This document shows positions 1-64,000 of a stretch of DNA of 64,000 nt, in pieces (within the stretch, counting starts at the first letter, position 1; every line of letters starts with the position of its first letter). The translations under genes were made by a program, and so were the position numbers. This DNA is from Cystobacter fuscus (GTDB taxonomy: Bacteria > Myxococcota > Myxococcia > Myxococcales > Myxococcaceae): contig NZ_CP022098.1 of assembly GCF_002305875.1 (NCBI RefSeq), positions 6,510,001 through 6,574,000 of the forward strand, given 5' to 3'. Below the pieces are notes generated by a model, which saw nothing but the letters and a program-made list of their open reading frames with translations, made no database searches and was not told where the DNA came from.

Positions 1-420
1 TCCGCCCTGCCCCCGGACGTGGAGAATCCGGAGCGCGCCCGCGAGCATTACCGCACCCTCGCCGAGCACCTGGTGGCGCTGCTGCACTCGGAGGTGCCCT
101 CCGTCTTCGCGGCGACGCCCGAGTCCCTCACCGACGCCGACTTCTACTTCTGGCGCGAGGACTTCCCCAAGAGCCGCCCAAGGCAAGCCCTCGACGCTCA
201 CGCGGTGCCCGCCATTGGCGCCTACCTGGGCGAAGTGCTGGTGCGCCACCTCGGCGGCCAGTGGATTCCGCGCCAGAAGCTCCAGGAGGCTCAGGTGCTC
301 GTGGGCGACCGCGTCTGGTTGCCCTTCCTTCGGGCTCGGCGCTCCATGACTTCGCGCCAGGCGCTGCTCGACTACTCTCTCACCCTCCTCTTCCGCTCGG
401 CCGAGCGGCACCGCGGCTGA
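1..420 (+). CDS. Hypothetical protein, 3' part of gene
   Basis: The reading frame is open from the first base of the window, so the 5' end of this gene probably lies outside; the 139 codons seen end in TGA. A GTG at 19 could be a start but has no convincing ribosome binding site. The product is soluble-looking, with no signal peptide or membrane segment, rich in Arg, Leu and aromatic residues (a Phe-Tyr-Phe-Trp-Arg stretch near residue 50). I do not recognise the family. It converges on the acyltransferase gene on the other strand, with about 40 bp between the stops. Frame use and GC pattern look like a real gene. Confidence 0.6.
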   Translation, partial: SALPPDVENPERAREHYRTLAEHLVALLHSEVPSVFAATPESLTDADFYFWREDFPKSRPRQALDAHAVPAIGAYLGEVLVRHLGGQWIPRQKLQEAQVLVGDRVWLPFLRARRSMTSRQALLDYSLTLLFRSAERHRG

Positions 421-423
421 TCG

Positions 424-438
424 TCCCCTTCAAGGGGA
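424..438. terminator. Short palindrome between convergent genes, possible bidirectional terminator
   Basis: TCCCCTT-C-AAGGGGA is a perfect inverted repeat in the 40-bp gap between two convergent stop codons. As RNA the hairpin would close on CCCC/GGGG with a small loop. There is no T-tract, so the call rests on position and symmetry only. Confidence 0.3.
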
Positions 439-460
439 AACAGAACCTACCCGGGGCGGC

Positions 461-1519
461 CTAGCAGCCGTCCTCCACGGACGAGTCCACCACGCGGAAC
501 CGGGTGCCGGCCCGGCTCTCGCGCGGGCGGGGCCCGGACAGGCGCCTCAACGTCTCCAGCATGTGCTGGGTGGCCTCGCGTCCCCGCCGCATCGACGCGA
601 GCACCGTCCCGGCCCGCCCCGCGTACTCCAGGCACGACTCCAGCCAGTGCTTCACCAGCGGGTGCGGGCTGATCTCCAGGAACATGTGGTGCCCACGCGC
701 GATCAGCGCGCCCGTGGCCTCGCGGAACAACACCGGCTCGGTGAGGTTGCGCACCCAGTGCTCCGCGCCAAGCCGCCGCGCCGCCACGTCGCCCCCCGTC
801 ACCGTGGAGAAGAGCGGCAGGCGCTCGGTCCGGGGACACAGGCCCTCGAGCCGCTCGCGCAGCTCCTCGCCGAAGGGCTCCACCTGGGGGCAGTGCGCCG
901 CCACCTCCGAGTCCACCCAGCGCGCCACCACGCCCTGCCTCCGCCAATGCGCCAGCGCCTGCTCCAGCACGAGCGGCTCCCCCGCCACCACCGTCCAGTC
1001 GGGGCTCGCGTGGATGACGCGCCACAGCCGCCCCTCCAGCCCGGGCGGCGCTTCCGCCGCCTGCTCCCACGTCAGCCCCACCACCGCCATCGCCCCCCGG
1101 CCCCGCAGCCGCCCCATGGTGCGCCCCTGCTGGCAGATGATGCGCATGGCGTCCTCCAGCGACAGCACCCCGGCCACCTGCGCCGCCGCCACCTCGCCGA
1201 TGCTGTGCCCCACCACCGCCGCCGGCTCCACTCCCCACGAGCGCCACAGCGCCGCCAGCGCCAGCTCCATCGCCACGATGGCCGGACAGCTCACCTCGAT
1301 GTCCCCGAGCGACGCCTCCCGTTCCGTCACCGCCTCCAGCAGCGACCACCCCAGGTGCCGGCGCACCTGCGCGTCACACGCGCTCAACACCATCTCGAAC
1401 ACCGTCGAGCGCTCCAGCAGCTCCCTCCCCATTCCCACCCACTGCGATCCCTGCCCGGAAAACACGAACACCGGACCGAGCCGACTCGCCTCGCGTTCCG
1501 CATCATTTTCGTGACGCAT
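461..1519 (-). CDS. Stand-alone acyltransferase, PKS AT / FabD-like
   Basis: A 352-residue free-standing acyl carrier acyltransferase of the polyketide-synthase AT / malonyl-CoA transacylase family. It has the N-terminal FSGQGSQW signature (about residue 20), the nucleophile elbow GHSIGE with Ser near residue 106, the substrate-carboxylate Arg in QQGRTMGR, and the catalytic His near residue 209. The four residues that usually read HAFH (malonyl) or YASH (methylmalonyl) are VAAH here, so specificity cannot be assigned. It is about the length of AT plus linker and carries no KS or ACP domain, so it would act in trans. The start at 1519 is chosen over a codon 11 triplets upstream because GAGGAG sits at proper spacing before it. 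No other PKS gene is visible in the window. Confidence 0.85.
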   Translation of the reverse strand: MRHENDAEREASRLGPVFVFSGQGSQWVGMGRELLERSTVFEMVLSACDAQVRRHLGWSLLEAVTEREASLGDIEVSCPAIVAMELALAALWRSWGVEPAAVVGHSIGEVAAAQVAGVLSLEDAMRIICQQGRTMGRLRGRGAMAVVGLTWEQAAEAPPGLEGRLWRVIHASPDWTVVAGEPLVLEQALAHWRRQGVVARWVDSEVAAHCPQVEPFGEELRERLEGLCPRTERLPLFSTVTGGDVAARRLGAEHWVRNLTEPVLFREATGALIARGHHMFLEISPHPLVKHWLESCLEYAGRAGTVLASMRRGREATQHMLETLRRLSGPRPRESRAGTRFRVVDSSVEDGC

Positions 1520-1831
1520 CCGGGACTCCTCGGAGGACCATCCCAGACCCACTCCCGCATTGCAGGCCCCTTGGACTGCCCGTGAAAGTAGGTAAAGACA
1601 GACTCAGTGAAGTAATTCAGTACACGTGGATTTTTACCTCGGTTTCCCAACCTCGTGAAGAAATTTTTCCGGAATCCACGACTTATTGGATTTCCGTCCG
1701 GGACGGACGAATTCGCTGGACATCGGGCCCCTCATGCCCCTGCTCGATCCGTAGCCCACCAGGCAGGAATGTGTGCTTCGTCCCGCCATGGTCTGGCGGA
1801 GGATGTGAGAGAGCCGTAAAACGTCGAACCC
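1520..1831. other. Divergent intergenic region with AT-rich promoter zone
   Basis: About 310 bp separate the divergent acyltransferase and pseudokinase starts. The middle (about 1580-1700) is clearly more AT-rich than its surroundings, as expected of two back-to-back promoters. I see no repeat, operator palindrome or small gene, and could not fix -35/-10 boxes with confidence. Confidence 0.35.
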
Positions 1832-3637
1832 ATGAGCCAGGTTCGCTACCAGTTGCTCGGCCCCCTCTTTCCTGGCGAAGGCGCCAATCGGCCCCATCTC
1901 GCCCTTTCCCTCGAGGACGGCCAGCCCCCCAGACCCGTGGTGTTGATCTGGGCGCCTGCCGAGGTCACCCAGGACGCCGCGGCATTGGCGCGACTTCACA
2001 AGGAAACGGAGCGCGCCGTCGTCATCGAACACCCCAACATCCTCCGGGTGCACGCCCTGGTGACCCTGGACGGGCGCGTGGCCCGGGTGACGGAGTACGC
2101 CGACGGCGAGCCCCTGCGCCACGTGCTGGAGGGCTGTCCGCGGCTGCCGCCCCTGTTCGCCGCGCTCATCGCCATGGAGGCGGCCACGGGTGTTCATTTC
2201 GCCCACATGGCGGGCAACGACGACGGCACGCCCTACGTCCATGGCGACCTGCGTCCGGAGACGCTGATGATCTCCGCCAAGGGCCAGGTGAAGGTGACGG
2301 GCTACGGCGCGCTCGGCGTGGCGCCGCGCGAGAAGGATGGCCGCCGGGTGCGCAACCGCCGCCTGTACAGCGCGCCCGAGCAGTTGCTCGGCGGCCGCGA
2401 GGCCTCGTCCGTTCCCACCGACGTGTTCCTCCTGGGCCTGCTGCTGCACGAGTGCCTCTCGGGGCGCAAACCCTTCCAGGACTCGATCGATCGGGACAAG
2501 GCCATCCTCTCGAGGCCCCTGCCGCCGCTGCCGGAGGACGTGCCGCTCGCCTACAACGAGATCATCCGCCGCGCCACGGCCAAGCGCGCCAAGGAGCGCT
2601 ACCCGACGGCCCTCGCCTTCCGCGAGGCCCTGGAGGCCCTGGTGGGTGAGCTGCCCTCGTCCACCGCGCTCGCCGAGTTCCTCATCCGGCAGATTCCCCA
2701 CGACAACGAGACGCGGCGCTTCCGCAAGGCGTTGATCGAGCAGGGCCTGGCCGAGCTGGCCCGGAACACCCCCCCCTCGCTTCCCGCCCCCGTGGCACCC
2801 GGCTCCGCGGCCCCGCCACCGGGGACGCCCGGCCACGCGCCGCCACCTCCGGGAACGCCCGTGTACGCGGCCCCGCCTCCAGGCACGCCCGGCTCCGCGC
2901 CGCCGCCGCCAGGAGCGCCCGTGTACGCGGCGCCTCCCCCTCCGTCCGCCATGCGCTCGCGCGCCGCGGTGGGAGGGCTCGCCTTCGTGGGCACGCTCTT
3001 GTTCGTGAGCGCCGTGGGCTTCATCTGGAAGAACATCCAGCACGAGCCCGAGTACCTGGGCCCCGACGCGGGCGTGGCCGACGTCAACACGATGGTCGTC
3101 GAGGAGGTGCCGGCGGCGCCGCCCGACGCCGGCGTGGCGGTGGCACCGAGCCCGCCTCCCGCCAAGGCGGGCTCCTCCGCGCCCCTCACGCCCGTGCAGA
3201 TCTTCGTCACGCCCGAGGTGATGCTCTACGTCGATGGCCGCCAGGTGGGCCGCTCGCCCCAGACGGTGCCCATGACGCCCGGCCGCCACCTCATCTCCCT
3301 GGTGGATGCGAACCGGGGCCTGCGCACCGCGCGCAGCATCGACGTGCGCGCCACCCAGGAGAAGGTCCAGTTCAACATGCGGGTGAACCTGGGCTCCGTG
3401 CTCATCCTCGCCGAGTCGGGGGCCAAGGTCTTCCTGGATGGCCAATCCCTGGGCGTGGCCCCCCTGGCCGAGTACCCCGTCTTCGAGGGCGAGCACCACG
3501 TGCGCGTCATCAACCCGGACAAGAGCGTCCAGGAGCGGGACTTCGTCATGCCGGGCGCCCCTCCCGGTGAGCGCATCGTGCTCAACGCGAAGAGCTCCGA
3601 CGGCTCCGAAGGCGTCGCGACCGAAGCCGGAGAGTGA
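1832..3637 (+). CDS. Membrane-anchored Ser/Thr pseudokinase with PEGA-type tail
   Basis: A 601-residue protein with a eukaryotic-type kinase fold at about residues 5-290, a Pro-rich linker (about 315-372, repeating GTPxxAPPPP units), one membrane segment (about 380-399) and an outer C-terminal region with PEGA-like repeats (about 460-590). The scaffold is kept: the activation-segment APEQ at 181-184, and the Asp that opens the F helix (D197). Catalytic residues are not: the VAIK Lys is absent (VVLIWAP), HRDLKPEN has become HGDLRPET, and the DFG metal-binding triplet reads as TGYG. It is therefore most likely inactive as a kinase and acts as a scaffold or sensor across the inner membrane. It lies 64 bp ahead of a histidine kinase gene on the same strand and may be co-transcribed with it. 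No clear Shine-Dalgarno precedes the ATG. Confidence 0.85.
   Translation: MSQVRYQLLGPLFPGEGANRPHLALSLEDGQPPRPVVLIWAPAEVTQDAAALARLHKETERAVVIEHPNILRVHALVTLDGRVARVTEYADGEPLRHVLEGCPRLPPLFAALIAMEAATGVHFAHMAGNDDGTPYVHGDLRPETLMISAKGQVKVTGYGALGVAPREKDGRRVRNRRLYSAPEQLLGGREASSVPTDVFLLGLLLHECLSGRKPFQDSIDRDKAILSRPLPPLPEDVPLAYNEIIRRATAKRAKERYPTALAFREALEALVGELPSSTALAEFLIRQIPHDNETRRFRKALIEQGLAELARNTPPSLPAPVAPGSAAPPPGTPGHAPPPPGTPVYAAPPPGTPGSAPPPPGAPVYAAPPPPSAMRSRAAVGGLAFVGTLLFVSAVGFIWKNIQHEPEYLGPDAGVADVNTMVVEEVPAAPPDAGVAVAPSPPPAKAGSSAPLTPVQIFVTPEVMLYVDGRQVGRSPQTVPMTPGRHLISLVDANRGLRTARSIDVRATQEKVQFNMRVNLGSVLILAESGAKVFLDGQSLGVAPLAEYPVFEGEHHVRVINPDKSVQERDFVMPGAPPGERIVLNAKSSDGSEGVATEAGE
2788..2943 (+). repeat. 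Pro-rich coding repeat in pseudokinase linker
   Basis: Imperfect tandem units of about 30 bp encode Gly-Thr/Ala-Pro-x-x-Ala-Pro-Pro-Pro-Pro. They form the flexible linker between the pseudokinase fold and the membrane segment. Unit number is likely to vary between strains. Confidence 0.6.
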
Positions 3638-3701
3638 ACTCCAAGGCTTCCGCCATTCGTCGCCATGGAAGGAGGCCAGGGAGGCGCGATAAGGAGGGCG
3701 G

Positions 3702-5405
3702 ATGGCGGGCGAGCAGATCGCTGAACGTGTCTCCGTACTCCTGCGGCGGTTGTCTCGTGTTCATGGCGCGGTGGTGATGGCGGTGGGGCTCGTGGTCCTC
3801 ACCGCGTGGGTGTTCGACCTGACCTCGCTCAAGGGGCTGCGGCCGGGCCTGCCCACCATGAAGGCCAACACGGCCCTGTGCTTCATTCTCTCGGGAGCGG
3901 CCCTGCTGATCGCCGGCCTCACGCGGCCCCCGCCCGCGCTGCGGCGCGCCTCGGTGGCGAGCGCGGTGCTCGTGGTCCTCATCAGCTCCCTGACGCTCGT
4001 GCAGTACGTGCTGGACGTGAACCTGGGCCTGGACGAGCTGCTCGTGGTGGACCCCGCGCGCCACGTGGAGCTCGGCTACCCGGGACGCATGGCCCCCAAC
4101 ACCACCCTGTGCTTCCTGCTGCTCGGGATGGCGCTGCTGTGTCTCGAGATGGAGACGCGGGTGGTGGGCTGGCCCTCGCAGTACCTCGCCGCGCTCGTGG
4201 GCGTCATCTCCCTGGTAGGCCTCGCGGGCTACCTCTACGGGCAGCAGGAATTCACCGGCATCGCGCGCTATACGCAGATGGCGGTGCACACCACGGCGTG
4301 CTTCCTGCTGCTGGCGCTCGGCGTCCTCGAGGCCCGCGCCACCCGGGGCGTCATGCGGGTCGTCTCCGGCCCGGGCCTGGGGGGAGCGCTCGCGCGCTGG
4401 CTGCTGCCGCCGGCGTTCGTGCTGCCCATCCTCATCGTGGGCGTGGTGCTCTGGGCCTACCGCTCCGCGGCCTTCCCCCTCCCCTTCGCCCTGGCGCTCA
4501 TCGCCTCGGGCAACGTGATGATCTTCACCGTGCTGGTGTGGGCGGCCGCGTTCGCGCTGGACCGGGCCGAGTCCCAGCGCCTGCGCGGCGAGGAGGAGCG
4601 CATCGGCCTGCAAGCCCGGGAGCAGGCCGCGCGCGACGAGGCCACCGCCCAGCAGCGCGAGCGCACCCGGGCGGAGAACGCCGAGCGCGACGCCCAGCGC
4701 GCCGTGCGCGAGCGCGAGGACATCCTCGCCGTGGTGAGTCATGACTTGAAGAACCCGCTGAGCAGCATCGGCATGAGCACCCGGCTGCTGCGGCGGCTGC
4801 TTCCCGAGGACGAGGCCGGCGAGCGGATGCGCAAGCACACCCACACCATCGAGCGCTCGGTGGAGCGGATGGATCGGCTCATCCGGGATCTGCTCGACAT
4901 GGCGAGCCTCCAGGCGAACCAGGTGAAGCTGAACCTGGAGTCCCACGAGGTGGAGGAGCTGGTGCGCGAGGGCCTGCTGCTGCTCGAGCCGCTGGCCGTG
5001 GAGGCCTCCATCGAGCTGCGCACGCGGCTGCCGCCGGAGCACTGCCAGGTGCGGTGCGATCGGGACCGCTTCTTCCAGGTGTTGAGCAACCTGGTGGGCA
5101 ACGCGCTCAAGTTCACTCCCGAGCGGGGCACGGTGACGGTGGAGGTGGTGCCCGAGGCGTCCGCCGTGCGCTTCCTGGTGCATGACACCGGTCCGGGCAT
5201 TCCCGCCGAGGCGCTGCCCCACCTCTTCGAGCGCTTCTGGCGCGTCGAGGGCACGGGCAAGAAGGGCACGGGGCTCGGACTCTCCATCAGCCGGGGACTC
5301 GTGAAGGCCCAGGGGGGCACGATGGACGTACGCAGCGAGCAGGGCCGGGGAAGCACCTTCTGCTTCACCCTGCCCCGGGTGTCCGCGCCCGCCCCCCAGG
5401 GGTGA
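3702..5405 (+). CDS. Membrane sensor histidine kinase
   Basis: A 567-residue sensor kinase. About eight hydrophobic segments occupy residues 22-285 and form a membrane sensor with short loops. An Arg/Glu/Ala-rich coiled coil (about 288-340) leads into the HisKA domain, with the phosphoacceptor in VSHDLKNPL (His about 347). The ATPase domain follows with N box (GNALKFTP), G1 (DTGPGIP), F box (FERFWR) and G2 (GTGLGLSI), so it should be active. No receiver domain or adjacent response-regulator gene is present, so it is an orphan. AAGGAGG four bases before the ATG fixes the start. The preceding pseudokinase gene is close enough to share a transcript. The ligand cannot be predicted. Confidence 0.9.
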   Translation: MAGEQIAERVSVLLRRLSRVHGAVVMAVGLVVLTAWVFDLTSLKGLRPGLPTMKANTALCFILSGAALLIAGLTRPPPALRRASVASAVLVVLISSLTLVQYVLDVNLGLDELLVVDPARHVELGYPGRMAPNTTLCFLLLGMALLCLEMETRVVGWPSQYLAALVGVISLVGLAGYLYGQQEFTGIARYTQMAVHTTACFLLLALGVLEARATRGVMRVVSGPGLGGALARWLLPPAFVLPILIVGVVLWAYRSAAFPLPFALALIASGNVMIFTVLVWAAAFALDRAESQRLRGEEERIGLQAREQAARDEATAQQRERTRAENAERDAQRAVREREDILAVVSHDLKNPLSSIGMSTRLLRRLLPEDEAGERMRKHTHTIERSVERMDRLIRDLLDMASLQANQVKLNLESHEVEELVREGLLLLEPLAVEASIELRTRLPPEHCQVRCDRDRFFQVLSNLVGNALKFTPERGTVTVEVVPEASAVRFLVHDTGPGIPAEALPHLFERFWRVEGTGKKGTGLGLSISRGLVKAQGGTMDVRSEQGRGSTFCFTLPRVSAPAPQG

Positions 5406-5472
5406 GCCGGCGGTCGGGGCATGCGATGGTCCTCCTCCCGGCCACCCGGCCGCGCCCCAAGGAGTCCCCCGC

Positions 5473-6750
5473 ATGAAGAGCCGTTCGTTGCCTTGCCTGC
5501 TGCTTGCGCTGCTGCTCGCCTCGTGGAGCGGGAGCGCCCGCGCCGCCGAGGTGGTGGTGTGGCACGGCTACCGCGCCGCCGAGCGCACCGCCCTGGAGAA
5601 GGTCGTGGCCGCGTACAACGCCGCCCAGGGCGAGTCCGGCACGCGGGTGAAGCTGCTCGCCATCCCCTCGGATGCCTTCACGGACAAGATCTCCGCGACC
5701 CTGTCGCGCGGCGTGGGCCCGGACGTCTTCGTCTTCCCCCAGGACAGGCTCGGCGGCTGGGTGGAGGGCGGCGCGCTGCTCGAGCCGCTCGACTTCTTCC
5801 TGGAGCCCGCCGTGCGCGAGCGCTACGTGCCGGGCACGCTCGAGGCGATGACCTACCGGGGCTCCGTCTACGCCCTGCCCCTGGACTTCAAGGCCATCAC
5901 CCTCCTCTACAACAAGAAGCTCATGCCCACCCCGCCGCGCACCACGGGCGAGATGCTCGCCGCGTGCAAGGCGTTGCGCGCGAAGACGCCGGACAAGTCG
6001 AGCGTGTGCCTCGCCTATCCGTACACGGACTTCTACTACCACGCGGCCTTGATGCATGCCTTTGGCGGGCGGGTGTTCGACCCGGGCCCCCAGGTGCGGC
6101 TGGACTCACCGGAGAACGTCAAGTCCCTGGAGCTGCTCTTGCGCTGGACGTCCCAGGAAGGCCTGTTGCCCGCCGAGCCCTCCACCGCGCTCGTCACGAG
6201 CCTGTTCAACGAGGGCAAGGCGGCGCTCGTCTTCTCCGGCCCCTGGTTCGTCGGGGAGATCGCCCAGGGCATCGACTACGGGCTGGCGCCGCTGCCCACC
6301 GTGGACGAGGCGGGCGGCAAGCCGCTGCGGCCGTGGATGACGGTGGAGGGCGTGGGCATCTCCTCGCACTCGGCGAACAAGGACGCCGCCTATGACTTCG
6401 TGCGCTACCTCACCGGCCCCGAGGGCGCACGCCTCATGGCCACCCAGGGCCGGCAGAACCCCGCCTTCGCGCCCATCTACGAGGACAAGGCCATCGGCGC
6501 GGATCCCGTGCTCGCCGCCATCCGCGAGCAGGCCCGGACGGCCCTGCCCATGCCCAACCTGCCGGAGATGACCATGGTCTGGTCCCCGGCGACCTCGGCC
6601 ATGAACGCCGTGCTCCACAAGCTCGCCACACCCAAGGCCGCGCTGGACGAGGCCCAACGCACCGTCCAGAAGAGCGTCACGGCCCTGCGGCGGGGAGCCA
6701 AGGCCCCGACCGAGGCTCCCGCCAAGGCTCCGGCTCCCGCGAGGAAGTGA
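5473..6750 (+). CDS. Periplasmic solute-binding protein, maltose-binding-protein-like
   Basis: A 425-residue extracellular solute-binding protein of the family 1 (MalE-like) fold. Residues 1-24 are a classical signal peptide ending in ARA-A. The mature protein begins with the typical VVVWHGY strand, contains the RGVGPDVFVFPQD hinge region and the ALVFSGPWF segment common to sugar-binding members, and ends in a Lys/Ala/Pro tail. GGAG eight bases before the ATG supports the start. The gene is an orphan: no ABC permease or ATPase gene lies beside it, the upstream neighbour is a histidine kinase and the downstream gene is on the other strand. It may feed a transporter encoded elsewhere or serve the sensor kinase as a ligand-capture protein (inference). 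A sugar or oligosaccharide ligand is likely but not proven. Confidence 0.85.
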   Translation: MKSRSLPCLLLALLLASWSGSARAAEVVVWHGYRAAERTALEKVVAAYNAAQGESGTRVKLLAIPSDAFTDKISATLSRGVGPDVFVFPQDRLGGWVEGGALLEPLDFFLEPAVRERYVPGTLEAMTYRGSVYALPLDFKAITLLYNKKLMPTPPRTTGEMLAACKALRAKTPDKSSVCLAYPYTDFYYHAALMHAFGGRVFDPGPQVRLDSPENVKSLELLLRWTSQEGLLPAEPSTALVTSLFNEGKAALVFSGPWFVGEIAQGIDYGLAPLPTVDEAGGKPLRPWMTVEGVGISSHSANKDAAYDFVRYLTGPEGARLMATQGRQNPAFAPIYEDKAIGADPVLAAIREQARTALPMPNLPEMTMVWSPATSAMNAVLHKLATPKAALDEAQRTVQKSVTALRRGAKAPTEAPAKAPAPARK

Positions 6751-6768
6751 GCGCGGGCGGGCGGCGCG

Positions 6769-7464
6769 TCAGCTCAGGGTGAAGGACACCGTGCCCACGC
6801 CCTCGATGCCGCCCTCCACGCGGTCTCCGCGCGACAGGGGGCCCACGCCGTGGGGCGTGCCGGTGAAGATCAGATCTCCCGGCTCCAGCCGCCACAACTG
6901 CGACGCCTTGGCGATGATCTCCGCCACGTTCCAGATCATGTCCGCGAGCTGGCCGTCCTGCTTCGTCTGGCCATTGACGTCGAGATGGATGCGCCCCGTG
7001 GGCAGTCCCCCGCCCTCGGCCCGGCGCAGCACGCCGATGGGCGCCGAGGCATCGAAGCCCTTGGCCGCGTCCCACGGGCGCCCCTCCTTCTTCGCCACGG
7101 CCTGCAAGTCCCTCCGGGTGAGATCCACCCCCACCGCGTAGCCGTACACCAGGCCCAGCGCCTGCTCGGGCGTGACGTTGATGCCACCTCCCTTGAGCGC
7201 CACCACCAGCTCGATCTCGTGATCGAGCCGCTCGGTGGAGGACGGATAGGGCACGGGCTCACCCGGTACGCGCACCGCGTCGGCCGGCTTGGAGAAGAAG
7301 AACGGCGGCGCACGCGTCGGATCTCCGCCCATCTCCCGGGCGTGGGCGCCGTAGTTCTGGCCCACGCAGTAGATGCGGCGGACGGGGAAGCGGGCCGAAG
7401 TGCCCTCGATGGGCAGGCTGGGACGCTCGGCGGGGGCGATGACGAAGTCGGTGGCTTGGGTCAT
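6769..7464 (-). CDS. Fumarylacetoacetate hydrolase (FAH) family protein
   Basis: A 231-residue cytoplasmic protein of the small FAH family, which cleaves C-C bonds in acylpyruvates such as fumarylpyruvate and acylpyruvate. The divalent-metal site is visible as the E-x-E pair in DHEIELVV plus the Asp of GVDLTRRD. The family signature GDLIFTGTPHGVGP is near residue 205, and the early CVGQNYGAHAREMG stretch is typical. Length matches the one-domain subgroup. It may share a transcript with the malic enzyme gene upstream on the same strand, but a strong inverted repeat lies between the two. The exact substrate is uncertain; fumarylpyruvate hydrolase is the closest guess. Confidence 0.85.
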   Translation of the reverse strand: MTQATDFVIAPAERPSLPIEGTSARFPVRRIYCVGQNYGAHAREMGGDPTRAPPFFFSKPADAVRVPGEPVPYPSSTERLDHEIELVVALKGGGINVTPEQALGLVYGYAVGVDLTRRDLQAVAKKEGRPWDAAKGFDASAPIGVLRRAEGGGLPTGRIHLDVNGQTKQDGQLADMIWNVAEIIAKASQLWRLEPGDLIFTGTPHGVGPLSRGDRVEGGIEGVGTVSFTLS

Positions 7465-7507
7465 GGCCCTACGCTTAACGCGCCGGGTACCCCCGGCGAA
7501 AGCAAAT

Positions 7508-7544
7508 GCCCACCCGGGGTGTCCGGTCCACCACCCGGGTGGGC
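7508..7544 (-). terminator. Hairpin after malic enzyme gene, likely terminator
   Basis: GCCCACCCGGG and CCCGGGTGGGC form a perfect 11-bp stem with a 15-base loop, seven bases beyond the malic enzyme stop. On the minus strand it is followed by a modestly T-rich stretch. Position and stem strength fit a terminator. Confidence 0.6.
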
Positions 7545-7550
7545 GCCCGC

Positions 7551-9845
<2,295 letters not shown>

Positions 9846-10239
9846 TGCTTCGTGTCCTCGGTTCTACGGTCGGAAGGCCGTCGCCTCACGGCGCCGGGCC
9901 TGCGGAAGCCCCCCACTGTAGCCGTGAGGCGGCTCGCGACCCCTGCATAACAGCGCCCGGGAGGGCTCTCGGGCGCAACGGGGGCATAAGCCGCGCTGAC
10001 AGCGGCGTGGGGAGGCGATGACGCGGTGCGTCCTGCCGGGAGTGCATCGCGTGGAGGGTCGCGATCGTGGGGACAGCAACGGATACGGGCGCATTCGGGT
10101 GATGACAAAGCTCTTGGGCTTTTCCAACCGGTGTGCATTCCCATCATGGGTCCATGGTGGCGGACGCCTCGGTCCACGTGCGCTGGAGATGGCTGCCAAT
10201 GACAGATGCCCCGTGCCCTCACCTTCGCGCGCGGCCTGA
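9846..10239. other. Intergenic region, no gene recognised
   Basis: About 390 bp upstream of maeB. It should hold the maeB promoter. Short open frames here have no homology I recognise and no ribosome binding site. The right-hand side runs into a short reading-frame tail at 10240-10341. Confidence 0.3.
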
Positions 10240-10341
10240 AACACCGGGACGTCAGTGTCCTTCGAGCATGTGTCCGGTGCTTGCACTGCGGATCTGCTCG
10301 AGAAATTGTATGAATGGGATAAGCAGCTCCAGACGCAATAG
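10240..10341 (+). pseudogene. Possible 3' relic of a toxin gene ahead of an immunity gene
   Basis: After an in-frame stop, 33 codons read through to TAG at 10339 and end in LLEKLYEWDKQLQTQ, which looks like a natural amphipathic C-terminal helix. It sits 23 bp before the DUF3396-type immunity gene, exactly where the partner toxin usually stands. The reading as a toxin tail is inference; it could also be chance. Confidence 0.3.
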
Positions 10342-10364
10342 AAAGTATCCCATTGGAGAGGGTG

Positions 10365-11339
10365 ATGAAGCATCCCATTCCTCGGATTCGTCGCCATGCC
10401 CCGCCCGACAACGGAGGACGCCTCCTCCAGCGGGAAGTGCTCCGTCTCGTGCTGCACCTGCCCTTCGGGCATCGGGAACTCGCAACACCCGTCAGTCATG
10501 CGCTCGAGGTGTACTTGCGGAACGCGGGCCTGGGGGCAGACGCCTTCACCGGGTATTCCCTGGGAGAGGAGCCCATGCCGCTCGATGCGGACGGTTGGGC
10601 TGACATCCGGGACACCCTGGCGCCACCTCCTCGGGATGCCTTCCTGGATGAGCAGACGGAGGAGTCTTTCCTCAAGCAGAAGATGAAGGAGCAGTTCGAC
10701 CGCACGGTGGAACTCTCGATTGGAGCCACCGGCGTCACCGGTTACGGCTTCTTCTACTGGGCGCGTCTGCCGTGGCGCCCGCCCGTCCAGGACCAGGTCA
10801 GTCTGGTGAGCTTCTCCTGGCCCACCGAGCACCTGGAAGCGCACGGACTCGAGCGGATGCGAGCGGAGATCATGGAGCTGGCCGCGCTGCTGCCCTATGT
10901 GTCGGGCCACGCGGGACTGGCCTTCTCCTCTCCCAATCTCTGGGGGCCCTCCATGAAGGACCTCCACGAGGAGGCATTGCGCTACCCAGGACTGGACGTG
11001 ACGCATGGCCAGCGCGACCTGGGCTCGCGCGTGGACGGCGTGCACTGGCTCAACTTCCTCGGTCCGGAGGTGCTGACCCAGGTGGGAGGGGCCGAGGCGC
11101 TCCGCTCCCGGCTGCACTCCCCTTCCACCTCCGTGCAACCACTCGGGGGCAATCGGGCCGTGGTGGCGCTCGGCGTGGAGCCCGAGGCGGGAGACCTGCT
11201 CCGGGGCGACACGTTGCCCGCCTACCGCGAACTGGCGCACGTGCTCAAGCCCTGGCTCTTCCCCCACCCCGAGCACGTCTCCTGGCGCGACTGTCCTCCA
11301 GACATGGCCCGTCGCTGGTGGCGTCGCTTCCTCGACTGA
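10365..11339 (+). CDS. DUF3396 / type VI immunity-family protein
   Basis: A 324-residue cytoplasmic protein that I place in the DUF3396 (type VI immunity) family from its overall pattern: an N-terminal helical part, an FYWARLPW strand followed by a VSLVSFSWPTE strand, the SGHAGLAFSSP segment near residue 185, and the DGVHWLNFLGP motif typical of this family in myxobacteria. Members neutralise secreted or delivered toxins. GGAGAGG just upstream supports ATG 10365 over a codon four triplets earlier. There is no intact toxin immediately upstream, only a short possible relic, so it may be an orphan immunity gene. Downstream is a second, different toxin/immunity pair, so this is probably an antagonism locus. 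Confidence 0.7.
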   Translation: MKHPIPRIRRHAPPDNGGRLLQREVLRLVLHLPFGHRELATPVSHALEVYLRNAGLGADAFTGYSLGEEPMPLDADGWADIRDTLAPPPRDAFLDEQTEESFLKQKMKEQFDRTVELSIGATGVTGYGFFYWARLPWRPPVQDQVSLVSFSWPTEHLEAHGLERMRAEIMELAALLPYVSGHAGLAFSSPNLWGPSMKDLHEEALRYPGLDVTHGQRDLGSRVDGVHWLNFLGPEVLTQVGGAEALRSRLHSPSTSVQPLGGNRAVVALGVEPEAGDLLRGDTLPAYRELAHVLKPWLFPHPEHVSWRDCPPDMARRWWRRFLD

Positions 11340-11423
11340 AGACGAATCCGACAAGAGGTGAAGTGCGGGAGAGCCACTAAGCTAAGCAGGCTCCATTCGC
11401 TTCCGCGAGTCTGGGGGTAGACA

Positions 11424-12584
11424 ATGCGTGCTGACTCTCCATGGACACGGTGGGCGGGCCTGCTTCTCGCACTGGCCCTGCTGTCCACCGGCTGTGTGTC
11501 GCTCACACCACCGCCCGGCCAAGGGATGAACCTGCGCTACACGCCACGCGAGGCTGTCGCGTCCGCACAAGAGCCAGGCGCTGGGCCTCCGCGGGCCCTC
11601 CCCTCTCCGCCTGAGCCCGAGACACCCCGGCGGCTCCATCAACGCCGGGCCCCACCGGAGTCCAAGACGGCGGCAGGCCGAGACGGCGGCGCTCTCGCGA
11701 CCCATCTGGCATTTCGCGGTGCCGTTCTCGACGTCTCGGGCGCCAGTCGACGAATCTCCGGAGAGTTATCCAGACTCAAGGCCAGCGAGCGGGGCATCGC
11801 CGGCAGAGCCGCTGGCGTGTTCATCCGCTACGTCGAGTATGGCGAACGCCAACTGCGGTGGATTGACGTCGAACTCGCTGCCGCCACCCGGCTGGCCAAC
11901 GCTGCTTCCGAGGTGGATGACCCGGACATGCAGCTCGCCCTCTTGCGCCTTGCCGGCCCACGGATCGAAGCCACCATGATGAGTTCGCTCCTGCTCGCGG
12001 CATGGCTCGACTTCCTCAATCTCGTCGACGTGGTGCTCGCGCAGGGCATCATCAGCGTGGAGACGCTGTTCGTGGACATGGATCGTTTACAAAAGATGCT
12101 CGATCCCACCATGACGGCGCTCTCCTCCCTGGAGCCAGGGCAGGTGCAGGCCGCAGCAAAAGACCTCCCCGCGCTCATAGGTCATCTCTCCGGCGAGTTC
12201 AATTCGACCACGGAGACTCTTCGCGCAGCGATGAGGCGCAGGGAGCAGGTGATTTTATTGGCTCAGATCGTTGAGATGGTCACGATGTTATCAGCGATGA
12301 AAATATCGTTGCCCTCACTGCCGCCGTCCACTCCCGCTACGCTTGGAGTGGGCTTGGTGATGGGAGGCGACGGTGTAATGATGGGCACGCGGATGGTCGT
12401 CTCCGCCGAGTGGGTGGAGATGATGCGCCGACTCGTGCAGGCGGGCGTCCTCTCTCTTCCCGCCGTCAGCGCCGCTGTCCGTATTCACGCTGGCCAAGCG
12501 ATATGGCACAGGCGCAAGACGATTTGCCGCGCGGCGTGCGCGAGGCTCTCGGGGACGGGCCCGAGGTGCGGAGCATGCGGGTGA
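11424..12584 (+). CDS. SitA6-like (DUF2380) toxin lipoprotein, N-terminal part of frameshifted gene
   Basis: Encodes a lipoprotein signal peptide (residues 1-26, lipobox LLSTGC), a Pro-rich stretch, then a helical delivery region (about 80-330) with a hydrophobic central segment. This is the N-terminal architecture of the myxobacterial DUF2380 / SitA6 polymorphic toxin lipoproteins, which pass between cells by outer-membrane exchange. After HAGQ (about base 12497) the frame runs into an Arg/Cys-rich tail unlike the family, while the expected toxin C-terminus continues in another frame from 12503. Rejoining the frames needs one missing base (or two extra). As written the product would lack its toxic domain. 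It starts 84 bp after the DUF3396 gene. Confidence 0.75.
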   Translation: MRADSPWTRWAGLLLALALLSTGCVSLTPPPGQGMNLRYTPREAVASAQEPGAGPPRALPSPPEPETPRRLHQRRAPPESKTAAGRDGGALATHLAFRGAVLDVSGASRRISGELSRLKASERGIAGRAAGVFIRYVEYGERQLRWIDVELAAATRLANAASEVDDPDMQLALLRLAGPRIEATMMSSLLLAAWLDFLNLVDVVLAQGIISVETLFVDMDRLQKMLDPTMTALSSLEPGQVQAAAKDLPALIGHLSGEFNSTTETLRAAMRRREQVILLAQIVEMVTMLSAMKISLPSLPPSTPATLGVGLVMGGDGVMMGTRMVVSAEWVEMMRRLVQAGVLSLPAVSAAVRIHAGQAIWHRRKTICRAACARLSGTGPRCGACG

Positions 12585-12928
12585 CGGGCAAAGGCGGAGC
12601 TGGCATGGCCGAGTCACCGCAGCACCATGTCCTACCGAAAGAGTTCCGCGATTGGTTCGAGCAGCGCGGCTTCACCGGCGAAATGGACATCAACCAGTTC
12701 TGCGTTGAGCTGGAGCAGGCACACCACCAAGCAATACACGGCGGTGGGAACTGGCGCCTCGGCCGCACATGGCCCGGTGAATGGAACCAGATGATCATGA
12801 AGGCGCTGCGCGATGCCGAGACCGTCGCTGGCCGGATGCTGACGCCGAACGCGATCCTGAAGCTCGTCGCTCGGGAGATGAGGCGCCATAATATTCCGGT
12901 GAACTTCACTCCTTGGAGAGGGCGATGA
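12503..12928 (+). CDS. C-terminal toxin domain of the split SitA6-like gene
   Basis: From ATG 12503 this frame reads 141 residues, continuing the lipoprotein frame after a one-base slip. It carries the conserved toxin end: HHVLPKEFRDWF, then LEQAHHQAIHGGGNWRLGR, then WPGEWNQMIMKAL. The HH pair and following His residues resemble HNH/AHH-type nuclease toxins; that activity is inference. No ribosome binding site is evident for ATG 12503, so in nature it probably was the end of the 11424 gene. Alternatives are a sequencing error, a recent inactivating mutation or real separation of a toxin-only product. Its stop overlaps the start of the next gene (ATGA), so the immunity gene depends on translation reaching this end. 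Confidence 0.7.
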   Translation: MAQAQDDLPRGVREALGDGPEVRSMRVTGKGGAGMAESPQHHVLPKEFRDWFEQRGFTGEMDINQFCVELEQAHHQAIHGGGNWRLGRTWPGEWNQMIMKALRDAETVAGRMLTPNAILKLVAREMRRHNIPVNFTPWRGR

Positions 12929-13395
12929 AAGAGGGACATTCCTGGGAGGGCAACTGGAGGGTCCGCCTGTATGAGCGGGTCCGCGAGCGCGGCTACGATT
13001 CACTCACCGCCTTCGCCGAGGCGCGCCCTACCCTCCCGCTGGTAGAGCTGGCCCAGGAGCTTGGCGGAGACGACATCAACGCAGTGCAGGTCTTCAGCGG
13101 GTTGGTCGCCGAAGCGGAGCGGAGCAACCGACTCACCCGCCTGGTACGGGGGCAACTCGTGCGAGAGCTTTGGGAGGGTCTCCCCAACGGCTGGCCAGCC
13201 GTGCTGGACGAAGAAGCTCGTTTAGAGGTCGCCATTACCCTGGGGTCGTGGAGTGCCTTCACTCCAGTCACCCATGAGGAGCGTGCCAGGCAGGTCATGG
13301 CGGCCCTTCTCGCCACGCCACCACCGCCAGGTTGGCGCCCGCTCGGGCCCGACGACGAGTTGCTGCGCATGCTGCTGCCTGACGAGGATGTCTAG
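12925..13395 (+). CDS. Probable immunity protein of the SitA6-like toxin
   Basis: A 156-residue acidic, helical cytoplasmic protein with no signal peptide. I do not recognise a named domain. Its start shares an ATGA overlap with the toxin stop and has GGAGAGGG just before it, a translational coupling typical of toxin/immunity pairs. That position is the main ground for the call. The acidic C-terminus (DDELLRMLLPDEDV) could suit binding to a basic toxin domain. If the toxin frame is really broken, this gene may still be expressed to protect against toxin delivered by relatives. Confidence 0.6.
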   Translation: MKEGHSWEGNWRVRLYERVRERGYDSLTAFAEARPTLPLVELAQELGGDDINAVQVFSGLVAEAERSNRLTRLVRGQLVRELWEGLPNGWPAVLDEEARLEVAITLGSWSAFTPVTHEERARQVMAALLATPPPPGWRPLGPDDELLRMLLPDEDV

Positions 13396-13426
13396 CTCGA
13401 GTCTTGGGGATGGCCCGGGGCCTCGT

Positions 13427-14188
13427 TCACGGCTCGACGGATTGTGGCAGCCTCCTGGGTTTGGAGACCGGCATGTAGCACTTGCCCTGGTACTCGGCCT
13501 CATTCGTGTCGTCGCACGGAGGCTTTTGAGCGGTCTCCACCCAGCACCCCCCGTTGATCTCCACGACAACCTTCTTGCGCGGGCAGGGAGCCACCACCTG
13601 ATTGAGAAAGGGCTCCTTGGGCATGGGATAGGCGGGAACCGTCGGCTCCACCGCCGCGAGGTCGACGGGGGACGGAGTCTCCTCGCGTGAGGCGGTCCCC
13701 GTGGCCGACTCCCGACCATGGGGCGCCGGGCTCGCGGAAAGACTCGCCAGCAGCCACACGCCCAGGCCGAGCATGAGCCCCTTCCAACTCGCGACAGCGT
13801 GCCCCGTGCGTTGGCCTCCGGCGGGGTGTGAGGAGAGCTGGCCCGAGGCGAGGTGGGCCCGGAGCCGGTCACTGTCCTGCACGCGGGTTACCGCGGCACT
13901 CGTGAGCACGAGCAGGTCCGCCAGTTCCACCACGGGCATCGATGCGGGCGCTTCCTCCACCCGCACGGTCACCGTGACCGGCTCTGGCTCACACAAGAGG
14001 CTCACCCGCCAGGGCCCCTCGGGCCGCCACTCCACGCGCTCGGTGGGCAGCAGTTGCAGCACCGCCTTGCCCGTCTCCACATCCCAGGCGTCGTGAAGGC
14101 GGCCCAGCTCGGGACCCACTTCGTCGTAGGCACCGCCCCGCTCGAAGGGCCCCCTCCCTCCACCCTTCCCGCTCGTCTCGTCCGCCAC
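13427..14188 (-). CDS. Membrane-anchored protein with NGGCW...CY C-terminal domain
   Basis: A 253-residue protein of a myxobacterial family often found as the tail of, or next to, Ser/Thr kinases. An N-terminal cytoplasmic part (about 1-125) is followed by one membrane segment (about 133-152), a Pro-rich spacer and a small Cys domain: NGGCWVE, PPC, YQGKCYMPV, then PxSxEP at the very end. The four Cys probably form two disulfides outside the membrane. GTG 14188 is preferred because GGGAGGG precedes it; an ATG 22 codons upstream is possible but lacks a site. No kinase domain is present. Function unknown; a signalling or surface role is a guess. A fragment of the same Cys domain occurs at 59222. 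Confidence 0.6.
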   Translation of the reverse strand: MADETSGKGGGRGPFERGGAYDEVGPELGRLHDAWDVETGKAVLQLLPTERVEWRPEGPWRVSLLCEPEPVTVTVRVEEAPASMPVVELADLLVLTSAAVTRVQDSDRLRAHLASGQLSSHPAGGQRTGHAVASWKGLMLGLGVWLLASLSASPAPHGRESATGTASREETPSPVDLAAVEPTVPAYPMPKEPFLNQVVAPCPRKKVVVEINGGCWVETAQKPPCDDTNEAEYQGKCYMPVSKPRRLPQSVEP

Positions 14189-14306
14189 GTGACTCCCTCC
14201 CAGCCCGACGCCCAGCAGACTGGATTTGACCTTTCGAGTCAAGATGAAGAACATGTCCTCACGGGTAAGTATCCCCAGCTCGCAGCGGTTGGGTTAAACA
14301 GGATGC

Positions 14307-15980
14307 ATGCACGTCTTCGAGATCATCATCGCGTTGTTGCTCGCCGGTGCGGGCCTCACCGCGCTGTCCCAACGCATCGGGACTCCCTACCCGGCGATGG
14401 TGGCGCTCGCCGGCGCCGCCCTGGCGCTCGTGCCCGGCACGCCGACACTGGTCCTGGATCCCGAACTCGCGCTCACGCTCTTCGTCGCGCCGGTGCTGCT
14501 GGACGCCGCCTTCGATGCGTCCCCGCGCGACCTCCGGGCGAACTGGCGGACCGTTGCCGGCCTCGCCCTTGGCGCCGTCGCACTCACCATCGTCGTCGTC
14601 GCGGGGGTGGCCCGCCTGCTCGTGCCCGGCATGCCCTGGGCCGTCGCGGTCGCGCTCGGCGCAATCGTCGCGCCCCCTGACGCGGCGGCCGCCACCGCCG
14701 TCCTCAAGCAGCTCCGTCCGCCGCATCGACTCCTCGTCATCCTCGAGGGCGAGAGCCTCTTCAACGACGCGAGCGCGCTCTTGATCTACCGTCTCGCCGT
14801 CAGCGCGACGCTCGCGGGCACGCTGTCGGGGACAGGCGTCATTCCCTTGCTCCTCGTCGTCACCGTGGGCAGCGTGGTGCTCGGGTTCGTGCTGTCGCGG
14901 GTCATCCTCCTGGTGACCCCGCGGATACACGACGTCGCCCTCGCGGTCGTCGTGCAGTTCTGTGGGACGTTCGCGGTCTGGATGCTCGCCGAGCGGCTCC
15001 ATCTCTCCGGCATCCTCACCGTGGTCGTCTTCGCGATGGCGACCGCCCGCCGCGCCGCGGACATCACCCCGGCACGCCTCCGGATCCCCTCGTACGCGGT
15101 CTGGGAGTTCGCCGTGTTCGTGTTGAACGTGCTCGCCTTCATCCTCGTCGGGTTCCAGCTCAAGGCGATCCTCGGCCGGCTCGACTCGAGCACGCTCGTG
15201 GAGTACGCGGGCGTCGCGGGCGCGGTGTGCGTCGCGACGATCCTCGCGCGCATCGCCTGGGTGTCGGGCGCCGCGGCCTTCAGTCGCTGGCGGTGTCGTC
15301 CAGCGCCGGACGGCACGGCGGGGCCTCACGACACGGTGGCCCTGTCGAAGCGCGCCGCGGCGGTCGTCGGGTGGTGCGGCATGCGAGGGATCGTGACGCT
15401 TGCCGCGGCGCTTGCCCTTCCAACCGGCGGGTCCGACGGGCCCGGGTTTCCCTACCGCGACCTGGTCCTGTTCACCGCCTTCTCTGTCGTGCTCGGAACG
15501 CTCGTCGTCCAGGGCATGACGCTGCGCCCACTCCTCAACATGCTCCAGCTCGAGGACGACGGCTCGGTGGAGCGAGAGGTGCGACTCGCCCGTGTCGAGA
15601 CGTTGCGCGCCGCGCTCTCGGCCACCACGGCCGAGCTGCCCGGCGAGGAGCTGTCGGGGCTGCTGCGTCGCCGCTACGAGCTCATGCTCCGGCGCGCCGA
15701 AGCGGAGTTGGCCGGCAATGGCAACGAGCCTCACGGGGCGGCCGAAAATGATGGCCGCGCGTTCGTCGACGCGGCGGCCATCGCGCGCAGGGCCACCTCG
15801 GCCGAGCGACATCGGCTCCTCGCGCTGCGGGCGGACGGCACCATCGGCGATGCGGCCTTCCAGCGAGTCGAGCAGGAACTCGACCTGGAGGAGCTGGACT
15901 TGCAGCAGCTCGCTCCCAGTGCCGACTCGGGGGGGGCTGTCGGCGACGGGCAATCCCGGAACCGAGCCCGCCCCGGTTGA
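14307..15980 (+). CDS. Na+(K+)/H+ antiporter, CPA1 family
   Basis: A 557-residue inner-membrane cation/proton antiporter of the CPA1 (NhaP/NhaK-type) family. About 12 membrane segments fill residues 1-410. The transport motifs are present: VAPPDAAAATAVL (the helix-break region with the ND/PD acid pair) and EGESLFNDASALL, a hallmark of CPA1 members. The C-terminal ~140 residues are a charged cytoplasmic tail. AGGA lies a few bases before the ATG. The gene stands between the Cys-domain protein gene on the other strand and the Gfo/Idh/MocA gene with which it converges. Its first ~28 bp including the start codon recur as a short relic at 19668-19695, evidence of past local rearrangement. Confidence 0.9.
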   Translation: MHVFEIIIALLLAGAGLTALSQRIGTPYPAMVALAGAALALVPGTPTLVLDPELALTLFVAPVLLDAAFDASPRDLRANWRTVAGLALGAVALTIVVVAGVARLLVPGMPWAVAVALGAIVAPPDAAAATAVLKQLRPPHRLLVILEGESLFNDASALLIYRLAVSATLAGTLSGTGVIPLLLVVTVGSVVLGFVLSRVILLVTPRIHDVALAVVVQFCGTFAVWMLAERLHLSGILTVVVFAMATARRAADITPARLRIPSYAVWEFAVFVLNVLAFILVGFQLKAILGRLDSSTLVEYAGVAGAVCVATILARIAWVSGAAAFSRWRCRPAPDGTAGPHDTVALSKRAAAVVGWCGMRGIVTLAAALALPTGGSDGPGFPYRDLVLFTAFSVVLGTLVVQGMTLRPLLNMLQLEDDGSVEREVRLARVETLRAALSATTAELPGEELSGLLRRRYELMLRRAEAELAGNGNEPHGAAENDGRAFVDAAAIARRATSAERHRLLALRADGTIGDAAFQRVEQELDLEELDLQQLAPSADSGGAVGDGQSRNRARPG

Positions 15981-15996
15981 GTGGCGCTCCGCGGCT

Positions 15997-17154
15997 TCAG
16001 CCTGCGGCGGGCTCGACCCACGCCTTGCGCACGTTCGACTCGTAGAGCGCGCCGATCACCCGCTCCACCTCGAGGGCCCGATTGAAGCTGGCGAGCGGTT
16101 CACCGCCGTTGCGGACCGTCGTCGCGAAAGCGTCGAACAGACGCACCATCGACAGCAGTTGCCCGCCCGTCGAGGGGTCGCTCCCCACGCTCGGGTCGAG
16201 CACCTTGCCCCGAACGGTGAACAGGCGCTCGGGTACCGGCACCTCCTGGCCCTGGGGAGCCATCGTGCCCAAGGCCGCCTTCGCGGCATACAGCCTGGCC
16301 GTCGCCACGCTCGGATAGCGCAGCGCCTCCAGACGCAGCCGCCCCTTGCTGCCGAAGGCCTCGATCCAGAAGCCCGGGCTGTCCGCCGCCGTCCACGACG
16401 TGGCCATCGTGCCCATCGCGCCGTTGGCGAAGCGCAGGAGTGCGTGACACGTGTCGTCGGTCTCCACCGTCATGGTCTCGCCCGGCGAGAGCTCCCACGT
16501 CTTCAGCTGGGTCTCGATCCGGCCGACCACCGATTCGATCCGGCCGAACACGTGCCACAGGGCGTGCAGCATGTGCGAGCCGTGATTGCGGGTGACGCTG
16601 ACCCCGTGGCCAGCCTTGCCGAACCAGACATAGGGGAAGAAAGGGATGACCGGCAGGAAGTAGCTCATCTGCCAGTGGCAGTGCACTTGAAAGACCTCGC
16701 CGAGGTAGCCCTCGTCGATCATCTCCTTCATCAGCGTCAGGTGCGGCAGGCCCACCACGCTGGCCGCCACGGCGCCGGTGACGCCCTTGTCGCGCTGAAG
16801 CTTCACCAGACGCTCGGCGGCCTCCCGCGACGGTGCGAACGGCAACTGGTTGAAGACATGCTTGCCGCCGTTCAACGCCGCCGTCACCAGCTTCTCCCGC
16901 AGGACGGGGCTGGTGCCGGCGTCGATCACGTCGATGTCCGGATCGGCGCACATCGCCTCGTAGCTCCAGAACGGCCGGGCGATGCCGTGTTCCCTGGCCG
17001 CCGCCTCGGCCGTCTCCTGGCGCGAGGTGCAGATCGCCGTGACCTCCACGTCGTCGCTCAACATCCGCCAGGCGGGCAGATGGGTCCTGGCGCCCCAGTT
17101 CGCGCTGATGATCCCCACGCGCAGCTTGCCCGCGCGCGCCTTCGTTTCGAGCAT
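15997..17154 (-). CDS. Gfo/Idh/MocA family oxidoreductase
   Basis: A 385-residue NAD(P)-dependent sugar- or cyclitol-type dehydrogenase. The N-terminal Rossmann fold starts with VGIISANWGARTHLPAW, a variant of the GxGxxG loop, and is followed by the C-terminal Gfo/Idh/MocA alpha/beta domain with the HGSHMLHALWHVFG stretch holding candidate catalytic His residues. The usual EKP motif region reads NQLPFA, so the canonical catalytic Lys is missing; activity may differ from classic members. AGGAGGAG five bases before ATG 17154 fixes this start over one 12 codons upstream. A perfect GTAAAC-N4-GTTTAC palindrome lies 37 bp upstream, suggesting control by a TetR-type repressor not encoded next door. 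Confidence 0.85.
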   Translation of the reverse strand: MLETKARAGKLRVGIISANWGARTHLPAWRMLSDDVEVTAICTSRQETAEAAAREHGIARPFWSYEAMCADPDIDVIDAGTSPVLREKLVTAALNGGKHVFNQLPFAPSREAAERLVKLQRDKGVTGAVAASVVGLPHLTLMKEMIDEGYLGEVFQVHCHWQMSYFLPVIPFFPYVWFGKAGHGVSVTRNHGSHMLHALWHVFGRIESVVGRIETQLKTWELSPGETMTVETDDTCHALLRFANGAMGTMATSWTAADSPGFWIEAFGSKGRLRLEALRYPSVATARLYAAKAALGTMAPQGQEVPVPERLFTVRGKVLDPSVGSDPSTGGQLLSMVRLFDAFATTVRNGGEPLASFNRALEVERVIGALYESNVRKAWVEPAAG

Positions 17155-17190
17155 TTGCACTCCTCCTGCCGACGCTCTCGGCCCAGACAT

Positions 17191-17206
17191 GTAAACGCCT
17201 GTTTAC
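17191..17206. promoter_or_regulatory. TetR-type operator palindrome upstream of Gfo/Idh/MocA gene
   Basis: GTAAAC-GCCT-GTTTAC is a perfect 16-bp inverted repeat 36 bp before the start at 17154. The TAAAC/GTTTA arms are typical of TetR-family sites. No intact tetR gene is adjacent. Confidence 0.55.
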
Positions 17207-17218
17207 TTACGACGGCTA

Positions 17219-17306
17219 CCAGGCTGTGTCCAGGATGTACGCGGTGAGGAGGGCTGTCCGCGCAGGGGAGCGCTGCGCTCGGCTGGGGTTGTAGAGGAGT
17301 ACGGGC
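17219..17306 (-). pseudogene. Relic of the 3' end of a lysR gene
   Basis: On the minus strand this stretch translates as LLYNPSRAQRSPARTAL, the C-terminal signature of LysR effector domains (compare LYFPSRAQRSPALRLFVD in the intact lysR at 19703). Nothing else of the gene is left. It is followed directly by a LysR-box promoter copy, as at the intact gene, so a lysR/promoter block was probably duplicated and then mostly lost. Confidence 0.6.
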
Positions 17307-17308
17307 CC

Positions 17309-17380
17309 CACTGTTAAGCACCGCTTAAGAGCCTATTGGTTCCCTGACGCGTAGTCATCCGAGGCTCTGGGGCGTACTTC
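17309..17380. promoter_or_regulatory. LysR-box promoter repeat, copy 1
   Basis: A 72-bp element that begins with the interrupted palindrome TTAAGCACCGCTTAA (17314-17328, a T-N11-A LysR box) and continues through TAGTCAT (possible -10) to GGGGCGTACTTC. It lies about 50 bp before the alcohol dehydrogenase relic. Nearly the same sequence occurs at 20659 and, more diverged, at 20989. Confidence 0.7.
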
Positions 17381-17431
17381 TTTTCATCAACGGGGCGCAA
17401 CGGCTCCTCCCCCACATCCATCTGGAGAAAC

Positions 17432-18981
<1,550 letters not shown>

Positions 18982-19026
18982 GCCAGATGGGACGGAGCCG
19001 CGGAGACTCAGGCAAGGGAGCGTCGC

Positions 19027-19668
19027 ATGCGCGTTGGCATTCTCGGTTCGGGATTGATGGGGGGCAAGCTGGGGACGCTCTTCGCGCGTGCCGGCCACGA
19101 GGTCGTGTTCAGCTACTCACGCAGCCAGGAGAAGCTGAAAGCGCTCGTGCGGGATGCCCGCGGGAACGCGCGAGCAGGAACACCGCGTGAGGCCGCGCGG
19201 GACGCGGACGCGCTCCTTCTGGCCGTGCACTGGTCCCAGGTGGACGATGTATTGGCCCGGGCAGGCGACCTGTCGGGCAAGGTGATCGTGAGCTGCTCGC
19301 TTCCATTGAACGCGAGCAACACCGACCTCGTCGTCGCCCACACCTCTTCGGGTGCGGAGGAGCTCGCGAAGAAGGTTCCCAGGGCCCGGGTCGTCCTGGC
19401 GTTCAACAACGTGCCGAGCGAAGTGCTTTTTGGTGTCTTCGAGGTCCGACAACGAACCACCAGACCCAGCCTCGTGTACTGCGGGGATGATTCGAGCAGT
19501 AAAGGGATTGCCGCCGAGCTGATTCGCGACGTGGGGTTCGAGCCCATGGACGCGGGCCCCTTGCGGATGGCCCGTTACTCCGAGCCGTTCGCGGTGCTCG
19601 TCGCTCAGCTCGCGTACACGGGAGAAGGAAGCCCGGAACTGGCGTACCGGTTCGAGCGGTGGAGTTGA
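19027..19668 (+). CDS. NADPH-dependent F420 reductase-like oxidoreductase
   Basis: A 213-residue protein of the NADP oxidoreductase, coenzyme F420-dependent family. It begins with the Rossmann loop GILGSGLMGGKLG and an NADP-type FSYSRSQEKL second strand. GNARAGTPREAARDADALLLAV is the usual alpha/beta crossover. The protein covers the one-domain length. Many such proteins in bacteria without F420 reduce other substrates, so the cofactor partner is open. It is the last gene of the run behind LysR-box copy 1 and is downstream of and convergent with lysR at 19703. A short relic of the antiporter gene start follows the stop. Confidence 0.85.
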   Translation: MRVGILGSGLMGGKLGTLFARAGHEVVFSYSRSQEKLKALVRDARGNARAGTPREAARDADALLLAVHWSQVDDVLARAGDLSGKVIVSCSLPLNASNTDLVVAHTSSGAEELAKKVPRARVVLAFNNVPSEVLFGVFEVRQRTTRPSLVYCGDDSSSKGIAAELIRDVGFEPMDAGPLRMARYSEPFAVLVAQLAYTGEGSPELAYRFERWS

Positions 19669-19702
19669 ACAGGACGCATGCACGTCTTTGAGCGCATGTG
19701 AT

Positions 19703-20608
19703 TCACAGCACGTGCCTGGCCAGCTCCCGGGCGGCGTCCACGAAGAGGCGCAGTGCCGGGGAGCGCTGCGCACGGCTGGGAAAATAGAGGAAGAAGCCGG
19801 GCACCGTGGGCGCATAGGACTCGAGTACCCGCCGCAACCGGCCCTCGCGTAGCTGCTCCTTCACCGCGGGCTCGGAGGCGTACGCCAGCCCCAGGCCCTG
19901 CTCCGCCAGGGTCACCGCCAGCTGGCTGTCGTTGGTGACGACGCCCCCGCGCACCGGCACGCGCCAGTTCCTGCGGCCCCGCTCCAGCTCCCAGGCATAG
20001 AGCGCGCCGGTGGTCCGCATGCGGAAGGTGAGGCACTCGTGGCGCAGGAGATCCTCGGGGCGCTGGGGCGTCCCGTGGCGCTCGAGGTAGCTCGGGGCTC
20101 CCACCACCACGAAACGGAAGGCGTCGGTGAGCCGCACCTGCACCATGTCGCGCTCGATGGCCTCGCTCAGCCGCACCCCCGCGTCGTAGCCCTCCGCCAC
20201 GATGTCCACGAAGCGGTCCTCGATGACGACCTCCACCTCCACCCGCGGGTGGCGCGCGCGGAAGGTGGGGACCACCGGCGTGATGACGTAGGGCACCGCC
20301 GCCCGCGGCACCGACAGTCGCACCCGGCCCACCGTCTCTCCGGGTCGAGCGGAGACCTCGGTGAGGGCGGCGAGCGCCTGTCCCAGGGCGGGGCCCGCGC
20401 CCTCCACGAGCCGCCTGCCCGCCTCCGTGAGCGACACGCTGCGCGTCGTGCGGGTGAGCAGCACCACGCGCAGCTGCTCCTCGAGCTGCCGTACCGACTG
20501 GCTCACCGCGGGGGTGGAGACGCCGAGCTCGCGTGCCGCGCCGCTGAAGCTGCGCAGGCGCGCCACGGCGAGGAACACTTGGAGTTGCGGGAAGGGAGCC
20601 GTATTCAT
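19703..20608 (-). CDS. LysR-family transcriptional regulator
   Basis: A 301-residue LysR regulator with the N-terminal winged helix (LQVFLAVARLRSFSGAARELG, then STPAVSQSVRQLEE recognition helix) and a C-terminal periplasmic-binding-like effector domain ending with the LYFPSRAQRSPALRLFVD signature. ATG 20608 gives the usual family length; a longer frame to 20671 would start inside the LysR box. It is divergent from the cupin-side promoter across LysR-box copy 2 and probably autoregulates. The three copies of the box next to redox genes suggest it controls the aldo-keto reductase, F420-type oxidoreductase, cupin and CMD genes. The inducer is unknown; electrophile or quinone stress is a reasonable guess. 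Confidence 0.9.
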   Translation of the reverse strand: MNTAPFPQLQVFLAVARLRSFSGAARELGVSTPAVSQSVRQLEEQLRVVLLTRTTRSVSLTEAGRRLVEGAGPALGQALAALTEVSARPGETVGRVRLSVPRAAVPYVITPVVPTFRARHPRVEVEVVIEDRFVDIVAEGYDAGVRLSEAIERDMVQVRLTDAFRFVVVGAPSYLERHGTPQRPEDLLRHECLTFRMRTTGALYAWELERGRRNWRVPVRGGVVTNDSQLAVTLAEQGLGLAYASEPAVKEQLREGRLRRVLESYAPTVPGFFLYFPSRAQRSPALRLFVDAARELARHVL

Positions 20609-20658
20609 CGCGGGAGCACCTGTGGGTTTCCGCCTCGTGATACCCAGGAGTTCAAGCT

Positions 20659-20730
20659 CACTGTGAAGCACTGCTTAAGAGCCTATTGGTTCCCTGGCAC
20701 ATAGTCATCCGAGGATCTGGGGCGTACTTC
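20659..20730. promoter_or_regulatory. LysR-box promoter repeat, copy 2
   Basis: Same 72-bp element as at 17309, with only a few changes: box TGAAGCACTGCTTAA at 20664-20678, TAGTCAT, then GGGGCGTACTTC. It sits upstream of lysR on one side and reads toward the 20731-20988 region on the other. Confidence 0.7.
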
Positions 20731-20988
20731 CATGGAAGCTCCTCACGAGAGGTTCACCGTCATGCCGCACTCCCGCCGTTCCATCCTGGGGGCCTTGGCC
20801 GGCGCGCTTCCGCAGCTCGGGAGCGATCTGCGGGAGGCGCTTCGCGGCAAGAGTATCCCCTCCATCTTGAACCTGGTGGTGGCCCATGGAGGCGAACTCT
20901 CGCTCGGCTTCGTGGCGGGCGCCTGTGAAAGTGACCTGCGCCGCGGGCCGGCAGTGGCGGGAGTTCCTCGAGGGGTGGAGCTGACGCC
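20731..20988 (+). other. Region between two LysR-box repeats, probable gene relic
   Basis: About 260 bp lie between promoter copies 2 and 3. An open frame from ATG 20763 ([16 protein letters not shown]...) runs through copy 3 into the cupin gene, but I recognise nothing in it. Given that copy 2 points into it, this is probably what remains of a deleted gene that once stood behind its own promoter. Confidence 0.3.
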
Positions 20989-21060
20989 TCACTATGAAGC
21001 ACTGCTTCAAGGCCTGTTTGCTCCATGGCGCCTAGTCCTCGGCGGGACCGGGGCGTACCT
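20989..21060. promoter_or_regulatory. LysR-box promoter repeat, copy 3
   Basis: Diverged copy of the element. Its box TGAAGCA-C-TGCTTCA (20995-21009) is a perfect inverted repeat, the cleanest of the three. TAGTCCT and GGGGCGTACCTC are conserved at the same distances. It lies 37 bp before the cupin start. Confidence 0.7.
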
Positions 21061-21097
21061 CAACAGTGAGCCACCCATCACCCCACCGGAGAATGGA

Positions 21098-21628
21098 ATG
21101 AAACTCCTCGCCGCGACACTCTTCTCGCTCCCGCTGCTCGGTATGGCCATTGCCCAGGCCAGCCCGAAAAGCGCACCTCCCGACGCGGGCGTTTCCCCGG
21201 TCGCCTCGCGCGGAGGGACTCCGGCGCTGAGCATCACGCGCAGTGGCTCGCAACCCTCCACCAAGGGTCCCGCCGAGAACTTCACGGGCACCGTGCGCGT
21301 CGACCCGCTCTTCACGGCGAACGCCCCCGCGCGCACCTCGGGCGCCTCCGTCACGTTCGAGCCTGGCGCCCGCACGGCGTGGCACACCCACCCGCTCGGG
21401 CAGACGCTCATCGTGACGTCCGGCGCCGGTCGCGTGCAGCTCTGGGGCGGCGCCGTCGAGGAGATTCGTCCGGGCGACGTGGTGAGGATTCCGCCCGGTC
21501 AGAAGCACTGGCACGGCGCATCCCCGACCACCGCCATGACCCACCTAGCCATCCAGGAGGGGCTCGACGGCAAGGTGGTCGAGTGGATGGAGAAGGTCAC
21601 CGACGCGCAGTACGGAACGCAGCCCTGA
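21098..21628 (+). CDS. Secreted cupin-domain protein
   Basis: A 176-residue protein with a signal peptide ([21 protein letters not shown]) and one cupin barrel. The metal-binding motif 1 is seen in [19 protein letters not shown] (two His and Gln, with the Glu replaced) and motif 2 in [16 protein letters not shown] (His). It resembles the small cupins that accompany carboxymuconolactone decarboxylase-like genes behind LysR regulators. GGAG six bases before ATG 21098 and the signal peptide fix the start, although the frame is open further upstream through the LysR box. It is followed 14 bp later by the CMD gene, so the two are one operon. Confidence 0.85.
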
Positions 21629-21642
21629 AAGGAGAACGAACC

Positions 21643-21975
21643 ATGAGCACCCCCAAGCCCACCACCGCCGCACAGAAGGCCATCGGCGACTTCGCACCGA
21701 AGCTGGTCGAGCTGACCGACGATGTACTGTTCGGGGACGTCTGGGAGCGGCCGCAGTTGTCCAAGCGCGACCGCAGCCTGATTACCTGCGCGGCGCTCGT
21801 GGCGACCGGAAAGACGGAGCAGATGAACTTCCACTTCCCGCGCGCCCTCGAGAACGGCGTGACGCAGGAGGAGTTCGTCGAGCTCATCACCCACCTGGCC
21901 TTCTACGTCGGCTGGCCCAACGCCATGTCGGCCATCACGCGTGCCAAGGAGCTGTTGGGGAACAAGCAGCCCTGA
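21643..21975 (+). CDS. Carboxymuconolactone decarboxylase (CMD) family protein
   Basis: A 110-residue cytoplasmic alpha-helical protein of the CMD family (DRSLITCAALVATGKTEQMNFH, then RALENGVTQEEFVELI, then FYVGWPNAMSA). The redox-active CxxC pair of AhpD-type members is absent, so it is closer to the 4-carboxymuconolactone-decarboxylase branch, but most such genes in LysR-linked cupin operons have no proven reaction. AAAGGAG nine bases upstream of the ATG. It is co-transcribed with the cupin gene. The next gene, a broken tetR, is on the opposite strand. Confidence 0.88.
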   Translation: MSTPKPTTAAQKAIGDFAPKLVELTDDVLFGDVWERPQLSKRDRSLITCAALVATGKTEQMNFHFPRALENGVTQEEFVELITHLAFYVGWPNAMSAITRAKELLGNKQP

Positions 21976-22023
21976 GCTCCAATCAGTTGCACCCCATCGC
22001 TCGCTCCCATCTTGCTGGAGGCC

Positions 22024-22586
22024 TCAGACCTTCCTCGCCCCTGACGCCGGGGCCGCACGGGCCAGCGTGCCCGTGACGAGCGTGACCAGCATTGCCTGGA
22101 GCGTCGGCGCGAACTGGATGCGGAACGCCTCCAGAGACCGGTCCACCTCGTAGGCGGCGAGCACGCTCCTGGACGCGCGGGAGTGGGTCCAGATGGCGGT
22201 GGTGGCCAGGAGGGCATGGTTGCACACCTCCTGCGCCCGCTCGCCGAGCTCCGGCAGGCAGCGCCGCGAGCCAGTCCTTCCAGGCCTGGTCGAGCAGCTC
22301 GAGGAGCACGGCCTCGCGCGACTCGAAGTAGCACGTTGGACTTCGCGAGCCCCACGCGCCGGGCGAGCTCGTTGAGGCCCACCTCGGCCACCGGCATCTG
22401 CTCGAGCATCGCAGCCGCGGTATCGAGGATGGCACGGCGCCGGACCTCCCGCTGCTCCTCGCTGCGCGCGCGCAGGAACTCGGCCTCCGCTGGCGCGCCG
22501 CGCCGCCCTCCAGCCCTCCCCAGGGGCGCCTCGCGGGACGTTCCATGCTCCCTGCGCTGGCGCTTCGCTTTCACACTGGCAACCAT
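22024..22586 (-). pseudogene. TetR-family regulator broken by two frameshifts
   Basis: Three consecutive reading frames are needed to read the protein. Frame one gives the DNA-binding start (RRAILDTAAAMLEQMP, LNELARRVGLAKSNV). After about 22335 frame two gives YFESREAVLLELLDQAWKDW. After about 22265 frame three gives LGERAQEVCNHALLATTAIW to the end ARAAPASGARKV. Each segment matches TetR sequence logic and they tile without gaps, so a once-intact gene of ~185 codons has suffered two small indels. It is not functional unless both are sequencing errors. Confidence 0.75.
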
Positions 22587-22695
22587 GGGAGCGAATAATA
22601 AGGAACCGACGGTCTCTTATCCATCTGACCCAACAGAGTTGAATTCCAACCCAAGGCTGCGTCCGACGAACGCAGCCTGCCAATGAGAGACAAAC

Positions 22696-23133
22696 ATGCT
22701 TGAAGTCGCAGTTCTGGACGATTACGCCAATCTGGACAGGATCGCGGCAAGCGAGACAGGCATCGCTGTCATTTCAACCAATATCCAGCCCCCTGCCTCC
22801 GGCCTGGCGGTGATGATGAACTCGACTCCTGAGCTGGCCTGGGGGCTGATGATGGCAACCGTTCGCCATATCGCGGAAGAAGATCGCAACATCCGCCTAA
22901 CCCTTCACGAGGAAACACGAGGTCTCGTCGGAGCGAATGAACTCGCTTCGATGAAGCGTGAGTCTTACCTGATCAACACGTCGCGCGGGCCCATCGTTGA
23001 TGAAGCCGCGCTCCTCGCCGCCCTCCGAGCAGGAACAATCGCAGGGGCGGGGTTGGATGTCTTCGACGTCGAACCATTGCCTGCCGACGCTTCTTCGCAG
23101 CGGGCAAATAACGATCGCGGCCTGTCTTCATGA
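22696..23133 (+). pseudogene. D-2-hydroxyacid dehydrogenase relic with internal deletions
   Basis: The 145-residue frame is a mosaic of a ~320-residue SerA-type dehydrogenase. The start [13 protein letters not shown] and the [25 protein letters not shown] segment are recognisable. The NAD-binding Rossmann core is missing, and the frame resumes at [37 protein letters not shown], with the conserved Arg loop partly lost, then ends early after DVEPLPAD. The catalytic Glu-His end is absent. It should be inactive. AT content is higher than in neighbours, and the adjoining tetR is broken too. Confidence 0.7.
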
Positions 23134-23346
23134 ACTACTCGCCCATCATCCTCCATTGTCACACACTCGTCACGGAGTCTCTTTGGGGGCCCGACGGGTT
23201 GTGACGGATTCTTGGATTTTGCGACTGGCATTCGGTGTTTTGAATACGCATTGACGTTCTGGGACTTTTCGTGTTTTTCCTGGATGGCATTTTTCTTTCC
23301 GACTCACCCAGGAAGCCGTCGAGCGCGTACACCCGGAGGTCATGTA

Positions 23347-24945
23347 ATGAAAAGAATGGGGATGTTGCTGAGCGCGGTGCTGTTCACCACCGCGTGTGGA
23401 GGCGGCGTCGCGGAGGAGGAGTCGGCGCTCACGGGGTGGGAGCAGCGGCTCGCCGCCCCCGTGTCCTTCTTCCTCCAGACGTCGAGCAATGACTGGTGGA
23501 TGGAGGCCCGGATCACGGCCTCCCCCGCCCCGGCGCGGGTGGAGGTGTCGGTGAACGGGGGCTCGTGGACGGCGTTGAGCCAGGCCGCCTGGGACGCCAA
23601 CGTCTGGACCGGCAGCCAGTCCTTCGCGGGGACGCAGGTGCGCCTGCGCGCCGTGAACGCCGGGGGCACGGCCACCTCGTGCTCGGCCCTCTTCCAGCCG
23701 GGGGCCACGCTGTCCCTGTGCGCCTCGGACGGCGTGTACGGGACGACCCCGGGCACCGACGCCGGCACCGATGCGGGCACCGATGCCGGTTCGGATGCGG
23801 GCTCGGACGCCGGGACCGACGCGGGCACCGATGCCGGAACCGATGCGGGGACGGACGCCGGAACGCCGCCGCCGGGCGCCGCGGGCTACCTGCACACCGA
23901 GGGGGCGAAGATCCTCTCGTCCACGGGTCAGGTGGTGCGCCTCACCAGCGTGAACTGGTTTGGCTTCGAGGGCCCCTCGCGCGTGCCCTACGGGCTGGAT
24001 CGCCGCGCGCTGGGCAGCCTGCTCGATCAGGTGAAGTCGCTCGGCTACAACTCGCTGCGCCTGCCCTACAGCAACACCATGCTGCGCGACGGGGTGTCCC
24101 CGGATCCGCTCAGCATGAACAACGCGCTCAATCCGGAGCTCGCCGGGCTCACGTCCCTGCAGGTGATGGATCGCATCATCGCGGCGGCCGGGGCGCGCGG
24201 GTTGCGCATCGTGCTCGACCGGCACCGCCCGGACTCCAGCAGCCAGTCGGAGCTCTGGTACCGCTCCAACCGCGCCACCGAGGAGCAGGCGTGGATCGAT
24301 GACTGGAAGATGCTCGCCCAGCGCTACAAGGGCAATCCCACCGTGGTGGGCGTGGACCTGCACAACGAGCCGCACGGCCGCGCCACCTGGGGCGATGGCA
24401 ACCTCGACACCGACTGGCGGCTCGCCGCCGAGCGCGCGGGCAACGCCATCCTCGGCGTGAACCCGGATCTGCTCATCATCGTGGAGGGCATCGAGATCTA
24501 TCAGAACAACTGGTACTGGTGGGGCGGCAACCTGCGCGGCGCGCGCGACTACCCGGTGCGGCTCAACGTGCCGGGGCGCGTGGTGTACTCGGCGCACGAC
24601 TACCCGGAGAGCGTCTACGGCCAGCCGTGGTTCCAGAACAAGGGCTCCACCGGCTACCCGGCCAACCTGCCGGGCGTGTGGGACGCCACCTGGGGCTTCC
24701 TCGTGAAGGAGAACCGCGCCCCGGTGTGGCTCGGCGAGTTCGGCACCAAGCTGCTCATCGACTCGGATCGTCAGTGGATCCAGACGCTCACGGCCTACCT
24801 CTCGGGCAACGGAATGAGCTTCGCCTTCTGGTCGCTCAATCCCAACTCCGATGACACCGGTGGCCTGCTCCAGGACGACTGGACGACGGTGCAGCAGGCG
24901 AAGCAGACGTACATCGCCCCCGCGCTCGCGCCCCTCATCCCCTGA
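23347..24945 (+). CDS. GH5 endoglucanase-like lipoprotein with N-terminal binding domain
   Basis: A 532-residue cell-surface or secreted enzyme. Residues 1-18 are a lipoprotein signal (LFTTAC-GGG). Residues about 28-128 form a beta domain with exposed Trp that resembles expansin/carbohydrate-binding modules. A (T/S)DAG repeat linker follows (about 137-175), then a GH5 catalytic barrel to the end. Acid/base Glu341 is in LHNEPHG and nucleophile Glu464 in WLGEFGTK; RLPYSN, LDRHRPD and YSAHDYPESVYG are also typical of subfamily GH5_1 cellulases. It should cleave beta-1,4-glucan outside the cell. GGAGG seven bases before the ATG fixes the start. The gene stands alone, with more than 200 bp on either side. 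Confidence 0.9.
   Translation: MKRMGMLLSAVLFTTACGGGVAEEESALTGWEQRLAAPVSFFLQTSSNDWWMEARITASPAPARVEVSVNGGSWTALSQAAWDANVWTGSQSFAGTQVRLRAVNAGGTATSCSALFQPGATLSLCASDGVYGTTPGTDAGTDAGTDAGSDAGSDAGTDAGTDAGTDAGTDAGTPPPGAAGYLHTEGAKILSSTGQVVRLTSVNWFGFEGPSRVPYGLDRRALGSLLDQVKSLGYNSLRLPYSNTMLRDGVSPDPLSMNNALNPELAGLTSLQVMDRIIAAAGARGLRIVLDRHRPDSSSQSELWYRSNRATEEQAWIDDWKMLAQRYKGNPTVVGVDLHNEPHGRATWGDGNLDTDWRLAAERAGNAILGVNPDLLIIVEGIEIYQNNWYWWGGNLRGARDYPVRLNVPGRVVYSAHDYPESVYGQPWFQNKGSTGYPANLPGVWDATWGFLVKENRAPVWLGEFGTKLLIDSDRQWIQTLTAYLSGNGMSFAFWSLNPNSDDTGGLLQDDWTTVQQAKQTYIAPALAPLIP
23755..23868 (+). repeat. Tandem 12-bp coding repeat, (T/S)DAG linker
   Basis: Nine to ten 12-bp units encode Thr/Ser-Asp-Ala-Gly between the binding domain and the GH5 domain. 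Synonymous codons alternate (GAC GCC / GAT GCG), so the array has been stable rather than freshly expanded. Confidence 0.75.
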
Positions 24946-25086
24946 GCACCCCCCTCGCGGGCTCCCCGGATGCGCCGCCATGGCGCTCCGGGGCGCTCGC
25001 GTCCGGCACGGGTTGTGTCCCCCTGACGCGCGAGGCGTCACCCACCCGGCCCGCAACCGCCCTCCCCCTCCCTGAGCGAAGACCCG

Positions 25087-25104
25087 CACCCGACCGCTCG
25101 GGTG
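25087..25104. terminator. Hairpin in the gap between GH5 gene and acuR
   Basis: CACCCGA-CCGC-TCGGGTG is a perfect 7-bp stem with a 4-base loop, 140 bp after the GH5 stop. It lacks a T-tract. It could terminate the GH5 transcript before the acuR promoter. Confidence 0.35.
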
Positions 25105-25120
25105 GGGTGCGCACGTTGTC

Positions 25121-25149
25121 TTGAATTCTCTAGACGACCGGTCTATTCA
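25121..25149 (+). promoter_or_regulatory. acuR promoter with internal operator
   Basis: TTGAAT, a 17-bp spacer and TATTCA make a good sigma-70-type promoter. The spacer and -10 contain the inverted repeat TAGAC-GACCG-GTCTA (25131-25145), placed where a bound repressor would block polymerase. The -10 ends seven bases before ATG 25156, so the transcript would start at or next to the start codon. Confidence 0.65.
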
Positions 25150-25155
25150 TTTCCC

Positions 25156-25827
25156 ATGGCGAAACCTCCCGAGAGCCGCTCGCGAACCGAGCGGCGTGGG
25201 CAGCGCGAGGACACACGCGAGCGTCTGGTGCGTGAGGGCCTGGGACTGGTGCTGGAACAGGGCTGGGCGGCGACCGGCATCGACGCGGTGTTGCGCTCGG
25301 TGGGGGTGCCCAAGGGCTCCTTCTACCACTACTTCTCCAGTAAGGACGCCTTCGGCTTCGCCCTGCTCGACAGCTACCAGGCCTTCTTCCTCAAGCGGCT
25401 CGAGCGCTGCTTCGGCGCGGCCTCGGACGCGACCTTCGCCGCCCAGCTCTCCAGCTTCCTCGAGGAGTCCACCGAGGGCATGCGCCGCTTCGACTGGCGG
25501 CGCGGCTGCCTCATCGGTGCGCTCGGACAGGAGCTGGGGGGACTGCACGAGGACTTCCGCGTGCGGCTCGACGCCTCGCTGGCCGCCTGGGAGTCAATCC
25601 TCGCCGCCGCCCTGCGCCGTGCACGGGCGCGTGGGGAGATCGAGCCCTCGCTGGACGCGGACCGGCTCGCGCGCGGCTTCTGGTCCACCTGGGAGGGCGC
25701 GGTGCTGCGCGCCCGGCTCGCGCGCTCGCCCCTCCCCCTGACCGTCGCCATCGATGACTTCCGCCACCTCATCCACCCCCGAGGAGAACCCCATGTTCAA
25801 GGCCCTGGTGCTCGAGAAGAACCCTGA
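25156..25827 (+). CDS. acuR: AcuR-like TetR-family repressor
   Basis: A 223-residue TetR-family regulator. The helix-turn-helix is at about residues 18-62 (GIDAVLRSVGVPKGSFYHYFSSKDAF), followed by a ligand-binding domain with the RRGCLIGALGQELG segment typical of the AcuR/NemR-like group. It overlaps the acrylyl-CoA reductase gene by 35 bp in another frame, so the two are translated from one message. In Rhodobacter AcuR represses acuI and responds to acrylate; the same pairing here supports the name. No ribosome binding site precedes ATG 25156 and the promoter -10 is only seven bases away, which points to a leaderless message. The TAGAC/GTCTA palindrome is the likely autoregulatory operator. 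Confidence 0.8.
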   Translation: MAKPPESRSRTERRGQREDTRERLVREGLGLVLEQGWAATGIDAVLRSVGVPKGSFYHYFSSKDAFGFALLDSYQAFFLKRLERCFGAASDATFAAQLSSFLEESTEGMRRFDWRRGCLIGALGQELGGLHEDFRVRLDASLAAWESILAAALRRARARGEIEPSLDADRLARGFWSTWEGAVLRARLARSPLPLTVAIDDFRHLIHPRGEPHVQGPGAREEP

Positions 25828-26776
25828 CTTCACCGCCCACGTCCGCGAGGTGGACGAGGACTTCCTGCCCGAGGGTGATGTCACCGTCGCCATCCGCCAC
25901 TCGACGCTCAACTACAAGGATGGACTGGCCATCACGAACCGCTCGCCCGTGGTGCGCTCCTGGCCGATGGTGGCGGGCATCGACGGCGCGGGCACGGTGA
26001 CCGAGAGCCGCCATCCCGCGTGGAAGGTGGGCGACCGGGTCGTACTCAACGGCTTCGGCGTGGGCGAGACGCACAAGGGTTGCCTCGCGCAGCGTGCCCG
26101 GCTCAAGGGCGAGTGGCTGGTGCGCCTGCCCGAGGCCTTCGACACCCGTCAGGCCATGGCCATCGGGACGGCGGGCTACACCGCGATGTTGTGCGTGCTC
26201 GCGCTCGAACGCCACGGCCTGAAGCCCGGTGCCGGCGAGGTGCTCGTGACGGGAGCGACGGGGGGCGTGGGCTCGGTCGCGGTCGCGCTGCTCTCGAAGC
26301 TCGGCCACCAGGTGACGGCCGCCACGGGCAAGGCCTCCGAGGGGGATTATCTCCAGGCGCTGGGCGCCAGCCGCATCATCGACCGCGCCGAGCTGTCCTC
26401 CCCCGGCAAGCCGCTGCAGAAGGAGCGCTGGGCCGCGGTGGTGGATTCCGTCGGCAGCCACACGCTCGCCAATGCCTGTGCGCAGACGCGTTATGGCGGC
26501 GCCGTGGCGGCCTGTGGGCTCGCGCAGGGGGCGGACCTGCCCGCCACGGTGATGCCCTTCATCCTGCGGGGGGTGTCGCTGCTGGGTATCGACAGCGTCA
26601 TGGCGCCGCTCGCCCTGCGGCAACAGGCCTGGGAGCGCCTGGCGCGCGACCTGCGCCCGGAGACGATCCAGGCGATCGGCGCGCTCGAGGTGCCCCTGTC
26701 CGGAGTAATCGACGCGGCCCGGCGCCTGATGGACGGTCAGGTGCGCGGGCGCATCGTCGTGTCGACCGAGGGCTGA
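25793..26776 (+). CDS. acuI: Acrylyl-CoA reductase (NADPH), AcuI family
   Basis: A 327-residue zinc-free medium-chain dehydrogenase/reductase of the AcuI/YhdH family. STLNYKDGLAIT near residue 38 and VAGIDGAGTVTES near residue 62 are family signatures; the cofactor loop is VTGATGGVGSVAVALLSKLG, and the C-terminus is VRGRIVV. AcuI reduces toxic acrylyl-CoA to propionyl-CoA with NADPH, in dimethylsulfoniopropionate or 3-hydroxypropionate breakdown or as detoxification. GAGGAG six bases before ATG 25793 fixes the start inside the end of acuR. No DMSP lyase gene is in view, so a detoxifying or propionate-related role is more likely here (inference). Confidence 0.92.
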   Translation: MFKALVLEKNPDFTAHVREVDEDFLPEGDVTVAIRHSTLNYKDGLAITNRSPVVRSWPMVAGIDGAGTVTESRHPAWKVGDRVVLNGFGVGETHKGCLAQRARLKGEWLVRLPEAFDTRQAMAIGTAGYTAMLCVLALERHGLKPGAGEVLVTGATGGVGSVAVALLSKLGHQVTAATGKASEGDYLQALGASRIIDRAELSSPGKPLQKERWAAVVDSVGSHTLANACAQTRYGGAVAACGLAQGADLPATVMPFILRGVSLLGIDSVMAPLALRQQAWERLARDLRPETIQAIGALEVPLSGVIDAARRLMDGQVRGRIVVSTEG

Positions 26777-26784
26777 GCGGGGCG

Positions 26785-27591
26785 TCAGAGGCCCGCGCGC
26801 AGGCGGTTCCAGTCGAAGTTCTCGGCGGGATCGCTCTTGCGGCCCTTGGGCACGGCCACGTCCTTGTGCCCGAGGATGTTGTTGGCGGGCACCTTGTACT
26901 CCTGCTTGAGGTAGCCCACGAGCTGGGTGAGGGACTTGTACTGGGCGTCGGTGAAGGGCGTCTTGCCCGAGCCGTCGTTGACGATCTCGATACCGATGGA
27001 GCGGCCGTTCACGTCGGTGGGCACCCCGTGCAGCTCGCCCTTGCCCGCGTGCCAGGCGCGCTTCTCGTCGCCCACCAGTTGGTAGATCTTCCCGTCGCGG
27101 TCGAGCATGTAGTGGGCGGACACCTGGCTCTGGGGATTGCGCATCCAGGCGAGGTCCCCCGCCCCGTTGTTGGAGCCCGTGTGATGCAGGACGATGGTGT
27201 CGATGTCCGCCCCGCCGCGCGAGTTGGAGTTGGGCGAGGGCGCGTTGACGACGGGCGGCTTGGTGAAGGTGCCGGGCTTGGGGGGCTTGGAGTCCGAGCC
27301 GAGCGCCTTCTTGAGCGCCGCGTGGGTCAGGTCCCCGTAGTAGCCGGTGGTGGGCAGCTTGTGGTCCGCCTGGAACTTCGTCACCGCGGCCTTCGTCTTC
27401 TCGCCGAAGATGCCGGGGCCGGTGGCCACCTGGGCCTTCGTCATGTAGCCGAGCTTCACCAGCGCGTCCTGCAACTGCTTCACCTGGGGGCCCCGGTTGC
27501 CGAGCTCCAGGCCGGCGGGCGGCGCGGTCACGGTCGTGGCGGCGGCCGTACGGGCGGTGGCGGCGGTGGAGAGGGCGTTGCGGATTTGCAT
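26785..27591 (-). CDS. N-acetylmuramoyl-L-alanine amidase with peptidoglycan-binding domain
   Basis: A 268-residue cell-wall amidase. Residues about 28-92 are a PG_binding_1 domain (GNRGPQVKQLQDALVKLGYM, then GIFGEKTKAAVTKFQ). A Pro/Ser linker follows, then an Amidase_2 domain (about 128-265) with zinc ligands in IVLHHTGS, in KRAWHAGKG and in NILGHKDVA. It cuts the bond between muramic acid and the peptide stem. No classical signal peptide is visible; the N-terminus is Ala/Thr-rich, so export may use another route, or the enzyme may be a lysozyme-like effector. Start ATG 27591 is chosen for its GAG-type site; upstream codons give a low-complexity extension. It converges on acuI with only 8 bp between stops. 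Confidence 0.88.
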   Translation of the reverse strand: MQIRNALSTAATARTAAATTVTAPPAGLELGNRGPQVKQLQDALVKLGYMTKAQVATGPGIFGEKTKAAVTKFQADHKLPTTGYYGDLTHAALKKALGSDSKPPKPGTFTKPPVVNAPSPNSNSRGGADIDTIVLHHTGSNNGAGDLAWMRNPQSQVSAHYMLDRDGKIYQLVGDEKRAWHAGKGELHGVPTDVNGRSIGIEIVNDGSGKTPFTDAQYKSLTQLVGYLKQEYKVPANNILGHKDVAVPKGRKSDPAENFDWNRLRAGL

Positions 27592-27754
27592 GGGCGTCTC
27601 GGGAAATGAGGATTCTCGATTATCGCGAGACGATGGCGACAGTTGCTCCCCCGCCCCTCGCCCATCCCCATTCGAGCCGGAAGCCGCCCCCGCGCTCCCG
27701 CGTTCCGAGAGAGCCGGTGGCCGAACCCTCGGGAGTCGCTCGGCCACCAGAGCC

Positions 27755-28186
27755 TCACTGCATCGACAATGCCCAGCTATAGTTTCCGTTCGAACCCAGA
27801 GAGGTCAGCGTCGCCTTGCAGGTAGCGGACGTGCTGCCCCGGGAGGTGCCCGAGCCGCTCGGCGTCCAGTACCCGGAGGTGCCCAGGATCGGGTTGGGCG
27901 GGGTGTAGATGGTGCTCAGGTTGAAGCGGCAGACCTTGTTGCCGTTCGTGTACTCGAAGACGAGGGCGGTCGAGGTGCCGCAGTCCGTCTGGTGCGTCAC
28001 CGAGATCCCGTTGGCCGCGACCGGGCCGAGGCTCGGGATGATCGTCCCGCACGTGTTCTGATATGTATTGGTAATCGCGCCGGTGGTGATCTTGTTCTGA
28101 ACCGTGAACGTCAGGGTAGCCGCCTGAGCGGAGCCCATACCCAGTGCGGCCACCGAAATCGCGGCGAACAGCGTGCTGCTCTTCAT
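27755..28186 (-). CDS. Small secreted protein with four cysteines
   Basis: A 143-residue protein with a clear signal peptide (KSSTLFAAISVAALGMGSAQA-A). The mature part is Thr/Ser/Asn-rich and probably all-beta, with four Cys spaced for two disulfides. I do not recognise the family. ATG 28186 is preferred; a TTG two codons earlier is possible. A small stem-loop lies just upstream. The composition resembles fimbrial or spore-coat-like secreted proteins of myxobacteria, but that is only an impression. Confidence 0.7.
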   Translation of the reverse strand: MKSSTLFAAISVAALGMGSAQAATLTFTVQNKITTGAITNTYQNTCGTIIPSLGPVAANGISVTHQTDCGTSTALVFEYTNGNKVCRFNLSTIYTPPNPILGTSGYWTPSGSGTSRGSTSATCKATLTSLGSNGNYSWALSMQ

Positions 28187-28203
28187 GAACAACCCCCAAA
28201 GGA

Positions 28204-28219
28204 GGGAAACCAGTTTCCC
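28204..28219 (-). other. Stem-loop in the leader of the small secreted protein gene
   Basis: GGGAAAC-CA-GTTTCCC is a perfect 7-bp palindrome 17 bp upstream of the start at 28186. It would fold in the 5' leader of the mRNA or act as a protein-binding site. No further support. Confidence 0.3.
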
Positions 28220-28275
28220 CGGGGGGGATTAAGCGCAGCGGCTGCGTTCTGTCCAGAATGTGACAGTGAGCGACC

Positions 28276-30441
28276 CTACCGCCGGGAGGCCTTCACCTCG
28301 CGGCGCCGCGCGTGGAGGATCCACTCGGTGTAGCCGTTGGGCTGCTCGCGGCCCTTGAAGATGAGCTCCCTCGCGGCCTGGAAGGCCACCCCATCGAACC
28401 CCGGCCCCAGGGGCCGGTAGCCCGGGTCCCCCGCGTTCTGCCGGTCCACCACCGCCGCCATCCGCTTGAGCCCCTCCAGCACCTGGGCCTCCGTCACCAC
28501 GCCGTGCCGCAGCCAGTTGGCCACGTGCTGGCTGGAGATGCGCAGCGTGGCGCGGTCCTCCATCAGCCCCACGTCGTGGATGTCCGGCACCTTGGAGCAG
28601 CCCACCCCCTGATCGATCCAGCGCACCACGTAGCCCAGAATCCCCTGGAGGTTGTTGTCCAGCTCCTGGCGCACCTCCTCGGGCGTCCACTTCGCCTCGG
28701 GGGCCAGGGGGAGCGTGAGCAGCGCGGACAGGGACGTGGGCGCGCGCTGGCGCAGGGCCTCCTGTCGGGTGGCCACGTCCACCTCGTGGTAGTGCAGCGC
28801 GTGCAGGGTGGCCGCCGTGGGCGACGGCACCCAGGCGGTGTTGGCGCCCGCCTGGGGGTGGCCCACCTTCTGCGCCAGCATGTCGGCCATCTTGTCCGGC
28901 GCGGCCCACATGCCCTTGCCGATCTGCGCGCGGCCCTTGAGCCCACACGCCAGCCCCACGTCCACGTTGCGATCCTCGTAGGCCTTGATCCACATCGTGG
29001 ACTTGATGTCGTTCTTGCGCACCATGGGTCCCGCCTCCATGGAGGTGTGGATCTCATCGCCCGTGCGATCCAGGAAGCCGGTGTTGATGAACACCACCCG
29101 GTCGCGCGCCGCGTGGATGCACGCGGCGAGGTTGGCGCTCGTGCGGCGCTCCTCGTCCATGATGCCGATCTTCAGGGTGTGGGCGGGCAGGCCCAGCAGT
29201 TGCTCGACGCGCGAGAACAAGTCGTCGGCGAAGGCGACCTCCTCGGGGCCGTGCATCTTGGGCCGCACCGTGTAGACCGAGCCCGCGCGGCTGTTGCGCC
29301 GGGCGTTGGGGCCGCGCAGGTCATGCAGCGCGACGAGCGAGGTGACGACGGCATCCAGGATGTTCTCGGGGATGGGCGCGCCGTCCTTGTCCAGCACGGC
29401 GTCGGTGTACATGTGCAGGCCCACGTTGCGCACGAGCATCAGGCTGCGGCCGTGCAACGTGAGCTCGCCCCCGCCCGGCTTCGTGTAGACGCGATCCGCG
29501 GCCATGCGGCGCTCCACCTTCTTGCCGCCCTTGTCGAAGTGCGCCGACAGCGTGCCCTTCATCAGCCCGAGCCAGTTGCGGTAGAGCAGCACCTTGTCCT
29601 CGGCATCCACCGCGGACACGCTGTCCTCGCCGTCCATGATGGCGGTGAGCGCGGACTCCACGAGCACGTCCGCCACGCCCGCCTTGTCCGTGCGGCCCAC
29701 GGGGTGGTCGCGATCGATGGACAGCTCCACGTGCAGGCCGTGGTTGACGAACAGCAGGGCCGAGGGGCGCGACGGCTCGCCACGCAGGCCGGCGAACTTC
29801 GCGGGCTGGGCGAGGCCCGTGCGCTGGCCCTCCGCGAGGGTGGCCACCACGGCGCCCCCTTCCACGGCGTAGGACGTCACGTCGCGGTGCGAGTCCCGGG
29901 CCAGGGGGAAGGCCTGATCGAGGAAGGCCCGGGCGCGGGCGATGACACGCTCGCCGCGCACGGGGTTGTAGGGCCCCGAGCGCGTGGCGCCCCCGTCCTC
30001 GGGAAGGACGTCGGTGCCATAGAAGGCGTCATAGAGGCTGCCCCAGCGGGCGTTGGCGGCGTTGAGGGCGTAGCGCGCATTGGTCACCGGCACGACGAGC
30101 TGCGGGCCGGCGACCCGGGCGATCTCCTCGTCCACGTTCGCGGTGCCCACACTGAAGGGCGGAGGCTCGGGCCGCAGGTAGCCAATCTCCTCCAGGAAGG
30201 CCAGGTAGGCCTTGGGATCGAACGGCCGGGGGTGGGCGCGGTGCCAGTCGTCGATGGCCTTCTGGAGGGCGTCCCGGCGCTGGAGCAGGGAGCGGTTGAC
30301 GGGGGCCAACGCGTGCACGAGGGCATCCAGTCCGGAGCCGAACGCCTCGGCGTCCACGCCCGTGCCGGGCAGCGCCTCCTGCATGAGGAAGGCATGGAGC
30401 CGGGAATCCACCTGCAAGCCGCCCACTCGAATGCGCTGCAT
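28276..30441 (-). CDS. glcB: Malate synthase G
   Basis: A 721-residue malate synthase of the G isoform, full length. It condenses glyoxylate with acetyl-CoA to malate in the glyoxylate pathway. Landmarks are [19 protein letters not shown] near residue 130, [38 protein letters not shown] (metal and catalytic acids), [11 protein letters not shown], and [13 protein letters not shown] with the [19 protein letters not shown] strand. The C-terminal helical plug with [11 protein letters not shown] is present. AAAGGGG nine bases upstream supports the ATG. The gene is single, with no isocitrate lyase nearby. It follows the small secreted protein gene in the same direction after a gap of 90 bp. Confidence 0.96.
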
Positions 30442-30621
30442 CTATCCATCCCCTTTGGCTGAATGACCGCGCTCACGACGCGGTGCCTCCTCCTTGGCAG
30501 ATGGGTCCAGGCTTGTCGACGGGAGGATGCGGGCTCCCGTGCGGGACGTCACAGAGCGACGGCTCGGAGACGGCCCCAGGGCCCGGACACCTGTCGTCAC
30601 GTGAACGAACTCCCAAGGGGC
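30442..30621. other. Intergenic, glcB promoter region
   Basis: 180 bp between the glcB start and the stop of the tetR gene, both on the minus strand. It must contain the glcB promoter unless the genes are co-transcribed. I found no repeat or palindrome of note. Confidence 0.3.
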
Positions 30622-31185
30622 CTACCGGCGAGCCCGTGGCGCGGTGCGCCCGAGGATTCGCTCGGCGGCCGACAGCAGGTACTGGTTCAGCTCCGTGTCC
30701 GAGAACGAGGGGAACCATGCCGCCGCGTTGCGCAACCCACCGAGCGCCACCGCCAGGTACACCTGGTCCTCGGGCGTCATCGACTCCTCCCCGAAGAGCA
30801 GCCGGATGCGCTCGGCGAAACGATCCATCTTCTCGCTGACTACCGGGCTCGCCGCCGCGATCGGATCCTGTTCCAGCAGGCTCAGCAGCCCCCGGTGCTT
30901 GACCAGCAACGACACATAGCCCCGCACCGCCATGCGCCAGCGCGCCGCCCTCCCCGGCTCGGCCTCCGCCTCGTCCAGGAACCGTTGCAGATCCGTGAAT
31001 GCCGGTTCCGCCACGGCCGCCAGCAAATCCTCCTTCGTGCGGAAATGGTAGGACACCGCCGCCTTGGACAACCCCATGGCCGTGGCGATCATCTGGATGG
31101 ACGCGCCCTCGTAGCCATGTTCCGTGAACAGCTCGAGCGCCGTGCGGATCATCCGCTCCCTCGTCTGCTCCGATTCCGCCCTCAT
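30622..31185 (-). CDS. TetR-family repressor, divergent from DUF2236 gene
   Basis: A 187-residue TetR regulator. The helix-turn-helix is at about residues 9-53 (IQMIATAMGLSKAAVSYHFRTKEDLL), with an all-helical ligand domain after it. ATG 31185 has GAGGAGG four bases upstream; the frame is open further but runs through the operators. The gene faces the DUF2236 oxygenase gene across a 172-bp gap holding four copies of a 16-bp palindrome, a strong sign that the protein binds there and controls both genes. In rubber-degrading actinobacteria a TetR protein (LcpR) likewise sits next to the DUF2236 enzyme Lcp; that parallel is suggestive only. Confidence 0.88.
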   Translation of the reverse strand: MRAESEQTRERMIRTALELFTEHGYEGASIQMIATAMGLSKAAVSYHFRTKEDLLAAVAEPAFTDLQRFLDEAEAEPGRAARWRMAVRGYVSLLVKHRGLLSLLEQDPIAAASPVVSEKMDRFAERIRLLFGEESMTPEDQVYLAVALGGLRNAAAWFPSFSDTELNQYLLSAAERILGRTAPRARR

Positions 31186-31213
31186 CCGTCCTCCTCTCCC
31201 GTCACTGTATGGA

Positions 31214-31308
31214 CTGGACGAGCGTCCAGCAATCCACTGGACGATCGTCCAGCAAGCACTTGACGATCGTCCAGTCACTGGTGATACAAGAACTGGACGA
31301 TCGGCCAG
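31214..31308. promoter_or_regulatory. Array of four palindromic operators
   Basis: Four copies of CTGGACGATCGTCCAG lie at 31214-31229, 31237-31252, 31259-31274 and 31293-31308. Copy 2 is perfect; copies 1, 3 and 4 differ by one base each. Centres are 23, 22 and 34 bp apart, near whole helix turns, so bound dimers would line up on one face. The array fills the gap between the divergent tetR and DUF2236 genes. Confidence 0.9.
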
Positions 31309-31357
31309 CAATCCCGTTGGCCGAGGCTCGGCAGTGCACCAGGACAGGGAGGACGTC

Positions 31358-32542
31358 ATGATCGCGACGGAGCAGGACAGCGGGTTGCCCGGCAGGTGGG
31401 TCCATCACGAGGCCGCGCGGGCCCGGCATGGCCAGAAAGCGGACTTCACGGCACGCATGCTGTCCGTGGGAGATCCCCTCGCGGACGCGGTGATCCGCGA
31501 GTTGGACGCGCTGGGCAAGGACGGCAGGCAGCAACTCAACGCCGGCCTCGCCCACGGCCTGGACAGCTTGAAGGATCCACCGCCGGCCATCGCCGCGCTG
31601 CTGCGCCAGCTCGAGACCGTGCCCGAGTGGGTCGACCGCGAGGCGCTGCACCAGGGCGACGTCGTGTCCCAGTCCATTCCACCGCTCTGGAGCGACCTCG
31701 CCTTCTCCGCCGGCTCGCTGGTGCACACCTACCGTGCGCCGGCCATCGCCCGGTTGCTCACGCGCACCGGCCAGCTCGCCACCCAGGCGTCGAGGCGGCT
31801 GTTGGAGACAGGCATCTGGCGCGTGCACAGCATGCTGCCCGGAGGGCTGGTGCGCGGTGCGCCCGGCTACATCCACACCGCCCAGGTCCGGCTGCTGCAC
31901 GCCCGGGTGCGCGCCACCGCGCTCCAGCACGGCTGGGAGCACCAGCAATGGGGCGTCCCCATCAACCAGACCGACGTCGCGCGCACCTGGCTGGACTTCA
32001 CCGTGGTGCCCTTCCGCGCCCTGGAGACACTCGGCTTCTTCCTCACCGAGCCGCGGCAGGAGGCCCTCTACCGGCACTGGTGGTACGTCGGCTACCTGTT
32101 GGGACTGGACGAGGGCTTCTTCCTGCCCGTGCGCAACCATGCCCAGGCCGGGGAGTTGCTCGACCTGGTCGACTCCACCCTCACGCCGCCGGACGAGCAC
32201 ACGCGCGCCCTGACCGCGGCCCTGCTGGACGCCACCGCGCAGGTGCTCTGCTCGGTGAAGGGCTCGCCCTTCACCGTCCCCATGGCCCGGCAGATGCTCG
32301 ACACCCTGACGCGCACGTTCCAGGGCGATACAGCCGCCGACGCCCTGGGCATTCCGCCCGCGTCCGGAATGGCGCTGCTCCCGCTGATCGCGCTGGGCAA
32401 TGCCGAACTCCAACGCTGGCAGCTCCACTCACCCGAGGCCGCGGCACGAGCGCGCGAGGAGCACCTCGCCCTCTACCACGCGCGGATGACCCTGGCACCC
32501 GATGGGACGGAGTACCAGAAGCACGTGAAGGCCGTGGACTGA
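31358..32542 (+). CDS. DUF2236 (MpaB/Lcp-like) oxygenase
   Basis: A 394-residue protein of the DUF2236 superfamily, which includes latex-clearing protein (a b-type haem rubber dioxygenase) and MpaB-type oxygenases. The conserved helices are visible: the YIHTAQVRLLHARVRATALQ segment, VPINQTDVARTWLDF, and YRHWWYVGYLLGLDEGFFLP. No signal peptide or Tat motif is seen, unlike secreted Lcp, so it should act inside the cell. GGGAGG before ATG 31358 fixes the start. Expression is very likely controlled by the divergent TetR through the four operators. Substrate unknown; polyprenoid or fatty chains are the natural guess. Confidence 0.8.
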   Translation: MIATEQDSGLPGRWVHHEAARARHGQKADFTARMLSVGDPLADAVIRELDALGKDGRQQLNAGLAHGLDSLKDPPPAIAALLRQLETVPEWVDREALHQGDVVSQSIPPLWSDLAFSAGSLVHTYRAPAIARLLTRTGQLATQASRRLLETGIWRVHSMLPGGLVRGAPGYIHTAQVRLLHARVRATALQHGWEHQQWGVPINQTDVARTWLDFTVVPFRALETLGFFLTEPRQEALYRHWWYVGYLLGLDEGFFLPVRNHAQAGELLDLVDSTLTPPDEHTRALTAALLDATAQVLCSVKGSPFTVPMARQMLDTLTRTFQGDTAADALGIPPASGMALLPLIALGNAELQRWQLHSPEAAARAREEHLALYHARMTLAPDGTEYQKHVKAVD

Positions 32543-32552
32543 GACGGCACCC

Positions 32553-32739
32553 CTGGCCGATTCGCCGACAAGCTTGGACATCAAACAAGCAGCCATCAAA
32601 CACACATCGTGTGTGCGCTACCCCGGCGGCAGCATGTGTCACCAGCGTGTCACGCACGCTGAGCGCTCTTCGGGGACCGGCGGCGCAGCCAGAGCATCCC
32701 TTTGCACTGTCACTGACTCGAGCGCACCACCGCGGCGCG
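32553..32739 (+). repeat. ~185-bp leader repeat, copy A
   Basis: This block and the one at 34369-34550 are alike over their whole length. The last ~57 bp (ending CGCACCACCGCGGCGCG) are almost identical and the first ~75 bp are strongly conserved. Both contain a CACATCRTGTG-type palindrome (here arms CACACA/TGTGTG, 32601-32615). Copy A ends 107 bp before a TTG-started secreted-protein gene. A shared promoter/operator region is the simplest reading. Confidence 0.7.
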
Positions 32740-32846
32740 AGCGGCGCACGGGGCGCCACCTCCTCGTTACGGGAGGAAAGCATATCTTGATCTTTCTTCT
32801 TGGACTCCTCTATACCGGCACGCCGCATCTTTGAGAGGAGATTGCC

Positions 32847-34184
32847 TTGAAACTGGTTGCCTTGAAGAGGGCTCGGACCGCTCTGTCATTGCTGCTTCTG
32901 GCGTCGTCCCCCGTGATTGCCGCCACCCCGGAGCGTGTGGATGCGTCGCTGCGCCGCGCGAAGGAACTGGAACCTGCCGCCCCGGTCGCGGCCACTACAG
33001 GTCACAAGAAAGAGCCGAAGATCCATGGCCGGGTCGACCTGCAACGGCTGACGAACCAGGCAGCGGTAGGCGACACCACCTCGTTCGCGGGTAACAACAC
33101 ACCGGGAACCGCGCAGTACCTTGACCTGAACACCCAGGTGAGCGCCCCCCTGGCCACGCCGGGCGAGCAGGCCTGGTACTACGTCTACGTGCCGGCCAAT
33201 GGCAAGGTCACGGCTTTTCTCCAGACGGTGAACAACGCCAGTCTGGACTATGATCTGTACCTCTACAAGTACAACCCGGTGGACGGCTCGCTCGCGCCGC
33301 AGGCCTATTCGTTCTACGCGCCCACGCACTATGAGCAGGCCAGCACTTCCGCTGCCACGGGTGACTTCTACTTCATCATGGTCCATGCCTATCAGGGGGC
33401 GGACCCCGTCAACCCCTATACACTGGCCGTCTTGTACTCATCCCTTCCCGACGTGGATGAGCCCAATGACAACCCCTGGCAGGCCAGGAGCGCCGTCGAT
33501 GGGGTCACGGCCATTCGCACGCTGGACAACGGCTTCGACGAGGACTGGACCCGCATCACCCTCACCCAGGAGAACACCTTCGCGTTTTCGTTGAGCACGG
33601 CGGCCACGGGGGCCTATCAGCTTCACCTGTTTGGCACCAACATCCATGGCGCGCCGCTCGCCACCGTCAACAAGAACACCCAGGCCGCCTTCACGTTGTC
33701 TCCCGGCACCTGGTATGTGCGCGTGCTCTCGCTCGACTCCGTGCTCCCCGCCGAACCCTATACCCTCCGCGTGGCCGTGGCGGCTGGCGCGCTGACGGAT
33801 GTCAAGGTTCTCAACCACGCCGGGGTCGAAGATTATATCAACTATGGACAGGGCCCTTCCTGGCGCATCCAGACGGCCGCTACCTTCCAAGGCGTCTTGA
33901 AGGACCGGTACGGCCGCGTGCTGCCGAACACCCCCGTAAACCTCGTCGTCTACACACCGAGCACCTACCGGAAGGAGACCTCTGCCAGCGGCCTGTCGGA
34001 TGCCAATGGCGCATTCAGCATCCCGGTGGATCTGCCCGCGGCTCTTGGCACACTGCCGTATGACTTCGTGTTTGGGGCGGAGTATTATGATCTCGCCAAC
34101 TTCCGCCTGTCCGCGGACGGTGTCTCGGTCGGCAGACACCTCTATCACTACGCCTATACCCGGTGGTACCCGGTCGATCCCTGA
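32847..34184 (+). CDS. Secreted protein with two pre-peptidase C-terminal-like domains
   Basis: A 445-residue exported protein. The signal peptide ends in SSPVIA-A; a basic spacer follows. Two beta-sandwich domains of the PPC type lie at about 85-200 and 205-310: each has a DxYYVYVP- or DWTRITL-like strand, a DYDLYLYKY-type Asp strand and an FYFIMVHAYQG- or WYVRVLSL-type end strand. A last domain (about 330-440) looks like a carboxypeptidase-regulatory/Ig-type beta module (VLKDRYGRVLPNTPVNLVVY). No catalytic domain is seen, so it is probably a surface or substrate-binding protein. The start is TTG, with GAGAGGAG six bases before it. A paralogue with the same layout occurs at 42354. Confidence 0.7.
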   Translation: MKLVALKRARTALSLLLLASSPVIAATPERVDASLRRAKELEPAAPVAATTGHKKEPKIHGRVDLQRLTNQAAVGDTTSFAGNNTPGTAQYLDLNTQVSAPLATPGEQAWYYVYVPANGKVTAFLQTVNNASLDYDLYLYKYNPVDGSLAPQAYSFYAPTHYEQASTSAATGDFYFIMVHAYQGADPVNPYTLAVLYSSLPDVDEPNDNPWQARSAVDGVTAIRTLDNGFDEDWTRITLTQENTFAFSLSTAATGAYQLHLFGTNIHGAPLATVNKNTQAAFTLSPGTWYVRVLSLDSVLPAEPYTLRVAVAAGALTDVKVLNHAGVEDYINYGQGPSWRIQTAATFQGVLKDRYGRVLPNTPVNLVVYTPSTYRKETSASGLSDANGAFSIPVDLPAALGTLPYDFVFGAEYYDLANFRLSADGVSVGRHLYHYAYTRWYPVDP

Positions 34185-34205
34185 GAAGGGCTGGGTTCAA
34201 GGAGT

Positions 34206-34352
34206 CACTCAGCCCGGCATCGGCCCCACGTAGCGGGAAGCGGGGCGGATGAGTCGGCCGGTGGCCCGCTGCTCGGCGACATGGCCCAGCCACCCGGCCG
34301 CAGGCGAACGCGGCCGGGAACAGCGAGCGCTCCGGCCCCACCGCATCGAGCA
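34206..34352 (-). pseudogene. Duplicated 3' fragment of the citrate synthase gene
   Basis: This 147-bp stretch repeats the last part of the citrate synthase gene (39612-39766) with about 95% identity, including the stop region, but with an 8-bp deletion (one of two tandem ACCCGGCC units is lost) that breaks the frame. It is followed at once by leader-repeat copy B. It marks the end of a copied segment. Confidence 0.8.
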
Positions 34353-34368
34353 GGCTGAGACAGCACTC

Positions 34369-34550
34369 CTGGCCGATTCACTGACAAGCTTGGAAATCAA
34401 ACAAGCAACCATCCATACGCACATCATGTGTGCGCTACCCCGGCGGCATCTACCGACGTGCCGCATGTGCTGAGCGCACATCAAGAATCGGCAGCACAGC
34501 CAGAGCATCCCTTTGCACTGTCACTGACTTGAGCGCACCACCGCGGCGCG
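34369..34550 (+). repeat. ~185-bp leader repeat, copy B
   Basis: Second copy of the block at 32553. Its palindrome reads CACAT-C-ATGTG (34420-34430), better paired than in copy A. It ends 68 bp before the pectate-lyase-like gene. The two copies bracket the 32847 gene. Confidence 0.7.
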
Positions 34551-34618
34551 TCATCCTGAAATCTAACATCCTCATCATTGACGCTCAACGGCATGAAAAG
34601 TAGAATAAGCAGCCAACC

Positions 34619-36244
34619 ATGAAAAACCTACTTAAATTCGCCGTGCCGATCGCGCTCGTCTCTACCGCTTGTAGCACCGACGACACCATCGCGACCGACG
34701 GAGTGGGCGACACCGTGGGGGCCCCGCTACTGGCGTCCCCCCTGGCATTTCCAGGTGCGCAGGGATTTGGCAAGAACGCAACGGGCGGACGGAACGGCAC
34801 GGTCTACCACGTGACCAATCTCAATGACTCGGGCGCTGGCTCCTTCCGGGATGCCGTCAGCAGCTCGAACCGGATCGTCGTGTTCGACGTGGGCGGCTAC
34901 ATCCAGCTCAAGACCGCCGTGTCAGTCAAAAGCAACATCACCATCGCGGGCCAGACGGCTCCGGGAGAGGGCATCGGGTTCCGGGGCGGGGAGATCTCCT
35001 TCGCCAAGTCGTCCAACATCATCTGTCGGTACCTGCGCATTCGTCCGGGGAGCGAGACCGCGAGCACCACGGACGACGCGCTGAGCCTCTACCGGGCGCG
35101 CAACGTGATGATCGATCACTCCTCCTTCGAATTTGGTCCCTGGAACAACATCGATGGAGTCAGCGACGACTGGCAGAACGCCCCCGTCACGGACATCACC
35201 ATACAGGACTCCCTGATCGCCAACCCCACGGGGCAACAGTTCGGCGCTCACACGGAGTCCGTCTCGAGTCAGTGGGCCTGGTACCGCAACATCTTCGCCC
35301 ATTCCCACAACCGGAACCCGCTCGCCAAGATCAACACGGTGTTCGTCAACAACCTGATCTACAACTACTCGGCGGCCTACACGACGCACACCAGCACGAA
35401 CTTCAAGCACGACATCCTGAACAACTACTTCGTCTTCGGGCCGGCCTCCACGGGGACGGACAACACCTGGTTCCAGGTCGACAAGAACCAATCCATCTAC
35501 TACCAAGGCAACCTCAAGGACACGAACCGCAACGGCAAGCTCGACGGCGCGACGACGACGCCCTACTGGTATCAGGGGCCGGGCACGGTGCTCTCGAGCC
35601 CCTGGTCCAGCGAGACCACCGCGACCGCCCCCCTCGACACCGCCTCCGCGGCTCGCGTGGCGATCTCCATGGCGGGGCCGCTGCCGCGGGATCCGGTGGA
35701 TGCGCTGCTCATCAGTCAGGTGTCGAAGCTGGGCAGCGGAACGACGGGGACCGGGGCCAACACCGCCGGGCCCGACGGAGGGCTCTACACCAGTCAGGCG
35801 CAGACCGGCCTCCCGAACAACGGCTATGGCTCCATCGCAGGTGGCTCGCGGCCCACGGACACGGACAACGACGGCATGCCCGACACCTGGGAAATGGCGA
35901 CCGGGTCCCAGCCGAACGTGAATGACGCGATGACCAAGGCCGCCGACGGCTATGCCCTCATCGAGCACTACATCAACTGGCTGGCGGAGCCGCATGCGTC
36001 CACCACCGCGGGGACCGCCGTGAACATCGACTTGTCCGCATGGACCGCCGGGTTCCTGAGCGTGTCCCCGACCTACACGGTGGCCGCGGCGAAGAATGGA
36101 ACCGTCACGCTGCAGTCGGACGGGCACACCGCGCGCCTTCAGCCCGCGAGCGGCTTCCGCGGACTGTCGTCCTTCACCTTCACGGTGAAGGGTTCGGACG
36201 GCAGTGCTTACACGAAGGAAGTCGTGGTGCTGGTTGCTCCCTGA
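34619..36244 (+). CDS. Pectate-lyase-like right-handed beta-helix lipoprotein
   Basis: A 541-residue exported protein. A lipoprotein signal (VPIALVSTAC) is followed by a pectate-lyase-type start (FPGAQGFGKNATGGRNGTVYHVTNLNDSGAGSFRDA) and a parallel beta-helix with IICRYLRIRPGS, DDALSLYRARNVMIDHSSF and WAWYRNIFAHSHNRNPL. This layout matches polysaccharide lyase family 1-type secreted lyases of soil bacteria. A Ca-binding-like DTDNDGMPDTWE motif sits near residue 420 and a cadherin/Ig-like beta domain ends the protein. It probably cleaves pectin or a related polyuronide outside the cell. No strong ribosome site precedes the ATG. Leader repeat B lies just upstream. It converges on the SDR gene, 21 bp between stops. 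Confidence 0.85.
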   Translation: MKNLLKFAVPIALVSTACSTDDTIATDGVGDTVGAPLLASPLAFPGAQGFGKNATGGRNGTVYHVTNLNDSGAGSFRDAVSSSNRIVVFDVGGYIQLKTAVSVKSNITIAGQTAPGEGIGFRGGEISFAKSSNIICRYLRIRPGSETASTTDDALSLYRARNVMIDHSSFEFGPWNNIDGVSDDWQNAPVTDITIQDSLIANPTGQQFGAHTESVSSQWAWYRNIFAHSHNRNPLAKINTVFVNNLIYNYSAAYTTHTSTNFKHDILNNYFVFGPASTGTDNTWFQVDKNQSIYYQGNLKDTNRNGKLDGATTTPYWYQGPGTVLSSPWSSETTATAPLDTASAARVAISMAGPLPRDPVDALLISQVSKLGSGTTGTGANTAGPDGGLYTSQAQTGLPNNGYGSIAGGSRPTDTDNDGMPDTWEMATGSQPNVNDAMTKAADGYALIEHYINWLAEPHASTTAGTAVNIDLSAWTAGFLSVSPTYTVAAAKNGTVTLQSDGHTARLQPASGFRGLSSFTFTVKGSDGSAYTKEVVVLVAP

Positions 36245-36265
36245 CGCTGGCGGAGTGCCACCGCC

Positions 36266-36964
36266 TCAGATGCACCAGCCTCCGGCCATCGAGATGACCT
36301 GTCCAGCCATGAAGTTGCTGGCATCGGTGGAGAGCGCGAGAGCAAGCTCGGCGGCTTCATACCCTTCGCCGGTCCGGCCGGCCGGGATGTTGGCCACGAG
36401 CGAAGCGCGCATTCCAGGCTCGGCGAGCATCGCTGGAGTGAAGTAGGTGACGTTCTCCAGGTACGACGGGGCGATGGCGTTGAACTGCACGTTGTAGGGG
36501 GCAACCTCCGCGCCGGTGGCCAGGACGAAGGCGTTCTGGGCACCCCGTGCCGCGGAGTAGACCGCCAGCCCTGGGATGGCCCGGACGGCAACGGCGCTGG
36601 TGAAGGCCACGATCTTGCCGGAGCGCCGCTCGATCATCTGCGGAACGACCGCGCGAACGAAGCGGACCATGGGCCAGACGATCTCGTCCAGGTAGGCCTG
36701 GAAGTCTTCGTCGACGAAGTCCTGGACCTTTCCGAGCATCTTTGAATAGGGCGTGATCCTCAGGGGACCCGCGAAGTTGGTCACGAGCACGTCGATCCTT
36801 CCCGCTGCGTCGACGACCCGCTGGGGGGCCTTGGGGTCGAGGTAGTCGGTCGTGTCGGCGATGACCTCGGCCCCTTCCTTGGTGAAGAGCTCGCAGACCG
36901 GCGGGCCGGCATACCGGTCAGCGCTGGTCACGAGTACCCTGCGTCCACTCAATCGTCCGCTCAT
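36266..36964 (-). CDS. SDR protein with halohydrin dehalogenase motifs
   Basis: A 232-residue short-chain dehydrogenase-fold protein that lacks the Gly-rich NAD loop (TGxxxGxG). Instead it reads T13-SADR-Y18-A-G20, which fits the halohydrin-dehalogenase signature T-x4-F/Y-x-G for the halide pocket. The catalytic residues S123-x12-Y136-x3-R140 fit S-x12-Y-x3-R exactly, with Arg in place of the SDR Lys. Length (232) is in the normal range. Such enzymes turn vicinal haloalcohols into epoxides plus halide, without cofactor. Start ATG 36964 has AGGGA upstream. The dioxygenase-like gene upstream ends only 9 bp before it, so the two are co-translated. If the motifs mislead, it would be an atypical, cofactor-free SDR. 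Confidence 0.8.
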   Translation of the reverse strand: MSGRLSGRRVLVTSADRYAGPPVCELFTKEGAEVIADTTDYLDPKAPQRVVDAAGRIDVLVTNFAGPLRITPYSKMLGKVQDFVDEDFQAYLDEIVWPMVRFVRAVVPQMIERRSGKIVAFTSAVAVRAIPGLAVYSAARGAQNAFVLATGAEVAPYNVQFNAIAPSYLENVTYFTPAMLAEPGMRASLVANIPAGRTGEGYEAAELALALSTDASNFMAGQVISMAGGWCI

Positions 36965-36973
36965 CCTGAGTCC

Positions 36974-37582
36974 CTATCCGAGAGTGAGAAGGCTGCTGCC
37001 AGGAGGGTTTGCCGTTCCGACCCGGACCGCGGACTTCCGGTTGTCCAGATGAACGCTGTAGTCGACATAGGCCTCGTACAGGTTGTCGATATTGGTGGTA
37101 TCGAACCCGTCGAAGGGCTGACCAGACGGACCGTGAATCCGCTGGACGAGCTCGGAGAAGGGACCGTAAGGAACCTGGGGCGCCACGAACATCTGGCGAA
37201 TTCCAGCACCCGTGCTGTCTCGGTAGGTGAGCACTTCGGTCATGAAGCGCCAACCGCGGGCAACCAGCTTGCGGTGGAGCTCTTCCATGTCCTCTTCGGG
37301 CCCGATGTTATAGGCCACGTGCTGCGGTCCCGCGCCGTAACGCTGGATGAACAGGTTGATGGCCGACTTCGGATCGTCACTGACCGAGAGACCCGTCATC
37401 ATCGCCCATGGAAAGTTCGGATCATCGCCACTCGCCAGCGCGATATGCGCCGCGGGATATCGCGGGGTGTGGACGCGAACGTATTCCTTGAAGCCAAGCA
37501 AGCCCCATCGTGCGATGAAGTCGTTCTCGTCCTCGAACGCAGACACGTAGGTGATATGGTCGATATGTTGGATAGACACCAC
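36974..37582 (-). CDS. VOC-family protein, 4-hydroxyphenylpyruvate dioxygenase-like
   Basis: A 202-residue vicinal-oxygen-chelate protein. Candidate iron ligands are in the order expected of HPPD-type enzymes: His9 in HIDHITYV, His88 in GPQHVAYNI and Glu144 in GPFSELVQRIHG. It is about half the length of true HPPD (~350-380), as if only the catalytic half were kept. It may be an iron(II) oxygenase acting on an aromatic or keto acid. It is the first gene of a two-gene unit with the halohydrin-dehalogenase-like SDR, 9 bp apart. Between this start and the astacin start at 37780 lies an AT-rich stretch of about 200 bp that should hold promoters for both directions. Confidence 0.75.
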   Translation of the reverse strand: MVSIQHIDHITYVSAFEDENDFIARWGLLGFKEYVRVHTPRYPAAHIALASGDDPNFPWAMMTGLSVSDDPKSAINLFIQRYGAGPQHVAYNIGPEEDMEELHRKLVARGWRFMTEVLTYRDSTGAGIRQMFVAPQVPYGPFSELVQRIHGPSGQPFDGFDTTNIDNLYEAYVDYSVHLDNRKSAVRVGTANPPGSSLLTLG

Positions 37583-37779
37583 CGTCCGATAACAGACAAG
37601 AATAGTGAGGTCAAGACGCTCCCCAACGGGTGCTCCCCCGCCGGGTCCAGGGACACCGGATAATTATTCTATACATGTATTACACGTATTGCTCGTATTG
37701 CGGTTCTTCTTCGTGGCTTCCTGCTAGGGTCCTTTCACGCTCGACCCGAACCGAGCCGCCACGAAAAGGTACAACCCAC

Positions 37780-39000
37780 ATGAGCCGTCATCATCGATTC
37801 GCCCGTCTGTCCATGAGTACTTCCGCGCTGAGCGCCCTGCTGCTCGGCGGCTGTGGTCTCTCCCATGAGACTGAGCAGGCCTTCCCCGGAAGGTCAGGTG
37901 AAGTGGTGACCGCCCGGGTGGCGTTGCCGGGACTCGGGTTCCAGACGGTCACCTACGAGAAGATCGACGGAATGGCTGTACTGGAGGGGGACATCCTGCT
38001 CGACCTGCGGGAGGCGCCGACCCGAAGCGGCCAGTCCGTGGCCCGGACGGACACGTACTCGCGTTGGCCGGGGGCCACTGTCCCCTACGTCATCGATGCG
38101 GGCCTGCCCGACAGCGGCCGGGTGACGTCCGCCATCCGCCACTGGGAATCCAAGACCTCCTTGCGCTTCAAGCCGCGCACGACGGAAGCGGACTACCTGC
38201 GGTTCCGGCCGGGTTCTGGCTGTAGCTCGTACGTCGGCAGGATGGGGGGCGAGCAGACGGTGGACCTGGCCAGTGGATGCGGCCTGACCGCCGCGATCCA
38301 TGAGATCGGACATGCCGTGGGCCTCTGGCACGAGCAGAGCCGTGCCGACCGGGACAACCACATCATCATCAATTGGGGCAACGTCCAGTCCGGAACGCAG
38401 CACAACTTCCAGACCTACGCGCAGCAGGGAGCGGATGGCATGGACCTGGGCCCCTACGATTATGGCTCCATCATGCACTACGACGCCTACGCCTTCTCCT
38501 CCAATGGCCAGCCGACCATCGTCCGCAGGGATGGGGGAGGGAGCCTCGGGCGGCAAGATTCGCTGTCCGATGGGGACACCCGTGGCGCGGAGTCGCTCTA
38601 TAGCCCGCGCGCCCGCTTCAGCAGCGGGGTGGCCGGGAATCGCTGCCTGGACGTCTCCGACGGCAACCCGGCACAGGGGACTCTCACGCAGATCTGGGAG
38701 TGCAATGGCTCGGCCGCGCAGGAATGGTTCCTGACCGTCCGTGGGGAGCTGCGCAGCACCCTCGCTCCCAACCGCTGCCTGGATGTGTCCGACGCGAAGA
38801 CGACGCCGGGCACTCGGGTCCGGATCTGGGAGTGCAACGGGACGGCCGCGCAGAAATGGACGATCAGCGGCGGAGAGGTGCGCAGCGCGCTGGGGAGCAA
38901 TCTCTGCCTGGACGTGTCCGACGCGGGCACGGCCCTGGGAACCGCGGTGCAGATCTGGGACTGCAACCGCTCGGCCGCCCAGAAGTGGACCCGGTTCTGA
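37780..39000 (+). CDS. Astacin-family metalloprotease with ricin-type lectin tail
   Basis: A 406-residue secreted lipoprotein protease. The lipobox is LLLGGC at about residues 22-27. A short propeptide precedes the astacin domain (about 100-285), which has the zinc site HEIGHAVGLWHEQSR and Met-turn SIMHYDAYAF with the Tyr ligand. The C-terminus holds a beta-trefoil lectin domain: three repeats of NRCLDVSD...QIWECNGSAAQ(E/K)W (QxW motif). It should degrade protein in prey or matrix while bound to sugar. AAAAGG nine bases before ATG 37780 supports the start; the frame extends further upstream without a site. Upstream is an AT-rich promoter region shared with the VOC gene. Confidence 0.93.
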   Translation: MSRHHRFARLSMSTSALSALLLGGCGLSHETEQAFPGRSGEVVTARVALPGLGFQTVTYEKIDGMAVLEGDILLDLREAPTRSGQSVARTDTYSRWPGATVPYVIDAGLPDSGRVTSAIRHWESKTSLRFKPRTTEADYLRFRPGSGCSSYVGRMGGEQTVDLASGCGLTAAIHEIGHAVGLWHEQSRADRDNHIIINWGNVQSGTQHNFQTYAQQGADGMDLGPYDYGSIMHYDAYAFSSNGQPTIVRRDGGGSLGRQDSLSDGDTRGAESLYSPRARFSSGVAGNRCLDVSDGNPAQGTLTQIWECNGSAAQEWFLTVRGELRSTLAPNRCLDVSDAKTTPGTRVRIWECNGTAAQKWTISGGEVRSALGSNLCLDVSDAGTALGTAVQIWDCNRSAAQKWTRF

Positions 39001-39228
39001 GGCGCCGCGACGCTTCCCTTTTCCTCTCGGGTCAGTGACATCTCCGCGTGCATGGACTTCAATCCGCGGCCCTGCACGCGCTCTCGCTCCGTCAGGGGCG
39101 GATGCAGCCGCTGCTCCAACGATTCCCGAGGCCTTCTTGCCGAGGCTCGCGCCGGTTCACGGACGCCCGGCTGGCCGGCCCCGGCGACGGGGGGACCAGC
39201 CGACACCGAGGGTCCGTCCGCGAGGGGG
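39001..39228. other. Non-coding stretch after astacin gene
   Basis: No gene recognised. The sequence is GC-rich with weak coding bias on neither strand, and it leads into a zone of relics (39229-39573). Confidence 0.3.
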
Positions 39229-39375
39229 GCGCTTACAGTGCTCGCGGAGCAATGCCTCCAGCCGGTCGAGGTGCTCAAGGTTGGTGAATGTGACACGCCG
39301 TCCTCTTGCGTCCACTGTCAGGAAGAAGTCCTCGGGGAGGCGCTCCGCATTACTCGGGAACACGATCCAGGTGAT
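39229..39375 (-). pseudogene. Relic reading frame of unknown gene
   Basis: On the minus strand this piece translates cleanly for about 48 residues, from ITWIVFPSNAERLPEDFF to LEALLREHCKR, with protein-like composition and helix pattern, but has no start or partner domain. I take it as the tail of a lost gene. Confidence 0.35.
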
Positions 39376-39516
39376 TCTGTCTGGATGAGGTCGCTGCACA
39401 TGGGCGCGCCGAGCATCGGCAGCGTCCACATGGCGAAGATCATCAGGAGTATCACCCCGTCGTGACCGCCGGAGAGCAGCACCAACTCCTCCTGGCCGGG
39501 AGGCCAGGCGGCACAC

Positions 39517-39573
39517 TCGGATGAGGCCGAACACGCTCGACACGTTGACGACATGACCCTCGCCGGCCGCACA
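39517..39573 (-). pseudogene. Relic of a short-chain dehydrogenase gene
   Basis: On the minus strand it reads GEGHVVNVSSVFGLIRV, the beta-5/catalytic-Ser segment of classical SDR proteins (usually followed by the Tyr/Lys pair, missing here). Only this patch is left, just downstream of the citrate synthase gene. Confidence 0.45.
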
Positions 39574-39614
39574 TTCACCTCCGTCGCCGGGGCCCTTCAA
39601 CGTCTGCGACCCAC

Positions 39615-40715
39615 TCAGCCCGGCATCGGCCCCACGTAGCGGGAGGCGGGGCGGATGAGCCGGCCGGTGGCCCGCTGCTCGGCGACATGGCCCAGCCACC
39701 CGGCCACCCGGCCGCAGGCGAACACGGCCGGGAACAGCGAGCGCTCCAGCCCCACCGCATCGAGCAACACCGCCGTGTAGAACTCCACGTTCGCGCGCAG
39801 CGGCCGGTCCGGGTAGCGCTGACGCAGGAGCTCATCGGCCGCGCGCTCCACCGCTCGCGCCAGCGCGAGCCGCTCGGTCTTCAAGCCCCGCTGCTCGAGC
39901 CGCTCGAGCGCGCGCTCCAGCACCGCCGCGCGCGGGTCCCTCACCCGGTAGATGCGGTGGCCCATGCCCATGATGCGGCGCCCGGCCCGCAGCTCCGACT
40001 CGAGCCACGCGGCGGCCCGCTCCGGAGCGCCAATGGCGTCCAGCATGTCCAGCACCGGCCCGGGTGCGCCTCCGTGGAGGGGTCCCTTCAACGCCCCGAT
40101 GGCCCCCACCGCCGCCGACACCGCATCCGAGCCCGTCGAGGCAATCACCCGCGCGGTGAACGTGGAGGCATTCAGCCCATGGTCGGACACGGTGACCAGG
40201 TAGGCCTCGAGTCCGGCCGCCCGCTCGGGCTGGGACTCGCCCGTCACCATGCGCAGCAGATCCGCCGCGTGCGAGAGCGAGGGATCCGGACGCACGGGTG
40301 GCAGGCCGCGTCCGCGCCTCGCCCAGGCGCCGGTGAACACCGCCAGCGCGCCCGTCAGCAGGACGAACGTGTCCAGCTCCTCGCCCGGGTGCGCCGGAAC
40401 GTGGGCCGCCGCGGCCCGGAGCGCGTCCATCGCGTCCCGCGCCTCCAACGCATCCCCTCCCCGCTCGAGCAACCCGAAGGCGCGCACCCGAGCCTCGCCC
40501 AGGGCCGCCTGGAGCGACGGAGGCAAGGCCCCCTTCGCGTACGGGGCCCAGAGCCTCGCGCACACCTCCTCGAAGGAAATCGCTCCGGCGAGTGACTCCA
40601 CGTCCCCGCCGGCAATCACCAACCTCCCCCGCTCGCCGTCCACCTCGCTCAACCGGGTCTCGGCCACCACCACGCCCTCGAGACCCGCCTGCACCGCAGC
40701 CTGCGTCGCGTCCAT
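39615..40715 (-). CDS. Citrate synthase family protein
   Basis: A 366-residue citrate/methylcitrate synthase of the short type. Catalytic landmarks are VSDHGLNASTFTARVIAST, GALKGPLHGGAPGPV (His), GMGHRIYRVRDPRA (His, Arg) and ANVEFYTAVLLDAVG, where the usual catalytic Asp is Glu, as in some actinobacterial-type members. The C-terminal substrate-binding segment RPASRYVGP is intact. It condenses oxaloacetate with acetyl- or propionyl-CoA. ATG 40715 is chosen because CGGAGG lies nine bases upstream. It is probably not the main TCA-cycle enzyme. A 147-bp copy of its 3' end lies at 34206. Confidence 0.88.
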   Translation of the reverse strand: MDATQAAVQAGLEGVVVAETRLSEVDGERGRLVIAGGDVESLAGAISFEEVCARLWAPYAKGALPPSLQAALGEARVRAFGLLERGGDALEARDAMDALRAAAAHVPAHPGEELDTFVLLTGALAVFTGAWARRGRGLPPVRPDPSLSHAADLLRMVTGESQPERAAGLEAYLVTVSDHGLNASTFTARVIASTGSDAVSAAVGAIGALKGPLHGGAPGPVLDMLDAIGAPERAAAWLESELRAGRRIMGMGHRIYRVRDPRAAVLERALERLEQRGLKTERLALARAVERAADELLRQRYPDRPLRANVEFYTAVLLDAVGLERSLFPAVFACGRVAGWLGHVAEQRATGRLIRPASRYVGPMPG

Positions 40716-40833
40716 GTTCGTGTCCCTCCGAGGCAAGCTTTAATTTCCGCCCTCCGGGCTCGAAACTCGATTCGACAATCGACATGTAAAGAGGGAGAGG
40801 AGTGGAGGTGGGCGGCGAGTGCTGGCGGCTGCT

Positions 40834-41466
40834 TCAACGATTCCCGAGGCGTTCAAGGTAGGCGCAGAACATATCGGCCATGGCCCCGGCGAAGGCGTCG
40901 ATCTCCGCGGGTGTCCGGGGACTTTCCGAAAAATCCTTTCCCACCGCGCTGAGCGTCGTCGTGACCAGCTCGGTGGCCAATGCACGCGTCGCTTTCGTGG
41001 CCTCGGGGAGCACCTCCCGCATGAAGGCTTGGACGCTGCGGTCACTCGACGCCCTCGCCTCCCGCGCCTCGGGCGCATCGCGATAAAGAGGGGCGGCGTC
41101 GTTGAGCGCCACGCGCATCCCGGCCTCCTCGCATTCCGAGCGGATGAAAGCGTGGACAAGGAGGCGCAGCCGTTCGAACGGCGGTTTCCGGACGTCCTCG
41201 AGGATGCCGCTCAGCAGCTCGGACGTCTGCCGCCATTCGTCGCTCTGCAGCCGGAAGAGGATCGCCGCCTTGTTCGGGAAGTACTGGTACACCGAGCCCA
41301 CGCTGACGCCGGCCCGCTCGGCCACCCGCGCGGTGGTGAAGCGCCGCGCGCCTTCCTTCGCCAAAACCTGAGCCGCGGCTTTCAGGATCGCGGCGACGAG
41401 TTGGGTCGAGCGGGCCTGTTGAGGCTGTTTTCGTGAGGAAATCCCGGGGTTCTTGCGGTCGGTCAT
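40834..41466 (-). CDS. TetR-family repressor, divergent from O-methyltransferase gene
   Basis: A 210-residue TetR regulator. The DNA-binding helices are at about residues 20-65 (FTTARVAERAGVSVGSVYQYFPNKAAILF). A long C-terminal ligand domain follows. ATG 41466 is used; a TTG five codons upstream is possible. It is transcribed away from the SAM O-methyltransferase gene, with about 90 bp between starts, and so probably controls it. I found no clear palindrome in that gap. Confidence 0.85.
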   Translation of the reverse strand: MTDRKNPGISSRKQPQQARSTQLVAAILKAAAQVLAKEGARRFTTARVAERAGVSVGSVYQYFPNKAAILFRLQSDEWRQTSELLSGILEDVRKPPFERLRLLVHAFIRSECEEAGMRVALNDAAPLYRDAPEAREARASSDRSVQAFMREVLPEATKATRALATELVTTTLSAVGKDFSESPRTPAEIDAFAGAMADMFCAYLERLGNR

Positions 41467-41558
41467 GTGGGGGCACGGCAATGCGAATAGGAAACCTGAC
41501 GGATTCGTCGCATTCTAATCCAGCTCAACGACGAACGCACCTTGAACCGGAGACATGC

Positions 41559-42224
41559 ATGACCACCCTCACCACTTCCCCGCTCGCACCGCTGCTGGAT
41601 CGGTTGTTCGAAGAGGCCGCCTCGACGTCGCCGACGACGAGCCCGTTCTTCGCCGATCTTTCCAGCGAAGAACGGGCCAGGCGGATGCGTAGCAAGACCG
41701 ACTACCTGGACTTCTATGGGCGCCTGAAGGATTTTCCGCTCGCGGTTTCACGAGAGACGGGCACCCTGCTCTACATGCTGGCGCGGAGCCGCAACGCGCG
41801 GACGATCGTCGAGTTCGGGACCTCGTTCGGCATCTCGACCCTGCACCTCGCCGCGGCACTGCGTGACAATGGCGGCGGCCGTCTGATCACCAGCGAGTTC
41901 GAGCCGTCCAAGGTGGTGCGCGCCCGCGAGAACCTGACGGCCGGTGGTCTCATCGACCTGGTGGAGATCCGCGAGGGAGACGCGCTGCGGACGCTGGCCG
42001 TCGATCTCCCGGAAACGATCGACCTGCTCCTGCTCGACGGCGCCAAGGCGCTCTATCCCGAAATCCTGGACCGGGTGGAGAGCCGCCTCAGGCCGGGCGC
42101 GCTCATCATCGCCGACAACGCCGACTTCAGCCCCGACTACCTGGCGCGCGTCCGCTCGCCCGCCTCGGGCTACCTGTCCACGCCGTTCGCCGAAGATGTC
42201 GAGCTGTCCATGCGGCTCGGTTGA
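41559..42224 (+). CDS. SAM-dependent O-methyltransferase
   Basis: A 221-residue class I methyltransferase of the catechol/caffeoyl-CoA O-methyltransferase type. Motif I is IVEFGTSFGISTLHLAAAL (SAM binding), followed by the acidic strand end LITSEFEP and the IDLLLLDGAKALYPEIL metal/SAM segment with Asp, then ALIIADNADFS (post-motif). It methylates small hydroxylated molecules or, in resistance genes, antibiotics. ATG 41559 lies behind CGGAGA. It is paired with the divergent TetR gene, a layout common for inducible resistance or detoxification. Confidence 0.88.
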   Translation: MTTLTTSPLAPLLDRLFEEAASTSPTTSPFFADLSSEERARRMRSKTDYLDFYGRLKDFPLAVSRETGTLLYMLARSRNARTIVEFGTSFGISTLHLAAALRDNGGGRLITSEFEPSKVVRARENLTAGGLIDLVEIREGDALRTLAVDLPETIDLLLLDGAKALYPEILDRVESRLRPGALIIADNADFSPDYLARVRSPASGYLSTPFAEDVELSMRLG

Positions 42225-42353
42225 AGAGGAGACTGAGCCCATGCACGATAAGATTTGACAGATGAAGCGGCGCGGCTCTATCTAGCCACGCATCCCGTCG
42301 AGGCAGGGGGGGGGACCCGCCGCCGAGACCGGATGATCAAGGAAAGAATAGAC

Positions 42354-43610
42354 ATGCGAAGAAAGATCCTGGCGTTTCTCTGTGCCTCGATGGCCGTCCT
42401 GGGCTGTGGTTCGGAGCAGCCGCTTTCCCAGGTGCCGCGTGTACCGGTGGCGCCTCCCGAGGGGATGAAGACTCTCTCCGCGAGTGCCGCGCTCATGTCA
42501 CCCCTGGCCGCCAACAATCACGATCCGGGTCAGGCCATTGCCATCAACCTGGAGACCGTCTACGGCGACTACCTCACCGCCGTGGGACAGGAGGACTGGT
42601 ATTACGTCTATACGCCCTCCGCCGGAAAGCTCACGACCCTCGTGGTGCCCCCGAACGACACGACCATTGATTATGACTTGAGCGTGTTCAGTCTGAATGC
42701 GTCCACGGGGTACCTGGAGAACCAGCTCGATTCCATGTACGGGCCGGGCTCGACCGAGCAGCTCAGCCTGTCGGCCAGCCCGGGAGGCTACTATTTCATC
42801 CGCGTCACCTCCTACGCGGGCTCGTCGGCGACCGCCCCGTTCTACCTGCTGGCGACGTTCTCGCCCAACCCGGACTCGGCCGAGCCCGATGACAACGTGA
42901 CCCAGGCCCGGGCCGTATCGGGCTTGCCCACGCTCCAGCGGACGATCGACAACGTTTATGACCAGGACTGGGTCGCCTACCAGGTCACCACCCAGACGAA
43001 CCTGCGCGTGAGACTGGACGGGCAGACCGCGGGGAGCACCTTCTTCCTGGACATCTTCAATTCCAACCTGGGCAGCATGGGTCGCGGTTCCCAAGGAAGC
43101 ACGTACAGCCTCTCCCTGTCGCCCGGCACGTACTACTTCCGGATCGCCTCCTCCAGTGGAACGGGAAGCTATACGCTGTCACTGTCTCCCTCGGTGGCGA
43201 GCCGGATCGGGACCCTGTCCTACATCCAGCCCTGCTGGGCCAGTGACGCCCATCCCGTGAACTACGGGTATGGAATGCGTTTCCGGGCGAAGGAGGGGTG
43301 TGAGCTGATAGTGACTGGGCAGGCCTTCGACAGCAACCAGCAGGCGGCCAGCTTCGCCCGCGTCTCCGTCGTGTTCCAGACGGAGGGGATCACGAACATC
43401 AGCCGTAAGGACGTCGTCGCGGATGTCTTTGGCTACTTCACGGCCTCCGTGCTCGTGCCGTATGGCTATGGTCTGCACTATTACGACAACTGGGTGAGCG
43501 GCCACTACTGGGACTGGGGTTACGTGGACGTCTATTCGACCGATACCGCGGCCCTCCTGGGATCGGACTCCATCTACGCGTTCTCCTACCAGTTGTATCA
43601 GCCGCACTGA
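42354..43610 (+). CDS. Lipoprotein with two pre-peptidase C-terminal-like domains
   Basis: A 418-residue paralogue of the 32847 protein. The signal ends in a lipobox (CASMAVLGC). Two PPC-type beta domains follow at about 60-175 and 180-280 (EDWYYVYTPSAGKLTTLVV, TIDYDLSVFS, GGYYFIRVTSYAGS; then DQDWVAYQVTTQTNL and GTYYFRIASSSGTGSY). The last ~130 residues hold an extra beta domain with a pair of Cys (QPCWASD, KEGCELIV). No enzyme domain is present. It may bind surface polymers or assist secreted hydrolases. AAGGAAAG about eight bases before ATG 42354 marks the start; the frame is open further up. Confidence 0.7.
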   Translation: MRRKILAFLCASMAVLGCGSEQPLSQVPRVPVAPPEGMKTLSASAALMSPLAANNHDPGQAIAINLETVYGDYLTAVGQEDWYYVYTPSAGKLTTLVVPPNDTTIDYDLSVFSLNASTGYLENQLDSMYGPGSTEQLSLSASPGGYYFIRVTSYAGSSATAPFYLLATFSPNPDSAEPDDNVTQARAVSGLPTLQRTIDNVYDQDWVAYQVTTQTNLRVRLDGQTAGSTFFLDIFNSNLGSMGRGSQGSTYSLSLSPGTYYFRIASSSGTGSYTLSLSPSVASRIGTLSYIQPCWASDAHPVNYGYGMRFRAKEGCELIVTGQAFDSNQQAASFARVSVVFQTEGITNISRKDVVADVFGYFTASVLVPYGYGLHYYDNWVSGHYWDWGYVDVYSTDTAALLGSDSIYAFSYQLYQPH

Positions 43611-43643
43611 GGCGCCTTCCAGCCCCACGCGCCCGAAGGAGCC

Positions 43644-43675
43644 GCCCCGCGACGGAGACCGTTCCGCCGCGGGGC
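43644..43675 (+). terminator. Hairpin after the PPC lipoprotein gene
   Basis: GCCCCGCG and CGCGGGGC pair as an 8-bp arm around a partly self-complementary loop, 33 bp after the stop. A G+C-rich stem without T-tract; position fits a terminator. Confidence 0.45.
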
Positions 43676-43698
43676 CCGCGGCACCAGCTCAGTCCAGG

Positions 43699-44955
43699 AT
43701 GCGGTGCGGAAAGTCCGGGGACACCCTCGGCAAGCTGGCCCTCGTCTCGGCCGTGGTGTGCGTGGCGATCGCCTCTCAGTGTGCGCGGAGCCCGGCCCCC
43801 GCCACGCGAAAGCCCGCGGACACTGCCTCAACGCACCTCGCGGAGGCGGCGTCGACGCAGCCCGCGCCGGAAGCTGCCTCGACCAAGAAAGCGGGGATGA
43901 AGAAGGGCACGCAGCCCACCACCGCCCAGGAGCAGAAGGAAGAGAGCACGCAGCCCACCACCGTCCAAGCGCCTTCGGACAATGGCCAGGCGCTCTTCGC
44001 CAAGGGAGAACACGTAGCACTGGACTCGCCCCTGCTCAAGGTCGAGAAACTTTCACTGGCGATCACCGGGAACAACTCTCGGAGCTCCAAGCCGCGCATC
44101 CAGCTCACGGTGAGGAACACGTCGACGAAGACACTCTCCTCCGCGAGCTACGATGCGCGTCTGTTCATCGACAGCCAGCCCGGGCCCGTGGTGGATGAAC
44201 ACGATTCGCACGGCGGAACACTGTTCCTGTCGTTTGGAGCTCAGGGGCTGAAGCCGGGCGAGGCAACCACGAACACGGTGACCCCGGATACGTTCTTCAG
44301 TAGCGCCTGGGTGGTGCCAGACGTCCTCAACGCCAGGCGCTGGCAGCTCGTCATCCGAAACACCAGCGTGGCCGACGGCATGAATCACTCCCTCGACGTG
44401 GAGGCGCCCCCGTTCACGAGCCTGCCCAGCACGACCCCTCTCTACACCGCGTCGGCGTCTTCCGCCCCGGCCTTGAAAGCGGCCGATACCGTGGACTTCA
44501 CCGCCGCGTTGCGCGATGGAGTGAGCGCTGGCGCGGGGAACCAGGCGCTGGCGCTGCGGAACGTGAAGGTGGCCATCGGGCGCGGCAACTTCGGCAGGAC
44601 CCAGCCGGTCATCACGTTGGACGTGACCAACATCGGCGAGCGCACCCTCTCCAATGCCAGTATCCAGGCACAGCTGTACATCGATGGCCAGACCACGCCC
44701 GTCATCAAGACAGGCGAGGAGGAGGAGACATCCGAAGTTGCCTCATCCGAGAACCTCTTCACCTCTTTCGGCGAGCGGGGCCTTGCTCCCGGACAGACGC
44801 TCAAGGTCACTCTGCGGCCCGACACCTTTTTTTCCAATGCCTGGAAGTCGCCCGACGTGCTCAACGCGAAGTCGCACCTGGTGCTGCTGCGCGTGAGCAG
44901 CACGCAGGATGGGATGGGAAAGCCCTATGGCGGCATCGCCCAGGAGCTGCCCTGA
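43699..44955 (+). CDS. Secreted protein with internal duplication, unknown function
   Basis: A 418-residue exported protein. A signal peptide or anchor (LALVSAVVCVAIASQC) leads to a Thr/Gln/Lys-rich low-complexity spacer (about 35-95). Two homologous beta modules follow at about 110-225 and 280-405. Each contains a PRIQLTVRNTSTKTLSSASYDARLFID-like strand (second: PVITLDVTNIGERTLSNASIQAQLYIDG), an acidic patch, then LFLSFGAQGLKPG or LFTSFGERGLAPG, then PDTFFSxAWxxPDVLNA. I recognise no named family. The fold suggests an adhesion or binding role on the surface. Start by position; only a weak ribosome site precedes it. Confidence 0.65.
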   Translation: MRCGKSGDTLGKLALVSAVVCVAIASQCARSPAPATRKPADTASTHLAEAASTQPAPEAASTKKAGMKKGTQPTTAQEQKEESTQPTTVQAPSDNGQALFAKGEHVALDSPLLKVEKLSLAITGNNSRSSKPRIQLTVRNTSTKTLSSASYDARLFIDSQPGPVVDEHDSHGGTLFLSFGAQGLKPGEATTNTVTPDTFFSSAWVVPDVLNARRWQLVIRNTSVADGMNHSLDVEAPPFTSLPSTTPLYTASASSAPALKAADTVDFTAALRDGVSAGAGNQALALRNVKVAIGRGNFGRTQPVITLDVTNIGERTLSNASIQAQLYIDGQTTPVIKTGEEEETSEVASSENLFTSFGERGLAPGQTLKVTLRPDTFFSNAWKSPDVLNAKSHLVLLRVSSTQDGMGKPYGGIAQELP

Positions 44956-44985
44956 CCCCACGCCGGGAGGACACCCATAGAGGTT

Positions 44986-45010
44986 GCCGCGCACCGCGCC
45001 CCCGCGCGGC
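44986..45010. terminator. Hairpin between the duplicated-module gene and araC
   Basis: GCCGCGC and GCGCGGC form a perfect 7-bp stem with an 11-base loop, 30 bp after the stop at 44955 and 13 bp before the next start. It could terminate the first gene or lie in the leader of the second. Confidence 0.4.
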
Positions 45011-45023
45011 GTAGGCTGCTTCC

Positions 45024-45932
45024 ATGCCGCACCCACCCCGAAAGCCGCGACCCCGGATCCTCACGCTGGCGGCACTCGGCGCCCGGGGTCTCCCGCTCCA
45101 CGTGAGCCGCATCGCCAGCCGCACGCTCTCGTCTTCGCACGAGCCGGTGGTCGCCACCTTCGCCCTCTTCTTCCTCGTCACCGGCGGCAAGGGACACGGT
45201 CGCCACCTCGAGCAGGTGGACGCGCGCCCGGGGGAGCTCCACTTCATCCCCGCGGGGGTGGAGATCCACGCCCTCAACGTGGGCGAGCTGGAGGGTTGGC
45301 TGGTGGCCTTCGACCCCACGCTGCTGGGCTCGCTGGAGCTGGAGCCGCCGAACCACGCCCCGGTGACAAGAGGGCCGTCGGTGGCGGGCTTGGCGAGCAG
45401 CCTGGCCTCCCGATGGTCCTTCAGGCTCGCGATCGGTGAGGCGCGGCGCCAGCGGCTCGAACACCTCATCGCCGCGCTGGACACGGAGCTGCGCGAACGG
45501 CAGTGGGACTTCGAACGCGCGGCGCGCGCCCTGTTCATGCTGCTGCTGACGGAGCTCCGGCGCGAGGCGCGCGAGCACGCCTCTGGGCGCTTGCCGTCGC
45601 CGGGCAGGCTGGTGCAGGACGTGCTCGCCTTCGTCGCGGCGCACAGCCTGAAGCCCATCTCGCTGGCGGACGTGGCGGCGGCGGTGGACCGGACGCCCTC
45701 GTACGTCGCCACGGCGGTGCGCGAGGAGACCGGGCTGACCGTGGGCGACTGGCTCCGCGAGCACCGCATGGCCGAGGCGCGGCGCCGCCTGCTGGAGACG
45801 ACGACGAGCGTGGAGTCCATCGCCAGCCAGGTCGGCTACTCGGACGTCACCTCGTTCGTCCGCGGCTTCCGGCGCGCGCACGGGATGACCCCCCGGGCCT
45901 GGCGCGAGCGGCACCGCCAGCAGGGCCGCTGA
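45024..45932 (+). CDS. AraC-family transcriptional regulator
   Basis: A 302-residue AraC regulator. The N-terminal part (about 30-160) is a cupin-like sensing domain (GGKGHGRHLEQVDARPGELHFIPAGVEIH). The C-terminal ~95 residues are the double helix-turn-helix (ISLADVAAAVDRTPSYVATAVREETGLTVGDWLREHRMAEA, then VESIASQVGYSDVTSFVRGFRRAHGMTP). It precedes the cytochrome P450 gene in the same direction by about 110 bp and may control it or itself. No inducer is evident. Confidence 0.92.
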   Translation: MPHPPRKPRPRILTLAALGARGLPLHVSRIASRTLSSSHEPVVATFALFFLVTGGKGHGRHLEQVDARPGELHFIPAGVEIHALNVGELEGWLVAFDPTLLGSLELEPPNHAPVTRGPSVAGLASSLASRWSFRLAIGEARRQRLEHLIAALDTELRERQWDFERAARALFMLLLTELRREAREHASGRLPSPGRLVQDVLAFVAAHSLKPISLADVAAAVDRTPSYVATAVREETGLTVGDWLREHRMAEARRRLLETTTSVESIASQVGYSDVTSFVRGFRRAHGMTPRAWRERHRQQGR

Positions 45933-46040
45933 ACCCGGTCAATTTTCACCGCAATATGGGCCCTGGTGCTGACCGGGCCCCCCGCGCATAACTACCCCCC
46001 AAACCGCCCCGCCCAGGGGCCAAGGACAGGTGGGTTCCAC

Positions 46041-47300
46041 ATGGTGGAGGCAGTGCGCGTCAACCTTCAGCGCGAGTTCGAGAGCCCGGAGGCGCGGGCC
46101 AATCCCATCCCCGTCTACGCGAAGCTGCGGAAGCTGGGGCCGGTCCTCCACTCGACTGCCCTCTACGGCGAGGGCTTCGTCCTCCCCCGGTACGAGGAGG
46201 TCGTCAGCGTCCTCAAGGATCCCCGGTTCGCCAACGACCGCCGGAACGTCCCCGGCGGCACGTCCATGGACCGTTGGTGGATGCCGGCCATCCTGAGGCT
46301 GCTCGTCTCCAGCATGGTGCTCAAGGATCCGCCGGATCACCGCCGCCTGCGCAACCTCGTCCAGAAGGCGTTCACCCCCATCATGGTCGAGAACCTGAAC
46401 GGGCGGGTGGAGCAGATCACCGAGGAGCTGCTGGATGCCGCCGTCCGCAAGCCGGTCGTGGACCTCATGGAGGAGTTCGCGCTGCCCCTGCCGCTGACCG
46501 TCATCTCGGAAATGCTCGGCGTCCCCGAGCCCGACCGCATCAACTTCCGCAAGCTGATTGCCAAGGTCCTGGATCCCTCGTCGGTGAGCCCCATCGCGTT
46601 CATCCGCAACTACCCCCACATGCTCCGGCTGAACCGGTTCCTCCGGAGGCTGGTGAACCTGCGCCGCGAGCAGCCGGGGAATGATCTGGTGACGGCGCTG
46701 GTGCAGGCCGAGGAAGGCGGGGACCGGCTCAGCGAGGACGAGCTCATCTCCATGATCTTCCTCCTGCTCTTCGCCGGGCACGAGACGACGGTGAACCTCA
46801 TCGGCAACGGCGTGCTGGCGCTGGTGCGGCACCCCGACCAGCTCCAGAAGCTCCGCGAGCAGCCCGACCTCATCGACAGCGCCATCGAGGAGATGCTGCG
46901 CTTCACCAACCCGGTGGGACAGGTGGCGCCGCGCTTCGCCAAGGAGGATGTGGAGATCGCGGGCGTTCGCATCCCCAAGGGCAGCGCGGTCACCCTGCTG
47001 ATCGCCTCGGCGAATCTGGACGAGACGGCGTTCCCGAACGCGGACAAGCTGGACATCACCCGCAGCCCGAACCGCCATGTGTCCTTCGGGTACGGAATCC
47101 ACTACTGCCTGGGAGCGCCGCTTGCCCGGCTGGAGGCCCGGGTCGCCATCCCCGCGCTGCTGCAACGCTTCCCGCGCCTCGAGCTGGCGGTGCCCGCGGA
47201 GAAGCTGCGCTGGCGTCCCAACATCGGCCTGCGCGGCCTGGAGGCACTGCCCCTCTCCGTATCGCCGGCCAGCTCGGCGGCTGAACGGTCCGCCGCGTAG
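46041..47300 (+). CDS. Cytochrome P450
   Basis: A 419-residue soluble bacterial P450, CYP107-like. The I-helix oxygen site is FLLLFAGHETTVN, the K-helix ExxR is in EEMLRF, and the haem loop FGYGIHYCLGAPLARLE places the thiolate at Cys356. Such enzymes hydroxylate secondary metabolites or fatty substrates; the redox partners are not encoded nearby. ATG 46041 is chosen because AGGTGG precedes it; the frame is open 25 codons further up. It follows the AraC gene and may be its target. Confidence 0.94.
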   Translation: MVEAVRVNLQREFESPEARANPIPVYAKLRKLGPVLHSTALYGEGFVLPRYEEVVSVLKDPRFANDRRNVPGGTSMDRWWMPAILRLLVSSMVLKDPPDHRRLRNLVQKAFTPIMVENLNGRVEQITEELLDAAVRKPVVDLMEEFALPLPLTVISEMLGVPEPDRINFRKLIAKVLDPSSVSPIAFIRNYPHMLRLNRFLRRLVNLRREQPGNDLVTALVQAEEGGDRLSEDELISMIFLLLFAGHETTVNLIGNGVLALVRHPDQLQKLREQPDLIDSAIEEMLRFTNPVGQVAPRFAKEDVEIAGVRIPKGSAVTLLIASANLDETAFPNADKLDITRSPNRHVSFGYGIHYCLGAPLARLEARVAIPALLQRFPRLELAVPAEKLRWRPNIGLRGLEALPLSVSPASSAAERSAA

Positions 47301-47384
47301 AAACGGACCGCGGAACTCGCGGACCCCAATGGCACCGCGGGCACCCCGTGCCCGCCAACGGCCTGTGCTACGGCATCGCCGACT

Positions 47385-48281
47385 TCACGCCGCGAAGTAG
47401 CAGCCCTGTTCCAGGTCCGCGAGGAGGCCGACCTGCTTCGGGTTCCACCCGAGTTGCTCGCGCGTTCTCGCGCTCGAGGCCGGGACATCGAGCGCCACGA
47501 AGTTCACGAAGCCACCGAAGTGCTGCGCGGCCTCGCCGCGAGGCTTGCCGACAATCGGCACCCCGAGGCGATGGCCGATAGCGGTGGCGATGTCGCGGAG
47601 CGGGATGCCCTCCTCGGCGACCGCGTGGTACCGCCCCCCGCCAGGTCGCGTCTCGAGCACGAGTCGATAGAGCCGCGCGGCATCGAGCCGATGCACGGCG
47701 GGCCAGCGGTTGCCGCCGTCGTCGATGTACGCGGAGAGGCCCGTTCGCCGCGCCAGCTTGATCAGTGTCGGCACGAAGTGAGGATCGCCGTCGCCGTGTA
47801 CCGACGGTGGCAGACGCACCACCGAGACGCGCACATCGCGCGCGGCGACGGCGTCGGCGGCCTCTTCGGTCGCCGCGCGAGGATGCGCCGCGGCCCCGGA
47901 CGCCGGCGCCGTCTCCTCGGTCCCGAGCACGCCCTTCGGCAGCACGCCGACGGCCGACGTGACGATCAGCGGGCGCGTCGTTCCGGTGAGCGCCGCACCC
48001 AGCGTCTCGATGGCACGCCTGTCGATCTCGCAGCTCTCCTTGAACTTCGAGAAGTCGTGGTTGAACGCCGTGTGGATGACGGCATCCGACGTTGCCGCGC
48101 CGCTCTCGAGGCTGTCGAGTTCCTCGACCGCTCCGCGCTGCACGAAGGCGCCGATGGCCGTGAGCGACGCGGCACCGGCGTCAGACCGAGCGAGGCCGAG
48201 CACCTCGTGCCCCGCGGCGAGAAGTTCCTGAACGACTGCCGAGCCAACGAAGCCCGTGGCTCCCGTGACGAAGACGCGCAT
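47385..48281 (-). CDS. NAD(P)-dependent epimerase/dehydratase-like SDR
   Basis: A 298-residue extended short-chain dehydrogenase. It begins with the cofactor loop MRVFVTGATGFVGSAVVQEL and has ARSDAG after strand 2 (Arg/Ser suggest NADP). The usual YxxxK is not clear, as in many atypical members with an AHPRAATEEAADAVAA-type region. AAAGGA seven bases before ATG 48281 supports the start. It is divergent from a lysR gene 89 bp away, the common arrangement for a regulator and its target. Confidence 0.85.
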   Translation of the reverse strand: MRVFVTGATGFVGSAVVQELLAAGHEVLGLARSDAGAASLTAIGAFVQRGAVEELDSLESGAATSDAVIHTAFNHDFSKFKESCEIDRRAIETLGAALTGTTRPLIVTSAVGVLPKGVLGTEETAPASGAAAHPRAATEEAADAVAARDVRVSVVRLPPSVHGDGDPHFVPTLIKLARRTGLSAYIDDGGNRWPAVHRLDAARLYRLVLETRPGGGRYHAVAEEGIPLRDIATAIGHRLGVPIVGKPRGEAAQHFGGFVNFVALDVPASSARTREQLGWNPKQVGLLADLEQGCYFAA

Positions 48282-48370
48282 GACGATGTCCTTTGTGGTT
48301 TTGACCACCATGCGTCGATTCGAAGGCCATCACAATCAGCACGCTCGACATGCTAAGTATGCACAGAAGT

Positions 48371-49288
48371 ATGTCTCGTCACTTCGACAGGCAGGTGCTC
48401 GACGGCCTCGGCATTCTCCGCGCGGTGGTGGAAGCCGGGAGCTTCGTCGGTGCGGGCGAAGCACTCGGGCTCACGCAGCCCGCCGTCAGCCGCGCGGTGG
48501 CGCGCCTCGAGGAGCGCGTCGGCGTTCGCATGTTCCGGCGCACCGCGCGCTCCATCTCGCTCACCGAGGAGGGTCGACGCTTCTATGAAGCGATCGCACC
48601 GCACCTCCGCGCCATCGAAGAGGCCACGAGCGAAGCGGGCGACTCGAAAGCCAAAGTGCGCGGGCGTCTGCGCGTGAACGTCGACCCCGGTACGGCGCAG
48701 CTCGTGCTCACGCCGCGCCTTCAGCCGTTTTTCGAGCAGCACCCCGACTTGTTCGTCGAGCTCGTCGCGCGCGACCGCATGGGCGACCTCGTCCGCGAGG
48801 GTTTCGACGTCGCCGTCCGCCTCGGCAACCCGGAGCCCTCCGCGCTCAAGGCGCGACTCCTCATGCGCACGCACATCGTCACGTGTGCATCCCCGGAGTA
48901 CGTCGCCCGGCACGGAGCACCACGCCATCCCCGCGACATCGAGAAGCACCGCTGCATCTTGATGCGCGATCCATCGACTGGCAGCCACTTCGGCTGGGAG
49001 TTCGTGCACGGACGGAAGGTGGTGCCCGTCGACGTGAGCGGCCCGCTGATGGTCAACCAGTTCGGTCCGATGCTAGCGGCATGTCTCGCGGGGCAAGGCA
49101 TCGCGCAGGTGCTCGAGTTCCACGCGCGCGAGTTCCTCGCCGACGGCAGGCTCGTGCAGGTGCTGCCCGAGTGGGCCGACGAGACGTACCCGCTCTACGC
49201 GTACCACCACTCGGCGCAGCTCATGTCGGCCAAGGTCCGGGCATTCCTCGACTTCGTCGTCGACGTGACGCGTGATGCAGACGTCTGA
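48371..49288 (+). CDS. LysR-family transcriptional regulator
   Basis: A 305-residue LysR regulator with the helix-turn-helix at about residues 10-60 (LRAVVEAGSFVGAGEALGLTQPAVSRAVARLEERVGVRMF) and an effector domain behind it. Three in-frame ATG codons (48350, 48359, 48371) compete; the last gives the normal distance to the first helix and has AGAAG before it. It is divergent from the epimerase-like SDR gene and probably controls it. The effector is unknown. Confidence 0.9.
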   Translation: MSRHFDRQVLDGLGILRAVVEAGSFVGAGEALGLTQPAVSRAVARLEERVGVRMFRRTARSISLTEEGRRFYEAIAPHLRAIEEATSEAGDSKAKVRGRLRVNVDPGTAQLVLTPRLQPFFEQHPDLFVELVARDRMGDLVREGFDVAVRLGNPEPSALKARLLMRTHIVTCASPEYVARHGAPRHPRDIEKHRCILMRDPSTGSHFGWEFVHGRKVVPVDVSGPLMVNQFGPMLAACLAGQGIAQVLEFHAREFLADGRLVQVLPEWADETYPLYAYHHSAQLMSAKVRAFLDFVVDVTRDADV

Positions 49289-49370
49289 GCGGTGCCACGA
49301 CCGCGTCCAATTATCCGGTTTAGACTGGATGTCCTTGATTCCGGGAGTTCATCCGCTGCACGCTACCGCC

Positions 49371-50558
49371 ATGCTCCCAACCGCCGCGAAGTCCCGCCGT
49401 GCCCGCTGGCCCCTCTCGCGCCCGATGGCGCTGACCCTGCTCGCCCTGCCGCTCTGGGCCTGCGGTCCCGATGCTCCCCCCGAGCGCGACACGTCGAGCG
49501 CCCGGCTCGAGGAGGCGCTCCCGGCAGGCGGCTGGCGGGTGCTGATGGCCAATGGCGGCGCCCCCATTCGCAGCATCACCCGCCGCGCGGATGGGGTGTT
49601 GCTGGGCGGGGCGAGCACGGGCCATGGCATCACGGTCTGGGCGAGCCGCGACAACGGCGCGACCTGGTCCGTCCACGGCTCCGTCGCGAACAATCCCGCC
49701 GTGGAGTTCGGCGACGTGACGATGCACGCCATCCCCGGCACGCGCACCGTCTTCTGCGCCTTCCGCGAGTTCGCCAACGGGCAGTTCCGCATCACCGTCA
49801 CCCGGAGTGACAACGATGGGGACAGCTGGGTCTACGACAGCACCGTCGTGGGCCCCGAGTCCCGCTTCGTCGGGGCGCCCTTCCTGTTCCAGCGCGCCAA
49901 CGGCGACCTGCAGGTGTACTACGACTCCGAGCCGCTCGCCGCGCAGGGGGGCTACCCCGGCCACCAATGGATCGCCATGCAGGGTCGCCGTGGCACCACG
50001 GGGCCGTGGACCGCGTACGGCGTGGTGGCCGTGTCGCGGGACAAGCGGGCCGGTGCGCTCAACCGCGAGGGCATGGCCACCGTGGTGCAGCTCGGGGGAG
50101 ATCGCCTCATGGCCGTCACCGAGGGGGTGGAGCCGTTCCCCACGGGCGGCGCCCACGCCAACGTCGTCAACGCCGTGGAGTCCTGGGACGGAGGCAAGAC
50201 GTGGGATGACTCGCTGCGCCGCACCGTCTACCAGTCCCGGATCGATCCGGGCTCCGGACGGCGCTACAACGCCTATGTGCCCTTCGCCATCCGCGTGGGC
50301 AACGGCCCCGTGGGCGTGGCCTTCTGCACCGACGAGGACAAGGCGGGAGCGCCCGACCTCGCGAGCGCCCCTCCGGATCAGCGCAACTGCCATGTCGGGT
50401 ACGTGAGCACGACCAGCAACTTCGAGACCTGGTCCTCCCCGAGCCCCGTGTGGACCGCCACCTCGCGCAACTACACGCCGGGCCTCTTCGAGCGCGCCTC
50501 CAATGACGTCATCGTGGTGATCGACGCGCTGGGCGGAAATCGTGTCCTGCAGCGGTAG
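49371..50558 (+). CDS. Sialidase/BNR-repeat-like lipoprotein
   Basis: A 395-residue surface lipoprotein. A basic start and the lipobox LALPLWAC are followed by a six-bladed-propeller-like protein with Asp-box (BNR) motifs: SRDNGATWS near residue 88, SDNDGDSWVY near 148, and SWDGGKTWDD near 270. FRIP-type Arg and acidic residues of true sialidases could not all be placed, so it may be a glycan hydrolase or binder of the same fold. GRRYNAYVPFAI and FERASND-type strands close the propeller. ATG 49371 fits the signal; no good ribosome site is visible. Confidence 0.75.
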   Translation: MLPTAAKSRRARWPLSRPMALTLLALPLWACGPDAPPERDTSSARLEEALPAGGWRVLMANGGAPIRSITRRADGVLLGGASTGHGITVWASRDNGATWSVHGSVANNPAVEFGDVTMHAIPGTRTVFCAFREFANGQFRITVTRSDNDGDSWVYDSTVVGPESRFVGAPFLFQRANGDLQVYYDSEPLAAQGGYPGHQWIAMQGRRGTTGPWTAYGVVAVSRDKRAGALNREGMATVVQLGGDRLMAVTEGVEPFPTGGAHANVVNAVESWDGGKTWDDSLRRTVYQSRIDPGSGRRYNAYVPFAIRVGNGPVGVAFCTDEDKAGAPDLASAPPDQRNCHVGYVSTTSNFETWSSPSPVWTATSRNYTPGLFERASNDVIVVIDALGGNRVLQR

Positions 50559-50575
50559 GGCGCATGGGTTACCCG

Positions 50576-51148
50576 TCAGCGCTCCTCATTCGAAGGCGCA
50601 GCGCAGCCGCTGTCGTCACAGGCCGCGGTGGGAAGCACCTGGGTCGTGGACTGCTGCACACCCAACGCTGGTCCCGAATGAGCCTCGAGTAGCAGGGTCT
50701 GCAGCTCGGCGCCGAGCAGCAGGTCGTCGTGAACACCGAAGATCTGCCGGCGAAGACGTCCCTGCGCGTCGATCAATACCGTCGTCGGCGTTCCCCGCAT
50801 CGCGTACGCGCTCATTGTCCGCGGGATGGGATCGCCGGCTTCGCCCGGTGCGTCCACGCCCACCGGGAACTTCACCCGGTATTCGTGGAGGAACGCCCGG
50901 AGGGACTCGATCTTCATGGCCTCGTGGTGCTCGAAGACCGTGTGCAGCCCGATCACCACGAGCGGCGCGCCCGCGAAGACTTCAGCGACGCGCTGTGCCT
51001 GTGGAATGCCGTGGGCGACGCATCCAGGGCAGAGCATTTGGAATGCGTGGAGGAGGACGACCTTGCCGCGGAGTCGCTCGAGAGTGAGCGGCTCCGGCGT
51101 GTTGAGCCAGGCGGTCGTCCGCCACGCGGGTGCGGGGCGCAACGTCAT
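50576..51148 (-). CDS. Redoxin / TlpA-like thioredoxin-fold protein
   Basis: A 190-residue cytoplasmic-looking thioredoxin-fold protein of the redoxin group. The redox motif is HAFQMLCPGCVAHGIPQAQ (C-P-G-C, near residue 42), the cis-Pro is in RGTPTTVLIDAQGRL, and IGLHTVFEHHEAM resembles TlpA-type helices. The end bears an extra Cys pair (ACDDSGCAAP). Its ATG overlaps the stop of the protoglobin gene as TAATG, so the two are translationally coupled. It may reduce or protect the globin or handle peroxide/nitrosative damage. Confidence 0.85.
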   Translation of the reverse strand: MTLRPAPAWRTTAWLNTPEPLTLERLRGKVVLLHAFQMLCPGCVAHGIPQAQRVAEVFAGAPLVVIGLHTVFEHHEAMKIESLRAFLHEYRVKFPVGVDAPGEAGDPIPRTMSAYAMRGTPTTVLIDAQGRLRRQIFGVHDDLLLGAELQTLLLEAHSGPALGVQQSTTQVLPTAACDDSGCAAPSNEER

Positions 51149-51735
51149 TAGAAGTCCCCGTCCTTGACGTAGGGGTGGGCCCAGAGCGTCACCTGCAACA
51201 GGGATGACTTGAGCCACGCCGCGGACATCTTCTCGATGTCCTCCGCGGAATGGCCCTGCTCGGCCAGGAAGGGACGCAGGGTAAAGGTTACCGGGAAGAT
51301 GAGCGCGAACAGGTCCCGAAAGGGCACGATGTCCGTCGAGGGGGCTCCGTCGGTCTTGTTCTTCTTCGCCCGATGGTGGCGCAGGCCGATCTCGTGCTGG
51401 TAGTCGAGCCAGGCCTGGTCGTACTGGGCACGCGACGTATCGAGAATCCACTGGCCGAAGCGCTTGCGGACGAGGCCAAGGTAGTCGCCAAGGGGCTTGC
51501 CGTCCGTCTTTCCACTGAACGAGGCGAGCAGATGCGGCTGACTCCCAACAAACCCATACCAGACGTCGAGGATCGCCTCGACGCGCCCCTTCACGATGTC
51601 GTGCGACATGCGGAGGTACTTCACGTCCTCTTCGCCAAACAGGACGCTGGCCTTCATCTGTTCGAAGTCGGTGAGGGACACAGGTGAACGTGCAACGGAC
51701 GAGGTGCCATGGGTATAGCCAGGGATGTTGCTCAT
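51148..51735 (-). CDS. Protoglobin
   Basis: A 195-residue single-domain protoglobin. Typical stretches are SLTDFEQMKASVLFGEEDVKYLRMS near residue 20, VGSQPHLLASF, and the proximal-His helix YQHEIGLRHHRAKKNKTDG near residue 125. Such haem proteins bind O2, CO and NO and in some bacteria form the sensor part of signalling proteins; here it stands alone. AAGGAG nine bases before ATG 51735 fixes the start; a small hairpin lies just upstream. It shares a TAATG junction with the redoxin gene and follows a MarR gene on the same strand, 94 bp away. Confidence 0.9.
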   Translation of the reverse strand: MSNIPGYTHGTSSVARSPVSLTDFEQMKASVLFGEEDVKYLRMSHDIVKGRVEAILDVWYGFVGSQPHLLASFSGKTDGKPLGDYLGLVRKRFGQWILDTSRAQYDQAWLDYQHEIGLRHHRAKKNKTDGAPSTDIVPFRDLFALIFPVTFTLRPFLAEQGHSAEDIEKMSAAWLKSSLLQVTLWAHPYVKDGDF

Positions 51736-51750
51736 TTCTTCTTCTCCTTC

Positions 51751-51767
51751 GCGGAGCAAAGCTCCGC
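51751..51767 (-). other. Hairpin in the protoglobin mRNA leader
   Basis: GCGGAGC-AAA-GCTCCGC, a perfect 7-bp stem, ends next to the AAGGAG site of the protoglobin gene. It could attenuate, terminate MarR-only transcripts, or guard the ribosome site. Confidence 0.4.
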
Positions 51768-51829
51768 TGTCGCCGTCGGCCGGAATGGCCGCGGAATTCG
51801 TGTTCGCTCATGCCTGAGACGAAATGGCG

Positions 51830-52489
51830 TCAGCCGCGACGCATGAACTGCTCCCAGATCTCTCGTCGCGCCGACTCGGCCGCGAGCTCTTGCTCCGGGC
51901 AATCGAGGCGCAGTTGAGCACTCGATAGCGGCGCGTCCACGAAGGCACAGTGATGCGGCGACGCGCCCGGGCGCACGTTCGGACGGAAATGCGTGCAGGT
52001 CACGCACATGCCGGTGAACGGAACGAGCCCTTGCTCCTGAAGCATCCGGATCATCTTGACGATGCCGGCGAAGAACGCGCGCTGCTCATCCGGGGAGAGA
52101 TGAGCGACCGCGTCCGCCATGAACTCTGGCCACGAACGCGCGCGAGCACCGAGTGCGGCGCCCTCCGTCGTTGGCGTGAGGAGGCTGGCGCGCGAGTGCC
52201 TCGGGTCCGCGGATCTGGTCACGAGTTTCTTCTCGACGAGGACGCGGACGGAATCACTGATGGTGGGAAGCGTCACGCCGAGGCGCTCGCTCAGCTCCGT
52301 ACCGGAGAGGGGCCCGTGCGCTACCAGCGCGGCGAGGATCTGCCCCTGCGTGGCAGACAGGCCCACCCCATTGGCCTGCTGCCACGCCTGCTGCTTCATC
52401 GCGAGCCCGATCTTGTGCAGCCCTGTCGCGATGCGCGCGGAGATCGGCTCGCTGTTCTCGTTGAAGTACTCCGGTCGCTTCCCAGTCAT
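51830..52489 (-). CDS. MarR-family regulator with C-terminal cysteine cluster
   Basis: A 219-residue MarR regulator. The winged helix is at about residues 45-105 (LSATQGQILAALVAHGPLSGTELSERLGVTLPTISDSVRVL, wing DPRHSRASLL). It carries an extra ~50 residues with four Cys in the order CVTCTHF ... HHC ... DCPEQE, which look like a zinc or Fe-S site and could sense redox state or gases. It is the first gene of a MarR-protoglobin-redoxin set on the minus strand. A perfect 19-bp palindrome lies 11 bp before its start, so it probably represses itself and perhaps the globin genes. Confidence 0.9.
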   Translation of the reverse strand: MTGKRPEYFNENSEPISARIATGLHKIGLAMKQQAWQQANGVGLSATQGQILAALVAHGPLSGTELSERLGVTLPTISDSVRVLVEKKLVTRSADPRHSRASLLTPTTEGAALGARARSWPEFMADAVAHLSPDEQRAFFAGIVKMIRMLQEQGLVPFTGMCVTCTHFRPNVRPGASPHHCAFVDAPLSSAQLRLDCPEQELAAESARREIWEQFMRRG

Positions 52490-52500
52490 GGTCTCGATCT

Positions 52501-52519
52501 AACTTAGGAGTCCTAAGTT
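52501..52519. promoter_or_regulatory. Perfect 19-bp palindrome, MarR operator
   Basis: AACTTAGGA-G-TCCTAAGTT is a perfect 9+1+9 inverted repeat 11 bp upstream of the marR start. Length and spacing fit a MarR dimer site overlapping the promoter. Confidence 0.8.
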
Positions 52520-52751
52520 GGCAAGCCTACCCGGTCACCCACCCGCCGATCTCGCCGGCCCTGCCGTTGAGTGCCGCCCGGAACGACGCGACGCGGCATC
52601 CTCGCCGCTGGATCCGCCATTGTTCCTCAGTGGATAAATCCGGGAAAAATTCAAATAACTGTCTTCATGTTAATTCATGGGAAACCGTGTAGATGGGCAC
52701 AGCCCCGGAGACAGCTGAATTCCCCCCTGTCGACTCCGTGGGAGGACACCC

Positions 52752-55517
52752 ATGACCCAACCATCTCGACGCACACATCTTGGCGGCACGGCGCTACGGC
52801 TGCTGCCCCTGCTTTGTGGCTTGTTCTCGTCCCAGGGGGCGCAGGCCGCCTGGACGCCCAAGACGCCGCCGCTGACGACGCAGTGGACCTCGCAGGCGAC
52901 TCCCAGCAACGCCCTGCCGGAATATCCCCGGCCGCAGATGGTGCGCGCCGATTGGCAGAACCTCAATGGCGAGTGGCAGTTCGGCAACGCCACCGCGGGC
53001 CAGACGCCGCCCTTCGGCCAGAACCTGTCCGAGAGCATTCTCGTCCCCTTCCCCATCGAGTCGGCCATCTCTGGCATCAAGCGGCACCAGGACCGCATGT
53101 GGTACCGCCGCACCTTCACCGTGCCCGCCGCCTGGAGCGGCCGGCGCGTCCAGCTCCACTTCGGCGCCGTGGACTGGGAGGCCTCCGTCTACGTCAACCG
53201 CCAGCTCGTCGGCACCCATCAGGGCGGCTTCGACGCCTTCAGCTTCGACATCACCAACGCCCTCAACGGCGGCACCAACGAGATCATCGTCGGTGTCTAT
53301 GATCCCACCGACGCGGGCGGACAGCCCGTGGGCAAGCAGCGCAACAACCCCAGTGGCATCTTCTACACGGCCGCCTCGGGCATCTGGCAGACGGTGTGGC
53401 TCGAGCCCACGCCGTCCGCGAGCATCACCCGCCTGGACATGACGCCGGACGTGGCGGGCTCGGCCCTGCGCCTGACGGTGCGCGGCGCGGGAATCGCCGG
53501 CCAGACGGTCGAGGCCGTGGCCTTCGATGGCTCCACGCAGGTGGGCAGCGCCACGGGCAGCGTGGACGGGGAGATCCGCATCCCCGTGCCCAACCCCAAG
53601 CTGTGGTCCCCCGACAGCCCCTTCCTCTATGACTTGCGCGTGTCGCTCAAGAGCGGCTCCACCGTCGTGGACCAGGTGACGAGCTACTTCGGCATGCGCT
53701 CGGTGGGCCTCAAGCTCGTGGCGGGCGTGCTGCGTCCGGTGCTCAACGGCCAGTTCGTCTTCCAGCTCGGCACGTTGGATCAGGGCTACTGGCCGGATGG
53801 CATCTACACCGCGCCCACGGACGCGGCGCTCAAGTTCGACATCCAGAAGCACAAGGATCTGGGCTTCAACCTCATCCGCAAGCACATCAAGGTCGAACCC
53901 CAGCGCTGGTTCTACTGGACCGACAAGCTCGGCCTCCTCGTCTGGCAGGACATGCCGCTCATGGCCCTGACCGGGCCGTCCACGGCGGCCAAGGCCCAGT
54001 TCGAGCGCGAGCTGCGCGAGATGGTGGACGAGCACCGCAGCTCCCCGTCCCTCATCACCTGGGTGGTGCAGAACGAAGGCTGGGGTCAGTACGATCAGGC
54101 CCGGCTGGCGGACCTGGTGAAGGGCTGGGATTCCTCGCGGCTCGTGGACAACATGAGCGGCATCAACTGCTGTGGCGCCGTGGACGGTGGCAACGGAGAC
54201 CTGGCGGACTGGCACGTCTACCAGGGCCCGGGCTCCCCGGTTCCGTCCGCCACGCGCGCGGCGGTGCTGGGTGAGTTCGGCGGCCTGGGCATGCGCATCT
54301 CCGGCCACGAGTGGAGCCCTGGCAATGGCTTCGGGTATGGAGACCTGTACACCACGAGCGCGTCGCTCACCGCGCGCTACCTGGAGCTCATGGCGGGCCA
54401 GCGGGCGCTGCTCGACAACCCCGGTCTGAGCGCGTCCGTCTACACGGAGATCACCGACGTGGAGAACGAGGTGAACGGCCTGTACACCTACGATCGGGCC
54501 GTGTTCAAGATGGACTTCAACCAGGTTCGCGCGGCCCATCTGGATCTGATCGCCGCCTCGAAGCTGCTCAACAACAAGGGACCGCTGCCCGTGGGCCAGT
54601 TCCGCGCCCTGCAGGTGACGACGCCGGGTTACACCAACCGCTTCGTGCGGCACATCGAGAGCCTGGGCACCACCGAGGTGGTGACCAACACCAGCTCCAC
54701 CACGCTCAAGCAGGATGCGACCTTCAAGATCGTCGCCGGCCTGGCCGATGCCGCCTGCTACTCGTTCGAGTCGCGCAACTACCCGGGCAGCTACCTGCGC
54801 CACTCCAGCAGCCGCATCCGCCGGGACACGCGGGACGGCTCGGCGCTCTTCGACCAGGACGCCACCTTCTGCGCGCGCAACGCGCTGGATGGCTCGGGGA
54901 ACGTGTCGCTGGAGTCCAAGAACAAGCCCGGCTCCTACGTACGTCACCGCAATGGCGAGGTCTGGGTGGACGCCTTGGAGAACACCACGGGCTTCCGTCA
55001 GGACGCGACCTGGGCCATCGCGACGCCGTGGTGGAAGAGCGGCGCGAACGTCCCCACGAACACGTTCCAGTCCTTCCAGGTGACGACGTCGGGCTACACC
55101 GACCGCTACCTGCGGCACATCGACAGCGTGGCCAACACCGAGGTGGTGAACAGCGGCAGCTCCAGCACGCTCAAGCAGGACGCGACCTTCAAGCTCGTGC
55201 CCGGCCTGGCCGAGTCGAGCTGCTACTCGTTCGAGTCGCGCAACTTCCCGGGTGAGTACCTGAGGCACTCGAGCAGCCGCGTGCGGAGGGATCGCCGCGA
55301 TGGCTCGGCGCTCTTCGACCAGGACGCCACCTTCTGCGCCCAGCCGGGTCTGTCCGGCTCGGGGGTGTCGTTCGAGTCCTTCAACTACCCCGGCCGCTAC
55401 ATCCGCCACTACGCCGCCGAGGTGTGGACGGCCTCGGGCTACGGGAGCACCTGGGATTCGGCCGGCGGCTTCAACGCCGACTCGACCTGGAGCATCGTGG
55501 CCCCCTGGGCCCCCTGA
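52752..55517 (+). CDS. GH2 family glycosidase with two AbfB lectin domains
   Basis: A 921-residue secreted enzyme. Signal peptide to about residue 33 (SSQGAQA-A). Sugar-binding jelly-roll, Ig-like and barrel domains of glycoside hydrolase family 2 follow (about 60-600). Catalytic acid/base Glu442 is in VVQNEGWGQYD; the nucleophile is probably Glu508 in VLGEFGGLG. Two arabinofuranosidase-B type (CBM42) lectin domains fill about 617-757 and 775-918, each with YxNRFVRHIESLGTTEV and SCYSFESRNxPGxYLRHSSSR/DGSALFDQDATFC. It cuts beta-linked sugars from arabinose-decorated polymers outside the cell. A strong hairpin follows. Pieces of its 3' end recur at 57423-57531 and 59507-59630 around the duplicated toxin cassettes. 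Confidence 0.93.
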   Translation: MTQPSRRTHLGGTALRLLPLLCGLFSSQGAQAAWTPKTPPLTTQWTSQATPSNALPEYPRPQMVRADWQNLNGEWQFGNATAGQTPPFGQNLSESILVPFPIESAISGIKRHQDRMWYRRTFTVPAAWSGRRVQLHFGAVDWEASVYVNRQLVGTHQGGFDAFSFDITNALNGGTNEIIVGVYDPTDAGGQPVGKQRNNPSGIFYTAASGIWQTVWLEPTPSASITRLDMTPDVAGSALRLTVRGAGIAGQTVEAVAFDGSTQVGSATGSVDGEIRIPVPNPKLWSPDSPFLYDLRVSLKSGSTVVDQVTSYFGMRSVGLKLVAGVLRPVLNGQFVFQLGTLDQGYWPDGIYTAPTDAALKFDIQKHKDLGFNLIRKHIKVEPQRWFYWTDKLGLLVWQDMPLMALTGPSTAAKAQFERELREMVDEHRSSPSLITWVVQNEGWGQYDQARLADLVKGWDSSRLVDNMSGINCCGAVDGGNGDLADWHVYQGPGSPVPSATRAAVLGEFGGLGMRISGHEWSPGNGFGYGDLYTTSASLTARYLELMAGQRALLDNPGLSASVYTEITDVENEVNGLYTYDRAVFKMDFNQVRAAHLDLIAASKLLNNKGPLPVGQFRALQVTTPGYTNRFVRHIESLGTTEVVTNTSSTTLKQDATFKIVAGLADAACYSFESRNYPGSYLRHSSSRIRRDTRDGSALFDQDATFCARNALDGSGNVSLESKNKPGSYVRHRNGEVWVDALENTTGFRQDATWAIATPWWKSGANVPTNTFQSFQVTTSGYTDRYLRHIDSVANTEVVNSGSSSTLKQDATFKLVPGLAESSCYSFESRNFPGEYLRHSSSRVRRDRRDGSALFDQDATFCAQPGLSGSGVSFESFNYPGRYIRHYAAEVWTASGYGSTWDSAGGFNADSTWSIVAPWAP

Positions 55518-55531
55518 GTGACATTCCCCCG

Positions 55532-55563
55532 AGGGAGCCCTCGCCACACCGCGAGGGCTCCCT
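55532..55563 (+). terminator. Strong hairpin terminator of the GH2 gene
   Basis: AGGGAGCCCTCGC and GCGAGGGCTCCCT make a perfect 13-bp stem with a 6-base loop, 14 bp after the stop. No T-tract, but the best terminator-like structure in the window. Confidence 0.8.
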
Positions 55564-55673
55564 GGCCGCTCCGCCCCTCGCGTTCGCTGTCCCTTGGTTG
55601 ACTCGGCCGCACGGCCTCCCTGTAATCCCGCGTGGGGCTCCTCGCGAGCGGAGCCCATGCATGGAGGCGCCAG

Positions 55674-56795
55674 GTGCCAAGAGGGATAGCGCTGCTGACA
55701 TGCATGTTGCTCGTGGGGTGTAGTAGCGCCTCCCGGAGCGTTCTCCCTGCCACTGGACAGACAAGGTACTGCGTCTACGTCCCGAGCAGCGGCTTTGAGC
55801 CGGCGAAACACGGTGGAGCATCCGCCGCCGTGCCCGCGCCGGGTGCGAGTTCGCCGACGGCTCCACGTCCCCCTTCCCCACCACCGCTGCGAGGGCTTCC
55901 TGGCGGAGGCGCAGGAGATGGGGTCCCCCGCGGTATGCTCCGCCCGGTGCCGCGAGGCGGCACGACCGCGGCAGGAGCAGGCACTGGCGCTGCGGCAGGA
56001 GAAGCTCTGGTCACGGGCGGCGCGGTCGTCGCGGCCGCGGGCAGTGTTCTGCTGCTTTGCTTCACCGTCAAAGCGGTTGTGGACGGTGAGCAGTCACCCA
56101 TCGACATCGCGGACAGGTTCTACGGTACACACTTCGGAGATGTTTTTGGATGGGCCCGAGGCCGGTATTCCCCAAAGGGTTCTGCTCATCCGGCCAACAT
56201 CGAGATGGAGTTCCTCATTCACCAGGCGCCTGATGGCACGGTGTCAGTAGAGACAAGCGCGCCCACGACCCAACCTGAGTCGGTGTCTTCTCCCCGCGCT
56301 CCTCCCAATGGACGGCCAGATGCGGAATCCGCCAGAGAAAGCAAAAAGAAACGCGGCCGTCTCTATGCAACCTACAGGAAGCGCAATGAGACAACCAACC
56401 TTTACTACTCTGGGCGAACCAGCATGGTCGTTGATCTCAGCCTGCCTCTTGATCTACAGGCACAGTGGGCCATCAAGCTCCGTGATATGAATCATCATGT
56501 TGACGAGAACAAAGATCCAAGCGGTGTTTCATTCGATGATGCGCAACTTGATGTATTCGACCTTGGGGCTGCCATCGACTACGATCAGAGGTATGATGAC
56601 CCAGCATATTGGCGGATTCGCGGTAGAGAGCAGCAACTGATAGACTTCAGTGGAGGCGCCCGGTCCGACACTGGCAAACCCCATCGAACCGAGAACGTCG
56701 TGCGCGCCGTGGCAAAAGACAACCCGCGGGGCAGACGTTTTCACGATGCCGCCACGATTCGTTGGGGCGAACTTCACCGTTACACAGGATACTAG
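55674..56795 (+). CDS. Lipoprotein toxin of duplicated cassette, copy 1
   Basis: A 373-residue polymorphic toxin lipoprotein of the SitA kind (by architecture). A lipoprotein signal MPRGIALLTCMLLVGC (GTG start, GGAGG six bases before it) is followed by a Pro/Gly-rich region, a hydrophobic segment (about 115-135, AVVAAAGSVLLLCFTVKAVV) for membrane insertion, and a C-terminal module (from about 230) with RLYATYRKRNETTNLYYSGRT, NHHVDENKD and IRGREQQLID ... NPRGRRFHDA. The order Y-x-Y...GRT...H...RExxLI recalls GIY-YIG nucleases; this is a hypothesis. The stop is 3 bp before the immunity start. The second copy at 57635 is ~92% identical in protein, with changes concentrated in the C-terminal half. 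Confidence 0.8.
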   Translation: MPRGIALLTCMLLVGCSSASRSVLPATGQTRYCVYVPSSGFEPAKHGGASAAVPAPGASSPTAPRPPSPPPLRGLPGGGAGDGVPRGMLRPVPRGGTTAAGAGTGAAAGEALVTGGAVVAAAGSVLLLCFTVKAVVDGEQSPIDIADRFYGTHFGDVFGWARGRYSPKGSAHPANIEMEFLIHQAPDGTVSVETSAPTTQPESVSSPRAPPNGRPDAESARESKKKRGRLYATYRKRNETTNLYYSGRTSMVVDLSLPLDLQAQWAIKLRDMNHHVDENKDPSGVSFDDAQLDVFDLGAAIDYDQRYDDPAYWRIRGREQQLIDFSGGARSDTGKPHRTENVVRAVAKDNPRGRRFHDAATIRWGELHRYTGY

Positions 56796-56798
56796 GAC

Positions 56799-57257
56799 AT
56801 GCGGCCAACGCATAAACCAGGTTCATTCATGAGGATTCCCCTTCCAGACGGCTCCTTCGGCTATGGAAGGGTTCTCGAATTGCATTTCGATGCCTTCTAC
56901 AATTACAGGACCACCGAACCGGACACGGACCTGGACAGGATCGCATCCAAGCCCATCCTTTTCAGGGTTGTTGTCCGCTCTCCATACTCGAAGTCATGGG
57001 AACCCATCGGGTGGAGAGATCTCGAAGAACGTCTGACTCAACCCATTGTTCAATTCAGAATGGAAGTGGGACCGCTCCGCCGCTGTTGGATTTTCGATAG
57101 CATCGGCAATTCGAGAGAGGCGACCCCAAAAGAATGTATTGGGCTCGAGCCAGCCACTGTTTGGGAATCGCACGGTGTCGAAAAACGTCTGCTCGATGCC
57201 TTCATGGGACGCCCCAACTCAGTACTGGAGCGCATCAAGAGGGAGCTGGAGCAATAG
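56799..57257 (+). CDS. Imm26-like immunity protein, copy 1
   Basis: A 152-residue cytoplasmic protein of the Imm26 type: IPLPDGSFGYGRVLELHFDAFYNYRT at the start, then ILFRVVVRSPYSKSWEPIGW and a Glu/Trp-rich end (LEPATVWESHGVEKRLLDAF). Imm26-like proteins protect against polymorphic toxins. It starts 3 bp after the toxin stop. Both copies keep the first ATG, while an inner Met (copy 1) is Leu in copy 2, which supports the start used. Copy 2 differs at about 15 positions, clustered where specificity might lie (WRDLEERLTQPIVQFRM versus WRKIEEHLTQPVVQFSM). Confidence 0.8.
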   Translation: MRPTHKPGSFMRIPLPDGSFGYGRVLELHFDAFYNYRTTEPDTDLDRIASKPILFRVVVRSPYSKSWEPIGWRDLEERLTQPIVQFRMEVGPLRRCWIFDSIGNSREATPKECIGLEPATVWESHGVEKRLLDAFMGRPNSVLERIKRELEQ

Positions 57258-57634
57258 GGTGTGCCCTCCGCGTCCCGGCACAGGGGCCACCCCAGCGCAC
57301 AAGTCCTCCGCTCACGATGGGCTTTTTCTTGCGCCGGAACCTGGACCAGGGGCTTCTGGCAGCGGCGGGCGCGCATTCATCAGGGGCGTGAAGAGACATC
57401 GGAGGTTCCTCCCTGCGGCACTCGGCCAGCCGCGTGCGGAGGGATCGCCGCGATGGCTCGGCGCTCTTCGATCAGGACGCCACCTTCTGCGCCCAGCCGG
57501 GTCTGTCCGGCTCGGGGGTGTCGTTCGAGTCCCGCCCCTCGCGTTCGCTGTCCCTTGGTTGACTCGGCCGCCCAGCCTCCCTGTAATCCCGCGTGGGGCT
57601 CCTCGCGAGCGGAGCCCATGCATGGAGGCGCCAG
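57258..57634 (+). repeat. Junction between cassette copies with GH2 gene fragment
   Basis: 57423-57531 repeats the last AbfB coding part of the GH2 gene (55264-55380) at ~97% identity. It then jumps straight to the sequence that precedes the toxin in copy 1 (55569 onward), skipping the GH2 stop and terminator. 57258-57422 shows no gene. The arrangement shows that the copied unit began within the GH2 gene. Confidence 0.85.
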
Positions 57635-58756
57635 GTGCCAAGAGGGATAGCGCTGCTGACATGCATGTTGCTCGTGGGGTGTAGTAGCTCCTCCCGGAGC
57701 GTTCTCCCTGCCACTGGACAGACAAGGTACTGCGTCTACGTCCCGAGCAGCGGCGTTGAGCCGGCGGAACACAGTGGAGCATCCGCCGCCGTGCCCGCGC
57801 CGGGTGCGAGTTCGCCGACGGCTCCACGTCCCCCTTCCCCACCACCGCTGCGAGGGCTTCCTGGCGGAGGCGCAGGAGATGGGGTCCCCCGCGGTATGCT
57901 CCGCCCGGTGCCGCGAGGCGGCACGACCGCGGCAGGAGCAGGCACTGGCGCTGCGGCAGGAGAAGCTCTGGTCACGGGCGGCGCGGTCGTCGCGGCCGCG
58001 GGCAGTATTCTGCTGCTTTGCTTCACCGTCAAAGCGGTTGTGGATGGGGAGCAGACTCCCATCGACATCGCGGACAGGTTCTACGGTACACACTTCGGAG
58101 ATGTTTTTGGATGGGCTCGAGGCCGGTATTCCCCAAAGGGCGCTGGGCATCCGACCAACATCGAGATGGAGATCCTCATTCACCAGGCGCCTGATGGCAC
58201 GGTGTCAGTAGAGACAAGCGCGCCCACGCCCCAACCTGAGTCAGTGTCTTCTCCCCGCGCTCTTCCCAGTGGACGGCCAGATGCGGAATCCGCCAGAGAA
58301 AGCAAAAAGAAACGCGGCCGTCTCTATGCAACCTACAGGAAGCTCAATGAGGCAACCAACCTTTACTACTCTGGGCGGACCAGCATGGTCGTTGACCCCA
58401 ACCTGCCTCTCAGACTCCAGGCACAGTTGGCCATCAAGCTCCGTGATTTGAATCATCACGTTGACGAGAACAAAGATCCGAGCAGTGTTTCATTCGATGA
58501 TGCGCAACTGGATGTATTCGACATTGGGGCTGCCATCGACTACGCTCAGAGGTATGATGACCCAGCATACTGGCGGATTCGCGGAAGAGAACAGCAACTG
58601 ATAGACTCCAGTGGAGGCGCCCAGTCCGACACGGGCAAGCCCCATCGAACCGAGAACGTCGTGCGCGCCGTAGCAAAAAACAACCCGCGGGGCAGACGGT
58701 TTCACGATGCCGCTACGACTCGCTGGAGCGAACTTCACCGTTACACAGGATACTAG
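57635..58756 (+). CDS. Lipoprotein toxin of duplicated cassette, copy 2
   Basis: Second copy of the toxin, 373 residues, with the same GTG start and GGAGG site. The first half is almost unchanged. Differences such as RKLNEATN, PNLPLRLQAQL, AQRYDD, DSSGGAQS and ATTRWSE lie in the C-terminal module, where toxic activity and immunity binding are expected. All motif residues (YYSGRT, NHHV, RGREQQLI, NPRG) are kept, so both toxins should be active. It stands 3 bp ahead of its own immunity gene. No terminator comes between, so the cassette may be read as one message. Confidence 0.8.
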   Translation: MPRGIALLTCMLLVGCSSSSRSVLPATGQTRYCVYVPSSGVEPAEHSGASAAVPAPGASSPTAPRPPSPPPLRGLPGGGAGDGVPRGMLRPVPRGGTTAAGAGTGAAAGEALVTGGAVVAAAGSILLLCFTVKAVVDGEQTPIDIADRFYGTHFGDVFGWARGRYSPKGAGHPTNIEMEILIHQAPDGTVSVETSAPTPQPESVSSPRALPSGRPDAESARESKKKRGRLYATYRKLNEATNLYYSGRTSMVVDPNLPLRLQAQLAIKLRDLNHHVDENKDPSSVSFDDAQLDVFDIGAAIDYAQRYDDPAYWRIRGREQQLIDSSGGAQSDTGKPHRTENVVRAVAKNNPRGRRFHDAATTRWSELHRYTGY

Positions 58757-58759
58757 GAC

Positions 58760-59218
58760 ATGCGGCCAACGCACAAACCAGGTTCATTCTTGAGAATTCC
58801 CCTCCCAGACGGCTCCTTCGGCTATGGAAGGGTTCTCGAACTGCCGTTCGATGCCTTCTACAATTACAGGACCACCGAGCCGGACGCGGACCTGGACAGG
58901 ATCGCATCCAAGCCCATCCTTTTCAGGATTGTTGTCCGCTCTCCACATTCGAAATCATGGGAACCCATCGGGTGGAGAAAGATTGAAGAGCACCTGACTC
59001 AACCCGTTGTTCAATTCAGCATGGAAGTGGGACCGCTCCGCCGCTGTACGATTTTCGATAGCCTTGGCAATGAAAGAGAGGCGACCCCAAAAGAATGTAT
59101 TGGGCTCGAGCCAGCCACTGTTTGGGAATCGCACGGTGTCGAAAAACGTCTGCTCGATGCCTTCATGGGACGTCCCAACTCAGTACTGGAGCGCATCAAG
59201 AGGGAGCTGGAGCAGTAG
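58760..59218 (+). CDS. Imm26-like immunity protein, copy 2
   Basis: A 152-residue partner of toxin copy 2, same layout as copy 1. Differences cluster in the middle (LPFDAF, RIVVRSPHS, WRKIEEHLTQPVVQFSM, RRCTIFDSLGNERE). It may protect only against its own toxin copy or against both. The stop is followed within 4 bp by a GTG of the small Cys-domain fragment. Confidence 0.8.
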   Translation: MRPTHKPGSFLRIPLPDGSFGYGRVLELPFDAFYNYRTTEPDADLDRIASKPILFRIVVRSPHSKSWEPIGWRKIEEHLTQPVVQFSMEVGPLRRCTIFDSLGNEREATPKECIGLEPATVWESHGVEKRLLDAFMGRPNSVLERIKRELEQ

Positions 59219-59221
59219 AGT

Positions 59222-59458
59222 GTGCGCGAGAAATCCCCCGCCCTTGCGAGACTGAGTGTCGGCCTGCCCCCGAAACGCCTGGAGCGGCAGCAGGCCCCTC
59301 CGTGCTTGCCACCTTCGGGCGGACAGGTGGAGAGCAACGGCGGGTGCTGGTTCGAGATGGTGGGAAGTCCTCCGTGTGGCCAGCTCTACGAGCATGCCGA
59401 GAAGTGCTACGTCCCCGTGCGCGAGACACCCAGGCCGCCAACGTTGGTTGACCCGTAG
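59222..59458 (+). CDS. Fragment of NGGCW...CY Cys-domain protein
   Basis: A 78-residue frame whose C-terminus (SNGGCWFEMV, PPCGQLYEHAEKCYVPV, PPTLVDP) matches the end of the 13427 protein and of myxobacterial kinase tails. The N-terminal part, where a kinase or membrane segment should be, is missing. It follows immunity copy 2 at once. Probably a relic left beside the duplication, or a small secreted-domain gene lacking its signal. Confidence 0.5.
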   Translation: MREKSPALARLSVGLPPKRLERQQAPPCLPPSGGQVESNGGCWFEMVGSPPCGQLYEHAEKCYVPVRETPRPPTLVDP

Positions 59459-59506
59459 CTTCCGGGGCTCAATGCCATGGGGCGCAGGGGCGGACGTCTC
59501 CTGGAG

Positions 59507-59630
59507 GGTGAGGACCACGGCGGAGGGCTACACCAACCGCGACCTGCGTCATATCGACAGTGTGGACGGCCTCGGGCTACGGGAGCACCTGGGATTCGGC
59601 CGGCGGCTTCAACGCCGACTCGACCTGGCT
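59507..59630 (+). pseudogene. Relic of the AbfB 3' end of the GH2 gene
   Basis: The first part (GGGCTACACCAACCG... to the GACAGTGTGG run) matches an AbfB repeat start (about 55080-55130). The rest (GACGGCCTCGGGCTACGGG onward) matches 55426-55490 exactly to the final Trp codon region. It is the right-hand end of the duplicated module, with the middle lost. Confidence 0.75.
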
Positions 59631-59651
59631 CGCCTGTAACGGAACTCGAAG

Positions 59652-60146
59652 CTAGACGGCCCTCTGGCTCCCACGCAGCTTGAACACCTGGTAGCTCGAC
59701 CCCAACAGGAAGAGGAGCAGCAGGCCGAGCAGACTCCTCTGCACGAGCGGTGACTCCGGACCCGAGGCCAGGGGTTGGCCGACGGGCAGGCGGGTCAGGG
59801 TCTCATTGACTCCAGGTACCAGCAGAAGCAGGAAGCTCGCGGAGAACGTGAGCGTGCGCACATAGGGGAGGGCTCGCCCGAGTCCTCGAATCTTCCCCGT
59901 GACGGCTCCCGCCAACATCAATCCCAGGGCCAGCAGGCCCAGCGCGTGCCCCGGATTGAAACCGCCCCGGCTCGACAAGCCGAAGGACGTCACGATGGAG
60001 GCCACCATGGTGGCCGTGTACAGCTTGCCGATCCGGTTGCGCGGATCGATCTGCCCGTCACGCACGAACGCGAACACTCCGAGGACGAGGGGAACGACGC
60101 TGATCACGGTATGCACGATGCCAAGGGTCGACATGGAGGAACTCAT
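59652..60146 (-). CDS. Small membrane protein, five-helix type
   Basis: A 164-residue integral membrane protein with about five hydrophobic segments and a short Arg-rich end. I do not recognise it beyond resemblance to DUF2306-like proteins. AAGGA seven bases before ATG 60146 fixes the start. A TAGTTGRTAG-type site lies upstream, shared with the TetR gene behind it, so it is probably under that regulator. Confidence 0.7.
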   Translation of the reverse strand: MSSSMSTLGIVHTVISVVPLVLGVFAFVRDGQIDPRNRIGKLYTATMVASIVTSFGLSSRGGFNPGHALGLLALGLMLAGAVTGKIRGLGRALPYVRTLTFSASFLLLLVPGVNETLTRLPVGQPLASGPESPLVQRSLLGLLLLFLLGSSYQVFKLRGSQRAV

Positions 60147-60188
60147 TGCGCTTTCCTTCGAGGACAACGGGGATGAACGAAATTCTAC

Positions 60189-60206
60189 CGACTAGTTGAT
60201 AGACAG
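60189..60206. promoter_or_regulatory. Operator half of TetR twin site, membrane-protein gene
   Basis: CGACTAGTTGATAGACAG lies about 45 bp before the membrane-protein start. On the minus strand the site at 60834-60851 reads CGACTAGTTGGTAGATAG, differing by two bases. The shared sequence suggests one repressor for both genes. Confidence 0.5.
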
Positions 60207-60249
60207 ACAGGGTAAAAGAAAGGAGCAGGCGCGGCCCTGCCCCGGCGAC

Positions 60250-60828
60250 TCAGGTTCTGATTTGGAGGAGGCGAAGCGCCTCGGTCGTCACCGCGCTGAA
60301 GACCGTCCACTCCCCCGAGGCTCGCGCGGCCAGCATGGCGCCATGGATCGTGGCCATGAAGAGTTCGGCTTCCAGGGCGGCCGTGCGCCCGAAATCGAGA
60401 AGGCCCCGGCGCCGGCCTTCCTCCAGGGTCTTGGCCAACCACCCCGCGAGTTCTCGGAAATGGTCCCGGACCTCGGCCCCCACCTCCTCGGGGAGCGTCG
60501 GCATCTCGGCGGCGAGCAACGCGCACACACAAAAGGGCGTCGTCTTCTCTCGGATGCAGGTCTCCCAATAGGAGACATAGGCCTTCAACTGCCCGAGCGG
60601 GTCGGGCACCATCCGGCCGAGGTGGGTGAACGACAAGCGGATGTTCTCGCGGTATCTCACCACCACGTCCCTCGCCAACAGCGCCTTGCTCGGAAAATGG
60701 TGGTGGATGGTGGGCTTGCTGATCTTCACGACCTCCGCGATGTCCGCGTAGCTGAAGCCGTTGTACCCGCGCTCAATCATGATCGCCTGAGCTGCGTCGA
60801 GGATGCGGTCCGCTGTCGTGGCGTTCAT
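60250..60828 (-). CDS. TetR-family repressor
   Basis: A 192-residue TetR regulator. The helix-turn-helix is at about residues 5-52 (RILDAAQAIMIERGYNGFSYADIAEVVKISKPTIHHHFPSKALL), with a helical ligand domain behind it containing a Cys pair (FCVCALLAAEMPTLPEEV). ATG 60828 is the only reasonable start. The gene precedes the membrane-protein gene on the same strand and both have a near-identical 18-bp site upstream, so it likely represses itself and that gene. Ligand unknown. Confidence 0.9.
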   Translation of the reverse strand: MNATTADRILDAAQAIMIERGYNGFSYADIAEVVKISKPTIHHHFPSKALLARDVVVRYRENIRLSFTHLGRMVPDPLGQLKAYVSYWETCIREKTTPFCVCALLAAEMPTLPEEVGAEVRDHFRELAGWLAKTLEEGRRRGLLDFGRTAALEAELFMATIHGAMLAARASGEWTVFSAVTTEALRLLQIRT

Positions 60829-60830
60829 GC

Positions 60831-60851
60831 CGACTATCTACCAACTAGTCG
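60831..60851. promoter_or_regulatory. Operator of TetR twin site, autoregulatory
   Basis: CGACTA-TCTACCAAC-TAGTCG is a perfect inverted repeat (6-bp arms, 9-bp spacer) touching the tetR start. Its right part recurs ahead of the membrane-protein gene at 60189. Confidence 0.6.
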
Positions 60852-60912
60852 AACGAAGCGCAAGGAGTTCAACGAGGGATCCATCAAGCCCGGGGACTGA
60901 TGGAAGGCGGGC

Positions 60913-63900
60913 TCAGGGAAGCCGGCCCTGGGCCCGCTCGCAGGTCTCGTAGCCCACCTGCGCGGTGGCGGCGTCCTCGAGCAGGTACTCCTCGCGCTCC
61001 AGGGCGGAGAGGCACACCGTGGTGGCGTTCTGGAAGTACTCGAGCAAAGGCTCGGGTTGCAGGGGCCAGACGCGCACCAGTCCATTCTCGCATGCCGTGA
61101 CGATGCGGGTTCCATCCCGCGTGATCATGGCGTGGAGACTGGCATGGAAGTCCATGCGCTCTTCATGCCTCAGGATGAAGGGATGACCTTGTCCATTCAC
61201 GGGCCAGAGACGGGCCGTGCCATCGTCGGAGGCGGTGAGGACATGGGAGCCATCGGGGGTGAAGCGCGCGGAGGTGACGTAATCCGTGTGTCCCTTGAGC
61301 TCACGTGGCCTATCGCTTCCGTCCGTCCGCCATAGGTGGGCCTTCTCCTCGTCGGAGGCGGTGAGGATGAAGGCTCCATCCGGACTGAAGGTGGCGGTGT
61401 TCAGGGGGCCTTGATGGTCACCGAGGACGCGAGGCGGTTGCGTCAGGTTCCGGGTGTCCCAGAGGCGGGCCTCTCCGTTGTCGAAGGCGACGATGAAGTG
61501 GTCTCCATCGGGGCTGAAGGTGGCGGAGGTGGCCGTCCCCGTGGCGCCCTTGAGCACTCGGGGCGCCTGCTTTCTAGCCGTGCGCCAGAGACAGACGGAC
61601 CCCTGCTTCGCGCCGTCGGAAAGCAGGGCGGCTCCATCGGGGCTGAAGGTGGCGAAACTCATATCACATCCAGAATCCTTGAGGCCGAAAGAGGATGAAT
61701 CAGTCTCTTCGGTATGCCAGAGGCGAGCGCGGCGGCCGTTCGAGATGGTGAGGATTTGGGAGCCGTCGGGACTGAAGAGGGCGGAGGTCGACGTCTTCTG
61801 GCCCGTGTCGAGGATTCGTGGGGGCCTTTTCATGTCTCGTCTGTTCCGCACGTGCGCGGTGCCGTCATCGGCCGCCGTGAGGATGAGGGCGCCATCAGGA
61901 CTGAAGGCGGCCGTGTTCACGGAGTTCGTGTGTTCATGGAACATGTCCACCAGCTGACCGGTGCCGTCGGTATTGAAGAGGTCCACCGTGTTGCCCCAGG
62001 AGATGGTGAGCAGGCGTGAGCCATCGGGGCTGAGTGCCATGGGCACGTTGAACTCCATCTCGGTGAAGAAGAACGGTGTGCCCGCGCCTCGAATGGGCCA
62101 GAGGCGCGCGGTGCCATCGTCCGAGGCGGTGAGGACGAGGGAGCCGTCGGGGCTGAAGCTGGCGGAGTTCACCCGCTCCAGGTGGCCCGAGAGCACGAAG
62201 GGCTCGTCCTTTCCATCGGTGCGCCATAGACGGGCGGTCCCATCCTCCGAGGCGGTGAGGATGAGGGTGCCGTCAGGGCTGAACACGGCGGAGTTCACTC
62301 CGTAGGCGTGGCCCGTGAAGATGCGCTCGGCTTCTTCCGCGTCGACGCGCCAGAGCAGCGCGGTGCCGTCATCCGAGGACGTGACGATGTGGGTACCATC
62401 GGGGCTGAAGGCCGCTGAGCTCACGAAGCCCGAATGAGCCGCGAAGACGTTCAGGGCTTTCTTCTCGTCCTTGCTCCAGAGACGGGCGGTCTTGTCGTTG
62501 GCGACCGTGAGGATGCGGGAGCCATCGGGGCTGAAGCTGGCCGAGACCAGCACATCCTGATGGCCAGTGAATCGTCTGAGTTCTTCTCCGCTCCTATTCC
62601 AGAGGCGCGCGGTCTTGTCATCCGAAGCGGTGAGGACGAGGGAGCCATCGGGGCTGAAGACGGCGGAGCTCACCTCTTTCTTGTGGCCGGTGAGTTCGCT
62701 GACCAGCTCGCCATCCACGTGCCAGAGGCGCGCGGTCTTGTCATCCGAGGCGGTGAGGATGAGGAAGCCATCGGGGCTGAAGACGGCGGAGTTCACCGGT
62801 TTGCGATGACCCTTGAAGGTGTGCAGGGGCCGGATCGTGTCGTGGGTGCTCCAAAGGAGCGCGGTCTTGTCATCCGAAGCGGCGAGGATGAGGGAGCCAT
62901 CGGGGCTGAAGACGGCGGAGTTCAAGGGTTGTCGAGAACCCTCGAGGATGCGCGGAGGCCCCCGTCCATCCGCGCGCCAGAGACGCGCGTGACCGTCCGA
63001 GGCGGTGGTGAGGACCTGTAGGCCATCGGGACTGAGAACGACCGTGTTGACGTCGCCTTCGTGTCCGGCGAGGACTGCGCGGCTGATGACGCGCTGGCTG
63101 GTCTGCAGGGCGGACTGCTGCCAGTCATTCCTCGATGCCGCATCCTGGCCGAACACCTCGCGCAGGGCCAACATCGCCTGGGTGGGGTTCTTGTCGATGA
63201 GGGTCCTCACCCGGGCCAGACGGACGTTGAGCTGGACCAGCGCCTGTTGGCGTCGAGCCTCGCGGGCATTGGTCTCGGCGGCCTCCTGCTGCGTGCGTGC
63301 CCGGCGAGCGTTGGCCTCGGCGAGTTCCTTCTGGGTCAAGACCTCACGCGCGTTGGCTTCGGCGGCCTCCTTCTGACGTTGGGCCTCCCAGGCATTGGCC
63401 TCGGCGGTCTCCTGCTGCCTGCGAGCCTCCCGGGCGTTGGTGGTGGCGACCTCCTCCTGACGTTGGGCCTCCCGGGCATTGGCCTCGGCGGTCTCCTGCT
63501 GTCGGCGAGCCTCCCGGGCGTTGGCCTCGGACGCGTTCCTCTGGGTGCTCGCTTCCCGGGCGTTGGCCTCGGCGAGCTGTTGCTGCTCCCGCGCCCTCCG
63601 GGCATTGGCCTCGGCGGCCTCCTGCTGGCGCTGGGCCTCGCGGGCATTGGCCTCGGCGAGCTGCTTCTGGTTCAGGGCCTCGCGGGCGTTGGCCTCGGCG
63701 AGCCGCTGTTGTTCGAGCGCCTCGCGGGCGTGGCGTTCTGAGGACTCGCGCTGGCGCTGGGCCTCCGCGAAGTTGCTCAGGGCGGCGGCTTCCTGCCGGC
63801 GGGCTTCCTCGGCGTGGTGCTCGGCCCGCTCCTGCTGCGCATGAGCCTCCCGCGCGCTGGCCTCGGCTTCCTCCTTTCTCTGTCGGGCCTCTTGGGCGCT

Positions 63901-64000
63901 GGCCTCGGCTTCCTCGGCCTTGGCGTGCGCCCGGTCCGCCTGGAAGAGCGCCACCACGGTGAGGAGCACGAGCGCGAGGCCCACCGAGAGCGCCACCGCG
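60913..64000 (-). CDS. Coiled-coil/WD40 protein, 5' end outside window
   Basis: The frame is open to the right edge of the window, so the N-terminus is missing; 1029 codons are seen. From the edge inward (N to C): one membrane segment (about 3-20 of the visible part); a very long Ala/Glu/Gln/Arg coiled coil made of repeats like ANAREAQRQQEAAE (about 25-275); a short helical link; then about 16 WD40-type repeats (SPDGxxILTASDDGTARLW) that would make two beta propellers. This is the C-terminal architecture of myxobacterial and cyanobacterial proteins whose N-terminal part is a Ser/Thr kinase, TIR, caspase-like or nSTAND ATPase module. Which of these precedes it here cannot be seen. It may be a membrane-bound signalling or defence protein. 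Confidence 0.85.
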   Translation of the reverse strand, partial: AVALSVGLALVLLTVVALFQADRAHAKAEEAEASAQEARQRKEEAEASAREAHAQQERAEHHAEEARRQEAAALSNFAEAQRQRESSERHAREALEQQRLAEANAREALNQKQLAEANAREAQRQQEAAEANARRAREQQQLAEANAREASTQRNASEANAREARRQQETAEANAREAQRQEEVATTNAREARRQQETAEANAWEAQRQKEAAEANAREVLTQKELAEANARRARTQQEAAETNAREARRQQALVQLNVRLARVRTLIDKNPTQAMLALREVFGQDAASRNDWQQSALQTSQRVISRAVLAGHEGDVNTVVLSPDGLQVLTTASDGHARLWRADGRGPPRILEGSRQPLNSAVFSPDGSLILAASDDKTALLWSTHDTIRPLHTFKGHRKPVNSAVFSPDGFLILTASDDKTARLWHVDGELVSELTGHKKEVSSAVFSPDGSLVLTASDDKTARLWNRSGEELRRFTGHQDVLVSASFSPDGSRILTVANDKTARLWSKDEKKALNVFAAHSGFVSSAAFSPDGTHIVTSSDDGTALLWRVDAEEAERIFTGHAYGVNSAVFSPDGTLILTASEDGTARLWRTDGKDEPFVLSGHLERVNSASFSPDGSLVLTASDDGTARLWPIRGAGTPFFFTEMEFNVPMALSPDGSRLLTISWGNTVDLFNTDGTGQLVDMFHEHTNSVNTAAFSPDGALILTAADDGTAHVRNRRDMKRPPRILDTGQKTSTSALFSPDGSQILTISNGRRARLWHTEETDSSSFGLKDSGCDMSFATFSPDGAALLSDGAKQGSVCLWRTARKQAPRVLKGATGTATSATFSPDGDHFIVAFDNGEARLWDTRNLTQPPRVLGDHQGPLNTATFSPDGAFILTASDEEKAHLWRTDGSDRPRELKGHTDYVTSARFTPDGSHVLTASDDGTARLWPVNGQGHPFILRHEERMDFHASLHAMITRDGTRIVTACENGLVRVWPLQPEPLLEYFQNATTVCLSALEREEYLLEDAATAQVGYETCERAQGRLP
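63240..63960 (-). repeat. Tandem coding repeat of the coiled coil
   Basis: About 16-18 units of 42-45 bp encode 14-15-residue heptad pairs (EANAREAxRQQExA). Units differ at the third and fourth helical turns, so the array diverged after expansion. Unit number likely varies between strains and may assemble poorly from short reads. Confidence 0.75.

Follow-up and report, generated by a model that had tools for sequence, protein, structure and literature searches.

An apparently mobile two-gene module pairing a halohydrin dehalogenase-family protein with a single-domain VOC-like protein in Cystobacter fuscus and other myxobacteria

Results

Gene content and motifs of the locus

The analyzed stretch of Cystobacter fuscus DNA (64,000 nucleotides of contig NZ_CP022098.1, referred to here as the window) carries two adjacent minus-strand genes. 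One encodes a protein resembling halohydrin dehalogenases (HHDHs), which interconvert halogen-alcohols and epoxides and are cofactor-free; the other encodes a VOC-like protein.

36252..37615, minus strand: two-gene module of about 1.35 kb, delimited by blastn limits and border alignments
36266..36964, minus strand: HHDH-like gene, product P0001; ATG start, 232 aa, complete open reading frame
36965..36973, minus strand: intergenic gap of 9 bp, from the end of the P0002 gene to the start of the HHDH-like gene
36974..37582, minus strand: partner gene, product P0002; GTG start, 202 aa, single-domain VOC-like protein

On the plus strand, the frame of 36266-36964 is interrupted by a stop. The two genes probably constitute a bicistronic operon, co-transcription being suggested by the 9-bp gap. 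Beside the module, at 37630-39000, lies a gene for a predicted secreted metalloprotease with ricin-like repeats, a second copy of which is found elsewhere in the genome with 93% identity (G000:C1:11174018-11175332). Further along the window, a tandem duplication comprises two near-identical gene pairs (387 aa + 152 aa) at 55632-57257 and 57593-59218, with a spacing of 1961 bp.

The published HHDH motifs are T-X4-F/Y-X-G and S-X12-Y-X3-R (PMC4989007; PMC11976700), and they have yielded 37 new genes, a representative 19 of which were confirmed active (PMC4989007). P0001 carries the first near its N-terminus as T13-x4-Y18-x-G20 and the second, catalytic one as S123-x12-Y136-x3-R140, exactly at the residues given by the first-pass annotation; all six positions are invariant in an alignment of 36 sequences. 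The same annotation had claimed that the Gly-rich NAD(P) loop (T-G/A-X3-G/A-X-G) is absent, and residues 13-20 indeed read TSADRYAG. Its further claim that the motif pair is specific relative to ordinary SDRs holds within the genome itself: 40 other SDR-like places were fetched, 32 of which gave an alignable open reading frame, and none of these 32 carries motif 2 or the pair, a match to motif 1 being present in a single one. The Gly-rich loop is found in 28 of the 32 and the S..YxxxK triad in 25. With the pair absent from all 32, its presence in P0001 is not a matter of chance. At the level of domain models, P0001 belongs to the PF13561/PF00106 superfamily, and its NCBIfam matches are all SDRs, each below its own cut-off.

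Family placement and predicted fold

A phmmer search of P0001 against the PDB placed 7b73 (HheD2), 8xxb (HheD8), 5b12, and 4zd6 (HheB) on top, with E values of 7e-51 to 7e-47, while the best match without an HHDH or dehalogenase name followed at about 8e-21. The G-type HHDH 5o30, which is absent from the trees described below, gave an E value of 1e-16 and a much lower score. Pairwise identity to P0001 is 43% for HheD2, 44% for HheD8, 42% for HheB, 32% for 6a41, 29% for HheC (aligned part only), and 25% for HheA2. The AlphaFold2 model of the P0001 monomer, made with 36 sequences (mean pLDDT 90, pTM 0.90), shows an SDR-type Rossmann fold like that of HHDH crystal structures. Foldseek ranked HheD2, HheB, and HheD8 on top, and VIA-align gave Z scores of 33.4 to 32.1 for these three, 30.3 for 6a41 ("Dehalogenation enzyme"), and 29.1 for the first ordinary SDR. 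Such high Z scores are common to all SDR-fold proteins, so that the fold alone is not decisive, and rank and identity decide.

HHDH homologs in themselves are not rare: scanning 84,980 species genomes yielded 80 loci, 4 of them from other Myxococcota or deltaproteobacterial metagenome assemblies (L026, L029, L043, and L044). Nearly all 80 contain both HHDH motifs, the few others having gaps in their sequence or an altered motif 1. In a 90-row tree, the HHDH-like rows split from three SDRs of the C. fuscus genome with support of 100/100, and P0001 falls in an 84-row clade (98/91) together with HheB and HheD; HheA2, HheC, and 6a41 lie outside this clade, with long branches leaving the placing of the A and C types unsure. 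Thus, P0001 was not placed in a non-HHDH SDR clade, the outcome by which its first-pass reading as an HHDH-like SDR could have failed, and that reading is supported by the PDB ranking, the tree, and the predicted fold. Judged from sequence and model, P0001 is supported as a member of the HHDH family and not an NAD-dependent SDR.

A focused 36-row tree refines this placement. One clade (100/98) unites HheB, HheD2, and HheD8 with a Novosphingobium protein, whereas P0001 belongs to a separate five-row clade (100/100) with myxobacterial and Actinomycetospora/Amycolatopsis proteins; these two clades and a Chloroflexota clade compose a 12-row group (88/94). Assignment of P0001 to subtype B or D was rejected, as it lies outside the HheB and HheD clade, which contains just three B/D references (HheB, HheD2, and HheD8), and assignment to subtype A or C was rejected, as HheA2 and HheC lie outside its 84-row clade and share only 25 to 29% identity with it. 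By sequence, P0001 represents a distinct lineage next to subtypes B and D; a new subtype is unproven, the trees being without subtypes E and F. The members of its clade have in common an inserted stretch of about 7 residues near positions 72-79 (PYSKMLGKVQDF), directly after the part corresponding in the alignment to the HheC loop with P84/F86, a loop that lines the substrate tunnel of HheC. This insertion suggests an altered substrate entrance and possibly an altered substrate range.

Two other parts of the family deserve mention. Among the nearest relatives of P0001 is a protein of a Rubrobacter metagenome-assembled genome (L017:1958-2650; 65% identity), whose gene contains an in-frame stop, the mark of either a pseudogene or an assembly error, and is followed at 2774 by a gene judged by eye to be glutathionyl-hydroquinone-reductase-like. 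About 24 gammaproteobacterial HHDH-like loci (L033-L093) compose a large marine clade with strongly conserved neighborhoods, in which, for example, genes of DEAD-box-helicase-like and TRAP-transporter-like type are found repeatedly, suggesting a stable housekeeping-like role in that clade rather than recent xenobiotic degradation.

The VOC-like partner

The HHDH-like gene had been described as sitting behind an HPPD-like gene. The position is correct, on the same strand and 9 bp away, but the resemblance of the partner is confined to the C-terminal half of HPPD. TIGR01263 (HPPD) is the sole NCBIfam match of P0002, covering that half with 26 bits against a cut-off of 277, and the Glyoxalase_4 match, at 25.9 bits, is just below its cut-off of 27. 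The genome encodes two HPPD-family proteins, and in an alignment with their C-terminal domains P0002 keeps H9, H88, and E144, which are predicted metal ligands of a putatively metal-binding protein. The C-terminal helix segment is also HPPD-like (GFDTTNIDNLYEAY; NIDNLYEA versus NIRALYEA in HPPD). P0002 is without the N-terminal domain of HPPD and without the long HPPD insertion between the second His and Glu. A tyrosine-pathway HPPD was therefore rejected as its identity, on the grounds of its 202-aa length, the 26-bit score, and a separate full-length HPPD in the genome. Structure prediction from the single sequence was unusable (mean pLDDT 36), P0002 alone matched nothing in the PDB, and a search there with a four-sequence profile gave an HPPD match at chance level (E 0.23).

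Distribution and apparent mobility of the module

P0001 homologs are present in 5 of 195 Myxococcota genomes (E <= 1e-25), and strong P0002 matches occur in the same five of 189 Myxococcota genomes, with a sixth, weak match at E 8e-4. Gene order is identical in all four intact copies of the module. The three copies outside the window genome have 89 to 90% nucleotide identity to the window module, and this is the only shared stretch of the neighborhood: blastn homology ends at 36252-36265 on one side and at 37578-37615 on the other, just outside the two genes, and the flanking genes differ in each genome. Copies so similar within wholly different flanks read as a mobile unit, and we infer that the two genes moved horizontally and together, the simplest reading. 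Values of dN/dS are 0.06 to 0.15 for the HHDH gene and 0.10 to 0.19 for the VOC gene, indicating that both are under purifying selection.

The fifth genome (G096, locus L015) has a decayed module, in which VOC residues 78-165 and HHDH residues 42-150 are left back to back. Only these fragments remain between neighbors that are also present in G094, indicating that the module is decaying in place.

The wider neighborhood of the module is variable in the window genome itself. In two genomes of the same genus, the protease gene to the right of the module is present (95 to 96%), with homology to the window starting at 37636-37638; no clean empty site was obtained in these two genomes, in which the remaining surroundings differ too. 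No transposase or repeat was shown. As a measure of divergence against which to judge horizontal transfer, the HPPD gene of the genome gave no information, its orthologs being matched in fragments only.

Outside myxobacteria, not every member of the P0001 clade has the pairing, its actinobacterial members being without a strong P0002 homolog. No P0002 homologs were found in the plasmids or viral contigs searched. A search of 396 genomes from the phylum to which the Actinomycetospora relative belongs, run without a positive control, likewise gave none. A weak VOC match in Actinomycetospora (L103; 35%) lies on a different contig, beside an alcohol-dehydrogenase/reductase-like gene; it was rejected as the P0002 counterpart, as it resembles a methylmalonyl-CoA-epimerase-type protein.

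Discussion

HHDHs are in industrial use, and they were discovered via degraders of man-made haloalcohols; their natural substrates are largely unknown. What, then, could an HHDH relative do in a soil myxobacterium? What is out of the ordinary here is that a distinct lineage, its entrance loop modified, is strictly paired with a putative VOC metalloenzyme, the two apparently forming a mobile unit. This pairing in a conserved unit, which the first-pass annotation had not seen, is the more informative part of the locus. A literature search found no paper substantively linking HHDHs with myxobacteria, and a paper from 2022 restricts HHDHs to enzymes for halogenated xenobiotics (PMC9396626).

Proposed pathway and alternatives

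We propose, with a probability of roughly 0.7, that P0001 is a cofactor-free HHDH in a two-gene module with the metal-dependent VOC enzyme P0002 and that both serve the same pathway. By analogy with the family, whose mechanism is described in PMC4989007, R140 would lower the pKa of Y136, which would deprotonate the hydroxyl group of a vicinal haloalcohol or, in the reverse direction, give the proton back, while S123 would hold the substrate oxygen. The halide, presumably the natural leaving group, or an incoming anion would occupy the pocket of T13/Y18/G20, where an SDR holds nicotinamide, and this anion pocket would be composed of the 13-20 loop and residues 165-169. P0002 would either make the substrate by oxygenation or consume the reactive epoxide; its role is the weakest step of the explanation. 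That the two genes occur side by side at unrelated sites of related genomes hints at a natural two-step pathway. We tentatively suggest that this pathway is not xenobiotic and that, encoded by a compact mobile gene pair, a single-domain HPPD-like VOC metalloenzyme acts with an HHDH of a new subtype, whose substrate entrance is remodeled, to introduce, relocate, or eliminate an epoxide, a halohydrin, or a non-halide equivalent in a defined metabolite, a specific version that we consider possible but short of probable.

How far does the family name predict the chemistry? The superfamily of P0001, and NCBIfam matches that are all SDRs with none above its cut-off, would agree with an ordinary NAD(P)-dependent SDR whose cofactor loop has degenerated. 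This reading is nevertheless very improbable, and we rejected it on motifs, PDB ranking, and tree: TSADRYAG replaces TGxxxGxG and R140 the catalytic Lys, the nearest solved relatives are HHDHs with E values some 30 orders of magnitude better than that of the best non-HHDH, and P0001 lies outside the SDR branch. A more serious alternative accepts P0001 as an HHDH by descent, with the opening, closing, or isomerizing of an epoxide with a non-halide nucleophile as its natural reaction and haloalcohol activity as a promiscuous one; the enzyme would then act on an epoxide or a similar strained or oxyanion substrate as a step in biosynthesis or detoxification. HHDHs are known to accept azide, cyanide, and nitrite (PMC4989007), the compounds tested are, according to the authors, probably not the natural substrates of HheC (PMC11976700), and the insertion just behind the equivalent of the HheC P84/F86 loop is in keeping with a changed entrance. 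Moreover, no flavin-dependent halogenase of the PF04820 class, the one class searched, was found in any carrier genome, so that an endogenous source of haloalcohol is not evident; the haloalcohol may come from outside or from another halogenase type, or it may not be the true substrate. Against this stands the invariance of the anion-site motif and the triad in 36 relatives, which indicates that anion chemistry was kept, if not halide in particular. We regard a non-halide reaction as a substantial possibility that we do not favor.

The two roles open to P0002 draw on different evidence. Consumption of the epoxide fits known loci, because the hheC operon and the Novosphingobium pSA2 locus pair an HHDH with an epoxide hydrolase; P0002, with its weak similarity to HPPD and Glyoxalase_4, is not clearly an epoxide-opening VOC protein. 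Production of the substrate, for example a hydroxylated aryl or 2-oxo acid compound, by an Fe(II) dioxygenase of the HPPD type fits better with the resemblance of P0002 itself, given its alignment with the HPPDs of its own genome at H9/H88/E144 and in the C-terminal helix (NIRALYEA/NIDNLYEA) and TIGR01263 as its sole NCBIfam match. The missing N-terminal domain and long insertion and a score far under the HPPD cut-off argue against a dioxygenase, and some VOC relatives, such as methylmalonyl-CoA epimerase and FosX, are not oxygenases. We give the dioxygenase somewhat less than an even chance. Within the preferred reading of an HHDH and a VOC enzyme in one pathway, either role of P0002 can be accommodated.

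Under selection in soil myxobacteria and made up of only two genes, the module makes the search for a natural HHDH role tractable, and the VOC partner narrows the chemistry. If the two-enzyme pathway is true, P0001 would be the first HHDH with a VOC enzyme as partner. The clade, in which the entrance loop is enlarged and Tyr18 and Thr122 occur naturally as a pair resembling that of the improved HheC F12Y (PMC11976700), may also serve biocatalysis.

Comparison with known systems

The closest solved enzymes, HheD2 (7b73) and HheD8 (8xxb), share 42 to 44% identity with P0001 in a full-length alignment that includes both motifs, and their structures superpose with VIA-align Z scores of 32 to 33 and an rmsd of 1.6 to 1.7 A over 220 to 222 residues. 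They differ in having F in motif 1 in place of Y18 and G-S in place of T122-S123, and they are without the insertion of about 7 residues near residue 75. HheB of Corynebacterium sp. N-1074 (4zd6) is similar to P0001 in identity (42%), motif-1 Tyr, S-Y-R triad, and Z score (33.3), but it also is without the insertion and clusters with HheD2, HheD8, and the Novosphingobium protein. A B-type relative annotated only as an SDR is encoded on plasmid pSA2 of Novosphingobium resinovorum (L104; NZ_CP017077.1, 481691-482368), with Ser replacing the motif-1 Thr; its gene lies 11 bp behind an epoxide hydrolase gene, amid other catabolic genes.

For P0002, the likeness to HPPD is in the metal triad of the C-terminal domain and the C-terminal helix, P0002 having one domain of the two. 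A pathway similar in outline is that of largimycin in Streptomyces argillaceus, in which a proposed halohydrin-to-epoxide step formally needs HHDH activity and the cluster encodes a VOC protein, LrgB, the authors having found no HHDH homolog in the genome (PMC9396626).

HheC of Agrobacterium radiobacter, with 29% identity over the aligned part, is like P0001 in both motifs and in the T-S at the triad Ser. P166-S167-Y168-L169 of P0001 aligns with P175-N176-Y177-L178 of HheC at the anion pocket, and T122 aligns with T131, the interaction partner of Tyr12 in the improved variant F12Y (PMC11976700). The hheC operon contains an epoxide hydrolase (PMC11976700), so both HheC and P0001 have a paired gene, encoding an alpha/beta-hydrolase epoxide hydrolase for HheC and a VOC-like protein for P0001.
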